Positions 1-43,813 of a stretch of DNA of 43,813 bases are shown in pieces. The position numbers and the translations under genes were made by a program. Each line of letters starts with the position of its first letter. Positions within the stretch are counted from its first letter, which is position 1. The notes beneath the pieces are model-generated. The model was given only the letters and a program-made list of their open reading frames with translations, was not told the origin of the DNA and did not search any database. Source of the DNA: Elusimicrobiota bacterium (lineage in GTDB: Bacteria > Elusimicrobiota > Elusimicrobia > UBA1565 > UBA9628); contig JACQJQ010000003.1 in assembly GCA_016204945.1 (NCBI GenBank), forward strand, positions 1 through 43,813, read 5' to 3'.

Positions 1-2
1 AC

Positions 3-434
3 AAGGTCCGCATCGACTACTATCCCCCCCGCGGAGACGCCAAAGAGGGGTGGGACAACATCGATATCCGCGGCTGGCTCAACATGCCGATGCAGATCAA
101 GATCAATTTCCTCTGCCGCGACTCGATCCTCGCGGCCCCTATCGCGCTCGACCTGGTCCTGTTTCTAGACCTCGCCAAGCGGGCCGGGCTCAAGGGCACC
201 CAGGAATGGCTTTCGTTCTTCTTCAAGAGCCCCCAGTGCCGCGAGGACCTCAAGCCCGAGCACGACCTGTTCATCCAGCATTTGAAGCTCAAGAATACGC
301 TGCGCGTGCTGATGGGCGAGGAGGTCCTCGATCACAGCGGCCTCGACTACTACGACCCCTCAAGGACCGCCCCCGCCGCCCCGGCCCCCGCGCCGGCTCC
401 AAGGCGGGCCAAATTGGCCAAAACCAGGCGCTAA
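3..434 (+). CDS. myo-inositol-1-phosphate synthase, C-terminal part (5' truncated by window)
   Basis: Frame-3 translation KVRIDYYPPRGDAKEGWDNIDIRGWLNMPMQIKINFLCRDSILAAPIALDLVLFLDLAKRAG resembles the C-terminal region of inositol-3-phosphate synthase; stop at 434. Confidence 0.85.
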   Translation, partial: KVRIDYYPPRGDAKEGWDNIDIRGWLNMPMQIKINFLCRDSILAAPIALDLVLFLDLAKRAGLKGTQEWLSFFFKSPQCREDLKPEHDLFIQHLKLKNTLRVLMGEEVLDHSGLDYYDPSRTAPAAPAPAPAPRRAKLAKTRR

Positions 435-460
435 ACGCGCGTCTGGCCGCTGTATAAGGA

Positions 461-498
461 AAAGAGCGGGCCTCCCGCAAAGGGGGCCCGCTCTTTTT
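461..498 (+). terminator. Intrinsic terminator between the inositol synthase gene and bamA
   Basis: 12-bp stem AAAGAGCGGGCC / GGCCCGCTCTTT followed by a T run. Confidence 0.85.
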
Positions 499-500
499 GG

Positions 501-506
501 TATACT
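501..506 (+). promoter_or_regulatory. Putative -10 box (TATACT) for the bamA-lpx operon
   Basis: TATACT 10 nt before the GTG start at 517; no good -35. Confidence 0.45.
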
Positions 507-516
507 GCCTTTTCCG

Positions 517-2994
517 GTGAAAAGCTTGCTCATGAACGTTATTTTCGCGGCCGCGCTGTCGTCATCGGCCCAAGGACAGACGGCATCCTCCGGGACCGCC
601 CCGTTCCCCGAGGCGCCCCCAACCTCCACGGCTCCGGCCATCGTCGCGATCTCATCCCAGGCCCTTCCCGGGCTGGCGACCGACTACGTCCTTCCCTCCA
701 TTTCCACGGCGGTCGCCGCCGAGCCGCCTCCCGGCGTCGTGCCCCGCCCCTGGGTGATCGGCGACATCAAGGCCGACGGACTCAAGAACACGAAGCTCTC
801 CACCGTTCGGGGGGCGATCAAGGCCCGCAAGGGCGACCTATACGACCGCCCCGATCTTGATAAGGACATACAGTCCCTCCTCGGGCTGGGCCTGTTTGAG
901 CGGGTCGGCGCCGAGATCGTCCTGCTCCCAAACCCAGTTCCCGAGCATTTCCGCAAGGTCGCCGGCTCGGATCGCCAAGTCCTGCTTAATTTCATCGTTA
1001 AAGAGCGGCCGGTCATCCGCAAGATCCTCTTCCAGGGGCAGAAGAAGCTCTCGCGCGGGGCGCTGTCGGATCTTCTCGCCCTCAAGAACAAGGACCCCTT
1101 CGATCGGACCAAGCTCGACGAGGACCGCGAAAAGCTGATCGCGAAATACCGGGAGAAGGGCTTCCTCGACGCCGCGATCGAGCCTGAGGTCAGGACCGAC
1201 ACCAAAACCGCGACCGTCGAGCTCGTCTTCCAGGTCGTCGAGGGCCCCAAGTCCCGCATCGAGCTCGTCGAGATCGGCGGCGTCGCCGCCTTCAAGCGCA
1301 AGGTTCTGCTCAAGCTCCTGAAAAACAGGCGCAAAAAGGTCTACTTCGCCAAGGACGTGCCCGACGACATCGCGAAGATAACGGCGCACTACAAAAACAA
1401 CGGCTTCCTCGACGTGGCCGTCTCAAGCCCGCTCGTCACCCTCAGCGCCGACAAGACGCGCATCAACATCGCGCTGGGCGTGACCGAGGGCCGCTCCTAC
1501 CGTTTCGGCAAGACGACCTTCGAGGGCAACCTGATCTACACCTCGAGCGAGCTCGCCAAGGCCGTCGAATACCGCGAGGGCCGGATCTTTAATCAGGAAA
1601 AGTTCGAGGAAACGATACGCGGCATCCAGGAGCTGTACTCCGACCGCGGGCGCCTGCGCACCCGCATCAACCCGGTCAAGACCTTCGACGCGCGCGTCGA
1701 CCGCATGAACGTCCTGTATGAAATCGTGGAGGGCCCGATCTCTTACGTCGGCCACGTGGACGTCGAGGGGAACAAGGCGACCAAGACTCACGTCCTGCGC
1801 CGCGAAATCGTCATCAAGCCGGGCGACATGTTCCGCTCCTCGCGCGTGCGCCGCAGCATCGACAAGATCCGCAATCTCGGCTTCATCGACGACGTGGATC
1901 TCGACCTGCAGCAGACGCCTTCCGATCAGGATAAAGTCGACCTGACCTTCGACGTCGCCGAGGGCAAGCCGGGCATGCTGACGGCGGGCGCGGCTTACTC
2001 GTCCTTGGACGGCCTCATCGGCACCCTGTCCCTGCAGCACCTCAACCTGTTCGGCCGCGCGCAAAAAGCCTCGATCCAATGGTCTTTCGGCAAGCGCGTG
2101 CAGGACTACTCGCTGAGCTGGACGACGCCTTGGCTCGGCAGCCATCCGACGAGCCTCGGCTTCGACGTCTACAATACGCGGCGCATCAACCCGTTCGACA
2201 CCTCCCTGTCCGCCTACGTCGAGCGGCGCACGGGCGGCTCGATCCGCCTCGGCCCCCGCTTCGACGAGGACAAATACCAGCTGAATCTGACCTACGGCTT
2301 GGCCCGGATCTCGATCCAGAACGTGCAGGAGCAGTTCAAGGGCTCTCTTTCCGAGGGCACCAGCATACAATCCTCGTTCGGCGCGGAGCTCGCGCGCGAC
2401 ACGCGCGACAGCATTTGGGACCCCGCGCGCGGCACCCGCCACGGAATCGGCGTCCTGCTTTCGGGCGGCCCGTTCATGGGCGACATCCATTATTTCAAGC
2501 CGAGCCTCACGAACCAGGGGCACTACACGCTCTTCACGGTCGAGGACTGGCCCTTCGTCGTCTCGGCGTACCACCGGGGCGGCTACGTCACGCAGTTCAA
2601 CGAGACGAAGATCGTCCCCGTCCAGGACCGATTCTTCATCGGCGGCCAGGATTCCCTGCGCGGTTATTCGCCGTCGGGCGAGGCCGGCTTCCCCCAGGGC
2701 GGCAAGATCTACAGCGTGGCCAACGTCGAGTTCGGCTTTCCCCTCGCCCGCGAGCGGAAAAAAACGATCGTCAAATTCGTGGCGTTCGTCGACGCGGGCG
2801 GCGCCTGGGACCGCGCGCGCGACGTCACCGGCCGCATCGGTCCCGATCGGCGCGACATCAAGACCGACATCGGCTTCGGCCTGCGCTTCGTGACTCCCGC
2901 CTTCCCCATACGCCTCGACTACGGCTACGGTCTCAACCATCGCGACGGCGAGCGCTTATATCAGATAAACTTCGGCCTAGGACCTCTATTTTAA
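517..2994 (+). CDS. bamA: Outer membrane protein assembly factor BamA (POTRA repeats plus Omp85 barrel)
   Basis: 825 aa; repeated POTRA-like segments, C-terminal barrel with 'RFFIGGQDSLRGYSPSGEAG' and terminal 'INFGLGPLF'. Confidence 0.95.
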   Translation: MKSLLMNVIFAAALSSSAQGQTASSGTAPFPEAPPTSTAPAIVAISSQALPGLATDYVLPSISTAVAAEPPPGVVPRPWVIGDIKADGLKNTKLSTVRGAIKARKGDLYDRPDLDKDIQSLLGLGLFERVGAEIVLLPNPVPEHFRKVAGSDRQVLLNFIVKERPVIRKILFQGQKKLSRGALSDLLALKNKDPFDRTKLDEDREKLIAKYREKGFLDAAIEPEVRTDTKTATVELVFQVVEGPKSRIELVEIGGVAAFKRKVLLKLLKNRRKKVYFAKDVPDDIAKITAHYKNNGFLDVAVSSPLVTLSADKTRINIALGVTEGRSYRFGKTTFEGNLIYTSSELAKAVEYREGRIFNQEKFEETIRGIQELYSDRGRLRTRINPVKTFDARVDRMNVLYEIVEGPISYVGHVDVEGNKATKTHVLRREIVIKPGDMFRSSRVRRSIDKIRNLGFIDDVDLDLQQTPSDQDKVDLTFDVAEGKPGMLTAGAAYSSLDGLIGTLSLQHLNLFGRAQKASIQWSFGKRVQDYSLSWTTPWLGSHPTSLGFDVYNTRRINPFDTSLSAYVERRTGGSIRLGPRFDEDKYQLNLTYGLARISIQNVQEQFKGSLSEGTSIQSSFGAELARDTRDSIWDPARGTRHGIGVLLSGGPFMGDIHYFKPSLTNQGHYTLFTVEDWPFVVSAYHRGGYVTQFNETKIVPVQDRFFIGGQDSLRGYSPSGEAGFPQGGKIYSVANVEFGFPLARERKKTIVKFVAFVDAGGAWDRARDVTGRIGPDRRDIKTDIGFGLRFVTPAFPIRLDYGYGLNHRDGERLYQINFGLGPLF

Positions 2995-3974
2995 TGAAAC
3001 GAATCCCGCCGCTGCTTCTTTGCGCCGCGCTGACGTCCGTCCTCGCCGCTCCCCGATCCCGCGCCATCGAGCTCTCGCTCGAGGAAAATCGCGCGGAACG
3101 CGGCAGCGTGGGCTTCGTGGACATGCGCCGCATGTTCAGCGCCAGCCCCGACGCCGCGCGCGCCCGGGAGGGCCTGGAAGAGCTCGTTCGCCAGGCCGAG
3201 GAGAGCGTCAACGCGAAAAAGGCCGAGCTGCTGCGCCTGCGGAGGGATCTCGATTCGCTTCGGATCGAGCGCGAGGAGCTCGCGCGGTCCACTCCGGCGG
3301 CCTCCGTTCCCGCGCCGGCTCCCGTCTCCGAGCCGGCTCCCTTGATGCCGCCGGTCGCGCAAGCTCCCAAGCAGGCGGCCCCGGTCGCCGCGGACACGGC
3401 GCCCGTGACCGCCCTGCCGCCGGTCGCGCCCGACGTCGCCGCCTCCAGCGAGACGGCGCCGCTGACGATCAACCTTCCCGGGCTGACCCACGGGCCCCTC
3501 GATCTCGAGCGGCCCGCCGCATCCCCCCTGAACCCAACCCGCGATCGCGGCGCGCCGCCGGCCGCGCCGGAACCGGCCCCCGCCGCCCCGACGCCGGTCC
3601 CCGCCGCGGCGGAGCCCGTCGCCGTCGCCTCGTCCCCGGCGGCCGCCTTGCCCGCGGCGGCCCCAGCCGGCCCGACGCCGGCCCAGCGCCTCCTTGAGCT
3701 GGACGGCCGAATCGTCGCCAAACAAGGCGAGCTCGACCGTCTGCAGGGCGAGCTCGACCGGGAGCGCCTCGGGGCGGAGCGCGCCCTGCTTGACGCCGAG
3801 GGACGCAAAACCGACCAGGTCCTCGCCCGTCTCTACCGCGCGATTTCAGAGGTCGCCAAGCGCGAGGGCGTCAGCGTCGTCGTGGATAAATCCGCCACGC
3901 TCTACGGCCACCCGGCCGTCGATCTGACCGACAAGGTCCTGAAGCAGCTGCGCGGAGCCGCGCCAGCCCAATGA
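2994..3974 (+). CDS. OmpH/Skp-like periplasmic chaperone with an internal Pro/Ala-rich segment
   Basis: ATG overlaps the bamA stop (TAATG); signal peptide; [21 protein letters not shown]... N-term and ...[34 protein letters not shown]-term typical of OmpH. Confidence 0.8.
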
Positions 3975-5014
3975 AAACGCTGCCGAAGCCGCTGACCGTC
4001 TCGGACATCGCCGCGCTCGTGGGGGGCGAGGCCATGGGCGCGCTCGACCACGCGGTCACGGGCGTCGCGAACCTGGCCGATGCCCGGCCCACGGACGCGG
4101 CGTTTCTCGAGAACCAAAAATACGCGGCCCTCGCAGCCGCGGCTCCCGCGGGCTGCCTGTTCCTGGGTCCGGAGCGCCGGGACATGCCCTGCGCCGCGAA
4201 GGGCAGGGTCATCGTCCAAGAGCCCCGCGCCGCCTTCGCGGCGCTCGTGCGCCTGATCGACGCGCACGACAGGACCAAGATTCTTCCCGCGCGCAGCGCG
4301 CGGGCCTCGATCCACGACCGAGCCGTCCTGGGGCCCAACGTCGCGATCGGCGACTTCGCGGTCGTCGAGAGCGGCGCGGAGATCGGCGAGAACACGGTCG
4401 TCATGCCGCAGGCATACATCGGCGCCAACGCCAAGATCGGCCGCGACTGCCTGATCTATCCGCAGGTCGTCATCCGGGAAGATTGCGTGGTCGGCGATGG
4501 CGTCATCATCCACCCGGGCGCGGTCATCGGGGCCGACGGCTTCGGCTTCCTCACCGACAAGAAGACGGGCCGGCACGCCAAGATACCGCAAATCGGAAAC
4601 GTGATCATCGAGGACGGCGTCGAGATCGGCGCCAACTCGACGATCGACCGCGGCGCCGTCGGCTCGACCGTGGTCCGGCGCGGGACCCAGATCGACAATC
4701 TCGTTCAGATCGCCCACAACGTCCAGATCGGCCGCGACTGCGTCATCGTCTCGCAGACGGGCATCGCCGGCTCGTCGATCGTCGGCGACAACGTCATACT
4801 CGCCGGCCAAGCCGGGATCGCCGGCCACCTGACGATTGGAAGCGGCGCGATCATCACCGCGCAGACCGGCGTCATGAGCGACGTGCCCCCGAAATCCGTC
4901 CTGTTCGGCTCGCCCGGCCGCCCGCACCGGGAAGCTTTCAAGCTTCAGGCTCTCATCGGCCGCCTGCCGGAGCTGTTCGAGAAGATCAAGAAACTCGAGA
5001 GGCCCACGATATGA
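3971..5014 (+). CDS. lpxD: UDP-3-O-acylglucosamine N-acyltransferase
   Basis: Left-handed beta-helix hexapeptide repeats; position between ompH and lpxC; 4-nt ATGA overlaps. Confidence 0.95.
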
Positions 5015-5907
5015 TGAATAATGAAAATTCCCTGCAAATCACGATCGGGAGGGAGGTCGAGCTCGAGGGCGTCGGGCTCCATACCGGAAATAAATCCAGG
5101 ATATCCTTCCGCCCCGCGCCCGCCAACACGGGGATACGCTTCTTCCGCTCCGACCTGGCCGGCACGCCGATGATCCCGGCCCGCCTCGCCTTCGTGCTCA
5201 CGACCGCGCGCGGCACGAACCTGGGCCTCGGCGACGCCAAGGTTCACACCGTCGAACACGTGCTGTCCGCCTGCACCGGCCTCGGCATCGACAACATCGA
5301 CATCCTGGTGACCGCCAACGAGCCGCCGATCATGGACGGCTCGGCGCTGCCGTTCATCGAGGCGCTCATCCGCGCGGGCCTCAAGATCCTCGACGCCCCG
5401 AAGCGCCGCCTGCACCTGCCGCACGAGGTCGTCTACGCGGCCAAGGACGGCGCGCGCTACCGGGCGACCCCCTCCGAGCGCTTCGAGATCGTCGCGACGC
5501 TCGTGCACGATCACCCCCTCATGCCTAGGATGACCCTGTCCATGATCGTCGATCGCGAAAGCTACCTCGCCGAGGTCGCGCGCGCGCGCACGTTCTGCTT
5601 CGAGCACGAGGTCGCCTATCTCAAGTCCCAGGGCCTGGCCCAGGGCGGCAGCCTCGAGAACGCGATCGTCATCGGCAAGGATCGCTTCCACACGAACGCG
5701 GAGGGCCTGCGCTTCCCCGACGAGTTCGTTCGCCACAAGATGCTCGACCTCATCGGCGACCTCACTTTGATCGGACGCCCCCTGTTCAAGATGAAAATCG
5801 AGGCCGAGCGCCTTGGCCACGCGCACAACATCGAGTTCGCGCGGCTTCTCGACGCCGCCGCCAAGAAACTGCGCAGATCGAAGGCCCACGTCCTGGAGGT
5901 CAATTAA
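5011..5907 (+). CDS. lpxC: UDP-3-O-acyl-N-acetylglucosamine deacetylase
   Basis: [56 protein letters not shown] motifs. Confidence 0.95.
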
Positions 5908-5908
5908 C

Positions 5909-6403
5909 ATGAGCGCCGAAACCGCAGGCCCCGCCGTCAACGCCGTATGTTCCGCCGCCCCCGTCCGATCGCTCGACGTCATGGGCATCAAGAAGGCGAT
6001 CCCGCACCGCTACCCATTTCTTCTCATCGACCGCATCGAGGTCATTCAGGAGGACAAGTACTGCGTCGGGGTGAAGATGGTCACCGCCAACGAGCACTTC
6101 TTCGAGGGCCACTTTCCCGGCCAGCCCGTCATGCCCGGCGTGCTGATCATCGAGTCGATGGCGCAGACGGCCTGCGCCATGCTCCTCTCCAAGAGCGGCC
6201 TCGAGAACAAAATCGCCTTCTTCATGGGCATCGACGAGGCCAAGTTCCGCGCGCCCGTCCTGCCCGGGACCGTCCTCAAGCACCACATCGAAATTCTGCG
6301 CCTCGGCAGGGCCGGCAAGTTCCGCGGGGAGGCGTTCGTGGACGGGAAGCTCGTCGCGGAGGCGAAGATGACCTTCGCGCTTGTCGACAAGGCGGCCGCT
6401 TAA
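5909..6403 (+). CDS. fabZ: 3-hydroxyacyl-ACP dehydratase FabZ
   Basis: IPHRYPFLLIDRI ... NEHFFEGHFPGQPVMPGVLIIESMAQ. Confidence 0.95.
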   Translation: MSAETAGPAVNAVCSAAPVRSLDVMGIKKAIPHRYPFLLIDRIEVIQEDKYCVGVKMVTANEHFFEGHFPGQPVMPGVLIIESMAQTACAMLLSKSGLENKIAFFMGIDEAKFRAPVLPGTVLKHHIEILRLGRAGKFRGEAFVDGKLVAEAKMTFALVDKAAA

Positions 6404-6408
6404 AAGCC

Positions 6409-7218
6409 ATGGCCGCCCACCCGACCGCGATCATAGACCCGTCCGCGCGCATCGACCCGTCCGCCGAGATCGGGCCGTACGCGATCATCGGCCCCGACAC
6501 CGTCGTCGGTCCGCGCACGAAGATCGGCGCTCATGCCGTCGTCGAACACGCGACGCTCGGCGCCGACAACGCGCTGCACCCGGGCTGCTACGTGGGCACC
6601 CCGCCGCAGGACCTCAAGTACGCGGGCGAGAAGACGCGCCTCGTCATGGGCGACAAGAACACGGTGCGCGAGTGCGTGACGATCAACCGCGGCACGGCCC
6701 AGGGCGGGGGCCTGACCCGGATCGGCTCGGGCTGCCTGTTCATGGCCTGTTCGCATATCGCGCACGACTGCGTCGTCGGCGACGGCGTCATCGTCGTCAA
6801 CGCCGTCCTGCTCGCCGGGCACGTCCACGTCGGCGATTACGCCGTGCTCGGCGGCATGAGCGCCGTCCATCAGCACAACCGCATCGGCCGCCTGGCCATG
6901 CTCGGAGGCGGTTCGATGAACGGATTGGACGTCCTGCCCTTCGCGACCACGCAGGGCGACCGCGCGACGATGCGCGGCCTCAACCTCCTCGGCCTGCGCC
7001 GCGCGGGAGTGCCGCGGGAGTCGGTGTCCGCCCTGAAGGCCGCCTACCGCACGCTCTTTCTTTCGGGACTTTCCCAAGCCGACGCAATCGCTCAACTCAA
7101 GACGGGCAATCCCTGCAAGGAAGTCCGGGAATGGATCGATTTCATCGAGGCGACGGGCAAGCGCGGCTTCACGCGTCCGGCCGCCGGCGCCACGGAGCTC
7201 GAGGAGGCCTCTCTTTAG
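6409..7218 (+). CDS. lpxA: UDP-N-acetylglucosamine acyltransferase
   Basis: Hexapeptide repeats; SHIAHDCVVG, AGHVHVGDYAVLGGMSAVHQH motifs. Confidence 0.95.
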   Translation: MAAHPTAIIDPSARIDPSAEIGPYAIIGPDTVVGPRTKIGAHAVVEHATLGADNALHPGCYVGTPPQDLKYAGEKTRLVMGDKNTVRECVTINRGTAQGGGLTRIGSGCLFMACSHIAHDCVVGDGVIVVNAVLLAGHVHVGDYAVLGGMSAVHQHNRIGRLAMLGGGSMNGLDVLPFATTQGDRATMRGLNLLGLRRAGVPRESVSALKAAYRTLFLSGLSQADAIAQLKTGNPCKEVREWIDFIEATGKRGFTRPAAGATELEEASL

Positions 7219-7222
7219 GAGC

Positions 7223-8059
7223 ATGGAGCCGCTGGGACTCGTCGCGGGCTCCGGCCGCTTTCCCCTTCTCGTCGCCCAGGAGGCGGGGCGCCGGGGCGTG
7301 CCCGTCGTGGCGCTGGGCATCCCCGGGGTCACCGATCCCGCGCTCGCGGCCGCGGCGGGCGGCGTGACCTGGTTCAAGCTCGGACAACTCGACGCTCCCA
7401 TCAAGATCCTGAAGGAGCGCGGCGTGCGCAAGGTCGTCATGGCCGGCAAGGTCCAGCACGTGTCCCTGTTCGGCGGCGTGCTGCCCGACTGGCGCGCGGC
7501 GAAACTCCTCCTGGGGCTCAAGGACAAGCGCACGGACACCATCCTGAGGGCGGTCGCCGATGAGTTCGCCAAGGACGGCCTCGAGTTCGTCTCCTCGGCC
7601 TCCTATCTCGAGCACCTGCTCGCGCCCGCCGGACCGCTGACGGCGAAAACCTTCACGAAAGAGGAACTCGCCGACGCGGTCCTGGGGTGGCGCGCCGCCA
7701 AGTCCGTCGCGGGCTTCGACATCGGCCAGACCGTGGTCGTGCAGGGGGCGGCCATCGTCGCCGTCGAGGGCATGGAGGGCACCGACGCCTGCGTGGCGCG
7801 CGCGGCCGCCCTCGCGCGCGCCTTGGGCCGCGAGCCCGCCCTCGTCGTCGTGAAGGTCGCCAAGCCGCGCCAGGACTTCCGCTTCGACCTGCCCGTCGTC
7901 GGCCTCGATTCTCTCGCCCGCTTCCGCGCGGCGGGAGTCGGCGCCCTCGCCCTCGAGGCCGGATCGACCCTGGTGTTCGACCGCGAACGATTCGCGAGGG
8001 ACGCCGACGCCGCCGGGATCGCCGTCGCGGGCTTTCCCCCGGAGGGCCCCGTTCAATGA
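7223..8059 (+). CDS. lpxI: UDP-2,3-diacylglucosamine pyrophosphatase LpxI (DUF1009 family)
   Basis: LGLVAGSGRFPLLVAQEA..., KVVMAGKVQH, DIGQTVVVQ, VVGLDSLARFRAAGVGALALEAGSTLVFDRE. Confidence 0.9.
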   Translation: MEPLGLVAGSGRFPLLVAQEAGRRGVPVVALGIPGVTDPALAAAAGGVTWFKLGQLDAPIKILKERGVRKVVMAGKVQHVSLFGGVLPDWRAAKLLLGLKDKRTDTILRAVADEFAKDGLEFVSSASYLEHLLAPAGPLTAKTFTKEELADAVLGWRAAKSVAGFDIGQTVVVQGAAIVAVEGMEGTDACVARAAALARALGREPALVVVKVAKPRQDFRFDLPVVGLDSLARFRAAGVGALALEAGSTLVFDRERFARDADAAGIAVAGFPPEGPVQ

Positions 8060-9105
8060 CCGGGGCCGGAACGCCGAAGACGCGCGTCGCCGTGGTCGGC
8101 GCGGGCAAGATGGGCACCCACCACGCGCGCGCGCTGTCCCGGCTCCCCGACGTCGAGCTCGCCGGCGTCTGCGACACCAACATTTGGAAGGCCCAGCTCG
8201 CGGCCTGGCAGTCCAACACGGTCGCCGTGCGCGACTACAAGGACGTGCTGGCCCGCGTCGACGCGGTCATCGTGGCCGTGCCGACGCCGCTCCACTACGA
8301 GGTCGGCAAGGCCGTGCTCGCCGCCGGCGCGCACTGCCTCATCGAGAAGCCCCTCGCCTCGTCCGTGGACGAGGCGAGGGAACTGCTCGCGCTCTCGGAG
8401 GCGAAGGAGGTCATCCTCCAGGTCGGGCACATCGAGCGCTTCAACCCCGCCGTGCTCGAGGCGGTTCGGCACATACGCGACCCCCGCTACATCACGGTCG
8501 AGCGCCTTGGCCCCTACGATCCGCGCACGGCCCACATCGGCGTCGTGATGGACCTGATGATCCACGACCTCGACATCCTGCTGACCTTGGTGGGCTCCGA
8601 GGTCGAGAGCATCGAGGCCCTGGGCGCCAACCTGCTGTCCGGCCACGAGGACATCGCCAACGTGCGCGTGCGCTTCAAGACGGGCTGCGTCGCCGACCTG
8701 ACGGCAAGCCGCATCTCCCTGACCAAGAGCCGGAAACTAAGGGCGTTCCAAAAGGACTCCTACATCTCCCTCGACTACGGCAACACCGCCCTCAAGGTTT
8801 ACCGCAAGAAGGCGTCCGCGATCAAGAGCCTCAAGGACGTCGAGTACCTGAGCCCGAAATTGTCCTCGATCGACCCGCTGCGCAACGAGCAGCAGCACTT
8901 CCTCGACTGCATCCGGCACAACCGCAAGCCCTGGCCGAGCGGGGAGCGCGGGGTCGAGGCGCTCAAGCTCGCCCTGCAGATTTCAGAGGAGCTCCGGCGC
9001 TACGAGCTGTCCGGCCACGCCGGCTCCCGCTCCCTGATCCCAAGCTGGGCCCAGGACCTGGGCACGATCGCGAAATCAGTCGGCAAAGACATCTTGCGCA
9101 ACTGA
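8056..9105 (+). CDS. Gfo/Idh/MocA family NAD(P)-dependent oxidoreductase within the lpx cluster
   Basis: Rossmann GAGKMGTHHARALSRLPDVELAGVCD; EKPLA motif; overlaps the lpxI stop. Confidence 0.9.
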   Translation: MTGAGTPKTRVAVVGAGKMGTHHARALSRLPDVELAGVCDTNIWKAQLAAWQSNTVAVRDYKDVLARVDAVIVAVPTPLHYEVGKAVLAAGAHCLIEKPLASSVDEARELLALSEAKEVILQVGHIERFNPAVLEAVRHIRDPRYITVERLGPYDPRTAHIGVVMDLMIHDLDILLTLVGSEVESIEALGANLLSGHEDIANVRVRFKTGCVADLTASRISLTKSRKLRAFQKDSYISLDYGNTALKVYRKKASAIKSLKDVEYLSPKLSSIDPLRNEQQHFLDCIRHNRKPWPSGERGVEALKLALQISEELRRYELSGHAGSRSLIPSWAQDLGTIAKSVGKDILRN

Positions 9106-9111
9106 CCCTTC

Positions 9112-10227
9112 TTGAAACCGAGCTTATTTCTCATCGTGGCGGGAGACCCCTCCGGGGACCTCCACGCGTCGAATTTGATCAAAGCGCTCAAGAGCCGGGA
9201 CCCGTCCGTCCGCGTGGCCGCCGTCGGAGGCCCGATGTGCCGCGCCGTCGCCGACGAGTTCATCGGGGACCTCGCCTCGCGCGGCTTGACCGGCTTCTGG
9301 GAGCCCGCGTTCAATCTGGGCTTCCTGCTCAAGCTGGCCGGGCGGCTCAAGTCCTTTCTCGCCGAGCGCCGTCCCGACGCGCTGGTCTGCGTGGATTACT
9401 ACGGCTTCAACCGGCGCATTCTTCCGTACGCCAAGGACGCCGGCATCCCCGCCTTCTACTTCATCAGCCCGCAGGTCTGGGCTTCCCGCCCGGGCCGGAT
9501 CCGGGCGCTTAAGCGCTTCATCCAAAAAATGCTGGTCATTTTCCCGTTCGAGGAACGCCTCTATCGCGACTCCGGCGTTCCCGCCGACTTCGTCGGCCAC
9601 CCCCTTCTCGACCTCATCCCCGAGCCCAAGCCGCGAGCCGCCGCGTCGAACATCGTGGGCCTGCTGCCCGGAAGCCGCTCCTCCGAGGTAAGGCGCCACC
9701 TGCCGATCTTTCTCGAGGCGTTCCGGGCGCTGCGCCGCGACCGGCCCGGACTCCGCGGGCTCCTGTTCGCCTCCCCCAACCAGGAAGACTCCGCCTACGG
9801 CGCTCTTCCGGAGGGGGTGAGGATCGTCCGCGAGCAGGACTACGCGCTGCGCTCGACTTTAGACCTGGCCGTCTGCTCATCGGGCACCGCGACTTTGGAG
9901 AACGCCCTTCTCGGCGTTCCGATGGTCGTCGTCTACAAGATGTCCTGGCCGACTTATGCCGTCGCGCGGGCCCTGATCAACGTCAAGCATATCGCGATGG
10001 CCAACCTGCTCGCCGGAAAAACCGTCGTGCCCGAGCTGATCCAGCGCGATGCCACCGCCGAACGGGTCGCCGCCGAGGCCGCCGCGTTCCTCGACGACCC
10101 CGCCCGCGCCGAAACCGCGCGCGCCGAGCTCCTCAAGGTGCGCCTCTCCCTGGGCGAGCCCGGGGCGGCAGACCGCGCCGCCGCGGCCGTGCTCGCGGGC
10201 GCCGCGCAGGCGGCCGCTAGGCCATGA
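9112..10227 (+). CDS. lpxB: Lipid-A-disaccharide synthase
   Basis: VAGDPSGDLHASNLIKAL, YFISPQVWA, LLPGSRSSEV, SSGTATLENALLGVPMVVVYK; TTG start. Confidence 0.93.
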   Translation: MKPSLFLIVAGDPSGDLHASNLIKALKSRDPSVRVAAVGGPMCRAVADEFIGDLASRGLTGFWEPAFNLGFLLKLAGRLKSFLAERRPDALVCVDYYGFNRRILPYAKDAGIPAFYFISPQVWASRPGRIRALKRFIQKMLVIFPFEERLYRDSGVPADFVGHPLLDLIPEPKPRAAASNIVGLLPGSRSSEVRRHLPIFLEAFRALRRDRPGLRGLLFASPNQEDSAYGALPEGVRIVREQDYALRSTLDLAVCSSGTATLENALLGVPMVVVYKMSWPTYAVARALINVKHIAMANLLAGKTVVPELIQRDATAERVAAEAAAFLDDPARAETARAELLKVRLSLGEPGAADRAAAAVLAGAAQAAARP

Positions 10228-11966
10228 GCGTCCGGCGGCGGCTCGCGCGCTACTTGCGGCCCTATCTCGGCCGCTTCGCCTGGGCTTGCCTCGCGATGAT
10301 CGCCGTTTCCGCGTTCAACGGCATGGCCATTCTCCTTCTCAAGCCGATCGTCGACGAGGTCTTCATCGCGAAGGACCTCCGCATGCTCGCCCTCGCCGTC
10401 GCGGGCGTGCCCCTACTCGTGGCCCTCAAGGCCGTCGCCTCGTACGTTCAGAACTACCTCATGAGCTGGATCGGCCAGCGCGTGAGCCAGCAGATTCGCG
10501 AGGACCTGTTCCGGCATCTGCACCTGCTTCCGCTCGAGTACTACTCGGGCCTGCGCGGCGCCGACGTTCTCTCGCGCGTGACCGGGGACCTGACGCTCGC
10601 GCAAAACGCGCTGACGACCTTGCCGGTGTACCTGATCCGGGACAGCATGACCGTGGTGTTCCTCGTCGGCTCCCTGTTCAAGCTCGATTGGCGCCTCGCC
10701 CTGCTGGCGGTGTTCGGCTCTCCCCTGTCGCTCGCCGCCCTGTACGTCCTCTCGCGCAAGATGCGCGACGCCAGCCGCCAGTCCCAGATCGCCGTGGACC
10801 GCCTGCACCACCGATTCCAGGAAAGCGTGCAGGGCATGATGACGGTGAAGGCCTTCAACTATGAGGAAGGCGCCACCGAGAAATTCCGGGAAGAAAACGA
10901 ATCCTTCTTCCAGCCGATGATGCGCTACCTGCGCGCCACGGCCCTGATGAATCCCCTGCTCGAGCTCGGCGCCTCGGTCATGGTCGCCGCCGTCATCTGG
11001 TTCGGCGGCGGCGAGGTGATCCTCGGACGCATGACGCCGGGAGCGTTCTTCGCCTTCATGGGCGCCCTGCTCGTCGCCTACGCGCCGATCAAGAATCTCG
11101 CCCGGATCAACGCCGAGGGGCAGCGCGCATGGGCCTCGGCCGAACGTCTTTTCCAGATTCTCGAGGAAAAGCCCGCCGTGCCGCGCAAGCGGATGCCCGA
11201 CTTTCAGCGCCTCCTATCGGGAGTTCGCCTCGAGGGCGCTGGCTTCCGCTATCCCGGCGCGCGCGGCTGGGCGCTGCGCGGCCTCGACCTGGATATCCCG
11301 AAGGGCGCCCGCACGGCGATCGTCGGACCGAGCGGGTGCGGGAAGACGACGATCGCGAAGATCCTCCTCCGCCTGCACGACCCCTCGGAGGGCCGCCTGA
11401 CCTTCGACGGCGCCGACGCCCGGGAATTCGACGCGTCCTCGATCCGCGCGCGCATCGGACTCGTGTCCTCGGACGCCGCGCTCTTCAACGACACCGTGTT
11501 CCAAAACCTGGCGCTCGGCCGCAAGGTTGTGACCCTCTCCGAGGTCGAGCGGGCCGCGCGGGCCGTCGGCGCGGAGGAATTCATCGCCGCCCTGCCCGAG
11601 GGCTACCAGACGACGCTCGGCGACTGGGGATTCTCCCTGTCCTCGGGGCAGCGGCAAAAGCTGGCGATAGCGCGCATGCTGCTCAAGGACCCGGAGATCG
11701 TCGTCCTCGACGAGGCGACCGCCCACCTCGACGAGCCCGCCCGGGCCGATATCCTTTCCGTGCTGAGAACCGCGCTCGCCGGGCGCACGGTCGTCACGAT
11801 CGCGCACGACCTGGCGTCCGTCGCGCCGGCGGATAAAATTTACGTCTTGAGCGCCGGCGGCCTGGCCGAGTCCGGAACGCATGCGGAGCTCATGGCGTCC
11901 CGAGGCCTGTACCGCCGGCTTTTCGAGCTGCAGAGCGCGGCGCGCGATTCCGGCGAGGCCTCTTGA
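10224..11966 (+). CDS. ABC transporter with fused TM and ATPase domains, MsbA-like
   Basis: Six-TM N-terminal half, Walker A GPSGCGKTT, LSSGQRQKLAIARMLL signature, Walker B EIVVLDEATAHLD; lpx operon context. Confidence 0.9.
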   Translation: MSVRRRLARYLRPYLGRFAWACLAMIAVSAFNGMAILLLKPIVDEVFIAKDLRMLALAVAGVPLLVALKAVASYVQNYLMSWIGQRVSQQIREDLFRHLHLLPLEYYSGLRGADVLSRVTGDLTLAQNALTTLPVYLIRDSMTVVFLVGSLFKLDWRLALLAVFGSPLSLAALYVLSRKMRDASRQSQIAVDRLHHRFQESVQGMMTVKAFNYEEGATEKFREENESFFQPMMRYLRATALMNPLLELGASVMVAAVIWFGGGEVILGRMTPGAFFAFMGALLVAYAPIKNLARINAEGQRAWASAERLFQILEEKPAVPRKRMPDFQRLLSGVRLEGAGFRYPGARGWALRGLDLDIPKGARTAIVGPSGCGKTTIAKILLRLHDPSEGRLTFDGADAREFDASSIRARIGLVSSDAALFNDTVFQNLALGRKVVTLSEVERAARAVGAEEFIAALPEGYQTTLGDWGFSLSSGQRQKLAIARMLLKDPEIVVLDEATAHLDEPARADILSVLRTALAGRTVVTIAHDLASVAPADKIYVLSAGGLAESGTHAELMASRGLYRRLFELQSAARDSGEAS

Positions 11967-13408
11967 TCCAAAAAAACGACCTGCTCGCCAAGTTCTCCGC
12001 CTACTCGCCGCACGTGGATCCGATCGCCCTCGAGCTCGCCTGGGACTTCGCGGAAAAGATGCACGTCAACCAGGCCCGCGCCTCCGGCGAGCACTATCTG
12101 ACGCATTGCGCCGCGGTCGCCGAGTCCCTGATCGAGTGGCGCATGGATCTGCCGTCGGTCTGCGCGGGCCTGCTCCATGACACGATCGAGGACACCTCCA
12201 CGACCGAAAAGCAGCTGCGCGCCGAGTTCGGAGAGGAAATCGCCATGCTCGTCATCGGCGTCACCAAGCTCGACGCCCTCAAGTTCGAGTCGCGAGACGA
12301 GGCCCAGGCCGAGAACTGGCGCAAGATGCTGCTCGCGACCGCGCAGGACATACGCGTCATCGTCGTCAAGCTTGCCGACCGCCTGCACAACATGAAGACG
12401 CTCAACTTCCTCCCCCGGGACAAGCAGGAGCGCATCGCCGCCGAAACGATGGCCCTGTACGCCCCGCTGGCGCACCGCCTCGGCATGTTCAAGCTCAAGG
12501 GCGAGCTCGAGGACCTGGCCTTCAAGTACGTGCACCCCGACGAGCACGCCGAGCTCATGGGCAAGGTCGCGGCCACGCACGCCGGAAGCGAAAAAAGCCT
12601 CGTGGAGATACGCGCGGCGGTGGAGAAGGTGCTCGCGGGCGCCAACATACCCTGCCGGATCCTCGCGCGCAGCAAGACGCTGTGGTCCATCTACGGCAAG
12701 ATGGAGCGCCAGCAGAAGCCCTTCGAGGACATCCAGGACGCCCTGGGCGTGCGCTTGATCACCGACACCGTGGCCAACTGCTACGCGCTGCTGGGCATCA
12801 TCCACACCCACTTCAAGCCCGTGGCGGGCTCCTTCACCGACTACATCTCGACGCCGAAGCTGAATCTGTACCGCTCGCTGCATACGACGATCGTCAGCCC
12901 GACCGGCGAGCTCGTCGAGATCCAAATCCGCACCGAGGAGATGCACCTCTCCTCCGAATACGGAATCGCCGCCCATTGGCGCTACAAGACCGGCGAATCC
13001 GCGCGCGACGCGCATATGGAGGAGAAGCTCAACTGGCTGCGGCAGTGGATGGAGTGGCTGCAGGACCTCAATTCGCCTCGCGAATTTCTCGACAGCCTCA
13101 AGACCGACCTCGAGTTCAACCAGGTCTTCGTCTTCACCCCGGCCGGAGAGGTGAAAGTCCTCCCCGTGGGCGCCACGCCCCTCGACTTCGCCTTCGCCGT
13201 GCACACGGCGATCGGCTTCTCCTGCGTCGGCGCGCAGGTCAACAACAAGATGGTCAAGCTCGACATGGCGCTCAAGTCGGGCGACATCTGCAAGATCATC
13301 ACGAAAAAAGGCTCGATGCCCAAGAAGGACTGGCTCGGCTACGTCAAGACCGCGCGCGCCCGCTCGAAAATCCGCCACTACCTGCGCGAGCAGGGCATCA
13401 TCACGTGA
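11963..13408 (+). CDS. RelA/SpoT family (p)ppGpp synthetase/hydrolase, short form (HD-synthetase-TGS only)
   Basis: LLHDTIEDT HD motif; FTDYISTPKLNLYRSLHTTIVSP synthetase; TGS VFVFTPAGEVKVLPVGATPLDFAFAVHT; stop soon after TGS. Confidence 0.92.
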   Translation: MIQKNDLLAKFSAYSPHVDPIALELAWDFAEKMHVNQARASGEHYLTHCAAVAESLIEWRMDLPSVCAGLLHDTIEDTSTTEKQLRAEFGEEIAMLVIGVTKLDALKFESRDEAQAENWRKMLLATAQDIRVIVVKLADRLHNMKTLNFLPRDKQERIAAETMALYAPLAHRLGMFKLKGELEDLAFKYVHPDEHAELMGKVAATHAGSEKSLVEIRAAVEKVLAGANIPCRILARSKTLWSIYGKMERQQKPFEDIQDALGVRLITDTVANCYALLGIIHTHFKPVAGSFTDYISTPKLNLYRSLHTTIVSPTGELVEIQIRTEEMHLSSEYGIAAHWRYKTGESARDAHMEEKLNWLRQWMEWLQDLNSPREFLDSLKTDLEFNQVFVFTPAGEVKVLPVGATPLDFAFAVHTAIGFSCVGAQVNNKMVKLDMALKSGDICKIITKKGSMPKKDWLGYVKTARARSKIRHYLREQGIIT

Positions 13409-13432
13409 CGCGGGCGGGGGCGGCTGCCCGCG

Positions 13433-13891
13433 CTAATCCCAGTCGTCGCCCTCGCCGCTCATGCGGGCAAGCCGGCTCTCGATCGCCTTCTCGCGCGAGG
13501 AGGCCTTCCGGGCGATCTTCGCCTTGAGCTCGGCGGCGTGCTTCTCCATCTTTTCAAGCATGGCCTTTTCCATGGCGAGCTTCGCGTCGAACAGCTCCCC
13601 AAGCGCCTTGCGCGCCTCCGCCTTGGCCGCGGCTTTCTCTGAATCCGAGCCCTGGCGCATGCTCCGCGCGATTTCGCGGATCTTCTGCTCCAGTTCCTGC
13701 ATCTTCTCGAACTTTTCCCTCATCGCCGGATCGCCGCCATGCGGGTCGCGCGGCCCCTTTCGGTCTCCGCGCGCTTCCATGCCTTCGCGCCGCTCGTTGC
13801 GGCCCCCGCGCTCGCCTCCGTAATCGTCGGCCGAAACAGCCGGCGATAAAACCGCGACAACCGCCGCCAACGCCAGCGCATAAAGTTTCAT
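13433..13891 (-). CDS. Small secreted, highly charged coiled-coil protein (unknown function)
   Basis: Signal peptide MKLYALALAAVVAVLSPAVSA, then Lys/Glu/Arg-rich helix; AGGAGG upstream of ATG on the minus strand. Confidence 0.65.
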   Translation of the reverse strand: MKLYALALAAVVAVLSPAVSADDYGGERGGRNERREGMEARGDRKGPRDPHGGDPAMREKFEKMQELEQKIREIARSMRQGSDSEKAAAKAEARKALGELFDAKLAMEKAMLEKMEKHAAELKAKIARKASSREKAIESRLARMSGEGDDWD

Positions 13892-13945
13892 GCCAAGTCG
13901 CCTCCTGTCAACGACGCCGAAGAATAGCCCCGAAACCGGACATCG

Positions 13946-15490
13946 TCAATAGCCATGGCGGCTTCTCTCCGCCTCGACCTCCGCCGCCACGGCCTCCCCC
14001 CGCGCCAAGGCGTCGGAAAGCGCCTCCCCGTCGCCGGGGCGCCACCAGCGGTACTCGTGAGCCGCGAGCCACGGGGCCGGGACCCGCGCGCGGTCCACGA
14101 AGACGAGCGCCTGGACGTCCCACCAGACCAGGGCCCAGCGCTCGCGCGGCAGGTACGAAATGTACCACGGCCGCGTCAGCTCGCGGCGGGAGCCGTCCGG
14201 GTAGACCCGCGCGCCCGCCGTCCGCGCCGGATAATTCCGGATCAGGAGCGCGTCGAGCCGGTTGCGCTCGATGAACGCGGCCATCGGCGCGGCGCCCGCC
14301 AGGGCCTCCTGCAGCTCCGCCAGCTGCCCGTGAAACAGGTAGCGCCCGTCGCCGTACACGCGGCCCTCCGGGCCGAGGCGCCAGCCCAGATAGCCGCCCC
14401 ACTCGTAGGTGTTGAACAGCCGCAGCGGCGCGAACACGGCGCGCTCCGCGACGACGAAGTCGACGGCCCGGCGCGCCACGTAGGCGTCCGAAAACGCCCG
14501 GCCCCAGGCCGCCCGCGCCGACGCCCCGGCGATCAAGACCGTCGCCGCCGCAAGCCCCGCCGCGGCCCAGGACGCCCGCGCCCGGGGCCACGCCGCGGCC
14601 AGGCAGGCGACCGCGGCCGCGGCGAAGCAGACGCTGAAGCGCGCGCTCGCCGCCGTGGCGAACGCGAGGGCCCCCGCGCTCATGGCGAGCGCGGGCGCGC
14701 GCGGCCAGGCGGCCCGCGCGGCCGCCGCCCCGACGAACAGCGCCGGAATCAATGGGCGTTGGAACGGCGAACGCCAGTCCACGGGCCCCCACTCGCGCAC
14801 GAATCGGCCGATCGAGTCGTCCCCGTGCGCCGCGATCGCCGCGTAAATCTTGAGGCCGTAGGGGTTGAGCAGGACGCCGAGCAGGGCCCCGCAGGCTTCC
14901 GCCCCCAGGCCCGCCGGTCTTGGGCCCCCGAAAAAGCGGGCGCCCAGGGCGTAGGCCGCGTACAGCGCCAGCCCCACGGGAAAGCCGGCGTGAAGATTGC
15001 CCCACAGCGCGAACAGGCCGAAACCGAAGAGAAACAACGCGCGTCCCGACTCCAGGCGCCGCAGCAGAAGCGCCGCGAACGCCGCGGTGAACAGGTCGGC
15101 GCGCAGGTCGGCGGAAGCCAGAATCGCGCAGGTCCACAGGCCGAGGCCGGCCGCCCGAGCGGCCGGAGAGGCCCCCTTGTCGCGCAGAATCCCGTCGAGA
15201 GGAAGGAAGGCGAGAGCCAGCATGACCGCCTTGAGCGCCCAAAGACCGCGCAGGCCGGCCGCGGCGTTCACGCCGAACCAAAGCGCCTGGGTCAGCCACT
15301 CGAAATCAATCCAGGGCGCGCCGAAACGCGTGAACGAGAACGGATCCGAGGCGGGGACGGCGCCATGGGCCAATATCCAGCGCCCGGCGGACAGATGCCA
15401 GAACAGATCCGGATTATGAATCGGAAGGCCCAAGACGAGCAGGGCCAGGGCGAGGGCCCAGGCCAGGAGCGCGCCCCCTTCCTTGTACAT
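13946..15490 (-). CDS. Polytopic membrane protein, glycosyltransferase/PMT-like (unknown function)
   Basis: Long hydrophobic ORF on minus strand with N-terminal LLAWALALALLVLGLPIHNPDLFWHLSAGRWIL; start set at MYKEGG. Confidence 0.65.
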   Translation of the reverse strand: MYKEGGALLAWALALALLVLGLPIHNPDLFWHLSAGRWILAHGAVPASDPFSFTRFGAPWIDFEWLTQALWFGVNAAAGLRGLWALKAVMLALAFLPLDGILRDKGASPAARAAGLGLWTCAILASADLRADLFTAAFAALLLRRLESGRALFLFGFGLFALWGNLHAGFPVGLALYAAYALGARFFGGPRPAGLGAEACGALLGVLLNPYGLKIYAAIAAHGDDSIGRFVREWGPVDWRSPFQRPLIPALFVGAAAARAAWPRAPALAMSAGALAFATAASARFSVCFAAAAVACLAAAWPRARASWAAAGLAAATVLIAGASARAAWGRAFSDAYVARRAVDFVVAERAVFAPLRLFNTYEWGGYLGWRLGPEGRVYGDGRYLFHGQLAELQEALAGAAPMAAFIERNRLDALLIRNYPARTAGARVYPDGSRRELTRPWYISYLPRERWALVWWDVQALVFVDRARVPAPWLAAHEYRWWRPGDGEALSDALARGEAVAAEVEAERSRHGY

Positions 15491-15507
15491 GCGGACCGGG
15501 TTGGCTA

Positions 15508-15708
15508 TTATCGAGTCGGACGAACCGCGCGCCCGGACTTGATGCAGTCCGTGCACACATAGACAGTCTGGGTCCGGCCCTCGATCGCGATCTTCTGCCG
15601 CTGAAGATTCGGGCGGAAGACGCGGCGGGTGGCCTTATGCGAGTGGCTGTAGCTGTTGCCGGACTTGGGGCCCTTTCCGCAACCGGGAATCTGACACTTG
15701 AATGACAT
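15508..15708 (-). CDS. rpmB: 50S ribosomal protein L28 (Cys4 form)
   Basis: MSFKCQIPGCGKGPKSGNSYSHSHKATRRVFRPNLQ...VCTDCIKSG. Confidence 0.93.
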   Translation of the reverse strand: MSFKCQIPGCGKGPKSGNSYSHSHKATRRVFRPNLQRQKIAIEGRTQTVYVCTDCIKSGRAVRPTR

Positions 15709-15740
15709 TGTACTCTCATTATAGCAAGTTGACGGACCAT

Positions 15741-17825
15741 ATGCGAGACATCGACGCGCCCGTGCAATACCTGAAGGGGGTCGGCCCCCGTCGGGCGGTT
15801 CTCTTCGAGCATCTCGGCGTCAGAACTCTAGGAGACCTCATTGCCCACTACCCCCGCCTTTGGCAGGACCGCCACGAAACCCGGGACCTGAGGATTCCCA
15901 CGGGCGGCCTCGTCGTCCTGAGAGGCCGCGTCCTGCGCGCCGCGCAGCACGCCGCGGGACCGGCCTTGGGCATCTACAAAGCGACGCTCGCCACCGCCCA
16001 CGGCAAGGTCGAGTGCCTCTGGTTCAAGCACCTCTCGCGCGGCTACGACGCCTTCGCGTCGTTAAAAAGCGGGGCGGCCGAGGGCGCCGACTTGTGGGTG
16101 ATCGGCCGCGCCGAGCCGGACCTGACCGGCGTGCGCGAAATCCGAGTGGACGAGCACTATCCCCTGGCCGACGAGCGCTGGCGCATGCACGCGGGCCGCA
16201 TCACTCCCGTCTACGCGCTGACCAAGGGCCTGTCCCAGCGCCTCGTGCGCGAGGCCGCGCACAAAGCCCTCGAGCTCGCCGCCGATTCCGCGCGCGATGC
16301 GGTGCCCGCCGAGCTCATTGCGAAGCGAAAACTGCTCGCCGCGCCCCAGGCCCTGCGCGGCATCCACTTCCCCCGCTCGGACGCGGAGCTCGAGGCCGCG
16401 CGCGCGCGCCTTGCCTACGAGGAGCTTCTGCTGCTCGAGCTGGCCTGGATCCTCAAGCGCCGCCAGACCCGCGGGCTGCGCAAGCGCTTCTCCTACGAGA
16501 TCAAGCGCGCCTTGCTGACGCCGTTTCGGCAAAGGGCCGGCTTCGAGTTCACCCGCGCGCAGAAGCGCGTCATCAACGAGATCTTCGACGACATGCGCAA
16601 ACCCTATCCGATGACGCGCTTGCTCCAGGGCGACGTCGGCTCGGGCAAGACGGTGGTGGCGCTCTCCGCGCTGCTTCTCGCCGTGGAAAACGGGGGCCAG
16701 GGCGCGCTGATGGCTCCGACGGAGATCCTGGCCGACCAGCACCGGGCGACCCTCGACCGATTCCTGGACGGCCTGCCCGTGAGGATCGCGTCCTTGACCT
16801 CGCGCACGCCCAAAAAGGAGCGCGCGCGGATTCTCGCGGCGGCGGGCGCGGGGGAGGTCGACATCGTCGTGGGCACCCATGCCCTGCTCGAGAGCGGCGT
16901 TTCCCTTCCGAATCTGCGCCTGGCCGTCATCGACGAGCAGCACCGCTTCGGCGTGCGCCAGCGCACGACCCTGCGCCAAAAAGGGAGCCTCATCGACCTG
17001 CTCGTCATGACGGCGACGCCGATCCCGCGCACCCTGGCGCTCTCGCTGTACGGCGATCTCGAGGCCTCGACGATCGACGAAATGCCGCCGGGACGCGCGC
17101 CGATCAAGACCTTCCTCTCTCCCGAGGCAGAGGCCTTCGCCGCGGTCCGACTCGAGGTCGCGGCCGGACGCCAGGCCTATATCGTCTATCCGATCATCGA
17201 GGAATCCGCCCGGCTCGACCTGCAGTCGGCCAAGTCCGAGTTCGAGCGCCTGAAGACCTCGGTCTTTCCGGGCATTCGGACGGACCTCATCCACGGGGCC
17301 ATGACCGGCAAGGCCAAAAGCGCGGTCATGCGCCGCTTCGCCTCGGGCGAAACAAAAATACTCGTCGCGACCCAGGTCATCGAGGTCGGCATCGACGTGC
17401 CGAACGCGACGGCGATGGTGATCCAAAACGCCGACCGCTTCGGCTTGGCGAGCCTGCACCAGCTCCGGGGCCGCATCGGCCGCGGCGGCGGCGAGTCCTG
17501 CTGCCACCTCGTCGCCGACCCGCGCACGGAGCACGCCCGCGCGCGCCTCGACATCATGGCCGCGACCGCGGACGGCTTCAAGATAGGAGAAGAGGACCTC
17601 AAGCTGCGCGGCCCGGGCGAGCTGCTCGGCACGGCGCAAAGCGGCGAGCTTGCGCTGGCCGTCGCCGACATCCTGAAGGATACGGAGCTCCTCGGCCTCG
17701 CGCGCGCCGACGCCGACGAGCTGCTCCAAGCCGACCCCAAGCTGTTGGCGCCCGGCCACGGCCCCCTGCGCGAGCGCCTGATCGCCCTCTACCAAAGCCG
17801 CTGGAACTGGATCGACCTCGCTTAG
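15741..17825 (+). CDS. recG: ATP-dependent DNA helicase RecG
   Basis: PVQYLKGVGPRRA; RLLQGDVGSGKTVVA; IDEQHRFGVRQR; MTATPIPRTLALSLYGDL; HQLRGRIGRGGGES. Confidence 0.95.
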   Translation: MRDIDAPVQYLKGVGPRRAVLFEHLGVRTLGDLIAHYPRLWQDRHETRDLRIPTGGLVVLRGRVLRAAQHAAGPALGIYKATLATAHGKVECLWFKHLSRGYDAFASLKSGAAEGADLWVIGRAEPDLTGVREIRVDEHYPLADERWRMHAGRITPVYALTKGLSQRLVREAAHKALELAADSARDAVPAELIAKRKLLAAPQALRGIHFPRSDAELEAARARLAYEELLLLELAWILKRRQTRGLRKRFSYEIKRALLTPFRQRAGFEFTRAQKRVINEIFDDMRKPYPMTRLLQGDVGSGKTVVALSALLLAVENGGQGALMAPTEILADQHRATLDRFLDGLPVRIASLTSRTPKKERARILAAAGAGEVDIVVGTHALLESGVSLPNLRLAVIDEQHRFGVRQRTTLRQKGSLIDLLVMTATPIPRTLALSLYGDLEASTIDEMPPGRAPIKTFLSPEAEAFAAVRLEVAAGRQAYIVYPIIEESARLDLQSAKSEFERLKTSVFPGIRTDLIHGAMTGKAKSAVMRRFASGETKILVATQVIEVGIDVPNATAMVIQNADRFGLASLHQLRGRIGRGGGESCCHLVADPRTEHARARLDIMAATADGFKIGEEDLKLRGPGELLGTAQSGELALAVADILKDTELLGLARADADELLQADPKLLAPGHGPLRERLIALYQSRWNWIDLA

Positions 17826-17863
17826 GCCTGATTTTCACGCTGGCGCCCGAAGTCCCGAAGCGC

Positions 17864-17869
17864 TATACT
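17864..17869 (+). promoter_or_regulatory. Putative -10 box (TATACT) for metH leader
   Basis: TATACT ending 9 nt before the first paired base of the predicted aptamer (17879). Confidence 0.5.
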
Positions 17870-17878
17870 ATGCCCCGT

Positions 17879-17933
17879 CGTTGGCGAGGATTTAAGCCCA
17901 ATTGCCCCGGGCCCAACGGGAGCTAAAACGGCG
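17879..17933 (+). promoter_or_regulatory. SAM-II-like (SAM-II/SAM-V core) riboswitch aptamer upstream of metH
   Basis: P1 CGTTGG(17879-17884)/CCAACG(17913-17918); conserved GATTTAA, ATTGC and GCTAAAA blocks in order; pseudoknot GCC(17896-17898)/GGC(17930-17932). Confidence 0.75.
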
Positions 17934-17935
17934 AA

Positions 17936-17963
17936 AAAGACCACGCCATGCGGCGTGGTCTTT
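17936..17963 (+). terminator. Perfect 12-bp hairpin between the SAM-II-like element and metH; possible attenuator
   Basis: AAAGACCACGCC / GGCGTGGTCTTT with loop ATGC; weak downstream T tract (CAATTT). Confidence 0.55.
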
Positions 17964-17979
17964 CAATTTACAAGAAAAC

Positions 17980-20900
17980 ATGAGCCAAGGACGCCCGATT
18001 TTCACTGATCGCGGCCGCGAGGAGGAGCTCCGGGAGCTGCTCCATCGCCGTCTCCTCGTGCTCGACGGCGCCATGGGCACCATGCTCCAGGCCCGCGACC
18101 TCGGGGCGGCCGATTTCGGCGGCGAGGCTCTCGAGGGCTGCAACGAAAACCTCGTCCTCGTCCGCCCCGACGTGATCCAGGACGTCCACGAGGCCTACTT
18201 CGCGGCCGGGGCGGACCTGGTCGAAACCAACACCTTCGGCGCGATCCGCCACGTGCTCTCTGAATACGGCCTTCAGGACAAGGCGCGCGCGATCAACAAG
18301 AAGGCCTGCGAGCTCGCGCGCGCGGCCGCCGCCAAATATGCGACCGCGGACAGGCCCCGCTTCGTCGCCGGCGCCCTGGGCCCCGGCACCAAGACGATCT
18401 CGGTCACCGGGGGCATCACCTACGAGGAGGTCCTCGAGGGCTACCGCGAGGCCGCGGCGGGCCTGCTTGAGGGCGGCGCCGACCTCGTCCTGCTCGAGAC
18501 CCAGCAGGACACGATCAACGTCAAGGCCTCGATCAACGGCATCCACGCCGCGTTCCGCGACGCGAAGCGCTCCATCCCGATCATCCTCTCGGTCTCGATC
18601 GAGACGATGGGCACCATGCTCGGCGGCCAAGACATCGCCGCCTTGGCCGACGCGGTCGCCCACTTCGACCTGCTCGCCATCGGCATGAACTGCGCCACGG
18701 GCCCGGACTTCATGACCGACCACCTGCGCACATTATCTTCGTTAACGCGCGCTTTCACGATTTGTTATCCGAACGCCGGTCTGCCTGATGAGAATGGCTC
18801 CTACAATGAAAGTCCCGCCATGGTCGCCAAAAAGGTGGGCCGTTTCGCCGATGAGGGCTGGGTCAATCTCGTCGGCGGCTGCTGCGGCACGACGCCGGAG
18901 CACATCAAGCTTATTTCGCAGGCCGTGGCGGGCAAGCCCCCGCGCCGCGCGCACAAGCCCCGGCGCTCCTCCGTCTCGGGCATGGAGTCTTTGTCCCTCG
19001 ATGAGGACCGCCGCCCGTTGATCGTGGGCGAGCGCACCAACGTCATCGGCTCGCGCAAATTCAAGGAGCTCATCGTGGGCGGCGAGATCGAGGCCGCCGC
19101 CGAATTGGCCCGCCACCAGGTCCGCGCCGGCGCCCATATCATCGACGTCTGCCTGGCCAACCCCGACCGCGACGAAAAAGAAGACCTCGTCGCCTTCTTC
19201 GACAAGGCCGTGCGCAAGGTCAAGGTCCCGTTCATGATCGACTCGACCGACGCCAAGGTCATGGAGGAGGCCCTCAAGCGCGCGCCCGGCAAGTGCATCC
19301 TCAACTCGATCAACCTCGAGGACGGCGAGGAGCGCTTCGAGGCCGTCATCCCCCTCGTCCACCGATTCGGGGCGGCGCTCGTGGTCGGCGCGATCGACGA
19401 GGACAAGGTCATGGGCATGGGCCTCACGCGCGGCCGCAAGCTCGAGATCGCCAAGCGCTCTTTCGACCTTCTCACGACAAAGTACGGCATCGCGCCCGAG
19501 GACATCATCTTCGATCCCCTGGTCTTCCCGGCGGGCACCGGGGACAAGAATTACTGGGGCTCCGCCGTGGAAACCATCGAGGGCATCCGGATCATCAAGG
19601 CGGCCATGCCGCGCTGCAAGACCGTTTTGGGCATTTCCAACGTGTCCTTCGGCCTTCCGGCGGCCGGGCGGGAAGTCCTCAATTCCGTTTTTCTTCACCA
19701 CTGCGTCGAGGCGGGGCTCGATCTCGCCATCGTCAACGCGGAAAAACTCGCGCGCTATTCTCAAATTCCGGATGTCGAGAAAAAGCTTTCCTGGGACCTC
19801 CTTTCTTGGACCGGCCCCGGCGACCCCAAGCATCCAGCCGGCTTCGACGCGGTGGCGGCCTTCTCGGAACACTTCCGCCGGGTCAAGACCGTTGAGAAAA
19901 CCCCCTCCGAACGGCTCAAACTTCCAATTCATGTCCGCGTGGCCAAGAACGTCGTCGAGGGCTCCCAGGAGGGCCTCAAGGCCGATCTCGACGAGTTCCT
20001 CAAAACCCTCAAGCCGCTGGAAATCATCAACGGCCCCCTGATGGCCGGCATGGACGAGGTCGGCCGCCTCTTCGGCGCCAACACGATGATCGTCGCCGAA
20101 GTCCTCCAGTCGGCCGAGGTGATGAAGGCGGCCGTCGCCCACCTCGAGCCGCACATGACGTCGGCCGACTCCTCCACCCGCGCGACCATCGTCCTGGCGA
20201 CCGTCAAGGGGGACGTGCACGACATCGGCAAGAACCTGGTCCACATCATCCTCAAGAACAACGGCTACAAGGTCGTGGACCTCGGCATCAAGGTCGCGCC
20301 CGAGCAGCTGCTCGAGGCGATCCGCGCGCACAGGCCCGACGCGATCGGCCTGTCCGGCCTTCTGGTCAAGTCGGCCCAGATGATGGTCGTCACCGCCGAC
20401 GACCTGACGGCGGCGGGCGTCCGCCTGCCGATCCTGGTCGGCGGCGCCGCCCTTTCGCCGCGCTTCGCGGCCAAACGCATCGCGCCCTCCTACGACGGCC
20501 CGGTGTTCTACGCGAAGGACGCCATGACGGGCCTCTCCCTCGCCAACGATTTTTTCGGCGAGAAGCGGGAAGCGCTTCTCGCCAAGAACCGGGAGATCCA
20601 GGAGTATCTGCGCGCGGAAACGGCCGCCCCGGCCGAGGCCGCGCCCGAAAGCCCGGACTCGCCGCGCATCACGATCACCCACGAGGCGCCCCCGACGCCG
20701 CCGGACCTCAAGCTCCACGCGCTCTCCGATTTCCCCGTGGATGAGATCTTCCGCTACATCAACCCGATCATGCTGTACGGCAAGCACCTCGGCCTGCGCG
20801 GGAACCTGGAGCAGCACCTCAAGGACAAGAACCCCAAGGCCGTTGAGCTGCATCGGCGCGTGCGGGCGCTCCAGGACGAGATCCTGGCGAAGGGCCTCAT

Positions 20901-21510
20901 CAAGCCCAAGGCCGTCTTCAAGTTCTTCGCCGTCGACGCGGCGGGCGACCGCATGAACCTCTACGAGTCGCCCTCGGCGGCGGCGCCCGTCGCGGGCCTC
21001 GACTTCCCGCGCCAGCCCGCCGGCGAGCGCCTGTGCCTGGCCGACTTCGTGAGGCCCGCGGGAATGGGCCGGGACTACGCGGCGATGTTCGTCGTGACCT
21101 GCGGCGCGGGCATCCGGGAGCTCTCCGACCGATACCGCGAGGCGGGCGAATACCTCAAGTCGCACGCCCTGCAGTCCATCGCGATCGAGGCCGCGGAGGG
21201 CTTCGCCGAGCTCCTGCACGACCGGATGCGCCGCATGTGGGGCATCGGCGATCCGCCGGAAACGAGCGTCCGGGAAAAATTCCAGGGCAAGTACCGGGGC
21301 ATCCGGGTCAGCTTCGGCTACCCGGCCTGCCCCAACCTCGAGGACCAGGCGATCCTCTTCAAGCTTCTCGATCCCGAAAAGCACGCGGGCGTCACGCTCA
21401 CCGAGGGCTTCATGATGGAGCCCGAGGCCACGGTCTCCGCCCTCGTCTTCCACCACCCGAAGGCCCGCTATTTCTCGGTAGGCCAGAACGGGGCCGCCGC
21501 GGCCTCGTGA
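17980..21510 (+). CDS. metH: Cobalamin-dependent methionine synthase
   Basis: [47 protein letters not shown]; activation-domain C-term [19 protein letters not shown]. Confidence 0.96.
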
Positions 21511-22013
21511 CCGACTTTTTCCCCCTCGCCAAGGGAGCGACGCGCGAGTACGCCGTCGAGAGCCCCGAGGGCTCCGGCGTCTCCAAGACCGAGATCCTCG
21601 ACGTCGCCGTCAACGGCGCCGCGACCATCGCCAAGTGCCGCCGCACGCTCAAGCGGCTGAATGCGCCCGCGACGGTCGCCGAATTCACCGTGACGAAGGA
21701 TGCCGGCGGCGTTTACGAGGGCGAATGCGTCGAGTACAAGCACCCGATCAAGGTCGGAACGGAGTGGATTCGCGCGCCGCGCCGGTTCTGGATCGAGGCG
21801 CTCGACGCGGCGGTCGAGACGCCGGCGGGAAAATTCAAGAACTGCCTGCGCGTCGCCTATTCGATCGCCGAGGGCGACGGGGGCTCGGGCGAGCGCTATT
21901 ACGCCCCCGGCGTCGGACTCGTGAAGATCGCGGAAAACGACGAGGCCGCGCCCTTCACTTGCCTGCTCGTCGCGTTGACAAGCGGGTCGGGCGCCGATAT
22001 ACTGCGGCCATGA
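21507..22013 (+). CDS. Conserved hypothetical protein, 168 aa
   Basis: GTG start overlapping the metH stop; overlaps coaD start by ATGA. Confidence 0.65.
   Translation: MTDFFPLAKGATREYAVESPEGSGVSKTEILDVAVNGAATIAKCRRTLKRLNAPATVAEFTVTKDAGGVYEGECVEYKHPIKVGTEWIRAPRRFWIEALDAAVETPAGKFKNCLRVAYSIAEGDGGSGERYYAPGVGLVKIAENDEAAPFTCLLVALTSGSGADILRP
21975..22003 (+). promoter_or_regulatory. Consensus sigma-70 promoter for coaD: TTGACA-N17-TATACT
   Basis: TTGACA 21975-21980, TATACT 21998-22003, coaD ATG at 22010. Confidence 0.75.
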
Positions 22014-22501
22014 GCCGAATCGCGGTCTATCCCGGCAGCTTCGATCCGCTGACGCGCGGGCATCTCGACATCATCCAACGCGCCGCCAAGCTTTTCGAGC
22101 ACGTCATCGTGGCCGTATCGAACAACGCCTCCAAAAAGAACTCATTCTCGGTTTCGGAGCGCATTGAAATGGTGGAGGAGTCCATACGCGGCCTGCCGAA
22201 CGTGGACTGCGACACCATCGGCGGCCTGCTCGTCGATTATTTGAGGAAGAAAAAGGCGCGCGTGCTCATCCGCGGCCTGCGGGTCGTATCGGACATGGAC
22301 TACGAATTCCAGCTCGCGTCCTTCAACCGGCGCTTGAGCAAGGACGTGGAGACCGTCTTCCTGATGCCCGACGACCAATACACCTACCTCTCCGCGTCCA
22401 TGGTGCGCGAGGTCGCGCGCCTGGGCGCGGGCACCGACCAGTTCGTTCCCTCCTTCGTAGCGCGCCGGCTCAAGCTCAAATTTGGCGGCTCCAGGGACTA
22501 G
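22010..22501 (+). CDS. coaD: Phosphopantetheine adenylyltransferase
   Basis: MSRIAVYPGSFDPLTRGHLDIIQRAAKLF; RGLRVVSDMDYEFQLASFNRRL; STYLSASMVREVARLG-like region. Confidence 0.95.
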   Translation: MSRIAVYPGSFDPLTRGHLDIIQRAAKLFEHVIVAVSNNASKKNSFSVSERIEMVEESIRGLPNVDCDTIGGLLVDYLRKKKARVLIRGLRVVSDMDYEFQLASFNRRLSKDVETVFLMPDDQYTYLSASMVREVARLGAGTDQFVPSFVARRLKLKFGGSRD

Positions 22502-23300
22502 GCGCCTTCCCGTCCTCGCCGCGGCGCTCCTCCTCTGCGCCGCCTGCGGGCGGAAGTCTCCGGAGGCCCCGGCCGAGACTCCGGAGCTCGCCGCGCCCGA
22601 GCCGTCCTCGTCGCTGATCGCGACCCCGCTGGACGCGGCCGCGACCGGCTACACGAACGAGATGCAGGCCGCCTATCTGAGCCGCGAAAGATCCGAGCTG
22701 GGCATCCGGCAGATCAGCAGGCATCTCGAGGAGGGCGACGATGTCCCCGGGCGCCGCGGCGCCCCACCGCCAGCCGAGGTCGAGCAGGACGAGCGCCTGG
22801 CGCGGCTCCGGGAGATGCGCCTTGCGTTCACGCGCGCGCGCCGTGGAATCGAGGACGCGCGCGACAGGAGCGTGGCCCTGCCCGGCTCGACGGCGGCCAT
22901 CATCCCCGGGCGGAAGTCCGGCGCGCCCGTCGGCCCCGCCGAGGACGGGCCCGGCATCTGGAGCGGGGCCTACGGCGGGGCCGTCGAGGCCGGCGAGCGC
23001 GTCGTGACGGACGCGGCGGCCTGGGCCGAGCTGTGGGGCCGGCTGTCGCGCGAATCGCCGCCCGACGTCGACTTCGCCCGGACCCGGATCGCGGCCGTGT
23101 TCGTCGGCCCGCGCCCGGCGTCCGGCCGCCGCGCGCGTCTGATCGGAATCGCGACGGAGCCCGCGCGCTATCTGCTGCGCTGGTCCGAGGAGGGCCCCGG
23201 ACCGGGCGAGGCCGCCGCGAACGGAGCCGCGGCGCCCTTCCTGCTCGTGTCCGTTCCGAAGGATGGGCGGGCTATTCGCTGGGATAAGATCGGCCGATAA
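22482..23300 (+). CDS. Lipoprotein with C-terminal PrcB-like domain
   Basis: Lipobox LLLCAACG; WAELWGRLSRESPPDVDFARTRIAAVFVGPRPASGRRARLIGI resembles PrcB_C. Confidence 0.6.
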   Translation: MAAPGTRRLPVLAAALLLCAACGRKSPEAPAETPELAAPEPSSSLIATPLDAAATGYTNEMQAAYLSRERSELGIRQISRHLEEGDDVPGRRGAPPPAEVEQDERLARLREMRLAFTRARRGIEDARDRSVALPGSTAAIIPGRKSGAPVGPAEDGPGIWSGAYGGAVEAGERVVTDAAAWAELWGRLSRESPPDVDFARTRIAAVFVGPRPASGRRARLIGIATEPARYLLRWSEEGPGPGEAAANGAAAPFLLVSVPKDGRAIRWDKIGR

Positions 23301-23321
23301 GCCCCGGGCCTTTCATTTTCC

Positions 23322-23350
23322 TTGACTCCCCCCTCGGACCGCGCTTTAAT
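23322..23350 (+). promoter_or_regulatory. Sigma-70 promoter TTGACT-N17-TTTAAT for the M14 peptidase gene
   Basis: Hexamers 23322-23327 and 23345-23350; GAGGA before ATG 23374. Confidence 0.6.
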
Positions 23351-23373
23351 CTGGCTGCCCGCCCGAGGATCCC

Positions 23374-24651
23374 ATGAAAATCGCTTCCGCAGCTCTCGCG
23401 CTCCTCGTTTCCAACGCGCTCGCCCTCCCGGACCCGCGCTTTGACGACAAGCCCGAAAAGACGGCCCCCGTGGCGGCGGCCCGGGTCCCGGCCGCCGCCG
23501 TCAATGAAGCGGATGCGCGGGTGTGGGTCGAGTTCGAAGCCCCCGGCAAGGCAGAGCGCCAAGCCGCCGTGGACGCCGGCGTCAGCATCGAGGAACTTCG
23601 GCCCGGGATGGCCGCCGGAATCGCCGCGCCGCAGGCGCTCGCCCGCGCCAAGGCCGCCGGACTGAAGGTCCGCGCCGTGGTCACGCTCCGCCAACGCTTC
23701 GGAGCCCTGGACTTCCCCCCGAAGGACGCGATCTATCACAATTACGGGGAGCTCGAGGCGGACATGCGCGCGCTCGCCGCGCGCGCGCCGGGCCTGGCCT
23801 CGGTTTTCTCCATCGGCAAGTCCACCCTGGGCAGGGATCTCTGGGCCGTGCGCCTGACGAAGGGCGCCTCGGGCGCCAAGCCCGGCATCGTCTTTCTGGG
23901 CGCGCACCACGCGCGCGAGCACCTCTCCACCGAGGTCCCCCTCCTGCTCGCCAAGCACCTCGTCGACAACCGCGCCGACCCGGAGATCGCCCGCCTGTTG
24001 GAAACGCGCGACATCTACTTCGTCCCGATGGTCAATCCCGACGGCGCCGAGTACGACGTCGAGGGCGGCAAGTACCACATGCACCGCAAGAACATGGCGA
24101 GAAACGCCGACGGCTCGACCGGCGTGGACCTCAATCGCAACTACGGCTGGGGCTGGGGCGGGGGCGGCGCCTCGCCGGATCCGGGCGACGACACCTACCG
24201 CGGACCCGCCGCGTTCTCCGAGCCCGAAAGCCGGGCGGTCAGGGCCTTCGTCGAGGCACGGCCGAACCTCAAGATCCTGCTCTCCTACCACACCTTCTCC
24301 GAATTGATCCTATACCCGTGGGGCGGCACCAACGATCCCATCCCGGACGCCAAGGCGCTGTCGGCGTTCAAGTCGATGGCCGGGGAGATGGCGAAGATGA
24401 CCGGCTACACGCCCGAGCAGTCGAGCGACCTCTACGTCGCCACCGGCGACACCTGCGATTGGGCCTGGGGCGAGAAGGGCATCTTCGCGTTCACCTTCGA
24501 GCTGACGCCGAAATCCATGTGGGACGGCGGCTTCTACCCCGGCGCGGCCGCGGTCCAAAAGACTTTCCGGGCCAACATCCGCCCGGCGCTGTATCTGATC
24601 GACCTGGCCGACGACCCGCTGCGCGCCGCCAAAGGAGGGGCGTCTCGATGA
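23374..24651 (+). CDS. Secreted M14 family zinc carboxypeptidase
   Basis: Signal peptide; HHAREHLSTE (HxxE), SYHTFSELILYPWG, FAFTFELTP catalytic region. Confidence 0.92.
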   Translation: MKIASAALALLVSNALALPDPRFDDKPEKTAPVAAARVPAAAVNEADARVWVEFEAPGKAERQAAVDAGVSIEELRPGMAAGIAAPQALARAKAAGLKVRAVVTLRQRFGALDFPPKDAIYHNYGELEADMRALAARAPGLASVFSIGKSTLGRDLWAVRLTKGASGAKPGIVFLGAHHAREHLSTEVPLLLAKHLVDNRADPEIARLLETRDIYFVPMVNPDGAEYDVEGGKYHMHRKNMARNADGSTGVDLNRNYGWGWGGGGASPDPGDDTYRGPAAFSEPESRAVRAFVEARPNLKILLSYHTFSELILYPWGGTNDPIPDAKALSAFKSMAGEMAKMTGYTPEQSSDLYVATGDTCDWAWGEKGIFAFTFELTPKSMWDGGFYPGAAAVQKTFRANIRPALYLIDLADDPLRAAKGGASR

Positions 24652-25457
24652 AAAGAGTACTCGCGACCCTCGCGGCGGCCGTCCTGGCGTCCCCGGCGCC
24701 GGCGCAGAGCCTCGAGGCGCTGCGCCGGCGCGCCGAGGGGGCGCTTTCGCGAGCCCTGCCCTCGGCGGTCCACCCCGACCTCCAAAAACCGATGAATCCG
24801 ATCCTCCGGGCGCCCCTTGATCCCCGAAACCCGGTCGAGACGCCCGGGGGCGTGGTCGCGCGCGCCTCGCTGCCCGCGATCATCGAGCGCAACCGTTACA
24901 TCCTCAAACGCACGTTCGGCTCGCGCCTGCTCGACTTGGGCGTGGCCTCCGACGCCGCGTTTTCGTCCTACTTTCTGACCTTTTCGGACGCGAAGACGAC
25001 CACCTTGGCTCCGCTGGGGGATCTCAACCGCCTGCGCGGCGCCGGCGTCGACGCGCGCATCGACGCGAACACCGTGTACAACTTCCGGGTCCAGGTCAAT
25101 ATTTTCAATCCGGTGCGCGGCAGCACCCTCAAGATGACGCCGGTGCAGGGCACGCGCGGCCCCCAAAACGACGTCAAGACCGGCCCCGTGCTCGACGCGA
25201 TCCAGGCGCGCGCCCTCGTCTTCAAAGCCCGGGGCCGGGAGCTGTGGCTGTTCTACGGCACCGACGCCAAGCCCGACGCCTCCGGCTTCGCCGATACGCG
25301 CAGCTTTCTGTTCATCATGGAGGAGGGCCTTTCCTCCAAGGTCTGGCCGCTGGCCGAGGCGAAGCTTCCCCTCGGCTCGAACGCGGTCGTCGACCTCGAC
25401 GGCCTCGAGCTCAACCTGACGCGCACCGCCGGCGACGAGCTCATCATCCGCGAATAA
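24648..25457 (+). CDS. Secreted hypothetical protein
   Basis: Signal peptide MKRVLATLAAAVLASPAPAQ; overlaps the M14 stop (ATGA). Confidence 0.6.
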   Translation: MKRVLATLAAAVLASPAPAQSLEALRRRAEGALSRALPSAVHPDLQKPMNPILRAPLDPRNPVETPGGVVARASLPAIIERNRYILKRTFGSRLLDLGVASDAAFSSYFLTFSDAKTTTLAPLGDLNRLRGAGVDARIDANTVYNFRVQVNIFNPVRGSTLKMTPVQGTRGPQNDVKTGPVLDAIQARALVFKARGRELWLFYGTDAKPDASGFADTRSFLFIMEEGLSSKVWPLAEAKLPLGSNAVVDLDGLELNLTRTAGDELIIRE

Positions 25458-25487
25458 GAGCGGCCGGAGCTTTGGTATCATCCGACC

Positions 25488-27527
25488 ATGAAACACGCCC
25501 TCATCCTCCTCGTTTTGTCATCCGTCGCGTCCGCCGCGTCCGATCCTTTCCTCCCCGCGTCCACGCTGCGCTACGAGCCGACGCCGCTGGAGCTGATGGA
25601 CGACTGCCGCGGCGCTAAAAAGCGCGCCGAATCCGCGCTCGCGGCCGTCGCGCGCATGCCCCAGGCCGTCCGCACGTTTGACAACACCCCGTGGGAGCTC
25701 GATCGCATCGGCTCCGAGCTCTCGGACCGGACCGCGTCCGACGTCTTCCTCAAATACGTCTCGCTCTCGTCGTCCACACGCGACGCGGGAAACGAGTGCG
25801 AGACTTTGCTTGGGAAATTCTACGTGGACATGTACTCGCGCGAGGATCTGTATCGCGCGCTCAAGGAGTACGCGGCCAAGGGCGAGCCCCTGTCCGCGGA
25901 ATCCAAGCGCCTCGTCGATAAGGAGCTGCTCGACTTCAAGCGCTCCGGTCTCGACCTGCGCCAGGACAAGCGCGAGGCGGTTCTGGCGCTGCGCAAGAAG
26001 CTCGTCGAGCTCGAGGCGGCGTTCGGCAGGAACATCAACGAGTATAAGGACTTCGCCCTGTTCGACAAAGCCGAGCTCGACGGCCTGCCCGAGGACTTCA
26101 TCGCGCGCCTGGAAACGGCCGAGGGCAAGTACAAAGTAAGCCTTGATTATCCCGACTATTTCCCCTTCATGGATAACGCCCTGAACCCGGCCGCGCGGCG
26201 CGTCCTGGAAGGCAAGTTCAACAACCGCGCGGCGCGCCAGAATCTCCCGATCCTCAAGGAGGTCCTCGCCCTTCGCCAGAAGGCCGCTCGGACGCTCGGC
26301 TACCCGAGCCATGCGCATTTCATCCTCGAGGACCGCATGGCGAAGAGCCCCAAGACCGTGTCCGACTTCATGGCCCGTCTTCGCAAGAAGCTCCGGGTCC
26401 TCGGTTCGGAAGAGCTGCGGGTTCTCAGATCCCTCAAGTTCGTTTTCGAGGGCGGCTCCTCCGACGCCGAGATCCGGGCCTGGGATTGGCGCTTCTACGA
26501 CAACCAGCTCAAGAGGGTCAAGTACGCCGTGGACTCGCAGAAAATCAAGGAGTACTTCCCCGCGGACCACGTCACCGAGCAGATGCTCGGCGTCTATCAA
26601 AAGCTCCTGGGCCTCAAATTCCGCCTCATCGAGAACGCCGCGACGTGGCACCCGGACGTGAAGCTCTACGAGATCGCCGACGCCTCGGGCGGCGGGCCGA
26701 TCGCCTACTTCTATCTGGACCTGTTTCCGCGCGAGGGCAAGTACAAGCACGCCGCCGCCTTCCCTCTCATCTCTGGGCGCCTCCTGCCCGACGGGAGCTA
26801 CCAAAAGCCCGTGGCCGCGATGGTCGCCAACTTCAACAAGCCCGCGAAAAATCGCCCGTCTTTGCTCACGCATGACGAGGTTAAGACGTTCTTCCACGAG
26901 TTCGGCCACATCATGCACCAAACCGTGACCACGGCCCGCTACGGGCGCTTCTCGGGCTCGTCGACCGCGCGCGATTTCGTCGAGGCCCCGTCGCAGATGC
27001 TCGAGAACTGGGTCTGGGACAGGGAGGTCCTGCAGTCGTTGTCGGGCCACTACCTCGACCACTCCAAGAAGCTGCCGAACGAGCTTCTGGGCAAGATGCT
27101 CGCGGCCAAAAACGCGGACTCAGGACTCGTCCATCTGCGCCAGCTCCTGTTCGGCTCGGTGGACCAGCTCTACCACGGCTGGCCGCCGTCCAACACGACC
27201 GCGGCCTACGCGCGCCTGGCCAAAGAGGTCTCGATGATCCCCATGTCCGACGGCGTCCATCCCGAGGCGAGCTTCGGGCACCTGATGGGCTACGACGCGG
27301 GCTACTACGGCTACCTCTGGTCCAAGGTCTACGCCGAGGACATGTTCTCGCGCTTCAAGGCCGAGGGCGTCCTCAATCCCGTATTGGGGCGCCGCTACCG
27401 GACGGAGATCCTCGAGCGCGGCTCCTCGCGCGACGAGATGGAGTCGCTCAAGGCCTTCCTCGGCCGCGAGCCCGACGAGGCCGCGTTTCTCGAGAGCATC
27501 GGCCTCAAAGCCGGCAAGAAAGGCTAA
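25488..27527 (+). CDS. M3 family metallo-oligopeptidase with signal peptide
   Basis: HEFGHIMHQ zinc motif; thimet/oligopeptidase-like architecture. Confidence 0.92.
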   Translation: MKHALILLVLSSVASAASDPFLPASTLRYEPTPLELMDDCRGAKKRAESALAAVARMPQAVRTFDNTPWELDRIGSELSDRTASDVFLKYVSLSSSTRDAGNECETLLGKFYVDMYSREDLYRALKEYAAKGEPLSAESKRLVDKELLDFKRSGLDLRQDKREAVLALRKKLVELEAAFGRNINEYKDFALFDKAELDGLPEDFIARLETAEGKYKVSLDYPDYFPFMDNALNPAARRVLEGKFNNRAARQNLPILKEVLALRQKAARTLGYPSHAHFILEDRMAKSPKTVSDFMARLRKKLRVLGSEELRVLRSLKFVFEGGSSDAEIRAWDWRFYDNQLKRVKYAVDSQKIKEYFPADHVTEQMLGVYQKLLGLKFRLIENAATWHPDVKLYEIADASGGGPIAYFYLDLFPREGKYKHAAAFPLISGRLLPDGSYQKPVAAMVANFNKPAKNRPSLLTHDEVKTFFHEFGHIMHQTVTTARYGRFSGSSTARDFVEAPSQMLENWVWDREVLQSLSGHYLDHSKKLPNELLGKMLAAKNADSGLVHLRQLLFGSVDQLYHGWPPSNTTAAYARLAKEVSMIPMSDGVHPEASFGHLMGYDAGYYGYLWSKVYAEDMFSRFKAEGVLNPVLGRRYRTEILERGSSRDEMESLKAFLGREPDEAAFLESIGLKAGKKG

Positions 27528-27538
27528 AATCAGGCGCA

Positions 27539-27559
27539 CGCGCCCGTAGCTCAGTTGGT
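27539..27559 (+). repeat. Left copy of 21-nt direct repeat CGCGCCCGTAGCTCAGTTGGT
   Basis: Identical to 35179-35199, which is the 5' part of the intact tRNA plus one upstream base. Confidence 0.95.
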
Positions 27560-27563
27560 GAGC
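27540..27563 (+). pseudogene. Truncated tRNA 5' fragment (acceptor 5' strand plus D arm only)
   Basis: GCGCCCGTAGCTCAGTTGGT + GAGC; preceded by TAAAAT with the same 9-nt spacing as the intact tRNA; no anticodon/T arm continuation. Confidence 0.85.
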
Positions 27564-27573
27564 CCCGCATGAA

Positions 27574-27597
27574 CAAGCCCCCCTTTCGGGGGGCTTG
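27574..27597 (-). terminator. 10-bp GC-rich hairpin 3' of the MtrB/PioB-like gene
   Basis: CAAGCCCCCC TTTC GGGGGGCTTG; reads as CCCCCC-GAAA-GGGGGG on the minus strand; no strong T tract. Confidence 0.55.
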
Positions 27598-27609
27598 AGT
27601 GCGGATCCA

Positions 27610-27635
27610 TCCGCGGACCTGGGAAAACCCGCGGA
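27610..27635. other. Second hairpin TCCGCGG...CCGCGGA just 3' of the MtrB/PioB-like gene
   Basis: 7-bp perfect inverted repeat. Confidence 0.45.
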
Positions 27636-27641
27636 GGAAGA

Positions 27642-30086
27642 TCAGAACCTGTACGCGAGGTAGGTTCCCACCATATGCGCCGTGTAGTCGTAGTTGCTGG
27701 CGCCCGTGGCGACGTACTTGGTCGTGTTTTCAGGCGTGGTGCCCGACATGTACGCCCCAGTGTTCTGGAAGTCGTTGAGCATGTACCAGGAGAAGAGGTA
27801 GTTCATGCCCACGGTCAGGTCCTTCATCAGCTCGTAGGAGCCCCCCGCCCGCACCTCGTGCGTCTTGTTCACGACGATCGGCCACACCTGGGCCGCGCCG
27901 TTGGCGAGCTTCGCGCCGCTGTAGCCCATCGCGGAGGCCTCCGCGGCGTTCGGGTTGCTCGTGTCGAAGCGCATGCGGCTCTCGGAGTAGTCATAGCCCG
28001 CGTTCAGGGTCAGCTTCTCCGGGATCGGGCGAATCTCCGCCGCGAACCCGATCGTGTCCACGTTCTCGGTGATGTCCGTGTTCCAGTAGTTGAACGGGTT
28101 GAAGCTGTCGCCGATCGTCCCGTCGTCCAACGCGCTTCCGACGACGTTGAATGCGTCGTCCTTGGCCGCGTTCTGCGTGAGCCCTTTGCGGTGCTCCCGG
28201 CTGTAGTTCACGCTCAGCGAGACCTTGTCGGAGGAGTCATAAGTGACGTCGACGCTTCCAATGAGATTCTTCTGGCTCTTGAACCCGAATCGCTCCGCCG
28301 CGCCGTAGTCATCGTTCTGATACTGGCCGGAGACGCCGAACGAGAGGGCTTCCGTCGGCGAGATATCGGCGCGCAGATCGGCCCGGTTGCGAACGCGGTC
28401 GGCCCAGTTGAAGTTTGCAAGTCCCGTGGCCTCCGGGTTCGCGGCGGTCGCGCCGAGCTTGTAGTTCTTCACCGCGCGGTGAGCGTAATGGTAGGCGCCG
28501 TGCAGCTTGGCCATCTCGATGGGATGGTACACGAAGCCCGCGCCGGCCCCGACCTCGTCGGTGCTGTCGATGCGCTGATGCTTATGGTTGTAGCGGTCCC
28601 ATATCGCGTCGACTTCAAGCGTCAACGGATGAACGACCTGGTAATCAACGGCGAGCTTGGCGGTCTGACGCGCGTAGGACGGCGTGTCGTTCTGGACGGC
28701 CGCGTTCTTGTCGTTCTTCACGGTGCGCCAGTAGGATTCACCGAAGGCGGCATAGCCCGGAAACAGGATGCTGTCGGATTTATTCGAGTAGTCATAGTAG
28801 CGGTACTTCAGCGACGCCCCGAGCTTCTCTGTCGGCTTCAACGTCAGCGCGAGGCTGTTCGTGATCGTCCGGATCTCGCCGTTGAAGCGGGACGCCGGCA
28901 AGGCTGCGGCGTCGGTCACGTTCGCGGGAGCGCCGTTGATGCCGGCGATCCCCGTGTTCAGCGTATACGGCAGCAGCAGCTCGTTCTGATTGGTCATCCC
29001 GTAACTCACATTGCCCGTGAACCGGCTGTGCAGCGGAAGCTCCACCGAGCCGGAGAGCGAAACGTCGTGGGATTGGTTCGACGGCGCCAGAGACATCTGG
29101 CCGTTGACGAACCGGCCGCGGTCAAAGGCGTTGCCGTTCACGCCCGCTTCGGTTTTGGCGCCCAAGTCGGTGGTGCGGAAGGGATTCGACCAGACGAACG
29201 AGCGGAAGCCGTTGTCGAAGTCCGTGAGCGTGTATTCCGCGTCGACGAGCCAGCCCCTCTTGTAGATGCCGCCGCCCGCGTTGAAGGTCGTGGTGCGGTA
29301 GTTGATCGGCTCAGCCAGATCCAGGCCGGAAACCACAAACTGGTCCTCGATATGGGCCAGCCGCCCCGCCTCGCCGGCCGCCTGGGGGAACGGCTGGATG
29401 TAGCGCTCATAGGTCCCCGCCCCAATCACGCGCGCGCCGTCGCGACGCTCCTGGCTGACCTTCACCCAGGTTTTGACGTCGGGCGTGATGTTGTAGCCCA
29501 TGCCCACGGCCGCGCGCTCGCGCTCGAGCTTGAAGCTCGTCGAGTCGGTGATCGACAGCAGGTTGCGGATGATCGCCTGCTGCGCGGCATCCTCCCCGGT
29601 CGTGTCGGTCCGGGCGACAGTACCGCGCTCCTGACGCGTCTGTTCCGCGGCCTCGAGAGCAGTCTTAACCGAGTTGGCTATTCCCAGACTGTTGGTTCCG
29701 GCCCCGTTGAGAATCAAGGTCCCGGTGTTGAAGTTGTGCGGGGTCCGGTCGAAGGAGGCCGCGAAGGTCCACTTCCCGTAAACGCCGCCCTTGATCCCGT
29801 AAGACGCGTCGTCGCGCGTCGCGTTCAGGATCTTGAGATCCATGTAGTAGAACTTGGGCTCGTTCTCCAGACTCAGGCGCATGTCGTTGATCATGAAGCC
29901 GTTGCTGACGTCGCGATACTCGGAGAACTTGTCCTTGGAGCCGGACAGGCTGACCGCCCGCCCTCCGATGTCGAAGTCGCCGGAGATGAGGGCCTTGGTG
30001 TCCTCAGCCGCAGCCGGGCACACAACCGCCATGAACGCCAGGGAGAGGGACAGCCCCACTCGGATGATTTGGTGTGTTTTGATCAT
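27642..30086 (-). CDS. MtrB/PioB-family decaheme-associated outer membrane beta-barrel protein
   Basis: Signal peptide; ISGDFDIGGRAVSLSGSKDKFSEYRDVSNGFMINDMRLSLEN; repeated amphipathic strands; ends ...AHMVGTYLAYRF; adjacent decaheme cytochrome. Confidence 0.85.
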   Translation of the reverse strand: MIKTHQIIRVGLSLSLAFMAVVCPAAAEDTKALISGDFDIGGRAVSLSGSKDKFSEYRDVSNGFMINDMRLSLENEPKFYYMDLKILNATRDDASYGIKGGVYGKWTFAASFDRTPHNFNTGTLILNGAGTNSLGIANSVKTALEAAEQTRQERGTVARTDTTGEDAAQQAIIRNLLSITDSTSFKLERERAAVGMGYNITPDVKTWVKVSQERRDGARVIGAGTYERYIQPFPQAAGEAGRLAHIEDQFVVSGLDLAEPINYRTTTFNAGGGIYKRGWLVDAEYTLTDFDNGFRSFVWSNPFRTTDLGAKTEAGVNGNAFDRGRFVNGQMSLAPSNQSHDVSLSGSVELPLHSRFTGNVSYGMTNQNELLLPYTLNTGIAGINGAPANVTDAAALPASRFNGEIRTITNSLALTLKPTEKLGASLKYRYYDYSNKSDSILFPGYAAFGESYWRTVKNDKNAAVQNDTPSYARQTAKLAVDYQVVHPLTLEVDAIWDRYNHKHQRIDSTDEVGAGAGFVYHPIEMAKLHGAYHYAHRAVKNYKLGATAANPEATGLANFNWADRVRNRADLRADISPTEALSFGVSGQYQNDDYGAAERFGFKSQKNLIGSVDVTYDSSDKVSLSVNYSREHRKGLTQNAAKDDAFNVVGSALDDGTIGDSFNPFNYWNTDITENVDTIGFAAEIRPIPEKLTLNAGYDYSESRMRFDTSNPNAAEASAMGYSGAKLANGAAQVWPIVVNKTHEVRAGGSYELMKDLTVGMNYLFSWYMLNDFQNTGAYMSGTTPENTTKYVATGASNYDYTAHMVGTYLAYRF

Positions 30087-30111
30087 ATAGTCTCCAATTC
30101 GTGTGCGCGCG

Positions 30112-31005
30112 TCAGCGCTGAAGGACCGTGCCCGAAGGGTGATTCGAGCCGTGAACCATCGCATGGCAGTTCAAGCAGGAGCGGTTGGTCCCGTAGACGG
30201 AGTTTTTGGCCAAGGTTCCCGACTGATGGCGCCCCTGCATGTGGCAGGACTGGCACAGGCGCGGAACCTTGATGGCCAGCATCTTATTGTTGGAGGACCC
30301 GTGAGGCGAGTGGCAGGTCAAGCAGTCTTCCTTGACCGGCGCGTGCTCCCACAGCATGGGGGCCTGCTTCTCGGTGTGGCACTCGTAGCATTTGTCGTTG
30401 ATGGACTTGGCCGCGATCAACTTCTCGCTGCGCGAGCCGTGGGCGTTGTGGCATGAAGAGCACGTCATCTTGCCCGCTCCGGACTTCGAGGTCGCATCAC
30501 GCAACGGATGCTTGGAGCGTTTGACAAGATCCGCCTTCACTTCTTTATGGCAGGTGGTGCAAAGCTCCATCTCGGTCTTCTTCGCCAGAAGCGTCTCGTT
30601 GCCGCCATGGACCTTATGGCAGGACACGCAGCTCTCCCCCTTGCCTGAATGCGCGCTTCCCGCCCAGAACATGCGGTTGCGGTCGGCGGAGTGGCAGGTC
30701 ATGCAAGTTTCAGACGCTTTTCCCGCCGTGGCCTTGCCCGGGTTGAAGATGTCCTTTCCGTCGCCGGCGGAAACGTGCGCGGCGCCGTCGCCGTGGCAGG
30801 TCTCGCAGGTCTTATCGAAGGCGATGTTCTTGATCTTCTCAAGGCGCGCGCCGTGGGCGGTGCTCTTTAAGGAGGAAGTCTGCTTCTCATGACAGCTGGC
30901 GCAGACAGGCGCCGCGGACTCGGCATGAGCTTTCGGATCCGGCACGGCCATCCAGCCGATCGCCAGCGCCGCCGCGATTCTAATCGTTATTCGACGTGTG
31001 TTCAT
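30112..31005 (-). CDS. Decaheme c-type cytochrome, DmsE/MtrA family
   Basis: Ten CXXCH motifs (CASCH, CETCH, CMTCH, CVSCH, CTTCH, CSSCH, CYECH, CLTCH, CQSCH, CLNCH); signal peptide; GAGGAG 8 nt before ATG. Confidence 0.93.
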   Translation of the reverse strand: MNTRRITIRIAAALAIGWMAVPDPKAHAESAAPVCASCHEKQTSSLKSTAHGARLEKIKNIAFDKTCETCHGDGAAHVSAGDGKDIFNPGKATAGKASETCMTCHSADRNRMFWAGSAHSGKGESCVSCHKVHGGNETLLAKKTEMELCTTCHKEVKADLVKRSKHPLRDATSKSGAGKMTCSSCHNAHGSRSEKLIAAKSINDKCYECHTEKQAPMLWEHAPVKEDCLTCHSPHGSSNNKMLAIKVPRLCQSCHMQGRHQSGTLAKNSVYGTNRSCLNCHAMVHGSNHPSGTVLQR

Positions 31006-31198
31006 ATTGATGCTCCTCGTTCAAAACAGCTGTCTCCGCGACGACACTTTCAATTTCATCGAGCTTTCGCGCCAGATTCCGGATGAATGTTCGAACCTGC
31101 TCCGGCTCGCCGCGCCACACGTCGAAGAATCGATTCACTTCGTGGGTTCGCATCCGGACGCCTTTTTCTTTGCCCTGATGCTGGGAGCTTTTCGTCAT
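30980..31198 (-). CDS. Small ORF (72 aa) overlapping the cytochrome start
   Basis: MTKSSQHQGKEKGVRMRTHEVNRFFDVWRGEPEQVRTFIRNLARKLDEIESVVAETAVLNEEHQYEHTSNND; first ORF downstream of the sigma-54-like element. Confidence 0.5.
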   Translation of the reverse strand: MTKSSQHQGKEKGVRMRTHEVNRFFDVWRGEPEQVRTFIRNLARKLDEIESVVAETAVLNEEHQYEHTSNND

Positions 31199-31222
31199 AA
31201 AATCCGTACACCATCTTCTACG

Positions 31223-31237
31223 GCAACACTGCGGCCA
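31223..31237 (-). promoter_or_regulatory. Sigma-54 -24/-12 promoter element TGGC-N7-TTGC
   Basis: Minus strand TGGCCGCAGTGTTGC: GG and GC separated by 10 nt; directly upstream of the small ORF/cytochrome operon and next to an NtrC-type regulator. Confidence 0.65.
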
Positions 31238-31282
31238 CCCGCACGCACGCAGAGATACGAGGGGGAATCCCAAAAGAATACA

Positions 31283-31308
31283 CGCCGGGCAGGGAATTAT
31301 TCCCGGCG
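31283..31308 (-). terminator. Hairpin CGCCGGG...CCCGGCG between the response regulator gene and the cytochrome operon
   Basis: 7-bp inverted repeat downstream of the regulator stop, within a larger ACACGC...GCGTGT repeat. Confidence 0.5.
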
Positions 31309-31341
31309 CGGCGCGTGTTTTTTCCCGACCGAGTGATGGTT

Positions 31342-32691
31342 CTAGGTATCGGCTTCGTAATCACGGAGCTTGTTGTAAAGCGTCTTGACATCAACGCCCA
31401 GGCTCCGGGCCGCGCGGGACTTGTTGCCCCCCTCAGCCGCTAAAACCTTGAGGATATGGCACCGCTCGGCTTCCGCGAGGGAATTATCCTTGGGCCGCGC
31501 CCCGGCGGAGGCGGTCCCCTGCAAGCAGGAAGCGATGTCCTCTCGGCGGATCGCCTCGCCCTCAGAAAGGATCATCGCGCGCTCGATGATGTTCTCCAGC
31601 TCGCGGACATTTCCCGGCCACGGATAGTCTTTCAGGGCGTCGAGCGCGTCCGGTGAAAGGCTCCGGCTTCGCGTCACGATGGAGGCGGAGCACTTCTTAA
31701 GGAAGTGTTCCGCGAGGAGCGGGATGTCCCCTCGACGCTCACGGAGCGGGGGAAGGCGGATCGCCACCACATTGAGCCGAAAATAAAGATCGTCGCGGAA
31801 TTTCCTCTCTTGAATGGCCTTGGGCAGGTCGCGATGGGTCGCGCTCAGGACGCGGATGTCGGTTTTCATGTTCCGCGTGCCGCCCACGCGCCGGAATTCT
31901 CCGGAGTCGAGGAACCTCAGGACTTTCGCCTGAATACCCGGGGACATGTCGCCGATCTCATCGAGAAAAAGGCTCCCACGGTCCGCCAACTCCACGAGCC
32001 CCGGCTTCTGGCGAGAGGCGTCGGTGAAGGCGCCCCTCTCATGGCCGAAGAGCTCGCTCTCCAGGAGGTTGTCCTGAAAAGCGGCGCAGTTGAGCGCCAG
32101 GAATGACTCGTCCCTCCGGGCGCTCTTCCGATGGATCATCCGGGCGATGATCTCCTTGCCCGTCCCGGTCTCGCCGGAGATCAGGACGGAGGAGGATGCG
32201 CCCGCCGCCTTCTCCGCCATACGGAGAGCTTCCTGCACCCCGGGATCTTCGCCGACGAACAGGTCGAACTGCGACTCCCGGGAAAAACGGCGATGCAGGA
32301 CCTCATTCTCGCGCCGGAGAAGAGACTCCGAGAAGGCCCGATCGATGACCAGGCACAGCTCCGCAAGATCGTACGGTTTGGTCAGATAGTCATAGGCGCC
32401 GAGCTTCATCGACTCGAGCGCCGTCTCCACGGTGGCATTGCCCGTGAGCATGATCACCTTCGCCAGGGGATGCTCCTTGCGGATCCTCTCCAAAACCTCC
32501 ACGCCGCTCTCTCCGGGCAGGGCGATGTCTAGGAGCACGACGTCCGCGCACTGTCTCGCCAGCAAGTCCATGGCCTCCTTGCCCTCGCCGGCATCCTGGA
32601 CTTCATAGCCCTTACGCAAAAGCTCTTTTTTAAGATAATGGCAGAGCTTCTTTTCGTCATCGACGACGAGGATGTTCGCTTTCCTAGGCAT
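31342..32691 (-). CDS. NtrC-family sigma-54-dependent response regulator
   Basis: Receiver domain [10 protein letters not shown]...[10 protein letters not shown]...LTKPYD; AAA+ [32 protein letters not shown]; Fis-type [28 protein letters not shown]. Confidence 0.95.
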
Positions 32692-34135
32692 CGCTGGAGA
32701 CCTCTCTGTCGTCCAAGGGAATGGAAAAAGTGAAGGTCGAGCCCTGACCGCCGCGGCTCGTGACGCCGATGCGCCCGTGATGGCTGTCGATGATCTTCTG
32801 GCAGATCGCCAACCCGAGACCCGTGCCCTTGCCCGCGGACTTGGTGGTAAAAAATGGCTCAAACACCTTGGAGATATTCTCCTGCAGGATGCCGACACCG
32901 TTGTCCTGGACAGAAACCGATGCATCGCTTCCCGAGCGCTCCGCCCAGATGCGAACCTCCCCGTCGGGGGAATTGTGGTCCAGGGCGTTGATGAGGATAT
33001 TGAGCACGACCTGCTTGATCTGATCGGCGTCCGCCTTCGCCCTCACGGGACGACTCGATGGGACAAAAACGATGCTCTGGCCCATCTGTTTGGCCCGGTG
33101 AGCGACCAACGGGATCGTGTTGCCGATCAACTCGTCAAGGTCGACTGAACCGTGACGCGGCTCCCTATGCCGGGCGAAATCCAGCAGCCCGTCCGTGATC
33201 GTCTTGCAGCGGAAGATCTCGTCGTTGACCGTCTTCAGGTATTCCGGGAAGTCCTCGAAATCCGCGCAGGCGAGAAGCGCGGGGCTTTTCGCCCGGTCGA
33301 GAAGGGATTGGGTGCAGATCGCCATGGTGTTGAGCGGGTTGTTGATCTCGTGAGCCACGCTGCTGGAGAGCTCTCCGATGGCGGCGAGCTTGCCTGAGCG
33401 GATCAGGCTGCTCTGCGAACGCTTGAGGTCGCCGATCATGAGGTTCAGGGCGCCGGAGAGGCGCCCTACCTCGTCTCCATGCTCATCCTGGGCCTGGACC
33501 TCCAGGTTCCCCTCGCCGACCGCCCGGGCGACGTCGACGAGATGCGAAAAGCGTTGCGCAAGCTTTACGGTAAGCCCGTACGCCACCGCCAGGCCGAAGA
33601 TCAGCATGAGCGCGGCGCCCACCCCCCACTCCAAGATCACGCGGGCGATGCGCCGGCGCACCGACTGTTCCGTCATCCCCACATGGATGCTTCCCAGGCG
33701 TCCTCCGAGCAACGGGGAAGCGATGTCCTGGATATGGCCCTCCTCGGTCGAGATCCTTCGCGCGTGAACGCCCCCCGCGGTGGGGCCAGACAAAGGGTTG
33801 ACCTGAGCCAGGCCCTTGGGAATTCCGCCTGGGAAGGTGTGGGCCTGTATGTCTCCGGCGGCGCCCAGGACATAAATGTAGCGTACATCATCGTAGCTGC
33901 GCATCGTCTGACGGAAAAGCTGGTACAGCGCGAACTGATCGTTCATCAGGATGGACTCTTCGGTGGGGCCGACCAGGATGTGCGCGACGGTCACGCCGCG
34001 CCGAGTCAGTTCTTCCTTAAGCATGCGGGAGAGGCCGTAATGGATGTTTCCCATGACGGTGACACCGAAGGCCAGAACCAGGCCGCCGACCCCTGCCATG
34101 ATTTTCAGCTTGAGGCTGACTCCTCTCCGCTTCAT
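32684..34135 (-). CDS. Membrane sensor histidine kinase (periplasmic domain, HAMP, HisKA, HATPase)
   Basis: Two TM segments; GELSSSVAHEINNPL H-box; N box ILINALDHN; DNGVGI, GKGTGLGLAICQKII. Confidence 0.95.
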   Translation of the reverse strand: MKRRGVSLKLKIMAGVGGLVLAFGVTVMGNIHYGLSRMLKEELTRRGVTVAHILVGPTEESILMNDQFALYQLFRQTMRSYDDVRYIYVLGAAGDIQAHTFPGGIPKGLAQVNPLSGPTAGGVHARRISTEEGHIQDIASPLLGGRLGSIHVGMTEQSVRRRIARVILEWGVGAALMLIFGLAVAYGLTVKLAQRFSHLVDVARAVGEGNLEVQAQDEHGDEVGRLSGALNLMIGDLKRSQSSLIRSGKLAAIGELSSSVAHEINNPLNTMAICTQSLLDRAKSPALLACADFEDFPEYLKTVNDEIFRCKTITDGLLDFARHREPRHGSVDLDELIGNTIPLVAHRAKQMGQSIVFVPSSRPVRAKADADQIKQVVLNILINALDHNSPDGEVRIWAERSGSDASVSVQDNGVGILQENISKVFEPFFTTKSAGKGTGLGLAICQKIIDSHHGRIGVTSRGGQGSTFTFSIPLDDREVSSDA

Positions 34136-35037
34136 CGAACCGTCGTGACCGCGGCTCTCATCCGGCGGACGCCCTCGTAGGCCGCGTCCTCCTCCTCGAT
34201 GAATCGCCCGATTCCCGCCTGGCCGAGCAGCGCTTTCCCCTCCGAATCCCGATGCATGCTCAAGAAGATGTCGCGCAGCCTCTTCTTTAATCCCGGATCC
34301 AACTGAGGGTGCACGACCACCGGAGGCATCCCGAAGGGCGGCGACCGATCGATCACCCGCGTTTCCGCCGCGGCACTCGCTCCGGACCGTGCTAGGCCGT
34401 CCCAGACGAGGCTCGAGACCGCGGCCCCGTCGGCCAAGCCACGAGCGACGGCCTCGATGGAATTATCATGGCCCCAGGTAAAGATCGTTTTGCTGAAAAA
34501 GACCTCCGGCTTTACACCCATCTTCGACAGCAAGTAAGCTGGATAGAGCTTTCCCGTCGTCGACAACGGGTCGACGAATGCGAAGACCCGACCTTTCAGG
34601 TCCGCGAAACTATGGATGGGCGCATTCTTGCGCACGATGATGTAGGCGCGATAGTCCTTCTTACCCCCGATCTGGGGCACGACCAGCGCCTCCGCTCCGA
34701 ACCGGGCCCGGGCCTCCACATAGGGACCGCTGCAGATGAAGGCCACTTCGACCTCCCGGTTCTCGAGCAAGGCGATGGCTTCGGAGTAGCCCGTGCGCTG
34801 AACCACCTCCACGGGCATGTCCAGCTTCCTGCCCAGATACTGAAGCATGCGCTCGTAGTCGCGGATATTCTTCTGCGGGGAAACGATGGAGGCGATGGCG
34901 ATGCGAACCGGCTTGACGAGACGAGGCGGGTTCCCGGCAGAAGGCTCGACTTGGGAAAAAGAGATATGAGGGTCCGCCGGATCGCTGTTGCAGGCAGTCA
35001 ACACGAGGAAGCATAAAGCGAAAGCTGGCCGACTCAT
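34132..35037 (-). CDS. PhnD-like periplasmic binding lipoprotein (phosphonate/oxyanion-type)
   Basis: Lipobox LTACN; VRIAIASIVSPQKNIRDYERMLQYLGRKLDMPVEVVQRTGYSEAIALLENREVEVAFICSGPYVEA; 4-nt overlap with the kinase gene. Confidence 0.88.
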   Translation of the reverse strand: MSRPAFALCFLVLTACNSDPADPHISFSQVEPSAGNPPRLVKPVRIAIASIVSPQKNIRDYERMLQYLGRKLDMPVEVVQRTGYSEAIALLENREVEVAFICSGPYVEARARFGAEALVVPQIGGKKDYRAYIIVRKNAPIHSFADLKGRVFAFVDPLSTTGKLYPAYLLSKMGVKPEVFFSKTIFTWGHDNSIEAVARGLADGAAVSSLVWDGLARSGASAAAETRVIDRSPPFGMPPVVVHPQLDPGLKKRLRDIFLSMHRDSEGKALLGQAGIGRFIEEEDAAYEGVRRMRAAVTTVR

Positions 35038-35144
35038 GCTCCCAGATCAGCAACAAAACGGCCTTTCTCCAAAAAATGAAGCCGCTTACACGCATGCGCG
35101 TTCTTGGCCGCGCTTTAGCCTCAATGAGAGTGCACGTCATCCCC

Positions 35145-35175
35145 CGTTCATCGAAAAAAGTCAGTAAAATGAACG
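35145..35175. repeat. Inverted repeat CGTTCAT-N17-ATGAACG immediately upstream of the intact tRNA
   Basis: Perfect 7-bp arms 35145-35151 and 35169-35175. Confidence 0.5.
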
Positions 35176-35178
35176 ATG

Positions 35179-35199
35179 CGCGCCCGTAGCTCAGTTGGT
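35179..35199 (+). repeat. Right copy of 21-nt direct repeat CGCGCCCGTAGCTCAGTTGGT
   Basis: Identical to 27539-27559. Confidence 0.95.
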
Positions 35200-35253
35200 T
35201 AGAGCGGTCCGCTCATAACGGATTGGTCGCCGGTTCGAGTCCGGCCGGGCGCA
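35180..35253 (+). tRNA. tRNA with CAU anticodon (elongator Met or Ile2)
   Basis: Full cloverleaf: acceptor GCGCCCG/CGGGCGC, D arm GCTC..GAGC, anticodon loop CTCATAA, T arm GCCGG-TTCGAGT-CCGGC, discriminator A; CCA not encoded. Confidence 0.95.
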
Positions 35254-35273
35254 GGATTTGTTCGGAGAGGAAT

Positions 35274-36161
35274 ATGGCGACTCAAGGCTTGAAGGGCATC
35301 GTGCTCGCCGGCGGCTCGGGAACGCGGCTTTACCCCGTGACCCGCTCGGTCAGCAAACAGCTTGTCCCCGTCTACGACAAGCCCATGATCTACTACCCGC
35401 TTTCCACCCTCATGCTGGCCGGCATACGCGACATCCTCATCATCACGACCCCGGAGGATCGGCCCGCCTTCGCGCGCCTCCTCGGGGACGGCTCCTGGGC
35501 GGGCCTCAGCATCTCCTACGCGGTCCAGCCGAAGCCCGAGGGCTTGGCCCAGGCGTTCATCATCGGCGCCGATTTCGTGGGAGGCGACCGCGTCGCGCTC
35601 GTTTTGGGCGACAACATCTTCTACGGACACGGCCTGCCCCAGCACCTGCGCGCCGCGGCGGCGCAAAAAACCGGCGCGACCGTCTTCGCCTACCACGTCA
35701 AGGATCCGGAGCGCTACGGCGTCGTGGAGTTCGACGCGCGGGGCCGCGCCGTCAGCCTGGCTGAAAAGCCGCTGAAGCCGAAGTCCTCCTACGCGGTGAC
35801 CGGCCTTTATTTCTACGACAACTCCGTGCTCGACATCGCCGCGAACCTCAAGCCCTCCCGGCGCGGCGAGCTCGAGATCACCGACGTGAACAAGGCGTAC
35901 CTGAAGAACGGCCGCCTGCACGTGCAGAAGATGGGCCGCGGCATCGCCTGGCTCGACACCGGCACCCACGAGGCCCTGCTCCAGGCCTCGACGTTCATCT
36001 CGGTCATCGAGGAACGGCAGGCCCTGAAAGTCGCCTGCCTCGAGGAGATCGCCTTCAGCCTCGGCTATATCGACGCCAAGCGCCTGCGCGCGCTCGCCGA
36101 GCCGATGCGCAAGAACGAGTACGGGCGCTACCTGCTGCGCGTCGCCGAAGATCGCTCCTGA
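35274..36161 (+). CDS. rmlA: Glucose-1-phosphate thymidylyltransferase
   Basis: [56 protein letters not shown]. Confidence 0.95.
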
Positions 36162-36919
36162 TGCTGCGCCCCGACGTCGTCGAATACCTCAAGGAGCACC
36201 TGCGGTCGTTTCCCGTCGAAGCCCTGCGCAAGCAGCTCTCCGACGAGGGAGTCGGCGACGCGGACTTCGAGGATTCGCTGGCCGCGGCCCTGCGCTCGCC
36301 GGCCGCCCCCAAGAAGCCCGCGTTGAAGCCGAGGACGAGCGCGGCCGCGCTCGTCTTCCTGGGGCTGGGCGCGGCCGTCATCCTGTCCATCGGTTTTTAC
36401 GCGCTGTCGCGCAAGCCCGTGTCCCGTTCCGCCGAGGGCAACGCCGCGGGCCCGTCGGGCGAGTCCGCCTTCATCGGCCGCGCGGGCTGGGTCGTACGCC
36501 TGCCGGAAGGCTACGTCGGCGTCTCCAATTTCACCGACTCGAGCAAGCGGCACCAAGTCGTGTACTTCTGCAAAAAGGACACCGACCCGACGAATTTCCT
36601 CAATGAGGGCCTGTTCGGCCAACTCGGCATCGTCAAGCTCGAGGTGCTTCCGACCCAGTTCCCGAACAACCCGGCCGGGATCGCGAATCTTTCGCGCATG
36701 GCCGCGGGCAAATACAAGAACGCGGGCGAGAAGTTCGCGATGAAGAGCATGCAGGTCGCCACCCTGCCCGGCGTCTCGGTGGCCGTGCTGGCCCCCTTCC
36801 CCCGCGCCGAGGCCTTCGTCTTGGGCCAAGAGCACATGTACTTTTTCTCCGCGGGCCAGGAGGATGAAATCTGGCGCGACATCGTCCTGAGCCTGCGCGA
36901 CGCGCATACGGAGAATTAG
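36161..36919 (+). CDS. Hypothetical single-TM protein
   Basis: 252 aa; one TM segment AAALVFLGLGAAVILSIGFYAL; start overlaps the rmlA stop. Confidence 0.6.
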   Translation: MLRPDVVEYLKEHLRSFPVEALRKQLSDEGVGDADFEDSLAAALRSPAAPKKPALKPRTSAAALVFLGLGAAVILSIGFYALSRKPVSRSAEGNAAGPSGESAFIGRAGWVVRLPEGYVGVSNFTDSSKRHQVVYFCKKDTDPTNFLNEGLFGQLGIVKLEVLPTQFPNNPAGIANLSRMAAGKYKNAGEKFAMKSMQVATLPGVSVAVLAPFPRAEAFVLGQEHMYFFSAGQEDEIWRDIVLSLRDAHTEN

Positions 36920-36965
36920 GCTCCCGCGCCGGACCGCCCGCCCCATGGGGGAGAGCTCATTTTCC

Positions 36966-36971
36966 TATAAT
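36966..36971 (+). promoter_or_regulatory. Perfect -10 hexamer TATAAT 8 nt before an ATG
   Basis: TATAAT-GGGGGCGG-ATG(36980). Confidence 0.5.
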
Positions 36972-36979
36972 GGGGGCGG

Positions 36980-38401
36980 ATGAAAGAGTCCCGCAAGACG
37001 AACGCGCTCATCGCCGTCGCGCTGCTCATGATCGCGGCCGCATTCGCCGCCTACTCGATCATCATGATGAGCTGGTTCCAGCCCCCGCGGCGCTCCAGCC
37101 GCGCGGACGCCGCGGCCGCGGAACGGCTTGACGCCGCCCGCAAGGAGTTCCGCGCTCGCCTTCTCAGCCCGCGCGCGCACCTGCGCCTGTCCGACGCGCT
37201 TTGGAAGGCGGGCCGGCCGATCGACGCCTTTTACGTGATGCATGCCGCGCGCCAGCTGTTCAGCGCCGACGCCTTCCGGAGCGCCCATGACGAGGCCGTG
37301 CTCGGCGCGGGCGGCCCCGCCGCCGAAATGAGCCGCCGCCTCGAGGGCCTGCGCGATGCGTCCCGGACCGTCCCGCTCCATGCGGACATCGCGCGCGAGC
37401 ATCCCGACGCGCCCGAAGGCCGCCGGTCGCTCGACGCGCTCTCTCGCCTGGCCGCGGGCGCTGAAAACGCCGGCGGCGGGGAGTCCCCGGGTCTCGCCCT
37501 GGCCGCCCTCGAAGAGCTTCACCGCGGCGACCCCGGGCACCCCGGCAAGCTCGCGGCCCTCGGCATGGCGCTCATCGCGCGCGGCGAACCGGACCTCGCC
37601 CACGCCGTCGCCTCGGAGGCGCTCGCGCGCAGACCCAATCAGGCCGGCGCCGCGCAAATCATGGGGGCGCTGGCGCTCCAACGCAAAGACCCGGACGGCG
37701 CGGCGCGCTGGCTCGCCTCGTCGTGGGACCGCAACCCGGACGATCTCTACAGCGCCGCGAAGCTCGCCCAAATCCACGATAAGCGCCGCGCCGACGCCGA
37801 GGGCGCCCTGCCGTTCTACCTGGCTCTCTACAGGCAGAATCCCGATTTCTCCGACGACGGCAATCCGATCGAGCGCCGCATCCGAGAAACCCTCGATGCG
37901 CGCCGGGAGTCCCTGCTCAAGCGCGCGCCGGTGGAGGGCCTCGGCGCCCGCTTCGCGCTCGACGACGCCTCGCTGCGGGCCGAGGCCTGCCTGCGCGCGG
38001 CCGCGTTCCAGGATCCGCGCTGGATCGACCGCCTGGGCGAGCTGCTCGATGACGACGCCGAGATCGTGCGCCGCAACGCCGACTTCGCCCTGTTCGAGAT
38101 CGGCAAAAAGGAGGCCGACGCGCTGCGCTCGCGCCGCGACGCCTGGCTTGGCAGCGACAAGCCGCTCGTGCGCATCCGCGCGCTCAACCTGTTCGCCGAC
38201 CTGGACGGCAAGAACGCGCTCCCGGCGCTGGCCGGCGCGCTGCGCGACCCCAATCCCGCCGTGCGCGCGTTCGCCAAGGTGATGGTCCTGGATCATTATT
38301 TCGCCGGGCTGCCGGAAGCCGCCAAGCTCCGCGCGCGCTACCTCGCCGAAGAGCGGGACCCCGAGGCCCTGTCCCTGCTGGCGCGCTTTCCCGCGAAATG
38401 A
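36980..38401 (+). CDS. TPR/HEAT-like repeat protein with N-terminal TM anchor
   Basis: 473 aa; N-terminal TM; C-term VRIRALNLFADLDGKNALPALAGALRDPNPAVRAFAKVMVLDHYF HEAT-like. Confidence 0.6.
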   Translation: MKESRKTNALIAVALLMIAAAFAAYSIIMMSWFQPPRRSSRADAAAAERLDAARKEFRARLLSPRAHLRLSDALWKAGRPIDAFYVMHAARQLFSADAFRSAHDEAVLGAGGPAAEMSRRLEGLRDASRTVPLHADIAREHPDAPEGRRSLDALSRLAAGAENAGGGESPGLALAALEELHRGDPGHPGKLAALGMALIARGEPDLAHAVASEALARRPNQAGAAQIMGALALQRKDPDGAARWLASSWDRNPDDLYSAAKLAQIHDKRRADAEGALPFYLALYRQNPDFSDDGNPIERRIRETLDARRESLLKRAPVEGLGARFALDDASLRAEACLRAAAFQDPRWIDRLGELLDDDAEIVRRNADFALFEIGKKEADALRSRRDAWLGSDKPLVRIRALNLFADLDGKNALPALAGALRDPNPAVRAFAKVMVLDHYFAGLPEAAKLRARYLAEERDPEALSLLARFPAK

Positions 38402-39189
38402 CCTTCGTCGACACGCATGCCCATCTGGGCGATCCTCAATTCGACGCCGACCGCGAAGCGGTTTTCAGGCGCGCCGCCGCCGCCGGCGTATCGCGCGTCG
38501 TCGAGATCGCCGACCACCCCGATGAGTGGGCGCGCGCCGTCGAAATCGCGCGCGCGCGGCCGTCCGCCGCGCGCTGCACGCTCGGCCTGCACCCGTATTA
38601 CGCCGGCCTTTATGACGGCGGCTTCATCACCCGGCTTCGGACGGCTCTCGACAATGCCCCGGAGGCGGCGGCCGTCGGCGAGATCGGCCTCGACTACGCC
38701 AAGGCCGAGGCGCCGCGCGGCGTCCAGCGGCGCGCGTTCGAGGAGATCTCCGCGGCCGCGAAAACCTGGGATATCCCAGTCGTCGTCCACTGCCGCGACG
38801 CCTTCTCCGATCTTATCCCTATTCTTGAGAACATCTACGGCGGCAAGCCGGCCGATCGGCGCTTCTGGGGCGTCGTCCACTGCTTCACCGGAACGCCCGA
38901 CGACGCGGAAGCGTGCGCGGCCCTGGGATTCGCGCTCGGCGCCGACGGGCCCGTCACCTACAAGAAGAACGACTCCCTGCGCGAGGGTTTCCGCCGCGCC
39001 GGCTTGGACGCGATCGTGCTCGAAACCGATTCCCCTTACCTGCCGCCTCAGAGCTCCCGCGGCAAGCGCAACGAGCCCGCCGCCGTCATCGAGATCGCGG
39101 CGAGGCTCGCCTCGGTCTGCGGCGTCCCCCTCGACGAGGTCGCCCGCCGCACGAGCGCCAACGCCGCGGCGCTTTATCGCTGGCCTTAA
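38398..39189 (+). CDS. tatD: TatD family metal-dependent DNase
   Basis: FVDTHAHLGDPQFDADR; GLHPYYA; GEIGLDYAK; VVHCRDAF; LETDSPYLPP. Confidence 0.92.
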   Translation: MTFVDTHAHLGDPQFDADREAVFRRAAAAGVSRVVEIADHPDEWARAVEIARARPSAARCTLGLHPYYAGLYDGGFITRLRTALDNAPEAAAVGEIGLDYAKAEAPRGVQRRAFEEISAAAKTWDIPVVVHCRDAFSDLIPILENIYGGKPADRRFWGVVHCFTGTPDDAEACAALGFALGADGPVTYKKNDSLREGFRRAGLDAIVLETDSPYLPPQSSRGKRNEPAAVIEIAARLASVCGVPLDEVARRTSANAAALYRWP

Positions 39190-40622
39190 ACGTCCGAGAT
39201 AAAGACATTCTTGACCTCGGAATAGAGGTCGAGAGCCTTGAGGCCGAGCTCGCGGCCCAGCCCGGAGCCCTTGCGGCCGCCGAACGGCGCCTCAAGGTGG
39301 ACGCTCGAGCTGGTGTTCACCGAGATCACGCCGCTCTGCACGGCGCGCGTCACGCGCAGGACGCGGCCGACGTCGCGCGTCCACACGCTCGCCGACAGGC
39401 CGTACGCCGAATCGTTGGCGAGCCGGATCGCCTCTTCCTCGTCCTTGAATGGAATCACCGCCGCGACCGGGCCGAATATCTCCTCCCGGACGATTTTCAT
39501 GCCGGCCGCCGCGCCGGAAAAAATAGCCGGGGTCATATAATGGCCCTTGGCTGGAACCCCCCTCGGCCGCGCGCCGCCGCACAGGAGCTCGGCGCCCTCG
39601 GCCTTGCCGGACGCGAGATAGGCGGCGACCTTGTCGTATTGCCGAGCCGAGATAAGGGGGCCGATCTGGGTACCCTTCTTCTCGGGGTGCCCGACGACGA
39701 GCCTTTTCGCGCGCGCGACGAGCGCTTCGACGAACTTGTCGTGAATTTTTCGATGCACCAGAACTCGGGAGCGCGCGCAGCAATCTTGGCCGGCGTTGTA
39801 GAACACGGACCAGACGGATTTCTCGACGCAAAGAGCCATGTCGCAGTCGTCGAAAACGATATTCGGCGACTTGCCGCCGAGCTCGAGCGAAACGCGTTTG
39901 ATGCCGTCGGCCGCCGCCCGCATGATCCCCGCGCCGGTCGCCGTGGAGCCGGTAAAAGAAATCTTGCGCACGAGCGGGTGCGCGACGAGAGCCGAGCCGC
40001 AGCCGGGGCCCGGTCCCGGGACCACGTTCAGCACGCCCTCGGGGAGCCCGGCCTCGGCGGCGAGCGCGGCGAGCGCCAAAGCGGTGAGCGGGGTTTCCGG
40101 CGCGGGCTTGAGGATGACGGTGTTGCCGCAGGCAAGCGCCGGGCCGACCTTCCACGCCGCGATCACGAGCGGAAAATTCCACGGCACGATGAGGCCGCAC
40201 ACGCCGACCGGCTCACGCAAAGTATAGTCAAGGCCGCCGCCCGCGACCGGAATCGTCTCGCCGAAGTGCTTGTTCGCGGCGCCGCCGTAATACTCGAAGG
40301 TGTCGGCGGCCAGATTCATCTCCTCGCGGGCGTCCCCGAGCGGCTTGCCCGCGCCGCGGCACTCGAGCAGCGCCAGCGACTCCGCGTTGCCGCGGATAAG
40401 CCCGGCGATCCGGATAAGAATCTTGCCGCGCTCGCGCGCGCTCATTCTCGCCCATGGTCCGGCGGCGGCCTTGACGGCGGCGCTCACGGCGGCGTCGATG
40501 ACGGCGGCGCCGCCCTCGGCGACCCGCGCCAGAAGCCCGCCGTCGGCGGGGTTGAAGACAGGCAGCGTCCTGCCCGACCGGGACGCGACGGCGGCGCCGC
40601 CGATCCACAGCTTGGTCTGCAT
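39186..40622 (-). CDS. Aldehyde dehydrogenase family protein
   Basis: LELGGKSPNIVFDDCD; VFYNAGQDCCARSRVLV; EEIFGPVAAVIPF. Confidence 0.94.
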   Translation of the reverse strand: MQTKLWIGGAAVASRSGRTLPVFNPADGGLLARVAEGGAAVIDAAVSAAVKAAAGPWARMSARERGKILIRIAGLIRGNAESLALLECRGAGKPLGDAREEMNLAADTFEYYGGAANKHFGETIPVAGGGLDYTLREPVGVCGLIVPWNFPLVIAAWKVGPALACGNTVILKPAPETPLTALALAALAAEAGLPEGVLNVVPGPGPGCGSALVAHPLVRKISFTGSTATGAGIMRAAADGIKRVSLELGGKSPNIVFDDCDMALCVEKSVWSVFYNAGQDCCARSRVLVHRKIHDKFVEALVARAKRLVVGHPEKKGTQIGPLISARQYDKVAAYLASGKAEGAELLCGGARPRGVPAKGHYMTPAIFSGAAAGMKIVREEIFGPVAAVIPFKDEEEAIRLANDSAYGLSASVWTRDVGRVLRVTRAVQSGVISVNTSSSVHLEAPFGGRKGSGLGRELGLKALDLYSEVKNVFISDV

Positions 40623-40623
40623 G

Positions 40624-41400
40624 TTAAAAATAGTTGGAGGTGATGCCGCCGTCGACGACCAGCGCGGCCCCGTTCGTCCAGCGCGACTCATCGGAGGCCA
40701 GATACAAGGCCATGTTGACGATGTCCTCGGGTTTCCCGAAGCGGCCCATGGGGATGCGGTTGAGGCGCTTGGCCTTCTCGGCGGGCTCCTTAAACAGCCA
40801 CGCCGTCAGGAGGGGCGTCTCGATGGGTCCGGGGCAGATCGCGTTGGAGCGGATTCCTCGCGGCCCGTATTGAACGGCGAGGGACTTCGTGAGCGCGATC
40901 ACCGCGCCCTTCGAGGCGGTGTAGGCGTCCTGCGGGACCGAGCATCCGACGAGCGCCACGAAGGAGGCCACGTTGATGATCGAGCCTCCGCCGACGGCCA
41001 ACAGCTCCGGAATTCCGTGCTTGCAGACGAGATAAACGCCCTTGACGTTGACGGACAGCACGTTGTCCCAGACCTTTTCTTCCGTATCGGTGACCGAGCG
41101 GTCGTCGCTCGGGAATATCCCGGCGTTGTTGTACAAGACGTCTATTTTCCCGTACGCCTTCACCGCGGCCCGGACGCCTTCCGCCACGTCCGCCTCGCGG
41201 GACACGTTCATCGCGACCGCGATCGCCTTGCCGCCGGCGGCCTCCGCCGCCTGCGCAACCCTCCGGGCGGCCTCCAGGTTCATGTCGCAGGCCGCGACGA
41301 GCGCCCCTTCCCGGGCGAAACGGACCGTCGCCTCGGCGCCCATGCCCGACCCGGCTCCCGTGATAAGGCAGACCTTGCCCGCCAGCCGCCCTCCGCTCAT
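40624..41400 (-). CDS. Short-chain dehydrogenase/reductase
   Basis: GAGSGMGAEA; YNNAGIF; YTASKGAVIALTKSLA; MGRFGKPEDI. Confidence 0.94.
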   Translation of the reverse strand: MSGGRLAGKVCLITGAGSGMGAEATVRFAREGALVAACDMNLEAARRVAQAAEAAGGKAIAVAMNVSREADVAEGVRAAVKAYGKIDVLYNNAGIFPSDDRSVTDTEEKVWDNVLSVNVKGVYLVCKHGIPELLAVGGGSIINVASFVALVGCSVPQDAYTASKGAVIALTKSLAVQYGPRGIRSNAICPGPIETPLLTAWLFKEPAEKAKRLNRIPMGRFGKPEDIVNMALYLASDESRWTNGAALVVDGGITSNYF

Positions 41401-41699
41401 GAGATGACGAGAAAGCCGGCCTTCTTCACCGCCTCGCGCAGGCGCGTCTTGCCGAGGTCGGTGTCGAGGCCGCGGTCGGTCGTCACGGTCAGGTTGCGGA
41501 CGACGCGGCCCCGGCCTCGCAGCTTTCCGACCAGCGTCTGAATGTCCTTCGCCGCCATGCGGACGTTCGTGACTCCGTCCTTGGCGAACCAGCGGATCGA
41601 GACGGTCCCGCTCTTGCGGCTGGGCAGCAGCTTGAGGGTCAGGGAGGTTTCGGTGACAAAAAGATCCCCGACCTCCTCCTGCGAGTTTTTATCAATCAT
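41397..41699 (-). CDS. Conserved hypothetical small protein, 100 aa
   Basis: MIDKNSQEEVGDLFVTETSLTLKLLPSRKSGTVSIRWFAKDGV; 4-nt overlap with the SDR start; GGAG upstream. Confidence 0.6.
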   Translation of the reverse strand: MIDKNSQEEVGDLFVTETSLTLKLLPSRKSGTVSIRWFAKDGVTNVRMAAKDIQTLVGKLRGRGRVVRNLTVTTDRGLDTDLGKTRLREAVKKAGFLVIS

Positions 41700-41751
41700 G
41701 GCATCTCCTGCTCGGCGAGAGAGGCACTGTAGCGCAACGGCGCCGCGCCTG

Positions 41752-42843
41752 TCAACGCGCCAGGGACGGCTGAACCAGCCAGCCCATCTCCCTGGCCTTG
41801 TTCTCAAGCTCCTTGTCTCCGGACAGAACCACGCGCAGCCCGGCGCCGTAGGAAAGCAGCTCGCGGTCCGCCGCGTCGCGGCCGATCGCGAGATCCGGCG
41901 GACGGCCGACCGCGGCCTTGATGATCTCTGATTTTCCTCCGCGCGTCGGCACCGGCTTGAGCACGGAGGCCGAGTAGCGCGCCCCCTCGGGGACGGCGCG
42001 GACGCCGACGACGCGGCTCGGATCGATTCCGTAGTCCTCCGCGGCCGCCGTCAGCACCGGCTGAGGCACGTCGTCCACGACCCAAACGTCGACGCCGGCC
42101 GTCCGCAGCTTCAGCGCCAGGTCGCGCATCTCCGGAATCAGCCGCAGGCCGCGGCGCACGCGCAGGGGAGCGGCGTCTCCGTCCTCGGCGCGGATGAGCT
42201 CGACTCCCGCCGGACGCAGCTTCTCCTCGGACAGGTTCTGGCGCGCGTAGTCGATGGCGTCAACCTCGCTCCAGCCGGCCCACAGTCGCATCAGGTACTG
42301 GCGGCACTCGCGGCGTCCGACCTCGCGGCAAAGTCCGAGGTAGCTTCCAAGAATCGTCTTGCGGTAGCGGTGGTAGCCGGGCTGGGAGCGCCATGCCGAG
42401 CTCGAAAGCGCGATGAATTGCTCGTAGGCCGCGCGCGCGGGCTGGCGGCCTTGGGCGACCGGCACGATGTTCCACCACTCGTCGTCGAAACGGAAGTCCA
42501 CGCGCGTCGCCAGCCGCAGAAAAACGAGCTCCGCGGGATCGCCCGAAACGAGCGCGTCGCTCCACGGAAGGACGGCGACCGGCGGCTTCGCGGCGTCGTA
42601 ACCCGGGGCGCTCCGGCCGCGCTCCGCGAGGAAGCGATCGAGCGCCCCGCGCACCTCCGGAGTCCAACGGCCGCCCATGACGCGCTGCGCGACCGGCGCG
42701 GTCGAGGCCGCGGGCCCCTCCACGCCGGCCTTCTTCCACATCAATCGGAAATTTTTCGGCCTCCGGGCGGACGCCGGGGCCGCCGCGAGAAGGACGAGGG
42801 CAAGGGCGAGCGCAACGCCGCGCGTTTGAAATTTTTTCTTCAT
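41752..42843 (-). CDS. Secreted HAD-like protein with a degenerate catalytic motif
   Basis: Signal peptide; motif-I-like AVLPWSDALVSGD lacks both Asp residues of DxD; C-term IGRDAADRELLSYGAGLRVVLSGD. Confidence 0.6.
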   Translation of the reverse strand: MKKKFQTRGVALALALVLLAAAPASARRPKNFRLMWKKAGVEGPAASTAPVAQRVMGGRWTPEVRGALDRFLAERGRSAPGYDAAKPPVAVLPWSDALVSGDPAELVFLRLATRVDFRFDDEWWNIVPVAQGRQPARAAYEQFIALSSSAWRSQPGYHRYRKTILGSYLGLCREVGRRECRQYLMRLWAGWSEVDAIDYARQNLSEEKLRPAGVELIRAEDGDAAPLRVRRGLRLIPEMRDLALKLRTAGVDVWVVDDVPQPVLTAAAEDYGIDPSRVVGVRAVPEGARYSASVLKPVPTRGGKSEIIKAAVGRPPDLAIGRDAADRELLSYGAGLRVVLSGDKELENKAREMGWLVQPSLAR

Positions 42844-42906
42844 CGTCGTCGAGCAATGTTATAAAATAAACGCGCCGCGAATTTTCGGAGGATCATCGAG
42901 CCCAAC

Positions 42907-43813
42907 ATGGCGAACATCAAGAAATCAGAGCTTCTCAAGGAAACGATCGAGCACGTCGACATCACCAAATACGATACGCGTCCCCTCGTCGAAGCATTCT
43001 CGAAGATGTCCTTCTCCGCGCGCGACCTCGCGCGCGCGAGCGACATCTACGACAAGATGCTCGCCGACCGGGAATGCGGGGTGATCCTCTGCCTAGCGGG
43101 CTCCTTGTTCTCCGCCGGCCTCAAGAAGGTCGTCTGGCAGATGGTCGAAAGCAACATGGTGGACGCGATCGTCTCCACCGGCGCCAATATCGTGGACCAG
43201 GATTTCTTCGAGGCTCTGGGCTACAAGCACTACAAGGGCTCGAAGTGGCAGGACGACATGGCCCTGCGCGGCGCGCGCGTCGACCGCATCTACGACACCT
43301 TCATCGACGAGGACGAGCTCGGCGCCTGCGACAACGTCATCTCGGACATCGTGGGGTCCCTGAAACCCAAGCCCTACTCCTCGCGCGAGATCATCGAGGA
43401 GATGGGCAAGTACCTCGTGAAGAAAGCGAAGGTCAAGGACTCGATCGTGCTGTCCGCGTACAAAAAAGGCGTTCCGATCTTCATTCCCGCCTTCTCGGAC
43501 TGCTCCGCCGGATTCGGCTTCCTGCATCATCAGTGGCACAACCCCGACAGCCACGCGTCGATCGACTCCGCCAAGGACTTCCGGGAGCTGGTTCGCCTGA
43601 AGCTCGACTGCGGCGACACGGGCCTTCTGATGATCGGCGGCGGCGTTCCCAAGAACTTCGCCCAGGACATGACCGACGGCGCCGAGATGATCGGCCTCGA
43701 GCCCGACATGCACAAGTACGCCGAGCAGATCACCGAGGCCGACGAGCGCGACGGCGCGCACTCCGGCTCGACCCTTCGCGAGGCCTGCTCATGCGGCAAG
43801 GACGCCGAGCAGA
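42907..43813 (+). CDS. Deoxyhypusine synthase-like protein (3' truncated by window; absent from ORF track)
   Basis: MANIKKSELLKETIEHVDITKYDTRPLVEAFSKMSFSARDLARASDIYDKML; ILCLAGSLFSAGLKKVV; GGGVPKNFAQD retains the Lys aligned to the DHS active-site Lys. Confidence 0.88.
   Translation, partial: MANIKKSELLKETIEHVDITKYDTRPLVEAFSKMSFSARDLARASDIYDKMLADRECGVILCLAGSLFSAGLKKVVWQMVESNMVDAIVSTGANIVDQDFFEALGYKHYKGSKWQDDMALRGARVDRIYDTFIDEDELGACDNVISDIVGSLKPKPYSSREIIEEMGKYLVKKAKVKDSIVLSAYKKGVPIFIPAFSDCSAGFGFLHHQWHNPDSHASIDSAKDFRELVRLKLDCGDTGLLMIGGGVPKNFAQDMTDGAEMIGLEPDMHKYAEQITEADERDGAHSGSTLREACSCGKDAEQ

What the first reader, a model, noticed from the sequence alone, without database searches (positions are those of the whole stretch)
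31223..31237. Sigma-54 promoter linking the regulator to the cytochrome operon
The minus strand reads TGGC-CGCAGTG-TTGC, with GG and GC elements separated by 10 nt as required for sigma-54. It lies in the gap between the regulator stop (31342) and the small ORF (31198); predicted start near 31212. This ties the adjacent NtrC-type regulator to the porin-cytochrome genes.
Basis: seen in the sequence. Interest (0 to 1): 0.6.

Follow-up and report, generated by a model that had tools for sequence, protein, structure and literature searches.

The report
Sigma-54-like switch for electron-export genes

Summary
The motif is present exactly as described: minus strand, 31237-31223, TGGC-CGCAGTG-TTGC, GG-N10-GC. 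With an approximate canonical sigma-54 matrix it is unremarkable (7.8 bits; chance about 0.13 for the region), so the motif alone proves little. Comparison makes the case. In this Elusimicrobiota genome the form TGGCYGNNNYGTTGC occurs 15 times against 1 for the reversed control, and 240 against 42 in 35 genomes of the family; canonical TGGCAC-N5-TTGC is not enriched (51 against 80). Sites lie just before start codons of heme, cytochrome, PFOR, kinase-activator and sigma-54-like genes. The window holds a second site (35064-35050), 12 nt before the ATG of the adjacent regulator operon. Five related cytochrome loci carry a GG-N10-GC site plus a GGGAAnnnTTCCC-type dyad upstream, a likely enhancer (window 31292-31304). 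The regulator system is AioXSR/ArrXSR-like. rpoN is present only as two divergent sigma-54-like genes, with the DNA-binding domain but no Pfam region I (detected in 1 of 295 genomes sampled across the phylum). Activation by this regulator and the transcription start remain inferred.

The parts
31223..31237 (-). -24/-12 promoter-like site TGGCCGCAGTGTTGC upstream of the small ORF - decaheme cytochrome - MtrB/PioB porin operon
   Evidence: matches lineage form TGGCYGNNNYGTTGC, enriched 15:1 in own genome
31211..31211 (-). predicted transcription start (+1) if the C of TTGC is -12; 5' leader about 13 nt to the ATG at 31198
   Evidence: inference from the sigma-54 convention; no RNA data
31292..31304 (-). 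dyad GGGAATAATTCCC, probable enhancer (UAS) for the response regulator; only copy in the window, 4 in the genome
   Evidence: dyads of this kind upstream of the cytochrome in L094, L096, L100, L101
31314..31326 (-). imperfect second half-dyad GGGAAAAAACACG, 22 bp from the perfect dyad (about two helical turns)
   Evidence: two tandem dyads 22-23 bp apart also in L096 and L101
31280..31316 (-). GC-rich hairpin containing the dyad; may also terminate the regulator transcript
   Evidence: z -2.1
30980..31198 (-). 72-aa ORF of unknown function, first ORF after the promoter; weak partial counterpart in G016 (60% identity over residues 28-59)
30112..31005 (-). DmsE-family decaheme c-type cytochrome
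   Evidence: TIGR03508 above cut-off
27642..30164 (-). MtrB/PioB outer-membrane porin
   Evidence: PF11854, TIGR03509 above cut-off
31342..32694 (-). NtrC-type response regulator (likely start at residue 78 of the 527-aa ORF 31342-32925): receiver, AAA+ with GAFTDA loop, Fis-type HTH
32684..34135 (-). sensor histidine kinase (sCache_3, HAMP, HisKA, HATPase)
34132..35037 (-). periplasmic binding protein, closest solved structures ArrX and AioX
35050..35064 (-). second promoter-like site AGGCCGTTTTGTTGC, 12 nt before the ATG (35037) of the binding protein-kinase-regulator operon
   Evidence: counterparts in L094, L100, L101

Best explanation
31223-31237 (minus) is the -24/-12 promoter of the small ORF - decaheme cytochrome - MtrB porin operon. 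It is read by RNA polymerase carrying one of the genome's two divergent sigma-54-like factors, most likely the one on contig C50 whose own gene has the same kind of motif. Proposed chain: a ligand binds the periplasmic ArrX/AioX-like protein (34132-35037); the kinase phosphorylates the NtrC-type regulator; the regulator binds the GGGAA-N3-TTCCC dyad(s) at 31292-31326, about 60-85 bp upstream of the site, and uses its AAA+ domain to open the promoter. The regulator operon starts with the same motif (35050-35064), so the module is probably self-reinforcing or under a shared sigma-54-like programme covering heme and cytochrome genes. Shown from sequence: the motif, its enrichment and placement, the dyads, the gene order and its recurrence, and the sigma-54-like genes. 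Inferred: sigma-54 binding, the start site, activation by this regulator, and the ligand.
For: Exact GG-N10-GC site. TGGCYGNNNYGTTGC 15 vs 1 reversed control in own genome; 240 vs 42 over family f1, p about 4e-35 under equal rates, while canonical TGGCAC-N5-TTGC is 51 vs 80. Sites 11-18 nt before starts of two hemA genes, a radical-SAM gene, a kinase-activator operon, PFOR, malic enzyme and others, 52 nt before a cytochrome gene. Sites before PFOR-like, radical-SAM-like and kinase-like genes also in relatives. Motif or a close variant before the C50-type sigma-54-like gene in four genomes: own, L046, L049, L260. Second site before the regulator operon, with counterparts in L094, L100 and L101. 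GG-N10-GC site plus dyad upstream of the cytochrome in window, L094 (two tandem sites), L096, L100, L101; no variant site in L097 (regulator matches only in its receiver part) or in L095, L098, L099, which lack the trio in the stretches read. L012 and L015 (MAGs labelled Deltaproteobacteria) have near-canonical sites (CGGCATGGGGATTGCT, CGGCACGGGACTTGCG) in the same gap, with GTTTC..GAAAC dyads upstream. Sigma-54-like genes detected. GAFTDA occurs in the D. vulgaris activator DVU2106 (PMC4641369), and NorR G266D with this loop is active (PMC2941729).
Against: The canonical matrix score alone is not significant. The variant consensus was chosen after inspecting the own genome, so the own-genome count is partly circular; the relatives are the independent test. 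The sigma-54-like proteins have no Pfam AID or CBD match and are far below the NCBIfam rpoN cut-offs. L101's regulator has lost the GAFTGA loop and L100's has no AAA+ domain, yet both loci keep similar sites, so in those genomes another activator, or none, must act. In the crude start-codon test the site-forward side (20 of 40) is only modestly above the opposite side (15 of 40); random positions give 17%. Many sites lie so close to the ATG that Shine-Dalgarno-like bases would fall upstream of the expected +1. No expression data.
Confidence: 0.72

Rival explanations
1. The site is a sigma-54-like promoter, but the activator is a general one (such as the kinase-activator pair beside the C50 sigma-54-like gene). 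The neighbouring regulator either fine-tunes through the dyad or has lost sigma-54 activation.
For: At least a dozen probable promoters were located but only about four clear activators are in the genome. Regulators of L100 and L101 cannot contact sigma-54 yet their loci keep sites and dyads. Loop is GAFTDA here.
Against: The AAA+ domain is intact and strongly matched in the window and L094, and L096 has GAFTGA. A dyad recurs upstream of the cytochrome in all five loci. GAFTDA is known in an activator.
Confidence: 0.25
2. TGGCYGNNNYGTTGC is the operator of another DNA-binding protein, and the operon is transcribed by a sigma-70-type polymerase.
For: Sites are very close to start codons; the -24 half differs from the sigma-54 consensus; L100 and L101 regulators cannot act on sigma-54.
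Against: The invariant GG and GC exactly 10 nt apart are the sigma-54 signature; the motif is asymmetric; it or a close variant precedes the C50-type sigma-54-like gene in four genomes; L012 and L015 have near-canonical sigma-54 sites at the same place. No sigma-70-like site was found in 31020-31340.
Confidence: 0.13
3. Chance match; the operon is read through from the regulator or from an unrecognised promoter.
For: Canonical matrix p about 0.13 for the region.
Against: Genus relative G016 has two tandem copies at the orthologous place; 15:1 enrichment; the hairpin after the regulator would hinder read-through.
Confidence: 0.05

Closest known systems
AioXSR / ArxXSR three-component control of arsenite oxidase (PMC5908839)
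   Same: PhnD-like periplasmic sensor, kinase and AtoC/NtrC-type regulator in a row; RpoN promoter plus regulator site upstream of the controlled respiratory genes
   Different: Controls a decaheme cytochrome-porin conduit instead of a molybdenum oxidoreductase; sensor is closer to ArrX; one pocket Asp replaced by Ser; -24 element differs
ArrXSR (arsenate respiration)
   Same: Closest solved binding protein is ArrX (6x6b)
   Different: ArrR is a CitB-like regulator without AAA+ (PMC5908839); here the regulator is NtrC-type
Canonical sigma-54 promoter (TGGCACG-N4-TTGCW)
   Same: TGGC and TTGC with GG-N10-GC spacing; upstream dyad
   Different: YG in place of the AC(G) after TGGC, YG before TTGC, often no A/T after TTGC; many sites only 11-18 nt from the start codon
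DmsE/MtrB and GSU2203-type porin-cytochrome clusters
   Same: DmsE-family decaheme cytochrome followed by MtrB/PioB porin
   Different: No outer-surface cytochrome gene seen next to it; linked to a binding protein-kinase-regulator trio

Membership tests
Sigma-54-dependent promoter | GG and GC separated by 10 nt, TGGC/TTGC core | tested here: met
Sigma-54-dependent promoter | Extended consensus TGGCACGNNNNTTGCW | tested here: not met
   CGC in place of ACG, C in place of W; canonical form not enriched in this genome or family
Sigma-54-dependent promoter | Sigma-54 gene in the genome | tested here: met
   Two Sigma54_DBD proteins over the Pfam cut-off, both divergent
Sigma-54-dependent promoter | AAA+ activator with GAFTGA loop | tested here: inconclusive
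   PF00158 E 6e-66, loop GAFTDA; the same loop is in DVU2106 and in active NorR G266D
Sigma-54-dependent promoter | Upstream activator-binding dyads | tested here: met
   GGGAANNNTTCCC-type dyads conserved upstream; binding not tested
Sigma-54-dependent promoter | TSS about 12 nt after GC, ATP/activator dependence | not testable with these tools
   needs RNA or in vitro transcription
RpoN (sigma-54) protein, for the C50 and C9 gene products | DNA-binding domain PF04552 | tested here: met
   51.0 and 38.6 bits against cut-off 22.8; weak similarity to RpoN 5ui5
RpoN (sigma-54) protein, for the C50 and C9 gene products | Activator-interacting region I PF00309 and core-binding domain PF04963 | tested here: not met
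   No Pfam match; AID in 0 of 58 relatives and 1 of 295 sampled genomes of the phylum. A region-I-like N-terminus aligns among the relatives
AioXSR/ArrXSR sensor systems | ArrX/AioX-type binding protein next to kinase and regulator | tested here: met
AioXSR/ArrXSR sensor systems | AioX pocket residues Tyr88, Cys106, Tyr131, Ser161, Ser163, His192, Asp210 | tested here: inconclusive
   Read by eye and PMC5908839: Cys, Tyr, Ser161 and His positions kept, Ser163 to Thr, Asp210 to Ser
AioXSR/ArrXSR sensor systems | Adjacent arsenic oxidase or arsenate reductase genes | tested here: not met
   Adjacent genes are cytochrome and porin; other window genes examined are housekeeping or unassigned
DmsE/MtrB porin-cytochrome module | Decaheme cytochrome and MtrB/PioB porin models above cut-off | tested here: met

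The most novel reading that the evidence does not exclude
Elusimicrobiota of this family use a rewired sigma-54 system: divergent sigma-54-like factors without a recognisable region I read a shifted promoter code (TGGCYGNNNYGTTGC), often giving nearly leaderless mRNAs, and through it control heme synthesis, pyruvate metabolism and extracellular electron transfer, one branch being gated by an arsenic-sensor-like three-component system.
Probability: 0.45. Interest if true: 0.68.

Novelty: new variant of a known kind. Interest (0 to 1): 0.52.

Why it matters
A 2011 survey listed sigma-54 as absent from Elusimicrobium minutum (PMC3162934), the one Elusimicrobiota species it names. Here the phylum appears to hold divergent sigma-54-like factors with their own promoter code, and a full-text search for Elusimicrobia with sigma-54 found no account of it. 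If true, it shows how the sigma and its promoter can change together, and gives a testable control circuit (sensor, regulator, enhancer, promoter) for electron export in an uncultured lineage. It also gives a motif for predicting the regulon in many metagenome-assembled genomes.

Tried and rejected
Canonical sigma-54 matrix alone: not significant for this site. Sigma-70 scan: one weak site at 31004-30977, inside the cytochrome gene, with 0.5 expected by chance. Hairpin as terminator only: rejected as the sole role, because L100 and L101 keep dyads upstream of the cytochrome although their regulator genes lie downstream. Small ORF as a probe for homologous loci: only weak hits. Simple codon-based gene caller: unreliable, it missed the regulator and the cytochrome, so ORF-based checks were used. 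Spacing test on fetched contigs (14 at N3 against 0-4 at other spacings) is biased because contigs were chosen for hits with that spacing; the whole-genome counts are used instead. Absence of Sigma54_DBD in 5 of 58 genomes did not separate motif counts cleanly. Structure prediction of the sigma-54-like proteins was not run.

Full report
What was claimed.

Observation. The letters and coordinates are correct. The site lies between the regulator stop at 31342 and the ATG at 31198 of a 72-aa ORF. Then follow a DmsE-family decaheme cytochrome (30112-31005) and an MtrB/PioB porin (27642-30164). With an approximate canonical matrix (weights set from the published consensus, not a published table) the best hit in the region is this site at 7.8 bits, but 13% of shuffled regions do as well. 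The motif alone is therefore weak evidence. TGGCN7TTGC occurs 119 times in the genome on both strands, so about 0.003 are expected in the 143-nt gap.

Neighbourhood. Upstream on the same strand are a periplasmic binding protein (PF12974), a histidine kinase and the regulator, with overlapping ends. The binding protein's best solved relatives are ArrX (8e-47) and AioX (4e-35), so the trio resembles the XSR systems of PMC5908839, in which AioR binds upstream of an RpoN promoter. The trio sits next to the cytochrome-porin pair also in other Elusimicrobia and in MAGs labelled Deltaproteobacteria or Geobacter.

Organism and sigma factor. The closest loci are Elusimicrobia MAGs. The genome has two proteins with the sigma-54 DNA-binding domain over the Pfam cut-off, on contigs C50 and C9, with weak similarity to RpoN in 5ui5. 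Neither matches region I (PF00309) or the core-binding domain, and both are far below the NCBIfam rpoN cut-offs. Region I is not detected in any of 58 relatives and in only 1 of 295 genomes sampled across the phylum, while 53 of 58 relatives have the DNA-binding domain. An alignment shows a shared N-terminus that looks like a diverged region I, and RpoN-box-like ends (SRRTVNAVR, SRRSITQYR; SRPSIIQYR in the own C9 protein).

A lineage-specific promoter code. Inspection of TGGCN7TTGC matches in the own genome suggested TGGCYGNNNYGTTGC. Because the form was chosen after looking at the own genome, the own-genome count (15 against 1 for the reversed pattern) is partly circular; the other 57 genomes are the independent test. 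Over the 35 genomes of family f1, own genome included, it is 240 against 42. The canonical form TGGCAC-N5-TTGC is 51 against 80 there. In families f4-f12 the variant is not enriched (16 against 15), while one genome there, G049, has 10 canonical sites against 0.

Where the sites lie. In the own genome they precede a kinase-activator operon (18 nt from TTGC to ATG), two glutamyl-tRNA reductase genes (15, for a close variant, and 16 nt), a radical-SAM gene (12), a pyruvate:ferredoxin oxidoreductase (11), a malic enzyme (13), a response regulator (13, close variant), a cytochrome (52), a short-chain dehydrogenase (41) and the C50 sigma-54-like gene (30, close variant). Several others are inside genes and look like chance. 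In relatives, sites precede radical-SAM-like, kinase-like, PFOR-like and sigma-54-like genes (identified by their first residues only) at 10-42 nt. Forward starts were found for 20 of 40 sites, opposite-strand starts for 15, random positions 17%, so the orientation signal in this crude test is modest. The C50-type sigma-54-like gene carries the motif or a close variant in four genomes (own, L046, L049, L260). If +1 is 12 nt after the GC, many transcripts would have leaders of only 0-7 nt.

The window's own second site. AGGCCGTTTTGTTGC at 35064-35050 is followed by 12 nt and the ATG of the binding-protein gene; L094 (GGGCCGTTTTGTTGC, 13 nt), L100 (TGGCCGGAGCGTTGC) and L101 (CGGCAATTCCGTTGC) show the same. 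The regulator operon thus seems to be under the same kind of promoter.

Enhancer. GGGAATAATTCCC (31292-31304) is the only perfect copy in the window and one of four in the genome. Dyads of this kind lie upstream of the cytochrome site in L094, L096, L100 and L101; L096 and L101 have two tandem dyads 22-23 bp apart, and the window and L094 have a perfect dyad plus an imperfect half about 22 bp away. In L100 and L101 the regulator lies downstream of the porin, so there the dyad cannot be the regulator's terminator. In the window the same bases also form a hairpin and may serve both roles.

Controls among relatives. L097 has the trio with a regulator that matches only in its receiver part, and no such site; L095, L098 and L099 lack the trio in the stretches read, and the site. 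L012 and L015 have near-canonical sites with GTTTC..GAAAC dyads upstream.

The regulator's loop. The window and L094 have GAFTDA, L096 GAFTGA; L101 has lost the loop and L100 has no AAA+ domain. GAFTDA is listed for the D. vulgaris activator DVU2106 and considered compatible with activation (PMC4641369); the equivalent NorR mutant G266D is active, even constitutively (PMC2941729). Activation by this regulator is therefore plausible but is the weakest link.

Verdict. The site is very probably a genuine promoter of a variant sigma-54 type. The link to the adjacent regulator is supported by the conserved dyad and gene order, and is inferred rather than shown. It is a new variant of a known kind.

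Noticed in passing
window 35050-35064 (-): Same promoter-like motif directly before the binding protein-kinase-regulator operon, 12 nt from its ATG; not in the finding.
   Followed up: yes
L108 (G000 C50) 1769-1783 and 1814-2896; L107 (G000 C9) 3533-4822: Two divergent sigma-54-like genes without Pfam region I, each near a kinase and/or an activator gene; the C50 gene carries a close variant of the motif in its own promoter.
   Followed up: partly
L106 (C109), L109 (C123), L196 (C95), L189 (C7): Sites 11-18 nt before start codons would imply nearly leaderless sigma-54 transcripts, yet some spacers hold Shine-Dalgarno-like bases that would then lie upstream of +1. Unexplained.
   Followed up: partly
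L100 3300-3908; L101 4733-6028: Regulators of two related trios have lost sigma-54 activation (no AAA+ domain; no GAFTGA loop) while site and dyads remain.
   Followed up: partly
L229 and L244; L230 and L245: Pairs of variant sites in G016 and G003 share similar downstream sequence without an evident protein-coding start; possibly small RNAs.
   Followed up: no
window 30980-31198 (-): 72-aa ORF with a partial counterpart in G016 (EPE..R..IR.LARKLDE.E) that is in frame with the cytochrome there and lacks a clear start.
   Followed up: partly
G019:C40:86980-87096: Weak hit of the 72-aa ORF about 430 nt upstream of another DmsE-like cytochrome gene.
   Followed up: no
window 35180-35253 (+): tRNA-Met (CAT) between the regulator operon and a divergent nucleotidyltransferase gene.
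   Followed up: no
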